From assembly GCA_029240055.1 (NCBI GenBank), contig JARBTT010000007.1:1-37675 (forward strand): a stretch of DNA of 37,675 nt. The letters run 5' to 3'. Below the pieces are notes generated by a model that was given only the letters and a program-made list of their open reading frames with translations, searched no databases and was not told the origin of the DNA. The stretch is from Anaerosinus sp. Lineage in GTDB: Bacteria > Bacillota > Negativicutes > JARBTT01. Each line of letters begins with the position of its first letter. The first letter of the stretch is position 1. A program made the position numbers and the translations under genes. Positions 1 through 37,675 of this stretch are shown in pieces.

Positions 1-455
1 TTTTGCAATTTTTGCTCTGTAACTTCGCCGATGACCGTTACATTAATCGCAATCCCATGCAAGCTTGAAACAGTATCGCCGCCAACAATATTAACACCAA
101 ACTGATGGGCAAGTTCCTTCATCCCACGATATAAATCAATGATGAACTCGGCCTCAATTTGTTTGGGCAACGCTATTGATACAACAACCTGCTTTGGTAT
201 CCCGCCCATTGCCGCGATATCACTTAAATTGACTGCCAGCGATTTATAGCCTAACTGAAAGGGTGATATAAAAGATAAATCGAAATGAACTCCCTCCATT
301 AGCATATCAGTGCTAATAAGCTGTAACATATCTTTCGTAGGCATGATGGCCGCCGCATCATCACCGATACCAACAACAACAGTACTAGCGTCAGCAATAC
401 AATCTTGCTTAATCAAATCAATCAAGCCAAATTCACCAAGCTCTTTCAATTCCAT
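1..455 (-). CDS. thiL: Thiamine-monophosphate kinase, truncated by the left window edge
   Basis: Own translation from ATG at 455: MELKELGEFGLIDLIKQDCIADASTVVVGIGDDAAAIMPTKDMLQLISTDMLMEGVHFDL...GYKSLAVNLSDIAAMGG; GDDAA and NLSDIAAMGG motifs are ThiL-like. Absent from the ORF track because it is truncated. Confidence 0.9.
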   Translation of the reverse strand, partial: MELKELGEFGLIDLIKQDCIADASTVVVGIGDDAAAIMPTKDMLQLISTDMLMEGVHFDLSFISPFQLGYKSLAVNLSDIAAMGGIPKQVVVSIALPKQIEAEFIIDLYRGMKELAHQFGVNIVGGDTVSSLHGIAINVTVIGEVTEQKLQ

Positions 456-742
456 TAAGTCACCCCACTTTCCTAGAAACTTCTTAATTTTATCTTAAAT
501 TAGATTTTACTACTAAGATTTTAACATAAAAATGTATTTACGTAATTATTGAAGGATAGATAGTCATAATTTTATTTTAATAATAATTATCCGTTAATAT
601 TCAATATAATTAGTATAAATTCGTTAGCACTCAATATTATGAGAAAAAAACCTTATAATAAGCTAAAATCGCCGTATTTGCGGAAATTTATACATTTCAC
701 TTTCTATCGTATATTGCTATAATATATACATGGTCAAAGTCA

Positions 743-769
743 GTAAGGCGTAAAGCCCCTTACCTGAAA
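743..769 (+). promoter_or_regulatory. Leader hairpin upstream of reverse rubrerythrin
   Basis: Imperfect dyad TCAG-TAAGG / CCTTA-C-CTGA between a TATAAT-like box (~717-722) and the gene; no T-run follows. Confidence 0.35.
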
Positions 770-830
770 TTGATTTAAAATTTATGAAGTGTATTTATAA
801 AAATTTAAAAATATTTTGGAGGTTAATTTT

Positions 831-1376
831 ATGTCAAAATTTATTTGCAGTGTTTGTGGTTATGTTCATGAAGGTACAGAAGCGCCTGAGGTTTGTCCAA
901 TTTGTAAAGCTCCAGCATCAAAATTTAACGAACAAACTGGTGAAGTTGTTTACGCAGATGAGCATCGCGTAGGTATCGTAGACGGTTTAGATCCAAAAAT
1001 CATCGAAGGTTTACGTCAAAATTTCACTGGTGAATGTACTGAAGTTGGAATGTACATAGCAATGGCCCGCGTGGCTGATAGAGAAGGTTATCCTGAAGTC
1101 GCTGAAGCTTTTAAACGTTATGCATTTGAAGAAGCTGATCATGCTTCTAGATTTGCTGAAATGCTTGGTGAAGTTCTTACTTCCAGTACAAAGAAAAACC
1201 TTGAATTACGTGCTGCTGCTGAACATGGTGCATGTGCAGGTAAAAAAGAATTGGCAACTCTTGCAAAACAACAAAACTTAGATGCAATCCATGACACCGT
1301 TCATGAGATGGCAAAAGATGAAGCGCGCCATGGTTGTGGGTTTAGCGGTCTATTAAAACGTTATTTTGCTGAATAA
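831..1376 (+). CDS. Reverse rubrerythrin (N-terminal rubredoxin domain, C-terminal ferritin-like diiron domain)
   Basis: [32 protein letters not shown] then ferritin-like region with EEADHA and DEARH; RBS TTTTGGAGG before ATG 831 favours 831 over the track start 816. Confidence 0.92.
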
Positions 1377-1396
1377 GCTAATTCAGTTACTTAAAT

Positions 1397-1428
1397 AAAA
1401 ACAGAGGTTAAACGCCTCTGTTTTTTTG
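1397..1428 (+). terminator. Intrinsic terminator after reverse rubrerythrin
   Basis: AACAGAGG...CCTCTGTTTTTTT hairpin plus T-run. Confidence 0.85.
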
Positions 1429-1442
1429 TTATCCATTAATAA

Positions 1443-1475
1443 AAATCGGGTTACTCACTTGAGCAACCCGATTTT
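1443..1475 (-). terminator. Intrinsic terminator after uspA
   Basis: AAATCGGGTT...AACCCGATTTT dyad just downstream of the usp stop on the minus strand. Confidence 0.75.
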
Positions 1476-1491
1476 CTTCTCTAAATACCCC

Positions 1492-1875
1492 TTACTTTAC
1501 AACCAAAACTGGACATTTTGCTTCTTCCGTTACTTTTTGACTCACACTACCAATCAAGGCACCTTTTAAAATACCAAGACCACGGCTACCCATAACAATC
1601 ATATCACTATGACATTCTTCGGCTACTTTTAAAATAGCACGAGGAATATTACCTTTTTCAACGTGTCTTTCTGCTTCGATATTCTGCGGAATCTTATCCC
1701 AAATTCTATCGAAAACGATATCACTAGGAATATCTTTATTAATACTACTAGCAACATAAATAAAATCTAATTTTGCGTTGCTCTTTTCTGCTAAAAAAAT
1801 GGCATGATCTACCGCTTTACAACCATTAACAGAACCATCAACCGGTACTAAAATTCTATTAATCTTCCCCATCAT
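1492..1875 (-). CDS. Universal stress protein, UspA family
   Basis: RILVPVDGSVNGCKAVDHA N-terminus and GSRGLGILKGALIGSVSQKVTEEAKCPVLVVK ATP-binding C-terminus. Confidence 0.93.
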   Translation of the reverse strand: MMGKINRILVPVDGSVNGCKAVDHAIFLAEKSNAKLDFIYVASSINKDIPSDIVFDRIWDKIPQNIEAERHVEKGNIPRAILKVAEECHSDMIVMGSRGLGILKGALIGSVSQKVTEEAKCPVLVVK

Positions 1876-2055
1876 TACCCCTCCTAATCGATTGTATCGT
1901 TAATAGTTTACTTTATAAAAAGAATTCGTCATTATTTTCTACATTCCTTTAAAATATGGGAAAAATTAAGTTTTATCCCATATTTATTTTCATAAACTAA
2001 AAATATAAAAGGAGCATTGAACGTGTAAAACTTACCTAATGTATTTTTCACATTC

Positions 2056-3363
2056 TTAATCACATAAATCGACTGGTTTATTTAAGTATTCACCAACGAT
2101 TTTCATCGCGCAATAGTCTCCACACATCGAACAGGCTTCCGTTCCTTCCGCATTCCTTGCGCCACGTTTTGCTTTCGCCTTCGCGGGATCAATTGCTAAC
2201 TCTATTTGTTTCTGCCAATCAAGTGCTTTTCTCGCTTTTGCCATTTTTAAGTCCCATTCTTTTGCGCCTGGTACCCCTTTGACAATATCAGCGGCATGGG
2301 CAGCAATACGAGATGCGATCACACCTTCATGAACATCTTCTAACGTTGGCAATGCCAAATGTTCTGCTGGTGTAACATAGCAAAGGAAATCAGCACCATT
2401 TGCTGCAGCAAGCGTTCCACCAATTGCGGAAGTAATATGGTCATACCCTGGAGCCACATCGGTTACCAATGGTCCAAGCACATAAAATGGAGCATTTCTA
2501 CAAAGTTGTTTTTGTAATTTCATATTGGCCGCAATTTGGTCAAATGGTACATGACCTGGACCCTCTACCAATACTTGTACACCTTTTGCCCAGGCACGAT
2601 CAACAAGCTCACCTAAAATCAGCAACTCTTGTACTTGGGCACGGTCTGTTGCATCGGCCAAACAACCTGGACGTAGACCATCACCCAAGCTAATAGCTAC
2701 ATCATATTGCCCGCAAATATCTAAGATATCATCGTATCTTTCATAGAGCGGATTCTCTTTTCGGTTATGTAGCATCCAACCTGTGATGAAAGATCCACCA
2801 CGACTTACAACATCCATCACCCTGCCTTGACTACGCATACGGTTAATCACTTCACGCGTTACACCACAGTGGATTGTCATGAAATCTGCACCATCTTTGG
2901 CCTGTGTGGCAATCGCATGTAATAAATCATCACCGGTCATATCGACAACAGCACCATAGGTTTTAATCGCATTGACAGTTGCTTGGTAAATTGGCACTGT
3001 ACCAACCATAACTGTAGATTTTTCAATGATTGATTTTCTAGAAAGATCTATATTATCACCAGTACTCAGATCCATCACAGCATCTGCCCCTGCTTGGATT
3101 GCCGCTTCTAGTTTTAGTAGTTCTGGTTCAATATCTGGATATGCACTGGAGGTGCCAATATTTGCATTTACCTTTGTCGAGAGACCTTTTCCTACACCAC
3201 GAGGTATCAGCGAAGTATGATTTACATTGGCACAAATTGTTATTGTACCCTCAGCTATGCGTTCTCTGATCACGTTTACATCCATATTTTCTTGCTTGGC
3301 AACGATGTCCATTGCTTCTGTAATTTTACCTTGACGTGCTGCTTGCATTTGCGTAATTACCAT
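2056..3363 (-). CDS. thiC: Phosphomethylpyrimidine synthase ThiC
   Basis: 435 aa; [12 protein letters not shown]-terminal radical-SAM-like [11 protein letters not shown] motif; TPP riboswitch upstream. Confidence 0.97.
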
Positions 3364-3393
3364 TTTTTCTCCCCCAATAAATTAAATTTTTCA

Positions 3394-3434
3394 ATAATAA
3401 AAGCCACTTAGCGCATAGCAGCTAAATGGCTTTT
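3394..3434 (-). terminator. Attenuator terminator between TPP aptamer and thiC
   Basis: Minus strand AAAAGCCATTTAGCTGCTATGCGCTAAGTGGCTTTTATTATT: strong hairpin with T-rich tail between aptamer and start codon. Confidence 0.75.
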
Positions 3435-3439
3435 CCCTT

Positions 3440-3538
3440 GTAAAAGCAATTTTGCCACTTCCCTACGCTGGTTTTAACCAAACAGGTTCCAAGGGTCGGT
3501 ATAAAACCTCTCAGCACAATTGCCCCCCTAGTGGAAAA
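3440..3538 (-). promoter_or_regulatory. TPP riboswitch (THI element)
   Basis: Minus strand contains AGGGGGGC..GTGCTGAGAGG..ACCCTTGGAACCTG..GCGTAGGGAAGTGGC, the conserved THI-box core. Confidence 0.95.
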
Positions 3539-3589
3539 AACATATTATATTTCTTTTCTATTCTACCAAACTTCTATTGGTCTGTATAC

Positions 3590-4177
3590 TTAATTTTTGA
3601 TAATATCATTAAAACGTTTTAAAGGTTCACTGGTATCCATATGACCTGCAATCGTATCAACCTTTTTACCCTCAATTAAAATTTGCACTGCTTTCACTTC
3701 GGGAAATTCGGTTAACGTATCTACAATGGAACCTACTAGCATAATTTCACCAGTGGAACCACCATTAAATTTTTTGACTAAATCATTAGAAAAATCAACA
3801 TAGGCAATATTTTTTTCTACCCTTACACTTCGCAGTCTTGTCCCTTTTGGAATAATAGACACTGCGCCTTTTTCGTGTGTACCAGCAATCAGCTTTTTCA
3901 TGACTGTTGTATATTTATCCTCACCAGGCACTTCTTTTACTTTCACTTCTGATACAAGTTTTGTTCCATCTTCATTTGCATAGTACACTTTCAAGGTATC
4001 ACTTTTTTCTACTACTGCCGTTTTATTATCATTTGCTTTTTTTTCTTTCTCCGTCACAACTTTATTGTCAGAATTTATCTTTTCATCGTTTTGATTATTT
4101 TCCTTGCTGCAACCAACAGTTAAAATTAATATAAAAACGGTTAAAATCACAATAAGATATTTTGAACTTTTCAACAT
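3590..4177 (-). CDS. GerMN-domain lipoprotein
   Basis: MLKSSKYLIVILTVFILILTVGCSKENN lipobox; GerMN-like KLIAGTHEKGAVSIIPKGTRLRSVRVEKNIAYVDFSNDLVKKFNGGSTGE. Start placed at ATG 4177; the track start overlaps the upstream gene. Confidence 0.88.
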   Translation of the reverse strand: MLKSSKYLIVILTVFILILTVGCSKENNQNDEKINSDNKVVTEKEKKANDNKTAVVEKSDTLKVYYANEDGTKLVSEVKVKEVPGEDKYTTVMKKLIAGTHEKGAVSIIPKGTRLRSVRVEKNIAYVDFSNDLVKKFNGGSTGEIMLVGSIVDTLTEFPEVKAVQILIEGKKVDTIAGHMDTSEPLKRFNDIIKN

Positions 4178-4193
4178 GATGTTTATCACCTTT

Positions 4194-5246
4194 CTACTTT
4201 GACGCTTGACTAAAAAAATCACTTAATCCTTTACAGATACCTTCTGCTAATTTTAGTTGAAAAGCAGAAGAATTTAGAAGACTTTCTTCTCTAGGATTAG
4301 AGATAAAAGCCAATTCAACTAAAGCAGCTGGCATGCTAGATCGCTTCACTACATAAAAATTAGCTTCTTGCGCTCCTCGATCAGATAATCCGCCAAAATC
4401 CACTAGCCCATTTTGTAACGACTGGGCTAGCAGCCCATCATACGACGACTTTTCATAATAATATGTTGCCGTGCCATGCGCTGATTGACTCGTAAAAGAA
4501 TTCGCATGGATACTCAAAAAAACATTCGCTGGATAATTTTTACCGACATTGACCCGAGCTTGTAGTTCTTCGCTGTCACTGGCATTCGGACCATAAACAT
4601 CACGATCATCATCTCGCGTCATGATAACGTTGGCACCAGAGTTTCTTAAAATTTCTTGTACTTTTAGTGATACTGCCAAGGTTACATCTTTCTCACAGAT
4701 ACGACTCGGTCCAATTGCCCCCGGATCACTACCGCCATGGCCTGGATCAATGATAATGGTCTTACCATTCAGACCCGCGGTAAAGGAATAAATAGGACCA
4801 TCAACAATCTCAATCACCAGTCGGAATGGCTTTTTCGCTTTGCTATCCTTTGGCAAAGTATAAATCTTATAGTTTGCTGCACTAACCTCCTGTGGCAAAT
4901 GAATGGTTACACGCGTTGTTGATTGATCAACTTGATTAAATTCTATACTTTTCGCCAATTTCCCATCTAAGGTCACTGGCTGCTTTATTTTACCTACGCG
5001 AGTTTGATTCAAATCAATCAGCAAGTCAGAAGGATTCAACGAATCAATATTAGTTGTAAAATCATTAGTTGCATTGTTTAGTCCGATTTCTAAACGTAAT
5101 ACTTTTGGCTGTGTATCAGTTTTATCGACCATAGAATAGCTAAAACTATTCACTTTATACTTTATTTGATTACTTGGTGCTGCAAAAACTGCTTGTGTCA
5201 ACAGTACCAGCAAGCTTAAACAAATTAAAATAATTTTTCTCTTCAA
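4194..5246 (-). CDS. N-acetylmuramoyl-L-alanine amidase (AMIN-like N-terminal region plus Amidase_3)
   Basis: IIIDPGHGGSDPGAIG, SIHANSF, VELAFISNPREE catalytic motifs; signal peptide; TTG start at 5246. Confidence 0.93.
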   Translation of the reverse strand: MKRKIILICLSLLVLLTQAVFAAPSNQIKYKVNSFSYSMVDKTDTQPKVLRLEIGLNNATNDFTTNIDSLNPSDLLIDLNQTRVGKIKQPVTLDGKLAKSIEFNQVDQSTTRVTIHLPQEVSAANYKIYTLPKDSKAKKPFRLVIEIVDGPIYSFTAGLNGKTIIIDPGHGGSDPGAIGPSRICEKDVTLAVSLKVQEILRNSGANVIMTRDDDRDVYGPNASDSEELQARVNVGKNYPANVFLSIHANSFTSQSAHGTATYYYEKSSYDGLLAQSLQNGLVDFGGLSDRGAQEANFYVVKRSSMPAALVELAFISNPREESLLNSSAFQLKLAEGICKGLSDFFSQASK

Positions 5247-5278
5247 AACGCACGCCCCTATTTTATAAAAGTTCTAGC

Positions 5279-7222
5279 TTACTCCTCACGCACTAATAAT
5301 TTTTGAAATTTATTGATTTGTTCATTTAAATTCATAATTACACTCGTACTAAATGTAAAATATTTATGCATCAACTTACAAATTTCACTGTTTTTCAAAG
5401 AAATAATAGTTACATCTCCTATTACCGCCTCAGCGTGGATAGAACTTTCTCGATTATCAAAAATACTTTCAAAACTTATGATCTGACCAGCTTGCAAAAC
5501 TTCAATTATGCTTGAGCAACCATTACTGGCTTTACGACTAATTTCTACATTACCACTAAAAACGATTAATAATTTTTCTTGTTCCATTCCTTCACCAATG
5601 ATACTATCGCCTTCAACGTAGTATTCACTAGTCGCACTATTCGCCAATTCTGCAATGACGTTTTGAGACAACTTAGAAAATACATCAATGGTTTCAAAAA
5701 AATGCATACGTTCCTGTTGCTCGGTATTATAATCAACATCCGCTGCGAGCACTTGCTCAATACTTGGCATCTTAACTTCATAGACTGCAATCGTAGGTTT
5801 CTGAACAATCTGACGCAATACTGCTAAATAACCTTGCTGTAATAACGCAATTTGTTTTTCTGTGAAACTTGTTTTATTGTAAACAAACTCCATTTCTAAT
5901 CCATTAGCTGTCATCCTAAAATAAATTCCCAGATCATTATTACAATAATCAAAGGAATTCACTGCGACTGGTTTTACCCCAAAGGTCGTCTCTACATCCG
6001 TATACCGCTGACCAATTCCAAAACTATGAAAATTCAAGAAATGATGAAATAAAGGTTTTTCCATCTTGCTAAGTTCTTGTAATTCATTCAACGAGCAGAA
6101 ACTATATGGTTGTGACACCATAAGTTGCAACTGTTGCTTCTTAATCAACTCTTCTACTGACATATTAATCGGACAAGTAATACGTATCAACATAACATTG
6201 ACGATACTTGCAACATCTTCGATATTTTCCATACGCGCACTCCGATTAGATAATACGACCCCAAATACGACATCATTGGTTCTATTATACCTTTGTAGCA
6301 TAATGCCCCAAGCTGTTTGTAGCAAAGCTACCATAGTTGCATTATTTCGTGCAACCTGCTTGATCGATTCATTTAGCTTACGATCAACATTCATTATACT
6401 AACAGCTTGACTATATGGCAAATCAGAATGTTTGTATCCAGGTAATTTGATGTTAATTGGTAATTTTGTCAATAACTTTTCCCAATATTGGATTGCCGGC
6501 CTTTTATCTTGCTCACCGCGTTTTTCTAGATATTGACTAAAAGAAAAATCTTTGGCATTCAACATTTTTGCTTTTAACGAATTCGTTTCTTGGTTTTTAA
6601 ACATATTTGCAAAAATTAACCCAAAATCCCATCCATCAGCGATCATCTGTGGCTGGGCAATCAAAACAGCATATTCTTTGGTTCTAGTATGAAAAATACC
6701 AATTCGAATTAGACGATCACCTTCCAAATCAAAGCCACGCCGTCTATCTGCTATCATAATATTTTCAAGAGTCTCATTCACTTTATCAACCGCTAAGTTG
6801 GATAAATCATGAAAGCGGATTTCTGCACTGCGTGCTTTTAAAACCACTTGTACTGGTTTTTCAATAGCTCGATAGCAGATTGCAGTACGTAAAATAGGAT
6901 ACTCGCCTATTAGACGATCTATATGATCTATCAATTCTTGTGGTTCAATAAACCCACCAACTTTAAACAACGCTTGGATATAAAAATCCGCTGAAACGAT
7001 CTTATCGTTGGAAAATAGCCACCCCTGGCTTTCTGTTAACGGTAGGATGTCTTCAATATTATTGCTATAACGAAATAAAATTTTATTCAACTCTTGTTCA
7101 GCCAAATATTGCACTGTAAACGTTTCAGTTTTTCTTACAGGCTGTGGTCTGACCATTTGTGAAGCAGAATATATCATAGCATTATTATTAAAAACGCCTT
7201 TACTGCCATCTTGCAATCCCAT
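5279..7222 (-). CDS. Condensation-superfamily (NRPS C-domain-like) protein fused to a C-terminal cNMP-binding domain
   Basis: C-domain hallmarks ILPLTESQGWLF, GEYPILRTAI, NATMVALLQTAWGIMLQRYNRTNDVVFGVVLSNR, IVNVMLIRI; C3 HHxxxDG replaced by PQMIADG. C-terminus FSKLSQNVIAELANSATSEYYVEGDSIIGEGMEQEKLLIVFSGNVEI reads as a cyclic-nucleotide-binding fold. RBS GGAGGAATAAGAGC-ATG. Confidence 0.8.
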   Translation of the reverse strand: MGLQDGSKGVFNNNAMIYSASQMVRPQPVRKTETFTVQYLAEQELNKILFRYSNNIEDILPLTESQGWLFSNDKIVSADFYIQALFKVGGFIEPQELIDHIDRLIGEYPILRTAICYRAIEKPVQVVLKARSAEIRFHDLSNLAVDKVNETLENIMIADRRRGFDLEGDRLIRIGIFHTRTKEYAVLIAQPQMIADGWDFGLIFANMFKNQETNSLKAKMLNAKDFSFSQYLEKRGEQDKRPAIQYWEKLLTKLPINIKLPGYKHSDLPYSQAVSIMNVDRKLNESIKQVARNNATMVALLQTAWGIMLQRYNRTNDVVFGVVLSNRSARMENIEDVASIVNVMLIRITCPINMSVEELIKKQQLQLMVSQPYSFCSLNELQELSKMEKPLFHHFLNFHSFGIGQRYTDVETTFGVKPVAVNSFDYCNNDLGIYFRMTANGLEMEFVYNKTSFTEKQIALLQQGYLAVLRQIVQKPTIAVYEVKMPSIEQVLAADVDYNTEQQERMHFFETIDVFSKLSQNVIAELANSATSEYYVEGDSIIGEGMEQEKLLIVFSGNVEISRKASNGCSSIIEVLQAGQIISFESIFDNRESSIHAEAVIGDVTIISLKNSEICKLMHKYFTFSTSVIMNLNEQINKFQKLLVREE

Positions 7223-7330
7223 GCTCTTATTCCTCCGATATCTAAACTGCCAAAATTAACAAATATTTTTTTATGATACTTCATTTTACCACTAAATGCC
7301 GTTTGAACAAATAAAAAATTTTTCCTATAA

Positions 7331-7376
7331 ATAATAAATCTGTATGAATAGCAATGCATCCATACAGATTTATTAT
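7331..7376 (-). terminator. Terminator-like hairpin between the DUF3006 gene and the C-domain/cNMP gene
   Basis: Perfect 16-bp stem ATAATAAATCTGTATG / CATACAGATTTATTAT with 14-nt loop. Confidence 0.65.
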
Positions 7377-7381
7377 TTATA

Positions 7382-7597
7382 TTATTTGTTTTGTTCTACG
7401 GCCAATTGTTGCAATGCTTTTGCCTCTGCATTCGCTTTTTTTGTCTCTGCTTCATCGTAAAAAATTTCAATTTTAACATAATCGCCTTCACCAATCTGTG
7501 CAGGCAAATATTTCTTCGGAAATATCACTGGTATTTCATCTTCGCCGACTAGTAAAACCGCTTTTTTGTCTTCAAAACGATCAATAACAGCTTGCAT
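7382..7597 (-). CDS. DUF3006 domain protein
   Basis: 71 aa MQAVIDRFEDKKAVLLVGEDEIPVIFPKKYLP..GEGDYVKIEI, typical DUF3006 pattern next to a ComEC-like MBL gene. Confidence 0.8.
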   Translation of the reverse strand: MQAVIDRFEDKKAVLLVGEDEIPVIFPKKYLPAQIGEGDYVKIEIFYDEAETKKANAEAKALQQLAVEQNK

Positions 7598-8508
7598 TAT
7601 GTATTCTCCTTTCGAATCTTATAAGTATTACCGTCTGTTTCGATAGTAATCGAACCATCTTTATCGGTACGATAAATCTTCATTTTTAAATCATTATATT
7701 TATTCATCGTCACATCGTGCGGATGTTTATAATCATTATTTACACCACAAGAAATAAGCACGGCTTCTGAGGCTATCGCCTTTAAATATTCGCGATTTGA
7801 TGAAGTTTTACTCCCATGATGTGGGCTTTTAAGGATTGTGCTTTTTAATTGATTGCCATACTTAGCTAGAATGACTTTTTCTCTATCGGCCTCACAGTCA
7901 CCAGTAAATAGCATCGAAAATTTGTCATAAACTAATTTGCCCACAATGGAATTACTATTTAAATCACCGCCTGCTTTAATCTCATCTGCAGTTGGACTAA
8001 ATACTCTAAAACTAACTCCACTACCAAAATCGATATTTTCACAATCTAATAGTTGTTTATAAGGGATTTTTTTACTTGTAATCAATTTCATATACGTCCG
8101 ATATGTGGCATTACTAGTCGTTTGCCCATTATCATATACTTGCTTTACATCAAAGTCTTTTAAGACCGCATACGCACCGCCTAAATGATCCGCATGTGGA
8201 TGGGTGATAATCAGTTTATCAATTTGATGAACATTTTCTTTTTTCAATAACTCCACCAATTTATCACGCATATCTACATCGCCCGTATCAATTAAGATCA
8301 CTTGATGGGCTGTCTTGATTAAGATAGAGTCCCCCTGCCCAATATTTAGCATTTTAATTGTAACAGATTCATTGGTTTTCGCTTGTGTCGTAGTAGCCTT
8401 GCTACCATCTGCATTCTTCGACTTATCCGCTAGATTACCACAACCTAATGCAATTATTAGAGCTGCTGCCATCATAACAACAATAATGAAATTAAAAATT
8501 TTCTTCAT
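7597..8508 (-). CDS. ComEC-like metallo-beta-lactamase-fold hydrolase, predicted lipoprotein
   Basis: MLNIGQGDSILIKTAHQVILIDTG, THPHADHLGGAY, LFTGDCEAD, KSPHHGSKTSSN; lipobox IIALGC. RBS AAGGAG supports ATG 8508. Confidence 0.9.
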   Translation of the reverse strand: MKKIFNFIIVVMMAAALIIALGCGNLADKSKNADGSKATTTQAKTNESVTIKMLNIGQGDSILIKTAHQVILIDTGDVDMRDKLVELLKKENVHQIDKLIITHPHADHLGGAYAVLKDFDVKQVYDNGQTTSNATYRTYMKLITSKKIPYKQLLDCENIDFGSGVSFRVFSPTADEIKAGGDLNSNSIVGKLVYDKFSMLFTGDCEADREKVILAKYGNQLKSTILKSPHHGSKTSSNREYLKAIASEAVLISCGVNNDYKHPHDVTMNKYNDLKMKIYRTDKDGSITIETDGNTYKIRKENT

Positions 8509-8564
8509 GCCCTTCTCCTTATCTTTCAGCATTTATAGTAGAATTCAAAGCTTTTTTATGTACA

Positions 8565-8586
8565 AAAAAAGCGAGCATTGCTCGCC
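8565..8586 (-). terminator. Intrinsic terminator after the MazF-type toxin
   Basis: Minus strand GGCGAGCAATGCTCGCTTTTTTTG. Confidence 0.8.
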
Positions 8587-8591
8587 CATTT

Positions 8592-8942
8592 TTAAAATTG
8601 AACCAATCCAACACTAATTTGAATGGCATCATCAACCTTAATCATAAACTCATCAGGTAACTGTGTTACCTTCTCTTTTAGACGACGTTTATCAATAGTT
8701 CTAAGTTGCTCTAATAGAACTACAGAATTCTTTTCCAGCTGACACTCTTTCGAAGTGAGTTCAACATGTGTAGGCAATTTTCCTTTACTAATTTGCGAAG
8801 TAATTGCAGCTACAATTACCGTTGGACTATATTTATTACCGACATCATTTTGAACGACCAAAACTGGTCTCAGTCCCCCCTGTTCCGAACCAACAACAGG
8901 GCTTAGGTTAGCATAATAAATATCTCCTCTTTTCACCACCAT
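8592..8942 (-). CDS. ndoA: MazF/PemK-type endoribonuclease toxin (EndoA/NdoA-like)
   Basis: [50 protein letters not shown], near-textbook EndoA N-terminus. Confidence 0.95.
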
Positions 8943-8944
8943 GG

Positions 8945-9217
8945 CTATTCACGCTCCACCAGTAAGCTAGGCATTTCAACAACATCAACATCAACATACA
9001 GTCCTTCCTCTGCTAATGTTAAATTAATTGCCGCCATCTCCTGATATCCTTTTCTCATATTTTCTATGATTGCCTTACGCTTACGATCCTCAATATATAG
9101 TCGCATAGCATTACGCATAAATTGACTACGGCTCAACTTTTCCATGGCAACAATACCATCAATTTCTTGCAATAAGCTATCTGGAATACTAATCATAATG
9201 CGCTTCAATTCAGCCAC
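8945..9217 (-). CDS. ndoAI: Ribbon-helix-helix antitoxin (EndoAI-like)
   Basis: [50 protein letters not shown] start; 2-nt gap to toxin. Confidence 0.9.
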
Positions 9218-9246
9218 AGCCTACACCCCCGCAGTTTCCACACGAT

Positions 9247-9300
9247 AAATCTATAAATAGTATAGATTTTTTATATCAAAAAGTCAACTTTTTTATATAA
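9247..9300. promoter_or_regulatory. Tandem dyads upstream of the antitoxin gene
   Basis: AAATCTATA-AATAG-TATAGATTT (9247-9269, perfect) then TTATATCAAAAAGT-CA-ACTTTTTTATATAA (9271-9300, 13/14). Confidence 0.5.
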
Positions 9301-9315
9301 AGAATTACATCATTT

Positions 9316-10863
9316 TTATTCATTAATAGCAAATCTAGCAGCTGGTAAAGCCTGCATAATATCACTTGCAATCAAACCAACCATGCCAGACTGCGCCGCC
9401 AAATCACCTGCAAAAGAGTGTAGAAATACACCGGCAACAGCTGCACTATAACTAAGTAATCCCTGTGCAAACAACCCGCTAATGATGCCTGTAAGTACAT
9501 CTCCTGATCCCGCAGTTGCCATACCAGCATTACCTCTAATATTAATATATACATTACCATCTGGATATGCAACTACTGTTCGCGCACTCTTTAGCACAAT
9601 AATGGAATTAAACTCTTCTGCCGCTTTTCTAGCAATACCAATGATATCAGATTTTACATCTTCAATAGATACGCCTACCAAATTTGAAAACTCACCCAAA
9701 TGAGGTGTCAGCACTGGTATCATCTTGCTTGCAGAAAGTTCTTTCCCCTTACCACAAAAAGCCTGGATCGCATCCGCATCAATGATCACTTGCTTATCTA
9801 TCTGCTTTATAAATTCACATACCAGCTCAAAAGTATCAGCATCACGCCCAATTCCTGGACCAATTGCAACGACATCGTACTTTTGTGCAAGGTTCAATAA
9901 CTCTGGTAGTGCAGTTACACCAATTACCCCTGCTTTTTTCTCTGCTAAGGGGTACGTCATCACTTCGGTTAATTTGGTTTCAACAACCTCTTGCAAGGAC
10001 TGAGCTACGGCTAATGTTACAATACCAGCACCACTTCTCAGTGCAGCACTAGCAGCCAATACTGCCGCACCGGTCAAACCATTTGATCCCGCGACAATTA
10101 AAACTCTACCACAATTGCCCTTATGGACATCAGCAGGACGCTTCACAATCAAAGACTTTACCATACTAGTATTGATGATATTTTGCTTTATATTCCCATC
10201 TGTTAATAAAACATTAGGAATTCCTATATCTGCTACTAAAACTTCGCCAGTATGCGCCGCCCCAGGATAAAGAAACAAACCCATTTTCGGTAGTCCAAAT
10301 GAAACAGTAGTCGTTGCCTGTATGGCTGTCGTTCGTACACAACCAGTATCAGCTTCTACACCACTCGGAATATCAACAGCAACGATTGGTTTCCCCATTC
10401 CATTGATCATATTAATGATTTTTTCCATTTCTGGACGCAATGCACCATGAAAACCAGTACCAAGTAAAGCATCCACAAAGCAATCCGAAAAAGCCAACGC
10501 AATTTTCACTTTATCCCAATCACGATCATTTTCTACGTACAGGATATCTATTCCCATATTTTTTAGAATATCTAAATTTATTTTTGCACTCGCTTTCATA
10601 TGCTCAATATCACCAATAATAAAAACCTTTATTTTTGCCTTCTGATTGATTAAATGACGTGCTGAAACAAATCCATCGCCACCATTGTTACCTTTCCCGG
10701 CAAAAATACATACTTTTTTTCCCGATATAGATTTTAAAACCTGAGCAACAGCCTTTGAAACCTCACTCCCGGCATTTTCCATCAAAGCAATTTCTGGCAC
10801 TCCATATTGATGAACCGTTTGCTGATCAATTTTGCGCATCTGCTGCGCAGTTGCAATTTTCAT
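9316..10863 (-). CDS. nnr: Bifunctional NAD(P)H-hydrate epimerase / ADP-dependent hydratase
   Basis: N-terminal MRKIDQQTV..GKGNNGGDGFVSARHL (YjeF_N) and C-terminal GNAGMATAGSGDVLTGIISGLFAQG (carbohydrate-kinase-like). Confidence 0.95.
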   Translation of the reverse strand: MKIATAQQMRKIDQQTVHQYGVPEIALMENAGSEVSKAVAQVLKSISGKKVCIFAGKGNNGGDGFVSARHLINQKAKIKVFIIGDIEHMKASAKINLDILKNMGIDILYVENDRDWDKVKIALAFSDCFVDALLGTGFHGALRPEMEKIINMINGMGKPIVAVDIPSGVEADTGCVRTTAIQATTTVSFGLPKMGLFLYPGAAHTGEVLVADIGIPNVLLTDGNIKQNIINTSMVKSLIVKRPADVHKGNCGRVLIVAGSNGLTGAAVLAASAALRSGAGIVTLAVAQSLQEVVETKLTEVMTYPLAEKKAGVIGVTALPELLNLAQKYDVVAIGPGIGRDADTFELVCEFIKQIDKQVIIDADAIQAFCGKGKELSASKMIPVLTPHLGEFSNLVGVSIEDVKSDIIGIARKAAEEFNSIIVLKSARTVVAYPDGNVYINIRGNAGMATAGSGDVLTGIISGLFAQGLLSYSAAVAGVFLHSFAGDLAAQSGMVGLIASDIMQALPAARFAINE

Positions 10864-11240
10864 TTACTCTCCCCCCAAAAAATCACTTGAGCTGTGGCGT
10901 ACATTTGTGCATGACTCAATGAGATATAAATACGCGTCACACCCGTCTTTTCTGCTTCATGGCCAAAATACTTATATAACTGCACGCTTGGGCAGCCCTT
11001 TTCATCTGGTAGTATTTCAATATCTAATAGCGTACCGCCTACCAATCCTGTACCAAAGGCCTTAAGCACCGCTTCTTTACCAGCAAATCTTGCTGCATAA
11101 GATGCTGGTGCTTGTACACCTCTACTTTCACAATATATTATCTCTTGAGAAGTAAAAACCCTTTCGATAAATCGTTTATTTTTGAGTGCTTTTTTTATGC
11201 GACTAATTTCTATAATATCAGTGCCTATTCCAATGATCAT
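10860..11240 (-). CDS. acpS: Holo-[acyl-carrier-protein] synthase
   Basis: MIIGIGTDIIEISRIKKAL, ERVFTSQEI, YAARFAGKEAVLKAFGTG; 4-bp overlap with nnr. Confidence 0.96.
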   Translation of the reverse strand: MIIGIGTDIIEISRIKKALKNKRFIERVFTSQEIIYCESRGVQAPASYAARFAGKEAVLKAFGTGLVGGTLLDIEILPDEKGCPSVQLYKYFGHEAEKTGVTRIYISLSHAQMYATAQVIFWGESK

Positions 11241-11278
11241 ACTAAACCTCCTATGTAACTCTATTCCAATATAGAACT

Positions 11279-11311
11279 AGAGCTGTTGCAATCTAGTTTG
11301 CAACAGCTCTA
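11279..11311 (-). terminator. Hairpin after motB
   Basis: AGAGCTGTTGCAA-(TCTAGT)-TTGCAACAGCTCT, 13-bp perfect stem; weak T-run on the minus strand. Confidence 0.65.
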
Positions 11312-11320
11312 CTTTTATTA

Positions 11321-12085
11321 TTACTGAATTGTTTTGATATTATTCGACTGATAATTACGTAAAATCAAAATTTCCACACGCCTATTTTGCGCTCTACCAG
11401 CTTCCGTATCATTCGGCGCAATCGGACGGAACTCTCCATGTCCAACCGTACTAAACCGTGATGGATCTAAATTGCCTTGTGTTAAAATGAACTTCATAAA
11501 GTTGAGTGACCGTTGCGAACTTAAATCCCAGTTAGACGGAAATGTCGAATTGGAAATTGGCACATTATCCGTATGCCCAGAAATAACAATCTTTTGTGGC
11601 ACCTTCGACAGTAACTCCGCAATTGGCTTGCCTATTTCCATAGAATGTGGTAACAAAGTTGCACTGCCGGATGGAAATAGCGCTTTTTCTTTAATCCGAA
11701 TTGACAATCCTTCATCGGTAAGAACTGCACTTAATTCATCACTTAAATTTTGCTCTTTAATCATTTGTTCAAGCATTTTCTTTGTTTCATTTAATTGTTC
11801 ATTTTCTGCTAGATATTTCTGATCCTGATCTTTCGTTTTATCTGGCGGAGTATCTGAAGATTGACTTGGCGTAGGTCCAGCTTTATCAAATACCGAAGGC
11901 CCGCCCGTATTAAATGCAGCACTAAAAGCCTGTGCCATTTCCGTCAATTTCCTTTGATCTGTTTGAGATGTGGCAAACAATACAATAAATAATGCTAATA
12001 ACAATGTTAAAATATCAGCGTACGGAACAAGCCACGCTTCACTAATATGTTCTTCATGATGCTCACGTTTTTTTCTTCTAGACAT
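11321..12085 (-). CDS. motB: Flagellar motor stator protein MotB
   Basis: EAWLVPYADILTLLLALFIVLFATS and OmpA-like ISGHTDNVPISNSTFPSNWDLSSQRS. Confidence 0.94.
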   Translation of the reverse strand: MSRRKKREHHEEHISEAWLVPYADILTLLLALFIVLFATSQTDQRKLTEMAQAFSAAFNTGGPSVFDKAGPTPSQSSDTPPDKTKDQDQKYLAENEQLNETKKMLEQMIKEQNLSDELSAVLTDEGLSIRIKEKALFPSGSATLLPHSMEIGKPIAELLSKVPQKIVISGHTDNVPISNSTFPSNWDLSSQRSLNFMKFILTQGNLDPSRFSTVGHGEFRPIAPNDTEAGRAQNRRVEILILRNYQSNNIKTIQ

Positions 12086-12088
12086 AAT

Positions 12089-12874
12089 TTATTCCCTCTC
12101 TTTGTCCGCTTTTAATAAATCGCGTTCATTTTGAGGAATAAATACCATTAATTTGGCTTCAATTGCCGTTGGTGAATCGCCTGCTTGCAACGATAATACA
12201 CCTTCTATAATCATGCGCTTTTCTGCAACTTCTACTGTCGATAACATTTTTAATTTATTAGCAAACGGTAGCCAAATAACATATCCTGTATAAATACCAA
12301 GTAAGGTAGCGATAAATGCTGCTGCAATAGAATGCCCAAGTTTTTCGATATCATTTAAATTACCAAGTGCAGCAACAAGACCAATAACAGCCCCTAACAC
12401 CCCTAGTGTTGGTGCATAAGTACCCCCTTGGATAAACATAGCCGCCCCTTCTCGATGCCGTTGTTCCATAACTTCTAATTCTGCATCAAGGACATCACTA
12501 ACAAATTCTGGATCCATACCATCAATAACCATATTTAAACCAGTTTTAAAAAATGGATCTTCAATTTCATTCACTTTATTCTCAAGAGCCAAAATCCCTT
12601 CACGTCTTGCTATTTGTGACAATTCAATAAATAGCTTCAATAACTCTGCTTTTGGACGTGTGTTTGGCGCTTTAAATGCCATTTTAATTAATGTTGGCAT
12701 CCTTTTCATTTGTTCCATTGTATGACCAGTAAACAAGCACGCAACTGTACCACCAATAATAATCAAGAATGCTGCTGGATTATTCAAGGCCGATATTGGC
12801 GCACCTTTAAGAACCATTCCTACGAAAACTGAAAGTACCCCCAAAACTACACCAATTGCTGTTGTATTTTGCAA
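12089..12874 (-). CDS. motA: Flagellar motor stator protein MotA
   Basis: MotA/ExbB-type protein with GTYAPTLGVLGAVIGLVAAL; TTG start; 3-nt gap to motB. Confidence 0.94.
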   Translation of the reverse strand: MQNTTAIGVVLGVLSVFVGMVLKGAPISALNNPAAFLIIIGGTVACLFTGHTMEQMKRMPTLIKMAFKAPNTRPKAELLKLFIELSQIARREGILALENKVNEIEDPFFKTGLNMVIDGMDPEFVSDVLDAELEVMEQRHREGAAMFIQGGTYAPTLGVLGAVIGLVAALGNLNDIEKLGHSIAAAFIATLLGIYTGYVIWLPFANKLKMLSTVEVAEKRMIIEGVLSLQAGDSPTAIEAKLMVFIPQNERDLLKADKERE

Positions 12875-13280
12875 AATAAATGTCCTCCTCTACTAGAAAC
12901 ACTAACTAATTTTATCATTTTATAAATCCCATTGTCTATATGTAGAAAAAAAAATAGGAAATAAAGCCTAACAGTACTTATGATAAACCAGTTAGTCCTT
13001 TTAATATTTTTATCCTTAAAAATATTTGACCTACCACAAAATAGAAGTAAATCATATAATTACAGATACGCTATTTATTCTAATTATCCTGCAAAAGTTA
13101 ACATTATTCGAACTTTATACCTATAAAAATACAAAATTATGCTAGGATTTATATAGTATTTATCTTTATTTTACAATAAATGGTTATTATTTTTCATCGT
13201 ATTATGTATCGGAAATGCAATCATCGATTGCATTAAACAACTTCGAATAAAACACTACCTACCTATGTTTCTATATAAAA

Positions 13281-13318
13281 GCAGCGCCGAAATTATAAAT
13301 AAACTTCGACGCTTCTTT
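13281..13318 (-). terminator. Putative terminator after the CFA synthase gene
   Basis: Minus strand AGCGTCGAAG...TTTCGGCGCTGCTTTT. Confidence 0.6.
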
Positions 13319-13334
13319 CATGAACCTATTTTGT

Positions 13335-14522
13335 CTACTGTCTTTTCGTGTATTCACTGTACATGTGGGCATTAGTTAACGGCAGTTCATTATTTAACCC
13401 TTTGGTGAAGAGCAGTTGATAGACGTCAAGGCCCGATGTCCGAAAGGCAGCAGCGCAGCCTTGTAAATAGAGTGACCACATACGAATGAAGCGTTCATCA
13501 AACATGTCACGAACCGCATCTAACTGGTTGGAAAAATTAGCGTACCAATAATCCAAAGTCCTCGCATAATGCATACGTAAACTTTCCGCATGTATTAGAT
13601 GAAAATCATATTGCGGCAACAGCCAAACTGTTTCACGCAGTGACGGTGCATAACCTCCAGGGAAAATATACTTTTTCATCCACGTATTAGTCGAATCTTC
13701 AAACATGCCAGTAATGCTATGCAGCAGAGATATGCCACCGGGCACCAAGAGTTCGTTGATTTTATTCATATAGCAGCCCAAATTTTCCTTTCCTACATGT
13801 TCAACCATGCCTACGCTTACAATTTTATCAAATTGCAGTTGCGCAGAATCAAGTTCCTGATAATTAATCAATTTAACTTGCAATTGATCTTCCAAGCCTA
13901 ATTTTTTTATTCGTTCTGTTACTGCGGCAAATTGTTCAGTACTCAATGTAATTCCGGTAGCCTTCACATTATACTGCTGTGCAGCCCTGATAATCAGCCA
14001 GCCCCAGCCACAGCCAATATCTAATAATCTCTCACCAGGCTTAAGATTCAGTTTTTTTAGAATATGATCAATTTTTTGCAATTGCGCCTGTTCCAAGGAA
14101 TCCTCTGGTGTCTTAAAATACGCACAGGAATAACTCATTGTCTTATCCAGCCAAAGCGAAAAGAAGTCATTTCCTAAGTCATAATGATGATGAATATTTT
14201 CCTTCTGAATCTTACAGTTGTCCGTATCGCCTTCGGGACGACTATACTTTTGTGATTGCTCCGGCTTGGTATTAAGTGCAACTACACGCATAATGTCATC
14301 CATCGATCCTTCGAAGTCGATAAGTCCGTTCATATAAGCTTCCCCGATAGCTAAAATCACGTCTGTACTTTTAAGTTTTAAGGGAGGTTCTTTATGAAAA
14401 ATTATCTTGAAAGACGGAGGAGCCTCACCATAGTTTTCTTCTTCTCCATCCCAAAAAGCCACAGAAAATCCACCTTTTTTCCACTGATTTAAAGCTAGTT
14501 TTAAAGCCATTTTTGTTAACAT
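13335..14522 (-). CDS. Cyclopropane-fatty-acyl-phospholipid synthase family methyltransferase
   Basis: HHYDLGNDFFSLWLDKTMSYSCAYF, LLDIGCGWGWL, GITLSTEQ, SVGMVEHVG, YIFPGGYAPS. ATG 14522 gives better RBS spacing than 14531. Confidence 0.94.
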   Translation of the reverse strand: MLTKMALKLALNQWKKGGFSVAFWDGEEENYGEAPPSFKIIFHKEPPLKLKSTDVILAIGEAYMNGLIDFEGSMDDIMRVVALNTKPEQSQKYSRPEGDTDNCKIQKENIHHHYDLGNDFFSLWLDKTMSYSCAYFKTPEDSLEQAQLQKIDHILKKLNLKPGERLLDIGCGWGWLIIRAAQQYNVKATGITLSTEQFAAVTERIKKLGLEDQLQVKLINYQELDSAQLQFDKIVSVGMVEHVGKENLGCYMNKINELLVPGGISLLHSITGMFEDSTNTWMKKYIFPGGYAPSLRETVWLLPQYDFHLIHAESLRMHYARTLDYWYANFSNQLDAVRDMFDERFIRMWSLYLQGCAAAFRTSGLDVYQLLFTKGLNNELPLTNAHMYSEYTKRQ

Positions 14523-14656
14523 TGCTATCATTCCTCTCCATTGCTACAAATAACAAGTATAAAAATTAGTTTATGTATGTTATTTAAATCATAGATAAAA
14601 GAATCGTATATCCACTTTCATTAATCATTATTACAATAATATCGCCAATAATGTCA

Positions 14657-14775
14657 AAATGTAAAACACGAATTCCTTTATGTTCAGATTATACAAGAAA
14701 TAAACATATTCGTAAAATTCATATATCGCATGTTTGATATTCGTTTCGTCTATAGCTAAGATTACTTGGAATATT
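14657..14775 (-). repeat. Dispersed promoter-bearing repeat, copy A (upstream of CFA synthase)
   Basis: About 106/119 aligned columns identical to 25631-25748; contains minus-strand TTTACG-N17-TATAAT. Confidence 0.85.
14688..14716 (-). promoter_or_regulatory. Putative sigmaA promoter in repeat copy A
   Basis: -35 TTTACG (14711-14716), 17-nt spacer, -10 TATAAT (14688-14693). Confidence 0.65.
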
Positions 14776-14988
14776 TTTCTTTCAAAAAAACACACAATAA
14801 TCATCAAGAGGCAGGCACAATGTTTCAACCGTTTTACTACCACGAATACGCTATAGATTCTGATTATTCTATCAATATTTACCATATTTAATTATTGGCA
14901 TTATTATTTCATTTACATAAATAGACACTTTTCACTTAAGTTATTTAATATTGTATTTAAAGCGAAGTTGTTTTCAGTTTTTAACTAT

Positions 14989-15031
14989 AAAAATAGCCCC
15001 GAAGTTCATTTATAACTTTGGGGCTATTTTT
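14989..15031 (-). terminator. Intrinsic terminator after the SASP gene
   Basis: AAAAATAGCCCCGAAGTT...AACTTTGGGGCTATTTTT. Confidence 0.85.
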
Positions 15032-15037
15032 ATTCAT

Positions 15038-15241
15038 TTATTTTGTATATTGATTCGATATACCATTGGTAGCCTGTTCTTTTTGAACCATCGCGTCTTC
15101 CCCACGCTTAATGGCTTCTCTTACCATTGATCCAACTTCCCCTGTAGTAACATCAGACCAATCATGATCGGCAACTTTATCACCAAAACCTAAATCGTTC
15201 GCCAACTGATATTTCATTTTTTCTGACATAACTTTTGCCAT
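15038..15241 (-). CDS. Alpha/beta-type small acid-soluble spore protein
   Basis: 67 aa: MKYQLANDLGFGDKVADHDWSDVTTGEVGSMVREAIKRGEDAM follows the SASP KYEIA..LG...G.VG..MV pattern. Confidence 0.85.
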   Translation of the reverse strand: MAKVMSEKMKYQLANDLGFGDKVADHDWSDVTTGEVGSMVREAIKRGEDAMVQKEQATNGISNQYTK

Positions 15242-15281
15242 ACACAGTCGCCTCCAATCGTTGATTTTGGATTGCCATTCA

Positions 15282-15310
15282 TAGTATGCACTGATCTTAT
15301 TTTTTTATAC
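15282..15310 (-). promoter_or_regulatory. Putative sigmaG promoter of the SASP gene
   Basis: Minus strand GTATA-N17-CATACTA, matching the B. subtilis sigmaG consensus GHATR-N17-CATWHTA. Confidence 0.65.
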
Positions 15311-15510
15311 TCTAGCAACAATTAATCAAAATAGTATTATATTAGTTTTTCTAAATAAAATATATAAGAAACTAGGCATAAAATATAGTATAAACAAAAG
15401 TATAAAAATTTTATACTTGTCATAAATTACACAATATTATAAAAACAGTGGCTTATTATGATAATTTATGATAGTATTATATATTATTATATTAGTTTAC
15501 ATTTTTTAAA

Positions 15511-15551
15511 TATTTTAAATCAATATCATTTAATAATATTGATTTAAAATA
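15511..15551. promoter_or_regulatory. Perfect 16-bp inverted repeat upstream of the LysR gene
   Basis: TATTTTAAATCAATAT-(CATTTAATA)-ATATTGATTTAAAATA. Confidence 0.6.
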
Positions 15552-15622
15552 TGATATAATAATACTTAAATAATCATGGGTTATTATATACTATAAATGA
15601 CAATAGATAATGGAGAGAAAAA

Positions 15623-16513
15623 ATGGAATTACGACAATTAGAATATTTTCAAATGGCTAGCCGCTTAAAAAACATTACACGTGCTGCTGAAAGGCTACGT
15701 GTATCTCAACCAAACATTACCGTTGCTGTAAAAAAACTCGAGGCCGAACTTGGCATTCAACTATTTGACCGTAGTCAAAAGCAGTTATCCTTAACACCAG
15801 AGGGAGCAGTGTTCTTAAATCGTATTGAACTCGCATTGCGCAATATCCAAGATGCTGTAATAGAAGTAAATGATTACAAGCAATTACAGAAAGGTACCAT
15901 TAAAATTGGTATTCCTTCTATGATTGGTGCTTATTTATTTCCAAAAATATTTTCAAGCTTCCAACGCCGTTATTCACACTTAGATATCTATCTATATGAG
16001 GAAGGTTCTATGGCGATTCGTGAACAGCTAGAACGCGATGAATTGGATTTCGGTATCGTTATTATTTCAGGAGCTTCACAAAATTTACAATTGTTGCCTA
16101 TGTCTACAAATCAGATTTTAGCTTGTGTACCACTACAAAGTTCGCTTGCCGAGAAGTCTTCGCTTGCGATTTCTGATTTATCAGAAATTGATTTGATTAT
16201 GTTAAAAGAAGGCTCTTATCTACGTAATTTAGTATTACAGAAATTAAAAGCTGCAAACATTGATCCTAATATTGTTTTAGAGTCAAATCAAATTGAAACC
16301 ATCAAAGGCTTGGTTGCATCAGATGTTGGCGCTGCATTCCTCCTTGATGTTATCGTACACGATACACCAAATATTAAAACTTTGCCACTAACAGAACCAC
16401 TCTTTGTTGATATCGGGCTCGCTTGGAAAAAAGATCGTTATATTTCTAGAGCAGCACAATCTTTCATTGATTTTTGCAAAGGCACATTAACATTACAAAA
16501 CCTATCTAAATAA
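15623..16513 (+). CDS. LysR-family transcriptional regulator
   Basis: MELRQLEYFQMASRLKNITRAAERLRVSQPNITVAVKKLEAELGIQLFDRSQKQLSLTPEG wHTH plus periplasmic-binding-like effector domain. Confidence 0.95.
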   Translation: MELRQLEYFQMASRLKNITRAAERLRVSQPNITVAVKKLEAELGIQLFDRSQKQLSLTPEGAVFLNRIELALRNIQDAVIEVNDYKQLQKGTIKIGIPSMIGAYLFPKIFSSFQRRYSHLDIYLYEEGSMAIREQLERDELDFGIVIISGASQNLQLLPMSTNQILACVPLQSSLAEKSSLAISDLSEIDLIMLKEGSYLRNLVLQKLKAANIDPNIVLESNQIETIKGLVASDVGAAFLLDVIVHDTPNIKTLPLTEPLFVDIGLAWKKDRYISRAAQSFIDFCKGTLTLQNLSK

Positions 16514-16575
16514 GACAATAAAAAAACTCTTACGCATCTTTTCTTTGCGTAAGAGTTTTTTTATTGTCTTATTTA
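16507..16575. terminator. Bidirectional terminator: 30-bp perfect inverted repeat
   Basis: TAAATAAGACAATAAAAAAACTCTTACGCA-(TCTTTTCTT)-TGCGTAAGAGTTTTTTTATTGTCTTATTTA; contains both convergent stop codons. Confidence 0.85.
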
Positions 16576-18095
16576 TTAAAACTTTCGTTTATCTTTTTAT
16601 CTTTTTTATTCTTTTTCTGTTTTTTGTCTTTATCCTCTTGAACTGTTACAATTTTTTCCTCAGGTTTATTTACATTTAGACCTTTATCAATGACTTGCCA
16701 AATTTCATTTTTTTCAAAACCTTTTCGCCAAGCAGCAATTCCTGCTAACTGATAACGATCAATCAGTTTTACTCTAAGCGACATTGAGCGTTCCTCTTCT
16801 TGCCATACTCGATATTTCTTGTCACCATCTACATATTCGAAGTAATATTGTCCTTTGTCTTCAAGCCATTCTGGTTTTAGTTGATGATCTTTAATTGTCT
16901 GTTCAGCCATTTCCATTGTCATCGTTTTTACGTTAGTTTTCTCGCCGTCTAAATTTTCTTCCCACTCACGCATATAAAAAGGCACACCCAATACTAACTT
17001 TTCCGCCGGCACCTCTTTTAATGTATTCAACAAGCTACGGTCTACCCAGTCAATTGAAGCCACAGAGCCGCTGACTGGACTCGTACGCCAATGTTCATCA
17101 TATGCCATAAGCATTACATAGTCGACACTTTTCCCCAACCCTGCCCGATCATAACAGGCCGACCATTGTGAAACACCAGAGGGAACAGTCACATCAATGG
17201 ATACTTTTAAATCCAGTTCGTGTAAAGCATCGGTAATTTCTTTTACAAACTGCGTTAGTTGGTATTTATCTTCATCATAAATATTTTCAAAATCCAAATT
17301 AATACCATCTAATTGATAAAGACGTGCATACAAAGCCAGTTGTTTGATCACATTTTTCTTAGCTTGTTCATTATATAACACTTTTCTTGTTAAATCCGGA
17401 TCAAAACTATTGGTAATTAACGCCCAAACTTGATATCCCTTTACATGAGCAGCCCTTACATATCTTGCATCTACTTTATTTTTGATGGCACCATGATCAT
17501 CGATAAGCTCAAACCAAGATGGCGATACAACGTTTAAGCCCTTTATTTTATCGACTTTTGTCACATCTGTTTTCTCATCAAAAGTAGGCTGCCAAATTAA
17601 ATTAATCTTTTGCCCTGTCATCACCGGTCTATCTGTACTCGCTTTTAACAATAATGGTGCAAAAGAGCTATATTGATTGATTGCAATGGTTACTGTTTCC
17701 GCATCCTTTGTTGTTGTAAAGCCAAATACTTTTTCTGCAACTTCCATATCAATGTAACTAGTACCATCAATATTTTTATACGGCAACAAGAATGTTGTAC
17801 TAGAAAAAAGTTCTTTTGAAAGATCAGGCTCTGCTAATCTAACACGTGGTAAAGAAAATTTGACTTTCATTTGTTTATGTTGACGATCAAATTCCACATT
17901 ACTGTAAATATAATCCTTAACGACATCTACCGGAATTAAAGTCTCATATTCATCAATGAGCGCCATATTATTCGTTATAATCCCTTTGTCGTCATCATTA
18001 ACAACAATAGGTTTACTCGTTGGATTTGCAAAGCCCGTCCCTGTACAAAGTAACACTAAACACAGTAGCACTATGTAAATTACATTTCGATTCAT
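16569..18095 (-). CDS. Glycoside hydrolase family 18 protein with copper-amine-oxidase-like N-terminal region (spore cortex/peptidoglycan hydrolase type)
   Basis: Signal peptide; GH18 motif LDGINLDFENI (DxxDxDxE-like); VMLMAYDEHW; LVLGVPFYMREW; Lys-rich tail. Confidence 0.88.
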   Translation of the reverse strand: MNRNVIYIVLLCLVLLCTGTGFANPTSKPIVVNDDDKGIITNNMALIDEYETLIPVDVVKDYIYSNVEFDRQHKQMKVKFSLPRVRLAEPDLSKELFSSTTFLLPYKNIDGTSYIDMEVAEKVFGFTTTKDAETVTIAINQYSSFAPLLLKASTDRPVMTGQKINLIWQPTFDEKTDVTKVDKIKGLNVVSPSWFELIDDHGAIKNKVDARYVRAAHVKGYQVWALITNSFDPDLTRKVLYNEQAKKNVIKQLALYARLYQLDGINLDFENIYDEDKYQLTQFVKEITDALHELDLKVSIDVTVPSGVSQWSACYDRAGLGKSVDYVMLMAYDEHWRTSPVSGSVASIDWVDRSLLNTLKEVPAEKLVLGVPFYMREWEENLDGEKTNVKTMTMEMAEQTIKDHQLKPEWLEDKGQYYFEYVDGDKKYRVWQEEERSMSLRVKLIDRYQLAGIAAWRKGFEKNEIWQVIDKGLNVNKPEEKIVTVQEDKDKKQKKNKKDKKINESFNK

Positions 18096-18228
18096 TCAAA
18101 GACCTCTTTCCTCTACCATTTTTATATAAAACTAAGTGCATATCACTAAATAATTATCCTATAATAATGCTGACAAATCAATTCTTTAGCTTAATATTCT
18201 ACAAAATCAAAAATAAACCTTTCCTCAT

Positions 18229-18272
18229 AAAAAAATAGTACCGATAGCTCTGGGCGCTATTGGTACTATTTT
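18229..18272 (-). terminator. Intrinsic terminator after the Dcu transporter gene
   Basis: AAAAATAGTACCGATAGC...GCTATTGGTACTATTTTT. Confidence 0.8.
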
Positions 18273-18319
18273 TCTATTGACGAAGATAGGCATATCTTCG
18301 CATGATTGTTAATGAAGTC

Positions 18320-19669
18320 CTAATAAAGAGTATGAACGATTAGGTAACCTACACAAGAACCAACCGTAATACCAATCAAACCAGGAATAATAAAACTGTG
18401 ATTGATAATGAACCTTCCAATGCCTGTTGTACCTGAACGGTCAAAACCGATACAAGCCAAATCAGAAGGATAAGTAGGTAATACGAAGTAACCATAACAA
18501 GCAGAAATAAACGATAAAATAATTAATGGATCAACACCAACGCTCAACGCCATTGGCACAATGATTGCAAGAGCTGCCGCTTGAGAATTAACAAGTTTTG
18601 ATACCAAGAATAATACAATCGCATAAGACCAAGGATAATCAAGTACAATTTGACCAAGAGATTTTTTAAGTAATGGTAAGTATGCACCGAAGTAAGTTTC
18701 CGCCATCCAAGCAACACCATAAACGGAAACAACTGCAACCATACCAGCTTTAAATACAGAACCATTGCTAACATCAGATGCTTTTACTTTACATACAAGC
18801 ATAATAACTGCAGCAATAACAAGCATTGAAATTTGAATAGTAAGTGTCATAGATAATGCTTGTAATTTACCTTTTGCATCAGCAAAATGAGGAAGTAACG
18901 CTGGGAAACTACCAAACAAGGCAATAATAATAATACCAACTAAGAAAATAGCCGTTGCCCAATATGCTGTTTTTGGTAATTCTTTACCAACAAGACTTTC
19001 AGTATCACCATAAATATATGCTTTTTGTTCTGGATCAGCAATTTTCGCTTGGAATTCAGCATCTTTATCTAAGTCTTTACCACGATTAATGCTCCAAAGA
19101 CCTGTAGCAACAACACCAGCGAACGTTGCTGGAATTGATACGGATAAGATTTGAACTACACTAAAATGTGAACCCGCAGTAGCAAGCATTGCCACTACGG
19201 AAACGACTGCAACCGATGCCGGTGAAGCACAGATACCCATTTGTGACGCAACAGAAGCGGCTGCCATTGGACGTTCTGGACGCACCCCTTCTTTGATTGC
19301 AATATCATAGATAATTGGGAACATTGTATATACAACATGACCAGTACCACACAGTACTGTTAAAAACCAAGTTGTTATAGGAGCTAAAACAGTTACGTAT
19401 TTTGGGTTACTACGCAAGAATTTTTCTGCGTATTTTAGCATAACCGTTAAACCATTAGAAGCTTGTAAAAAACCTGAGCAAGTAACAACCGCCATAATTG
19501 TTAACATTACATCAACTGGTGGAGTACCTGGTTTCAAATGAAAAATGAATGTGAAAATAACTAGACCAATACCAGAAACAGCAGCTAACCCCAAGCCGCC
19601 ATGTCTAACACCGACTATTAGACACGCTAATAATACGACGAAGCCTAAAATAATGTCCATAAAATACAC
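18320..19669 (-). CDS. Anaerobic C4-dicarboxylate transporter, Dcu family
   Basis: 449 aa multi-TM; LTVLCGTGHVVYTMFPIIYDIAIKEGVRPERPMAAASVASQMGICASPASVAVV is DcuA/B-like. Confidence 0.92.
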   Translation of the reverse strand: MYFMDIILGFVVLLACLIVGVRHGGLGLAAVSGIGLVIFTFIFHLKPGTPPVDVMLTIMAVVTCSGFLQASNGLTVMLKYAEKFLRSNPKYVTVLAPITTWFLTVLCGTGHVVYTMFPIIYDIAIKEGVRPERPMAAASVASQMGICASPASVAVVSVVAMLATAGSHFSVVQILSVSIPATFAGVVATGLWSINRGKDLDKDAEFQAKIADPEQKAYIYGDTESLVGKELPKTAYWATAIFLVGIIIIALFGSFPALLPHFADAKGKLQALSMTLTIQISMLVIAAVIMLVCKVKASDVSNGSVFKAGMVAVVSVYGVAWMAETYFGAYLPLLKKSLGQIVLDYPWSYAIVLFLVSKLVNSQAAALAIIVPMALSVGVDPLIILSFISACYGYFVLPTYPSDLACIGFDRSGTTGIGRFIINHSFIIPGLIGITVGSCVGYLIVHTLY

Positions 19670-19992
19670 CCCTTAATATAATTGCTTGTGAAACTATTTT
19701 ACATAATGCCTTTTATTTAAACCGTTTCATAGATAAAAGCTATTTAATAATGCATAGAAATTATCAGAACAGTTTAAATATTATGTATAATTACCCTCAC
19801 AATGGTTATTATATTATAAGTCCGATGTATAATCAAGAATTATCGTAAAATTTTCCTAATTTCTTTTTAAAAACCGACAAATTTCTTTTATAAACTACCA
19901 AAAAGCACGTCTTTATTGTATAATTATTTATTAGTTGATACTTTTTTGTATAAACAAATAATAAAAACAATAACAGGAGGATTTCTAAATAT

Positions 19993-21228
19993 ATGGCCTT
20001 AATTAATGAGAATTACTTAAAATTACCTGGTAGCTACTTATTTGCTGAAATTGCCCGTCGTGTAGCTAGCTTTAAAGATGCTAACCCTAATGCGGATATT
20101 ATTCGTTTAGGGATTGGTGATGTAACGCAACCACTTGCACCTGTTTCTATTAAAGCAATGCATGATGCAGTTGAAGAATTAGCAAGTCAATCCACGTTCC
20201 GTGGCTACGGTCCTGAACAAGGTTATAATTTCCTACTTGAAAAAATTGTTGAAACAAACTATACAAGTCGCAATATAAAAATTTCTACAGACGAAATTTT
20301 TGTAAGTGATGGTTCTAAAAGTGATGTTGGTAACATTCAGGAAATTTTCGGCACCAATAACATTGTTGCGATCACTGATCCAGTATACCCAGTTTATTTA
20401 GATACAAACGTTATGGCTGGACGTACAGGAACATTACAAGACAATGGTATGTTTGAAAAAGTTGTTTACTTACCTTGCAATGCAGAAAACAACTTCACGC
20501 CAGCGCTTCCAACTAGCAAAGTAGATATGATTTATCTTTGTTGCCCAAATAATCCAACTGGCACTACGCTTTCCAAAGAAGAATTAAAAAAATGGGTAGA
20601 CTATGCAAAAGCAAACGGCTGTGTAATCCTTTTTGATGCCGCTTATGCAGCATACATAACTGAAAAAGATGTACCTCATTCTATTTATGAAATCAAAGGT
20701 GCAAAAGATGTAGCGATTGAATTTAGATCTTTTTCTAAAACGGCTGGTTTCACTGGAACACGTTGCGCTTATACCGTTGTTCCTAAAACAGTAATGGCAA
20801 AAGACTCCAATGGCGAAGAGCATTCTTTAAATAAATTATGGAATCGTCGTCATACTACAAAGTTCAACGGTACACCATATATTGTACAACGTGGAGCCGA
20901 AGCAATTTATACTCCGGAAGGACAAGCTCAAATCAAAGCAACGATTGAGTATTACATGACAAATGCAAAAATCATTCGTGAAGGTTTAATTTCCGCTGGA
21001 ATACAAGCCTTTGGCGGTGTAAATGCACCTTATATCTGGCTTAAAACTCCGCAAGGCTTAGACTCTTGGAGCTTCTTTGATAAATTATTAAATGAAGTAC
21101 ATATCGTTGGTACACCTGGTGCAGGTTTTGGTCCATCTGGCGAAGGTTACTTCCGGTTAACTTCCTTTGGTGATAGAGAAAGCACTGAAAAAGCAATTGA
21201 GCGCATTAAAACAAAATTAAGTCTATAA
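19993..21228 (+). CDS. dapL: LL-diaminopimelate aminotransferase
   Basis: [67 protein letters not shown]. Confidence 0.95.
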
Positions 21229-21240
21229 TTGACTCTAACT

Positions 21241-21281
21241 AAAACGACGCTTTGCATTTTTTTTGCAAAGCGTCGTTTTTA
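21241..21281 (+). terminator. Intrinsic terminator after dapL
   Basis: AAAACGACGCTTTGCA...TGCAAAGCGTCGTTTTT. Confidence 0.88.
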
Positions 21282-21366
21282 TTCCTTTACAAAATTACAC
21301 TTTAATATTTACTTTGCTATTTTATTGCGTTATACTAATCCAATACTTATTTTTAGGAGGCGCCTT

Positions 21367-22605
21367 ATGATTAAACCAAACCTACATGAATTCATTGTTT
21401 GTCGCAATATATTAAACGATTCTGTATTTAAAAAATTGGTCGCTTTTCTAGATGATACGCAAAATATCACCTTACGAAATAACTTAATTGCCGAACTAAT
21501 CGAAAAAGCTGAAACACTTGGCTTATCAGGAAATCTGATTCGCAGTTATACTGCTTATTTTATGTCTCAAGGCGATAACATTGTTGCTTTGATGACGGAA
21601 CGTTCCAACGGGCAAATTGGCACGAGCCTTTACACTGCTTTTAGAACTGATATGATCACTATGTATTATTTATTAAACCTTATCCCAAGCCTTTTCATCA
21701 ATTCAAGAATTTTGGATGAATATCAGCCAACCACATTAAATAAATCAATTGCGTTTGCTAATTTACAAACAAAACTTGATGAATTAACTTCAAATGAAAT
21801 GCTTGCTGATGTTTTTATCACTTACTATCGCACTTATGGGTATGGCGATATCGCAAATTATCGCGCCTTTCGTTGGGATAATGAAAAGCATTTAGTAGGC
21901 ATTAAACACTTCGATAAAATGACCTTAGAAGACTTGATTGGTTATGAACGGCAAAAAAGCATGTTGATATCTAATACCGAGGCCTTGGTCGCTGGCAGAC
22001 CCGCCAATAACGCCCTTCTCGTCGGTGCACGGGGCACTGGTAAATCCTCTGCAGTAAAAGCGTTGGCGAATACATATTTCGACCAAGGATTGCGCTTATT
22101 AGAAATCACAAAGCACCAATTGATTCATTTACCAAAAATCATGGAGACATTACGTCTATGTAGTAGTAAAAAGTTCATTATCTTCCTAGATGATTTATCT
22201 TTTGAAGATTTTGAAGTAGAATATAAATATTTAAAATCGGCAATCGAAGGCGGCGTCGAGGCCAAACCAGCAAATGTTCTTATTTACGCGACTTCCAATC
22301 GTCGCCATTTAATTAAAGAAACTTGGAAAGATCGCGGTGAATCAAACGATGAAATTCATCGCAGTGATAGCGTGAACGAAACGATTTCTTTATCTGATCG
22401 ATTTGGCTTAACCATCAGCTATCTTGCGCCAAATCAAGAAGAATATCTCACAATAATCGTTGAATTACTTAAAAAGCATAATATCAATTTAGATAACGAA
22501 GACTTACGTGCGCAAGCAATCAAGTGGGAAACTCATCATTCAGGGCGATCCGGACGCACTGCACAACAGTTTGTAAACCACTATTTAGGAACCATACAAA
22601 AATAA
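21367..22605 (+). CDS. DUF815-family AAA+ ATPase
   Basis: NNALLVGARGTGKSSAVKAL Walker A, KFIIFLDDLSFE Walker B, NVLIYATSNRRHLIKETW. TTAGGAGGCGCCTT-ATG fixes the start at 21367, not 21229. Confidence 0.9.
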   Translation: MIKPNLHEFIVCRNILNDSVFKKLVAFLDDTQNITLRNNLIAELIEKAETLGLSGNLIRSYTAYFMSQGDNIVALMTERSNGQIGTSLYTAFRTDMITMYYLLNLIPSLFINSRILDEYQPTTLNKSIAFANLQTKLDELTSNEMLADVFITYYRTYGYGDIANYRAFRWDNEKHLVGIKHFDKMTLEDLIGYERQKSMLISNTEALVAGRPANNALLVGARGTGKSSAVKALANTYFDQGLRLLEITKHQLIHLPKIMETLRLCSSKKFIIFLDDLSFEDFEVEYKYLKSAIEGGVEAKPANVLIYATSNRRHLIKETWKDRGESNDEIHRSDSVNETISLSDRFGLTISYLAPNQEEYLTIIVELLKKHNINLDNEDLRAQAIKWETHHSGRSGRTAQQFVNHYLGTIQK

Positions 22606-22609
22606 TATG

Positions 22610-22661
22610 CTCCCCTTAAAGGAAAAAGTTTAAATAATATAACTTTCTTTAGGGGGAGCTT
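22610..22661 (+). terminator. Intrinsic terminator after the DUF815 gene
   Basis: GCTCCCCTTAAAGGAAAAAGTT...AACTTTCTTTAGGGGGAGCTTTT. Confidence 0.75.
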
Positions 22662-22809
22662 TTATTCTGTTGGAGAAAGTCAATCGGCTCGGCGCTAAAA
22701 CACTTTGGCTATCAAAAGCACAAAATCTACTTAAGCATTCTGATATAGGTAGAATACAGACGGGGAATATAAAAATGCCGAAGAGAATACTATTCAAACG
22801 AAATATAGT

Positions 22810-24981
22810 TCATTCTAAATGTTCTGCAATAATATCTGCAATGTGTTTAATTTTGATTTCCGGAGCCTGTTGGTCAAGACCACCTTGAATTTGCATCATA
22901 CAAGCCGGACAAGCCACAGCAATTGTATCGGCTCCGCTAGCCTTAATGTTTTCAATTTTTTCTTTGAGGATGGGCAGAGATATTTCGCTGTATTTCATGC
23001 CAAAAGCCCCTGCCATGCCGCAGCATTTATCGCAGTTTTTCATTTCAACCAATTCATAATCTACGGCGGCATTCAGCAGCTGTCTAGGCTGTTGAAAGAT
23101 TCCAAGCCCACGATTCATATGACATGAATCGTGATATGTCACTTTTTTGCTGCCTTTTGTTTTTATAAGGCGGTCAGCTTTTTCATAGGCTTCAGCAACA
23201 AAACTAGTGAATTCATATACTTTGGCTGTGATTTTCCTTACACGATCAGCCCATTCTTGATCGTCGGCAAATAATTCTAAATATGTCTTATGCCAAGTCT
23301 CAGCACAGGTTGGGCAGGCACAGAGAATAACATCAACTACCGCTTCCTCAAAAACTATAACATTATTTTTAGCGATATTTTTGGCAGTTTCTCTGTCGCC
23401 CATACCAAGAACTGGTTTACCGCAACAATTTTGTTGTTCGGGGAAAACGACCTCCATATTTAGATCTTGTAATACACGAATGACAGATTGTCCTGTTTTT
23501 GGAAAAACAAAGTCAATATTACATCCACTGAAAAAGGCAACACGTTTTACCGGTGCAGGCGGATTCTTTTTCAAAAGTTTACTGACACGATCACGCAACG
23601 GTTCATCAGCTATGGCCGGTAGACTCCGACCATTAGTAAGTTTCGCAAAAAACATCGGCAAATGACGAATGACATTACCTGTTTGGACAGGTTTTTGTCC
23701 AATAGATGCTATACGGAGTAATGTATGGAAAATTTTTCGATTTGCCAAGATATCTTGAACCACAACTTTTAACGGTAACGACAAACCATTGTTCTTTACG
23801 TTTTGAGCCCGCAATTCTTCAATCAAGTCTGGAATGTTTATTTTTCCTGGACAAATAGAAACACATTTACGGCAACCAATACAAAGCTCACTAATTTTAT
23901 TAAAATCTTCCATGCTATTTAAAAGTCCTGTTAGGATAACACCTATGCCACCAGAATAAATATGCCCATATACATGTCCACCTACCAAGGTCCATATAGG
24001 ACAGACATTTAGACAAGAGGCACAACGAACACATTGATAAACTTCCTTGAATTTTGGATCATGCGCAGACTTAAGACGTCCATTATCTAATAGGATTACA
24101 TGAACCTGCCGGTCTTCTTCTATCCAATTTCCATTGACTTTGCGTATCACAGGTGTAGGTCCAGCTACCATTGTCATATAGCTTGTCATGCGTTGACAAG
24201 TACCATTACGTGGCAATAAACGTAGAATTTTCGCAGCATCTTCAATTTTAGGAATCAGTTTTTCATAACCAATCAAAATAACATGAATACGTGGCAAAGT
24301 GGTGGTCAGACGAGCGTTTCCTTCATTAGTTACAAGTCCAATTGCACCATTTTCCGCAATGCCAAAATTAGCGCCAGTTAATCCCATGTCAGCCTGCAAA
24401 AATTCATCGCGCAAGACTTCGCGGGCTTTATGAATCATAAAATCAATGTCATCTGGTACTTTTTCCTGCAATTCCTGCGAGAAGAAATCGGCACATTGTT
24501 GCCGGTTCAAATGGATAGCTGGCATAATCATATGAGAAGGCCTCTGCCCTGCGACAGAAAGCATCCACTCCCCCAGATCAGTTTCTTTTACATGCAGACC
24601 ATTATCAATTAAAAATTTATTCAAATGAATTTCTTCGCTAGCCATAGACTTAGATTTCACAATACGTTGTACATTATTTTCCTGACAAATTTTCAACAAA
24701 TATTTCTTTACAGCATCACCATCTTTAGCTCTATAGAACTGTCCTCCTTTCTGCTTCACGGAAGCTTCGAATTCATCGGCGATTTCTTCAATATGGGCAA
24801 CGGTTTCTTGTTTCATCTCCTTGAGTGAATCGCGCAAATCTTCTATGCTATCAACATTCGCATAAGCCTTCAAACGAGCATCCGAATACTGATCAACAAA
24901 CCGACCAAGAGCATCACGCAATACTTCATCATGTAATTTTACATCAATTTCTTTTTTTATATTACGATTATTAGTCATCAA
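22810..24981 (-). CDS. Fused LutB-LutA-type iron-sulfur lactate oxidation protein (LUD domain, 2x4Fe-4S, CCG domains)
   Basis: N-terminal LUD region; CASCLNVCP, CIGCRKCVSICPGKINIPDL; C-terminal FFSGCNIDFVFPKTG, QQNCCGKP, CDKCCGMAGAFG. Confidence 0.92.
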   Translation of the reverse strand: MMTNNRNIKKEIDVKLHDEVLRDALGRFVDQYSDARLKAYANVDSIEDLRDSLKEMKQETVAHIEEIADEFEASVKQKGGQFYRAKDGDAVKKYLLKICQENNVQRIVKSKSMASEEIHLNKFLIDNGLHVKETDLGEWMLSVAGQRPSHMIMPAIHLNRQQCADFFSQELQEKVPDDIDFMIHKAREVLRDEFLQADMGLTGANFGIAENGAIGLVTNEGNARLTTTLPRIHVILIGYEKLIPKIEDAAKILRLLPRNGTCQRMTSYMTMVAGPTPVIRKVNGNWIEEDRQVHVILLDNGRLKSAHDPKFKEVYQCVRCASCLNVCPIWTLVGGHVYGHIYSGGIGVILTGLLNSMEDFNKISELCIGCRKCVSICPGKINIPDLIEELRAQNVKNNGLSLPLKVVVQDILANRKIFHTLLRIASIGQKPVQTGNVIRHLPMFFAKLTNGRSLPAIADEPLRDRVSKLLKKNPPAPVKRVAFFSGCNIDFVFPKTGQSVIRVLQDLNMEVVFPEQQNCCGKPVLGMGDRETAKNIAKNNVIVFEEAVVDVILCACPTCAETWHKTYLELFADDQEWADRVRKITAKVYEFTSFVAEAYEKADRLIKTKGSKKVTYHDSCHMNRGLGIFQQPRQLLNAAVDYELVEMKNCDKCCGMAGAFGMKYSEISLPILKEKIENIKASGADTIAVACPACMMQIQGGLDQQAPEIKIKHIADIIAEHLE

Positions 24982-25595
24982 TTCATCCCTCCAATAGCTG
25001 GCACATCAACGACAATGATGATAAATCTGCTCGGTCCATGTACGCCGAGGCTCAAAACTCGTTCTATATCAGCGGTACGGCTAGGGCCAGTAATGAACCC
25101 CATATAACCATTTTTGAAACCTTGGGAAATCACTTTAAAAGCAGTCGTCATATTTTTTACAATGTTATTGCAATTTAAAAATACTATGTGTACAGGTGGC
25201 AACATACCAACAACACGAGATTCGTATGAATAGCAATCAACACAGACACTACCAGTTTCACCAACGGCGAATTCTGCGGTAGATATGCCTATATCAGCAG
25301 TGGGAGCATTTTCGGCGATTGCAAATTTATCCGTATAAATTTGTACGCCAAGATTATATAAATTATTATAAATATTAGCAATTTTCGTAGATTCTTCATT
25401 TCCTACAGCAACAATACTTTTTGCTTTTGTTGATCGGATAATATTAAAGATTGTCATTTGAGCTTCTTCAAAGTTACTTACTTTGATAATTTCGGTGTGA
25501 GCAGCTTTGGCATTTAATTCAAAATCGTTCCAAAATATCGGATTGACAAACTCCTGACTAAAAATTTTTGTCCAATCACTGCAAACTTTTTTCAT
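24978..25595 (-). CDS. LutC-type LUD-domain protein
   Basis: 205 aa; ISTAEFAVGETGSV, LPPVHIVFLNCNNIV, FITGPSRTADIERVLSLGVHGP; 4-bp overlap with the LutBA gene. Confidence 0.92.
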   Translation of the reverse strand: MKKVCSDWTKIFSQEFVNPIFWNDFELNAKAAHTEIIKVSNFEEAQMTIFNIIRSTKAKSIVAVGNEESTKIANIYNNLYNLGVQIYTDKFAIAENAPTADIGISTAEFAVGETGSVCVDCYSYESRVVGMLPPVHIVFLNCNNIVKNMTTAFKVISQGFKNGYMGFITGPSRTADIERVLSLGVHGPSRFIIIVVDVPAIGGMN

Positions 25596-25630
25596 ATTCC
25601 TATCCCCTTTAAAGAATTAGATTTGTCACT

Positions 25631-25748
25631 AAATGTAAAATACAAATTCCTTTATGTTCAAATTATACAAGAAATATACATATTCGTAAAATTCATATAT
25701 AGAATTTATGATATTCGTTTTATCTATAGGTAAATCACTTGGAATATT
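25631..25748 (-). repeat. Dispersed promoter-bearing repeat, copy B (upstream of lutC-lutBA)
   Basis: Pairs with 14657-14775 in the same orientation relative to the downstream gene. Confidence 0.85.
25662..25690 (-). promoter_or_regulatory. Putative sigmaA promoter in repeat copy B
   Basis: -35 TTTACG (25685-25690), 17-nt spacer, -10 TATAAT (25662-25667); ~65 nt upstream of the lutC start. Confidence 0.65.
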
Positions 25749-25865
25749 ATTTCATTAAGCGACCGAATCCATCCCAAAAGCATCAAATCACAAGTACGAT
25801 ATTTCATGGGAAAATTGGTATGAAACAACCTTCGCCTGTCGTAACATTGCTCCAATGTCATACTA

Positions 25866-25894
25866 AATAAAAATCCACCGGCTTAACGCCGGTG
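25866..25894 (-). terminator. Intrinsic terminator downstream of the lipid kinase gene
   Basis: Minus strand CCACCGGCGTTAAGCCGGTGGATTTTTATTT. Confidence 0.75.
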
Positions 25895-26066
25895 GTCAGA
25901 ATGCTGCAAACTATTCCTTTTTAAAGTTACTCCAAAAAATATCCAAAAGGTTTGTACTATTTATCAATGATTGCTTGACACCACTTTTTTTGTCCAAGCT
26001 ATTGACCGTAAATTCACTTTACTCTCTGTCTAGATTATTATACCACTGCCACTATTTTCGTTTGTC

Positions 26067-26954
26067 TTATTTTTGATCATAAAACAAATTCAGTTTTCCT
26101 TGTAACGTCTTAATTTCTAATGGCAGTTTCGGACCTAGTTCACCATCTAAATCACTTTCGACCATTTCCGTAGATTCTATTTTAATATTTGCTGCCTGTA
26201 AGTACGTAACATTGTTACGTTTTGTAATATCATTACCGGCGAGTAGTTCTACTGTCAGTGCCATTAGCTCTGGAATACTACATTGTTTTACAATAATCAT
26301 ATCCAGTTTACCATCATTAATTTTCGCATTGGTGGCAAGATTCTTCATACTCCCCACCGTACCACTATTAATAATAACAAATAAAAATACCTTTTCACGA
26401 AGTACTTCATTATCCGCACGAATTGTCAAATCAAGTGCACGAAAGCTAGGAATTTCTCCCAGCCCTTTTAAATAATATGCCATTTTACCAATTGCATTTT
26501 TAAGACCTGCATCTACCTTATGGGCTACAGAAGTTAATACCCCAGCACTCGCTACATTAATAAAATATTTTTCACCAATTTGTCCAACGTCAATCGGCAT
26601 CACTTTCCCCCGAGCAATCGCACGAATATAAGCGTCTATATCCTCATTAATCCCTAAAAAAGATGCAAAATCATTCGATGTCCCACTTGCAATAATGCCA
26701 ATTGGTAAATCAATATCATTCTTAATCATCAAATTAATGATTTCATGTACGGTTCCATCACCACCAGAGATAATAATTCCTTCAACATCAACGCTATTTA
26801 AAAAGGTAATAAATGATTTCTGGTTATCTTTACGTGTCCGATAGGGTATAATAATACAATCATTTGTTAAAAATTGCGCAAAAATATCATCTAATTTATA
26901 TTTAAATAATGCATCCCCAGAAACTGGATTATAGACAAGAATTAATTTTTTCAT
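26067..26954 (-). CDS. YegS/BmrU/DagK-type lipid (diacylglycerol) kinase
   Basis: LVYNPVSG, GIIISGGDGTVHEIINLM, LPIGIIASGTSNDFASFLG, ESDLDGELGPKLPLEI. Confidence 0.93.
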   Translation of the reverse strand: MKKLILVYNPVSGDALFKYKLDDIFAQFLTNDCIIIPYRTRKDNQKSFITFLNSVDVEGIIISGGDGTVHEIINLMIKNDIDLPIGIIASGTSNDFASFLGINEDIDAYIRAIARGKVMPIDVGQIGEKYFINVASAGVLTSVAHKVDAGLKNAIGKMAYYLKGLGEIPSFRALDLTIRADNEVLREKVFLFVIINSGTVGSMKNLATNAKINDGKLDMIIVKQCSIPELMALTVELLAGNDITKRNNVTYLQAANIKIESTEMVESDLDGELGPKLPLEIKTLQGKLNLFYDQK

Positions 26955-26983
26955 CCCGATCTCGTCACATCCCTTTATCGAAT

Positions 26984-28609
26984 TTATTTAAATACACCAA
27001 CGCGGTGTAACAATTTTATCGCAATAGAGCCAAGCATCGGCACTCGCTCTACATCTCGTTCACTAATGCCACCAAGCATCATTAATACTACAATATAAAC
27101 AATACAGCCAATGATAATCGAACCTAACGTAGCTACGCTATTGATTGGCATATAATCCATGATATATTGATACGCTAGATGAAGAGTTACACCCATCAAA
27201 CCAGTAGCCACAATCGTTTTTACCACTTGTTTGACTTCTAACTTATACCCTATGTATTTATGTAAAAAATACACATTCAAAACTGCTCCAATGCCAAAAT
27301 CGGCAACGGTTGCCCAAGCAGATCCTAGAATACCAAGTTCCGGCTCTGCAGTAAGTATCCAGTTAAGCACTACTTTTACTACTGCTGCAATAATCATATT
27401 AATCACTGGTACTGATGTATGCCCCAATCCTTGGAGAACACCAGTCGTCACTTGATGAATACCAAGCAGCACAATACTTGTTGATAATACACGCACTGCT
27501 GGACCTGCGGCTGTCGCATTATAAATAAGTGCTGATATCGGCGTATCCAACATAAACACAATCATAAACGCCGGAAAGCTAATTAAATTAGCAATACGCA
27601 TTGCCGCTGCAGTTTGCTGAAACGAACGCACTTTATCACCAAGTGCCTTTGCTTCTGAAATAGCAGGTACAATACTTACTGCAAGCGATGCCGTAAGGAC
27701 TGTCGCTAAATTAACCAGAGGCACTGCCATCCCCGTTAAATAACCAAATAACTCGGTTGCCTGACTCACACTATATCCAGCTACTTCTAGCCTTGCTGGC
27801 ACAATCATCAAATCTAAAATTGCAACAACGGGTAACATGATGCTAGACGCAGATACCGGAAGCGCCAGTGCAAAGATACGCTTAATAATCTTCATACTTG
27901 GTTCAGGTTTCGTTGCTACAATATGATCACTATATTCACGCTCAATATCTTTTTCTAATTGCCAATGATAAAAAACAAGGACGATGACCCCCGCCACCGC
28001 ACCAGCACAAGCACCTAAACTCGCACCTGCTGCTGCAAACTCAAGACCTTGCGGCAAAAACAAATTTGCAAATAGAATCATGGTGATTACGCGAAAGATT
28101 TGTTCAACAATCTGAGATACCGCTGTTGGTGTCATCCTTTGCCAACCTTGTAAATAACCACGTGAACTTGCAAGAATGGTAACGAAAAAAATAGCCGGCG
28201 CTAATGCCGCTACTGAATAATAGGCCCTTGGATCACGAATAAAACGATACTCAATCAAAAAATCTGCTCCAAAATACGTAGCTAAACTTAAAATCATTCC
28301 TGTAACAGCCATCAAGGCAAGTGAAATTCGGAAAATACGTTTTGCACCCAATATATCTTTTAACGCAACTTTTTCTGCTGTAATAATCGAAATTGCCACT
28401 GGCACCCCTGCACTCGACACACTTAGTGCCAATAAATAAATTGGGAATGCCATTTGGTAAAGACCAATACCTTCCCCACCTAATACCCTTGATACAAATA
28501 TCCAGTTTAAAGAACCGATAACTTTTACAACTATACCTGCAATTGCGAGGATAAAAGCTCCTTTAAGGAAAGATTCACTCGTATTCGTTTTTTCTTCTTG
28601 ACTACTAAT
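26984..28609 (-). CDS. SpoVB/MurJ-like polysaccharide/lipid flippase (MVF family), proposed ATT start
   Basis: Track ORF starts at internal ATG 28453, but the frame is open to 28624 and encodes ISSQEEKTNTSESFLKGAFILAIAGIVVKVIGSLNWIFVSRVLGGEGIGLYQ-MAFPIY, the expected first helix of SpoVB-like proteins; SD-like AGGTAGGTG lies 7 nt before ATT 28609. Confidence 0.8.
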   Translation of the reverse strand: MSSQEEKTNTSESFLKGAFILAIAGIVVKVIGSLNWIFVSRVLGGEGIGLYQMAFPIYLLALSVSSAGVPVAISIITAEKVALKDILGAKRIFRISLALMAVTGMILSLATYFGADFLIEYRFIRDPRAYYSVAALAPAIFFVTILASSRGYLQGWQRMTPTAVSQIVEQIFRVITMILFANLFLPQGLEFAAAGASLGACAGAVAGVIVLVFYHWQLEKDIEREYSDHIVATKPEPSMKIIKRIFALALPVSASSIMLPVVAILDLMIVPARLEVAGYSVSQATELFGYLTGMAVPLVNLATVLTASLAVSIVPAISEAKALGDKVRSFQQTAAAMRIANLISFPAFMIVFMLDTPISALIYNATAAGPAVRVLSTSIVLLGIHQVTTGVLQGLGHTSVPVINMIIAAVVKVVLNWILTAEPELGILGSAWATVADFGIGAVLNVYFLHKYIGYKLEVKQVVKTIVATGLMGVTLHLAYQYIMDYMPINSVATLGSIIIGCIVYIVVLMMLGGISERDVERVPMLGSIAIKLLHRVGVFK

Positions 28610-28772
28610 TGTATAACACCTACCTTAAAGCAAACTTTCGCTTTTCTTTTTAATATAAACCTATATAATATATAGTATAGTGATTTAAAAAAGAGTATTA
28701 TTTACCAAGCTAAAAAATTATATCATTTCTAGACCTAGTATTCCAGTATTAATTTAACAAGAAGGTGACTCC

Positions 28773-29537
28773 ATGCTAACGAATTATCTAGGATTTAACG
28801 TCACGATTGGTCAAAACAAACCAGAAAACATTATAAATACCACTGCCGATTGCCCATTTTGTGACCGTGATAATCTTACAAATATAATCGACCAAGAAGG
28901 CGAACTACTCTTAATTGAAAATAAATATCAAGTTTTGCAAAACTCCTTACAAACCGTATTAATAGAAACTGAAAATTGCGATTCAGAACTTTCTCAATAC
29001 AGCAAAGAACATTTACACAGATTAATACGATTTGGCGTCAAAAATTGGTTTAAATTTACTGACTCTAAGGAATATCAATCCGTGCTATTTTTCAAAAATC
29101 ACGGTCCGTTTTCGGGTGGTACCATTCGTCATTCCCATATGCAAATCATTGGTCTGAAAACTGCTGATTGCTATGCTGGTCTTAATCCAAAAGAATTTGA
29201 AGGCATTGTACTCGATAAGTGTGACAACGTAGAATTTAACGTCTCTACGTACCCTAGGATTGGCTTTTCCGAATTTAATATCGTGATGAACGATAACAGC
29301 AATTTAGATCAGCTTGCCGATTATATTCAAATTGCTACCCACTATCTATTACACAGCCTTAACAGCCGCTGCAAAAGCTATAATATATTCTTCTACTTAA
29401 TCGACGGTCTTATTCGTGTAAAAATACTGCCACGCTTTGCAACTTCCCCATTATTTATTGGCTACAACATTCATTTACTACCTAACAATATACAAAGCAT
29501 TGTCGACAGCGTCAAAAAAACTTACTTTAGTAAGTGA
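28773..29537 (+). CDS. DUF4931 / GalT-HIT-like protein
   Basis: CPFCDRDNL zinc-ribbon-like start and RHSHMQIIGL (HxHxQ-like); RBS AAGAAGGTGA. Confidence 0.75.
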   Translation: MLTNYLGFNVTIGQNKPENIINTTADCPFCDRDNLTNIIDQEGELLLIENKYQVLQNSLQTVLIETENCDSELSQYSKEHLHRLIRFGVKNWFKFTDSKEYQSVLFFKNHGPFSGGTIRHSHMQIIGLKTADCYAGLNPKEFEGIVLDKCDNVEFNVSTYPRIGFSEFNIVMNDNSNLDQLADYIQIATHYLLHSLNSRCKSYNIFFYLIDGLIRVKILPRFATSPLFIGYNIHLLPNNIQSIVDSVKKTYFSK

Positions 29538-29550
29538 AAAAATATACAAA

Positions 29551-29594
29551 ATAACAGAGGGTTCGTAGGTTAGTCCTGCTTTCCCTCTGTTTTA
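29551..29594. terminator. Terminator between the DUF4931 gene and prfC
   Basis: AACAGAGGG...CCCTCTGTTTTATTT. Confidence 0.75.
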
Positions 29595-29600
29595 TTTATA

Positions 29601-31220
29601 TTATGCTTCTATTTTATCCGGTGGTACATGCAATAAATTAATATTAGAATTATTGTCTGCAATCCATCCCAAAGCCCATTCATTTGTCACTAACAATACT
29701 GGTCTCTCTTTGATATCGTAAACGAACATTCCACGCTCTGCACCACGAAGTGAAGCGGGTGTAACAACTTCGCCATTTTTACCTTCGAGCCAACGGGCTA
29801 CTTCATATGGTTGCATTTTCATTAAAATATCAACACCGTATTCATTCTTCAAACGATATTCAAGCACCTCAAATTGCAGACTACCAACTGTACCTACAAT
29901 ATAAGATTCCGTACCAGCACCCGCTTGTTGGAATAATTGCACCGTACCCTCTTGGGTAAGTTGCGTAATCCCCTTCACGAATTGTTTACGCTTCATTGTA
30001 TCTTTTGCTTGAACACGGGCAAATTTTTCTGGCGGAAATACAGGAAAATCTGAAAATGAGATTTTTTCACCTTGCTGGCATAACGTATCACCAATACCAA
30101 ATACCCCTGGATCAAATAAGCCAACAATATCCCCTGGATACGCTTCATCAATAATCGTTCGATCTTGCGCTAAAAATTGTTGTGGCTGCGCAAGTTTCAA
30201 CATTTTTCCTGTTTTGTCATGATAGACAGACATTCCGCGTGTAAACTTACCTGAGCAAATCCGAATAAAGGCCAAACGATCTCGATGGGCAGGATTCATA
30301 TTTGCTTGGATTTTAAACACGAAAGCAGAAAATTTTTCATCATTGGTTTCAATTTTACCAACGGAAGAGACCCTCGGCGCTGGTGCTGGAGCAAGGTGCA
30401 AAAACTCTTCTAAAAAGTTTTGTACCCCAAAGTTTGTCATCGCGCTACCAAAAAACATTGGTGTCAATTCACCATGGGCTACTTTTTCTAGATCAAAATC
30501 ATCGCCAGCCATATCTAAAAGTTCAATATCCTCAACTAAGGCTTGGTGAATATCTTTACCTAGCAACTCAGCAAAGGCCGGATCTTCTACCGAGCCTACT
30601 ACAGATGAAAGGACATTTTGACCATGTGATCCATCTTCATCAAAGAGCTCTACTTGCGCTTTTTGACGATTATAAACCCCTTTATAGTTACCTTCAATCC
30701 CTACTGGCCAGTTCATTGGATAGGCATTAATCTCTAATACTTTTTCGATTTCTTCCATTAAATCAATTGGTGATTTACCAAAACGATCCAATTTATTTAT
30801 GAATGTAAAAATTGGAATACCGCGCTGTTTACAAACTTTAAATAGTTTTTTTGTCTGTGCTTCCACACCTTTTGCCACATCGATAATCATAACAGCACTA
30901 TCCACTGCCATCAATGTCCGATATGTATCTTCACTAAAATCTTGGTGACCTGGAGTATCTAAGATATTGATGCGAAACCCATCATAATCAAATTGCAATA
31001 CACTCGATGTTACCGAAATACCACGTTGCTTTTCAATTTCCATCCAGTCAGATACAGCATGACGTTGTGTTTTTCTTGATTTGACGGAACCAGCTAAATG
31101 GATGGCTCCTCCGTATAGTAATAATTTTTCCGTTAATGTTGTTTTACCAGCATCCGGATGAGAAATAATCGCAAAAGTGCGACGTCTATTAATTTCCGTA
31201 TTAAGTTCTTCTACTGACAT
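29601..31220 (-). CDS. prfC: Peptide chain release factor 3
   Basis: RRTFAIISHPDAGKTTLTEKLLLYGGAI, ILDTPGHQDFSEDTYRTL, TFINKLDR. Start at 31220 by GGAGG-ATGTCA-ATG spacing. Confidence 0.96.
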   Translation of the reverse strand: MSVEELNTEINRRRTFAIISHPDAGKTTLTEKLLLYGGAIHLAGSVKSRKTQRHAVSDWMEIEKQRGISVTSSVLQFDYDGFRINILDTPGHQDFSEDTYRTLMAVDSAVMIIDVAKGVEAQTKKLFKVCKQRGIPIFTFINKLDRFGKSPIDLMEEIEKVLEINAYPMNWPVGIEGNYKGVYNRQKAQVELFDEDGSHGQNVLSSVVGSVEDPAFAELLGKDIHQALVEDIELLDMAGDDFDLEKVAHGELTPMFFGSAMTNFGVQNFLEEFLHLAPAPAPRVSSVGKIETNDEKFSAFVFKIQANMNPAHRDRLAFIRICSGKFTRGMSVYHDKTGKMLKLAQPQQFLAQDRTIIDEAYPGDIVGLFDPGVFGIGDTLCQQGEKISFSDFPVFPPEKFARVQAKDTMKRKQFVKGITQLTQEGTVQLFQQAGAGTESYIVGTVGSLQFEVLEYRLKNEYGVDILMKMQPYEVARWLEGKNGEVVTPASLRGAERGMFVYDIKERPVLLVTNEWALGWIADNNSNINLLHVPPDKIEA

Positions 31221-31381
31221 TGACATCCTCCAAAATAAAAATAATCGACTAAACAATATCTTCAAGTAGCCAAAACCACTGAATCTTTGCTATTAAAAAC
31301 TTACATTGTTTCTATTCTACCATATTTGCCGGAAAAACCGAAACTTATCTTCATATTTTTATTACTATTATATGAAAAGTC

Positions 31382-31409
31382 ACCATTTTTATCATCTATT
31401 CATAAAATA
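31382..31409 (+). promoter_or_regulatory. Putative sigmaK-like promoter
   Basis: AC-N17-CATAAAATA, resembling B. subtilis sigmaK AC-N16/17-CATANNNTA. Confidence 0.4.
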
Positions 31410-31491
31410 TCATTGTACAGCTAGATAAATACTTACGAACCTTACCTTCTATTTAAATCTCTGGCAATATTGCCATGAAAGGAGAATTCTT

Positions 31492-31611
31492 ATGGGTTGT
31501 GGTAATTTCGGTGGTTTTAACGGTGGTGGAGCTTGGATTATTATCATCATTATTATTCTATTGTTTGCATGCTGTAATAACGGCGATGCCTGCTCCTCTG
31601 ATTTTTGGTAA
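31492..31611 (+). CDS. 39-aa Gly-rich single-TM microprotein, YjcZ-like
   Basis: RBS AAAGGAG then MGCGNFGGFNGGGAWIIIIIIILLFACCNNGDACSSDFW*; strong terminator follows. Missed by the ORF track because of length. Confidence 0.78.
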   Translation: MGCGNFGGFNGGGAWIIIIIIILLFACCNNGDACSSDFW

Positions 31612-31618
31612 CTAACAA

Positions 31619-31660
31619 AAATAAGCTCTTGCAAAATTAAGATGCAAGAGCTTATTTTTT
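31619..31660. terminator. Bidirectional terminator between the microprotein gene and trpG
   Basis: AAAATAAGCTCTTGCA...TGCAAGAGCTTATTTTT. Confidence 0.85.
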
Positions 31661-31663
31661 ATT

Positions 31664-32233
31664 TCAATGAATCGTAATTAGAAAGTTCTCCAATATTTTC
31701 GCTCCGTTTGGCGTAAGGATAGATTCTGGATGAAACTGTACCCCTTCAATTTTGTACTCTTTATGTTTTATCCCCATGATAATACCATCGTGGGTTTCTG
31801 AGGTTATTTCTAGGCACGTTGGCAAAGATTCACGTTCTACAATCAAGGAATGATAACGTCCAATTGCTAGCTCCTGCTCCAACCCTTGATAAACACCAGT
31901 ACCACTATGCTTGATTTTCGAAACCTTACCATGGATTGGCTGGGGTGCTAAGACAACCTTACCACCAAAAACTTCACCAATCACTTGATGCCCCAGACAG
32001 ATTCCAAAAATCGGTACCTTTCCCGCCAAAGTCGTTACGACGTCACGGCAGATACCCGCATCTTTCGGCGTCCCCGGCCCTGGTGAAATAATAATTGCTT
32101 CATAGTTACGACTAGCGATCTCAGCCACGGTGATCTTATCGTTGCGAATGACTTCGATTTCCCGCCCCATATTGGCAACCAATTGATACACATTATAGGT
32201 AAAAGAATCATAATTATCAATTAATAAAATCAT
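31664..32233 (-). CDS. trpG: Anthranilate synthase glutamine amidotransferase component
   Basis: MILLIDNYDSFTYNVYQ, ISPGPGTPKDAG, IFGICLGHQVIGE, GVQFHPESILTP. Confidence 0.95.
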   Translation of the reverse strand: MILLIDNYDSFTYNVYQLVANMGREIEVIRNDKITVAEIASRNYEAIIISPGPGTPKDAGICRDVVTTLAGKVPIFGICLGHQVIGEVFGGKVVLAPQPIHGKVSKIKHSGTGVYQGLEQELAIGRYHSLIVERESLPTCLEITSETHDGIIMGIKHKEYKIEGVQFHPESILTPNGAKILENFLITIH

Positions 32234-33716
32234 CGTCTTCTACCTCCTCTATCACTTGGAACAGCACTTGCGCTTTTTGCAAAATTTCACGATATTCTGT
32301 TTCTGGCAGAGAATCAGCAACGATTCCACCACCCGCTTGAATAAAGGCGGTATCCCCATCGACCCGAATCGTGCGAATGGTAATACACATATCCATATTG
32401 CCGTTAAAATCGATATATCCAGTACAACCTGCATAGGTACTGCGATCGGTCGTTTCAAGCTCATTGATGATTTCCATCGCCCGCACTTTTGGCGCACCAC
32501 TTACCGTTCCTGCTGGGAAGCATGCTTTTAGTACATCAAGTGCTTTATAATCCGCTTTTACGGTCCCCTTCACTTCAGATACCATATGCATAACATGCGA
32601 GAATTTTTCAATCTGCATCAGTTTTGTTACTTCCACTGTTCCCGGTTTACTGATCCGACCGATATCATTGCGACCTAAATCAACGAGCATGGCATGTTCT
32701 GCACATTCTTTCGTATCCGCTAATAAATCTTCACTCAGTATTTTATCTTCCGCTGCATCTTTACCACGTTTTCTTGTACCAGCGATGGGGTAGGTATAAA
32801 CGATATCTCCGCTCACCTTCACTAGCATTTCAGGTGAGGAACCAATCAACTTACGCTGCCCAAAATTGATGTAAAACATGTAGGGCGATGGATTGATCTG
32901 CCGCAAGCGGCGATAAAGATAAAACGGTGGTTTATTGATTTTACATTGGAATTGATGTGATGGTACAATTTGAAAAATATCACCCGCAACAATGTATTTC
33001 TTAGCGACAACCACTTTATCCATATACTCTTTATTAAGTTTACCAAACCGTTCTTCAAAACTCTGTTTATGTTTTGCCGTCTGCTGCTCAGTCACTACGG
33101 CAATTGGCACTGCTGCCTGTTGCAATTTTTTATAAACTGCTTTTAATTTATCGATCATACCCTCATAGACTACAGCAACGTTTTCCGTTTTTGTCAGTTG
33201 TGACAAGCAAATCAACTTTGATGTATGTTTTAAATGATCCATCACCACGAGTACGCGGCAAAGTAAAAATTCACCCAATACCATGTCGTCTGGAATTTCC
33301 AGTCCACGAATTCGCTCAAAGGTTCCAATAGATTCATAAGCAAAGTAACCAATCGCTCCGCCATTTAGTAGCGGCAGTTCTGCGACAACATCAGGGATCT
33401 GAAACTGTGCCATGTACGCTTTGACTGTATCTACCGGTGCACCTTGCATCGTCGTCTGATTTTTTTCTTCTATAATGTCTGCATGATTCTTATAAACTTT
33501 AAGCTGCGCGAACGGCTCTGCGCCAATAAAAGAAAATCGCCCGAAATTTTTATTCGTATCAACGCTTTCAAAGATAAAACCGATATCTTTTCCTACCAAT
33601 TTGTAATAAAGCGAAACCGGTGTTTCCATATCCGTAGAAATCTCAGCGGACACAGCGACAAAATTCGCCGCTGTTACCTGCTCGATAAATTCTTCCTTAC
33701 TCGGTGAAAAATGCAT
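32217..33716 (-). CDS. trpE: Anthranilate synthase component I
   Basis: GDIFQIVPSHQFQ, NPSPYMFYINFGQRKLIGSSPEMLVKV, IAGTRKRG, LVDLGRNDIGRIS, FPAGTVSGAPKVRAMEIINELE. Confidence 0.96.
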   Translation of the reverse strand: MHFSPSKEEFIEQVTAANFVAVSAEISTDMETPVSLYYKLVGKDIGFIFESVDTNKNFGRFSFIGAEPFAQLKVYKNHADIIEEKNQTTMQGAPVDTVKAYMAQFQIPDVVAELPLLNGGAIGYFAYESIGTFERIRGLEIPDDMVLGEFLLCRVLVVMDHLKHTSKLICLSQLTKTENVAVVYEGMIDKLKAVYKKLQQAAVPIAVVTEQQTAKHKQSFEERFGKLNKEYMDKVVVAKKYIVAGDIFQIVPSHQFQCKINKPPFYLYRRLRQINPSPYMFYINFGQRKLIGSSPEMLVKVSGDIVYTYPIAGTRKRGKDAAEDKILSEDLLADTKECAEHAMLVDLGRNDIGRISKPGTVEVTKLMQIEKFSHVMHMVSEVKGTVKADYKALDVLKACFPAGTVSGAPKVRAMEIINELETTDRSTYAGCTGYIDFNGNMDMCITIRTIRVDGDTAFIQAGGGIVADSLPETEYREILQKAQVLFQVIEEVEDDDFIN

Positions 33717-33717
33717 G

Positions 33718-34509
33718 TTACTTCACCCTTTCATCTAACGCCGTGCGAATGGCTGCAATTAATTCACTAGCCCCTGCGATATCTTTTTCCAATATTTTTT
33801 TCACGACTGCACTACCAACAATAACGGCATCGGCGACTTCACTTGCTGCAAGCGCTGCCTCGGGGGAACCGATACCAAAGCCAACTGCGAGCGGTACACT
33901 TGTTTCCTCACGTACCAATTTTGCTATGTCATTGATCACGGAATAATCAATTGCCCGAACACCTGTAACCCCATTCACGGATACGCAATAGATAAAACCA
34001 TCTGCACTCAAACAAGTTTCCTTGATTCTAGCTGGAATCGTATTCGGCGTTACAAATTCAATGAGATGAAAGTCGGCTTGCTTGCATACTGCACGCATAT
34101 CGGCGGATTCTTCATGTGGTAAGTCTGGAATAATCATGCCATCAAGACCAGCATCTTTAAAATCATCAATAAACTTTTCCACACCATACGTCAAAATGTT
34201 ATTGATATATCCCATTCCCACAAGTGGAATCTGGGTAAACTTCCGTAACTCTTTAATCAATCCCAAGATTTTTTTCATCGTCGCCCCATTTTTCAAAGCA
34301 ATCACCGAAGCCTCCTGAATCACAGGCCCATCAGCGATCGGATCGGAAAATGGCATGCCGATTTCGATAACGTCAGCCCCTGCTTTTTCCGCTGCTTTGA
34401 CGGCTTCTACCGTGGTTTGAAAGTCTGGTGCACCCGCTGTGATATAAATAAATAAAGCTTTTTTACCTGCTTTACGCATAGATTCTAATTTATCGCTTAA
34501 ACGTGTCAT
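33718..34509 (-). CDS. trpA: Tryptophan synthase alpha chain
   Basis: DVIEIGMPFSDPIADGPVIQEA, GMIIPDLPHEE, VGFGIGSPE. Confidence 0.97.
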   Translation of the reverse strand: MTRLSDKLESMRKAGKKALFIYITAGAPDFQTTVEAVKAAEKAGADVIEIGMPFSDPIADGPVIQEASVIALKNGATMKKILGLIKELRKFTQIPLVGMGYINNILTYGVEKFIDDFKDAGLDGMIIPDLPHEESADMRAVCKQADFHLIEFVTPNTIPARIKETCLSADGFIYCVSVNGVTGVRAIDYSVINDIAKLVREETSVPLAVGFGIGSPEAALAASEVADAVIVGSAVVKKILEKDIAGASELIAAIRTALDERVK

Positions 34510-35708
34510 TATTTTAAATCCTCCCCTAATATCGATGCCACCATCTGCACATCTTTATCGCCACGACCAGACAAGCAAACTACCACTGCTTCATCGTCTT
34601 TTGTCGTAGGCATCAACTTTTCTAAATACGCTAACGCATGCGAGCTTTCTACCGCTGGAATAATTCCTTCTGTTCTCGATAACAATTGAAAAGCATCAAG
34701 CGCCTCTTTATCATCCACTGCAACATATTTTACAATACCGCTATCTTTAAAATAAGAATGCTCTGGTCCAACACCTGGATAATCAAGACCTGCTGAAATG
34801 GAATACGCTTCAACCACTTGCCCATCATCCGTCTGCAAAAGATAACTATAGGCACCATGCAATACGCCAGGACGACCTAATGTCAAAGATTTTGCATGAT
34901 CGCCTTCTTTATCACTGCGACCAGCAGCTTCGACACCGATCTTTGTTACCGCTTTATCATCCTTAAGTGGATAGAACGTACCCATTGCATTACTACCGCC
35001 ACCTACACAAGCAACTACATATTTCAAATTAACATTATTCGCTTTTACCTGTGCTTTGATTTCTTCACCAATCACCGCTTGGAAGTCACGCACAATCATT
35101 GGGTAAGGATGTGGTCCAACGACGGAGCCGATGATATAATGCGTATCGTTAATATTGGAAGCCCAGTAACGAATCGCTTCACTGGTTGCATCCTTGAGCG
35201 TTCCAGTACCACTTGTAACCGGAATCACTTTGGAACCAAGTAACCGCATTCTAAATACATTAAGGGACTGACGACGAATGTCTTCTTCCCCCATAAACAC
35301 ACAGCACTCCATACCAAACAGTGCCGCAACAGTCGCACAAGCAACACCATGCTGACCAGCCCCTGTTTCAGCCACGATACGTTTTTTACCCATTTTTTTT
35401 GCTAGTACAGCTTGCGCCAAGGCATTGTTGATTTTATGTGCACCTGTATGCAATAAATCCTCGCGTTTTAAATAAATCTTTGCTTTACCATAATGCTTCG
35501 TCAAGCGTTCTGCATAATATAATTTCGTTGGACGACCAGCATATTCTTTTAAATATCCATCAACCTCAGCTTTAAATTCAGGATCTTCTTTATATTTTGC
35601 ATAAGCTTCTTGCAGCTCCATAAGAACCGGCATTACTGTTTCCGGAACATACTGTCCACCAAAAGCTCCAAAACGTCCATTTTTATCAGGCATAATCATT
35701 TCCTCCAA
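34509..35708 (-). CDS. trpB: Tryptophan synthase beta chain
   Basis: [57 protein letters not shown]. Confidence 0.97.
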
Positions 35709-35736
35709 ATTTTATTTTTAAATTTAATTACTCTTA

Positions 35737-36495
35737 CTATCCCACAAGCTCGCGCGTTTTCACACCAATATCTTCTGCTTTTACCAAGCCTTCACCAACT
35801 AAGATCCCTCTTACACCGACTTTTTTTAATCTCTCAACATCTTTGGCTCCATAAATTCCACTTTCACTGATAATCGTACGATTTTTATCACAAAACTCAA
35901 TCAAGTCAATTGTATTTTGAATATCGGTCGTAAAATTTTGAAGATTACGGTTATTGATCCCAATGAGTTCTGCTGGTGTATCAAGCGCGGCTTTTATTTC
36001 AGCTTCACTATGAACCTCAATTAAGCAATCCATGCCTAAGCCCCAAGTCGTATAAACATATTCCTTTAATTGTGCTGGTGATAAAATACGTGCGATTAAG
36101 AGCACCGCATCTGCGCCAGCTTTTCTCGCTTGATAAATTTGATATTCATCAAGAATGAAATCCTTTCGTAAGACTGGTAAATCGACCACTGCTTTCACTC
36201 TAGCGATATCACCAAGTTGCCCTAAAAAATGTCGATCCGTGTGTACGGATAACGCTGTTGCTCCATGAGCTTGGTAAATCTTTGCCAGCTCTGGCACGGT
36301 GTATTTTGTACAAAGTCTGCCTTTTGCCGGCGATTGAAGTTTGCATTCCGCAATTAAGCTCCAAGGTGCTTTACGCATTTGCCGAGACATTGCAAAATTG
36401 CCAACTTGCAAATCTTTTTTCAATTCATATAAAGGCATTTTTGCTCTGTCATTTTCGACCTCAATTTTTTTCTTTGCCATAATTGCATCTAACAT
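35737..36495 (-). CDS. trpC: Indole-3-glycerol phosphate synthase
   Basis: LIAECKLQSPAKG, SVHTDRHFLGQ, PVLRKDFILDEYQIYQARKAGADAVLLI, IGINNRNLQNF. Confidence 0.96.
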   Translation of the reverse strand: MLDAIMAKKKIEVENDRAKMPLYELKKDLQVGNFAMSRQMRKAPWSLIAECKLQSPAKGRLCTKYTVPELAKIYQAHGATALSVHTDRHFLGQLGDIARVKAVVDLPVLRKDFILDEYQIYQARKAGADAVLLIARILSPAQLKEYVYTTWGLGMDCLIEVHSEAEIKAALDTPAELIGINNRNLQNFTTDIQNTIDLIEFCDKNRTIISESGIYGAKDVERLKKVGVRGILVGEGLVKAEDIGVKTRELVG

Positions 36496-37124
36496 TCTTC
36501 ATTCCCCCGTTCTAGCGATCTTGCATATGCTAGAAAATTTTTAATTTGTTCTACTGATTTTTCTCCGTTTATTTCAACGCCACCAGAAACATCAATTCCC
36601 ATTGGCGATAATACTTGAACTGCTTCCTTTACATTACCTATCGTTAAGCCACCAGCCACCAATATCGGTGGCTTAATCTCACGAAAACTTCGCTTAGCTG
36701 CCTGCCACGAAAAGGTTTTTCCTGTTCCCCCAGCTTTACCTACTTGATAGCTATCGATAAGCACCATGTCAACGTCATATTGATTGACAGTATGGCAATC
36801 AAATTCTTCATTATACCGAAACGCTTTTATGATCGGATAGTTGATTTTTTTGCAATACGCTGGCGTTTCATCCCCGTGCAATTGCACATAATCCAAATTG
36901 CATTGCCCTGCAATTTCATTGACCTGATCGACTGCTTCATTCACAAATACGCCAACTTTTTTTATACAACCAATCTGCTGACTAATCGCCGCCGCTTTTT
37001 CTGGTGCGATATAACGTCTACTTGGGGCGAAAATAAAGCCCATGAGATCTGCACCATTTTTCGCAACTGTTTGGGCGATTTCCAGTGATTGAATTCCGCA
37101 AATTTTAATAAGCACCGGACTCAC
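36489..37124 (-). CDS. trpF: Phosphoribosylanthranilate isomerase
   Basis: IKICGIQSLEIAQTVAKNGADLMGFIFAPSRRYI, VQLHGDE, LVAGGLTIGNV, GIDVSGGVE. Confidence 0.95.
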   Translation of the reverse strand: MSPVLIKICGIQSLEIAQTVAKNGADLMGFIFAPSRRYIAPEKAAAISQQIGCIKKVGVFVNEAVDQVNEIAGQCNLDYVQLHGDETPAYCKKINYPIIKAFRYNEEFDCHTVNQYDVDMVLIDSYQVGKAGGTGKTFSWQAAKRSFREIKPPILVAGGLTIGNVKEAVQVLSPMGIDVSGGVEINGEKSVEQIKNFLAYARSLERGNEEC

Positions 37125-37675
37125 CCCGCATTACTAACAGCAACCAGCGCATTTAATTTTTCTAAAGCTAGGCCTTTATCGATGACTTCTTCAGCCAATT
37201 TAATTCCTTCAGCAATTGTCGTTGTCCGACCAGCGATGTAAAAACCAGCACCGGCATTCATCAATACAATATCGCGTTTCGCCCCTTTTGCACCGTTAAA
37301 TAAATCATAAATAATTGCCGCATTCACTGCGGGTTCACCGCCTTTATATTCATCAAGAGAACCGGCTGCAAAACCATAATCGACTGGATTGATTTTATAT
37401 GTTTTCACCACACCATCTCTAAGCTCTGAAACCTTCGTTTCGGTATGCGTTGAAATTTCATCCATCCCATCATCACTATGAATCACCATTGCTTGTTTCA
37501 CGCCGACATTTTTCAATACTTCCGCAACCTTTTCCGTTAAATTGGCATCATAAATGCCAACCAGTTGATAATCTAAATGCGCTGGATTGATTATCGGTCC
37601 AAGCATGTTGAATACAGTTCTAAAACCAAGTTCCTTACGCGGTTTAGCAACAAAACGCATTGCTTTATTGAGCGC
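37121..37675 (-). CDS. trpD: Anthranilate phosphoribosyltransferase, C-terminal part, truncated by the right window edge
   Basis: ALNKAMRFVAKPRKELGFRTVFNMLGPIINPAHLDYQLVGIYDANL. Confidence 0.93.
   Translation of the reverse strand, partial: ALNKAMRFVAKPRKELGFRTVFNMLGPIINPAHLDYQLVGIYDANLTEKVAEVLKNVGVKQAMVIHSDDGMDEISTHTETKVSELRDGVVKTYKINPVDYGFAAGSLDEYKGGEPAVNAAIIYDLFNGAKGAKRDIVLMNAGAGFYIAGRTTTIAEGIKLAEEVIDKGLALEKLNALVAVSNAG

Follow-up and report, generated by a model that had tools for sequence, protein, structure and literature searches.

A condensation domain joined to a cNMP-binding fold in Negativicutes: a possible regulatory scaffold derived from peptide synthetases

The locus in Anaerosinus sp.

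The window, that is, the whole stretch of 37,675 nucleotides analyzed from Anaerosinus sp., encodes on its minus strand a protein of 647 amino acids, here called C-CBD (5279..7222), in which a condensation-like domain is combined with a domain of the cNMP-binding fold. The gene was defined by its open reading frame, its Pfam matches, and the recurrence of the family in other genomes. It starts with ATG, and a GGAGGA ribosome-binding site can be read directly from the sequence at 7231..7236 of the same strand, bearing out the single open reading frame proposed in a preliminary description of this DNA, which did not name the strand. The full-length AlphaFold2 model, built from an alignment of 41 family sequences, reached a pLDDT of 77 and a pTM of 0.72. 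Its first 53 residues (7064..7222, minus strand) form a variable N-terminal extension predicted to be disordered (pLDDT<50), where the model places a low-confidence helix at residues 31-48.

Upstream of C-CBD are found a DUF3006 gene, a gene for an MBL-fold protein, and a MazF-like gene. An AT-rich inverted repeat, aataaatctgtatg...catacagatttatt, lies between the DUF3006 gene and C-CBD (window 7330-7380); it looks terminator-like by eye and is absent from the terminator-scan listing. On the other side, 32 bp past C-CBD and on the same strand, follows a gene for an AMIN-amidase_3 protein and then one for a GerM-type lipoprotein. None of this context is conserved among the fetched relatives. 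A conserved link to the amidase was ruled out, given that an amidase gene lies near only one other locus of the family (L049), where it is not adjacent. No partner-switching genes stand beside C-CBD in the window.

A role as a component of a defense system was considered and rejected, as the window protein has no PADLOC match. In the same search, the cNMP-binding part of one relative, L034, gave only weak matches to CNB-TIR effectors (E=5e-4 and 1.5e-3).

The condensation domain and its eroded motif

Residues 57-487 (5762..7054, minus strand) constitute the condensation domain, which matches PF00668 with E=5.6e-52 and 177 bits, above the Pfam cut-off and over profile positions 2-448 of 456. 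The best solved relatives of this part by sequence are bacitracin synthetase 3, SrfA-C, and TycB (E=5e-49 to 2e-39 against the PDB), and the condensation domains of SrfA-C and TycB are also the top Foldseek matches of the full C-CBD model. These structural matches, with an rmsd of about 8-20 A and a TMq of about 0.4, were used for fold assignment only, the high rmsd probably being due to the placement of the two lobes.

Compared with the LCL/DCL-like condensation domains of these nonribosomal peptide synthetases (NRPSs), C-CBD is the same in its fold, its LRT motif, and its overall sequence, but it lacks the HHxxxDG motif, stands outside any assembly line, and is fused to a cNMP-binding fold. 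The loss of the catalytic motif had gone unnoticed in the preliminary description. Aligned to the NHHILLDGW of BacC, the window protein reads PQMIADG at residues 191-197 (6632..6652, minus strand), keeping the Asp-Gly pair and carrying Gln192 in place of the second histidine. A census of 100 family members found the first histidine in none and the second in three, glutamine being the commonest residue at the latter position (71/100); the aspartate is kept in 44 members and the glycine in six.

The domain is an orphan, as had been claimed: a profile search of the 84%-complete assembly found no PF00668 domain other than that of C-CBD, and a hidden NRPS in this genome was discarded on the same result.

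Altered motifs are known from other proteins of this type. According to a review, the X domain of glycopeptide-antibiotic NRPSs is a non-condensing C-type domain with the motif HRxxxDD that recruits proteins, and ORF18 from streptothricin biosynthesis is an active C-type enzyme with HQxxxDM (PMC11546977). C-CBD shares with the X domain a C-type fold with an altered motif; however, the X domain resides within an NRPS, recruits P450s, and has no sensor domain, whereas no NRPS is present at the C-CBD locus. Since HHxxxDG is eroded both in the window protein and across the family, catalysis by the condensation domain of C-CBD is unlikely. Some weak or altered activity is conceivable, given the conservation of the glutamine, the Asp-Gly kept in the window, and the precedent of ORF18.

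The C-terminal cNMP-binding fold

The second domain spans residues 497-646 (5285..5734, minus strand), with a Pfam core at residues 534-620 that matches PF00027 (cNMP_binding) with E=1.8e-9 and 37.9 bits, the cut-off being 27.5. Modeled alone with AlphaFold2, the C-terminal 160 amino acids reached a pLDDT of 88 and a pTM of 0.80, and Foldseek matched this model to PKG, PKA-R, CRP, and GlxR with query TM values of 0.60-0.78. The sequence relatives of this part are likewise PKG and CRP-type proteins. Profile searches and models therefore agree with the preliminary description on the identity of both domains. It was also right that no helix-turn-helix (HTH) follows: the chain ends in a single helix after the fold in the AlphaFold2 models, no Pfam HTH match was obtained, and an ordinary Crp regulator was ruled out on this basis. 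A QxLW motif is conserved at the C-terminus.

The position of the phosphate-binding cassette, located by alignment to the CRP of M. tuberculosis, corresponds to residues 583-600, SFESIFDNRESSIHAEAV (5423..5476, minus strand). In the window protein, Ser583-Phe584 replace the Gly-Glu pair of the cassette, and Ser593-Ser594 its Arg-Thr pair. Across the family, asparagine occupies the glycine position (583) in 95% of members and Glu584 is kept in 55%; the arginine is not conserved in the profile alignment. Due to these replacements, a classical cAMP or cGMP ligand is not expected, the residues that would support such binding being missing from the sequence. The domain hence shares its fold with the sensor domains of CRP/FNR proteins and the regulatory domains of PKA and PKG, but differs from them in its cassette and in the lack of an HTH.

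The mycobacterial acetyltransferase Pat consists of a CNB domain and a GNAT domain, where the cAMP-binding domain gates the acetyltransferase and the catalytic residues are retained. In both Pat and C-CBD a CNB fold is joined to an acyltransferase module, and a weak NCBIfam match was found; however, this module has the GNAT fold in Pat and the condensation-domain fold in C-CBD, and the order of the domains is opposite. Among the relatives of C-CBD, one member of 527 amino acids (L054:8471-10054) has no CNB part.

Distribution of the architecture

Any match to the protein was found in 127 of 383 sampled Negativicutes genomes. Counting as full-length those matches that extend past residue 600, and thus cover both domains, C-CBD-type proteins occur in about 110 of the 383 genomes among the matches listed, and most of the remaining matches come from NRPS condensation domains. 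The full-length members belong to four families of Negativicutes, mainly Selenomonadaceae (Selenomonas, Anaerovibrio, Quinella, and rumen MAGs); genome G246, also from the Negativicutes, is Selenomonas ruminantium S137. Of 399 genomes sampled evenly across the phylum, six had full-length matches, all of them Negativicutes. The recurrence of the same architecture in about 110 genomes rules out that C-CBD is an artefactual fusion of two genes during assembly, a concern raised in the preliminary description.

When GTDB genomes were scanned with an alignment restricted to closer sequences, 79 loci were returned; the search patterns were derived from Selenomonadaceae-type sequences and would miss distant members. 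These loci are titled Selenomonas, Anaerovibrio, Quinella, Selenomonadaceae, Selenomonadales, or, in older naming, Veillonellaceae. The window protein as sole query gave no matches in the scan of genome contigs. Tandem duplicates of C-CBD were observed in several loci (L031:7079-10880, L038:8869-12552, L039:8688-12424, L127:6117-9800, and L136:6079-9815). No description of the family was found in the open-access literature.

Partner-switching genes in Selenomonadaceae

In Selenomonas and Anaerovibrio, C-CBD is encoded in an operon together with an RsbU-like phosphatase with dCache, HAMP, and SpoIIE domains, an RsbV-like STAS protein, and an RsbW-like HATPase_c_2 kinase. It thus shares an operon with all three components of RsbU/RsbV/RsbW modules, but is not itself among their described components. 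Neither this gene context nor the spread of the family across the class was visible to the preliminary description. Among 39 fetched neighborhoods, STAS proteins were found in 11, SpoIIE-type phosphatases in 11, and HATPases in nine. In the separate scan, 18 of the 79 loci have at least one of the phosphatase, STAS, and HATPase genes, or a co-occurring gene of cluster 16, in the same uninterrupted operon-like run, and the other 61 have no partner-switching linkage. This linkage is confined to Selenomonadaceae and absent from the window locus and most rumen MAG loci. The gene order varies by clade, with, for instance, the phosphatase upstream in Anaerovibrio and the STAS gene downstream in Selenomonas.

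Seven genomes picked for carrying the linkage hold 3-6 STAS and 4-9 SpoIIE matches each; with so few of these genes per genome, their adjacency to C-CBD by chance should be rare, with the caveat that related loci are not independent of each other. No sigma factor was recognized among the genes listed at the partner-switching loci; some partner-switching modules are known to act on outputs other than a sigma factor (PMC8256260).

Several other features were observed around the family. The Selenomonas operon L071 starts with a MatE transporter fused to a HATPase_c_2 domain (L071:3617-5371), and in three loci the STAS gene is followed by a gene for a conserved protein of about 207 amino acids that has no Pfam match (L071:10244-10867, L073:10702-11328, and L084:10217-10882). 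Other family members adjoin GGDEF or histidine-kinase genes, the former including genes for GGDEF or response-regulator-GGDEF proteins at L060:5524-8115, L066:4585-5889, and L067:1431-2843. A gene for an SbmA/BacA-like ABC transporter, identified from the L039 member, lies near C-CBD in L035:8590-10299, L039:12449-14161, and L049:11040-12761, and an unusually long flagellin-domain protein of 976 amino acids is encoded directly after C-CBD in L046:10878-13808.

Origin and selection

In a maximum-likelihood tree, a branch supported at 100/99 separates 42 condensation domains of the family from a limited outgroup of 18 NRPS condensation domains, indicating a single origin of the C-CBD condensation domains. 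With midpoint rooting, the earliest branch is L034 (genome G299), followed by the window protein. L034 carries the motif PHITFDG, in which a histidine and the Asp-Gly are kept, and it is the only family member adjacent to an NRPS, flanked on one side by an NRPS with a PP-binding protein and on the other by a phosphopantetheinyl transferase. That the deepest member retains this motif inside an NRPS cluster fits a birth of the family in such a cluster, with loss of the motif afterwards.

Whole-gene dN/dS values of six close pairs of relatives range between 0.07 and 0.16, and the ratio is low both for the condensation part and for the last 150 residues. Both domains of C-CBD are under purifying selection among these relatives.

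Proposed role and alternatives

The explanation put forward here, which we regard as about evenly balanced between right and wrong, is that C-CBD is a regulatory protein linked, in Selenomonadaceae, to partner switching, and that its NRPS-derived condensation domain now acts as a binding scaffold, probably without catalysis. The protein would be cytoplasmic, and its C-terminal domain would have the CRP/PKA-R-type cNMP-binding fold. Since the motif was lost while selection was retained, the two-lobed condensation domain may serve as a scaffold for a partner protein, a carrier-bound ligand, or a small ligand, with no formation of peptide bonds. The C-terminal domain, in turn, would sense a ligand other than classical cAMP or cGMP, or mediate assembly, and might thereby alter the posture or the oligomeric state of the condensation domain. 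In Selenomonadaceae, C-CBD may act as an input or an output of a circuit with the RsbU-type phosphatase, the RsbV-type STAS protein, and the RsbW-type kinase, an interaction suggested by their operon linkage. In the window organism, where C-CBD stands apart from any partner-switching operon, it would act in trans; with no such neighbors there, its role is one that we infer. A broader proposal is more tentative and may well prove incorrect: that a single conversion, at the root of a class-wide family, turned an NRPS condensation domain into a sensing or effector part of a partner-switching system, with a CNB fold that reads a non-cNMP ligand.

Of the two readings offered in the preliminary description, a sensor using the condensation domain as a scaffold fits better, and an allosterically regulated acyl or aminoacyl transferase is weakened by the erosion of HHxxxDG in the window protein and across the family. 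Such an enzyme, with a carrier protein or CoA as its acyl donor and glutamine in place of histidine, and gated by the C-terminal ligand, would agree with the Asp-Gly kept in the window, the frequent glutamine, the activity of ORF18 (PMC11546977), and the histidine and Asp-Gly of L034 within its NRPS cluster. It is nevertheless unlikely in view of the lack of the first histidine in all 100 members, of the glycine in 94, and of the aspartate in 56, of the absence of an NRPS from the window genome, and of neighbors in Selenomonadaceae that are regulatory rather than biosynthetic.

The genes downstream of C-CBD in the window would suit another function, that of a scaffold for envelope or amidase regulation in this lineage, and the link to partner switching would then be a later recruitment in Selenomonadaceae, to which it is indeed confined; the members beside GGDEF or histidine-kinase genes are also compatible with it. 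This possibility is equally doubtful, as its context is not conserved, with the one non-adjacent amidase as the sole recurrence. Far less probable still is a functionless, decaying remnant of an NRPS cluster that has been lost: the protein is an orphan with a degenerate motif in a genome without NRPS, but the intact reading frames in about 110 genomes and the low dN/dS of the six pairs rule out a pseudogene.

Work on condensation domains has dealt almost exclusively with their catalytic role in assembly lines. A family found in about 29% of the genomes sampled from the class, in which the motif is lost and selection is kept, would show the reuse of this fold for regulation. It also cautions annotators of genomes that a Condensation match by itself is no evidence of a nonribosomal peptide pathway. 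Selenomonas ruminantium and Anaerovibrio lipolyticus are cultured species in which binding and contacts with the partner-switching proteins could be tested and, if the partner-switching reading is true, peptide-synthetase machinery would have been turned into a signal transducer.
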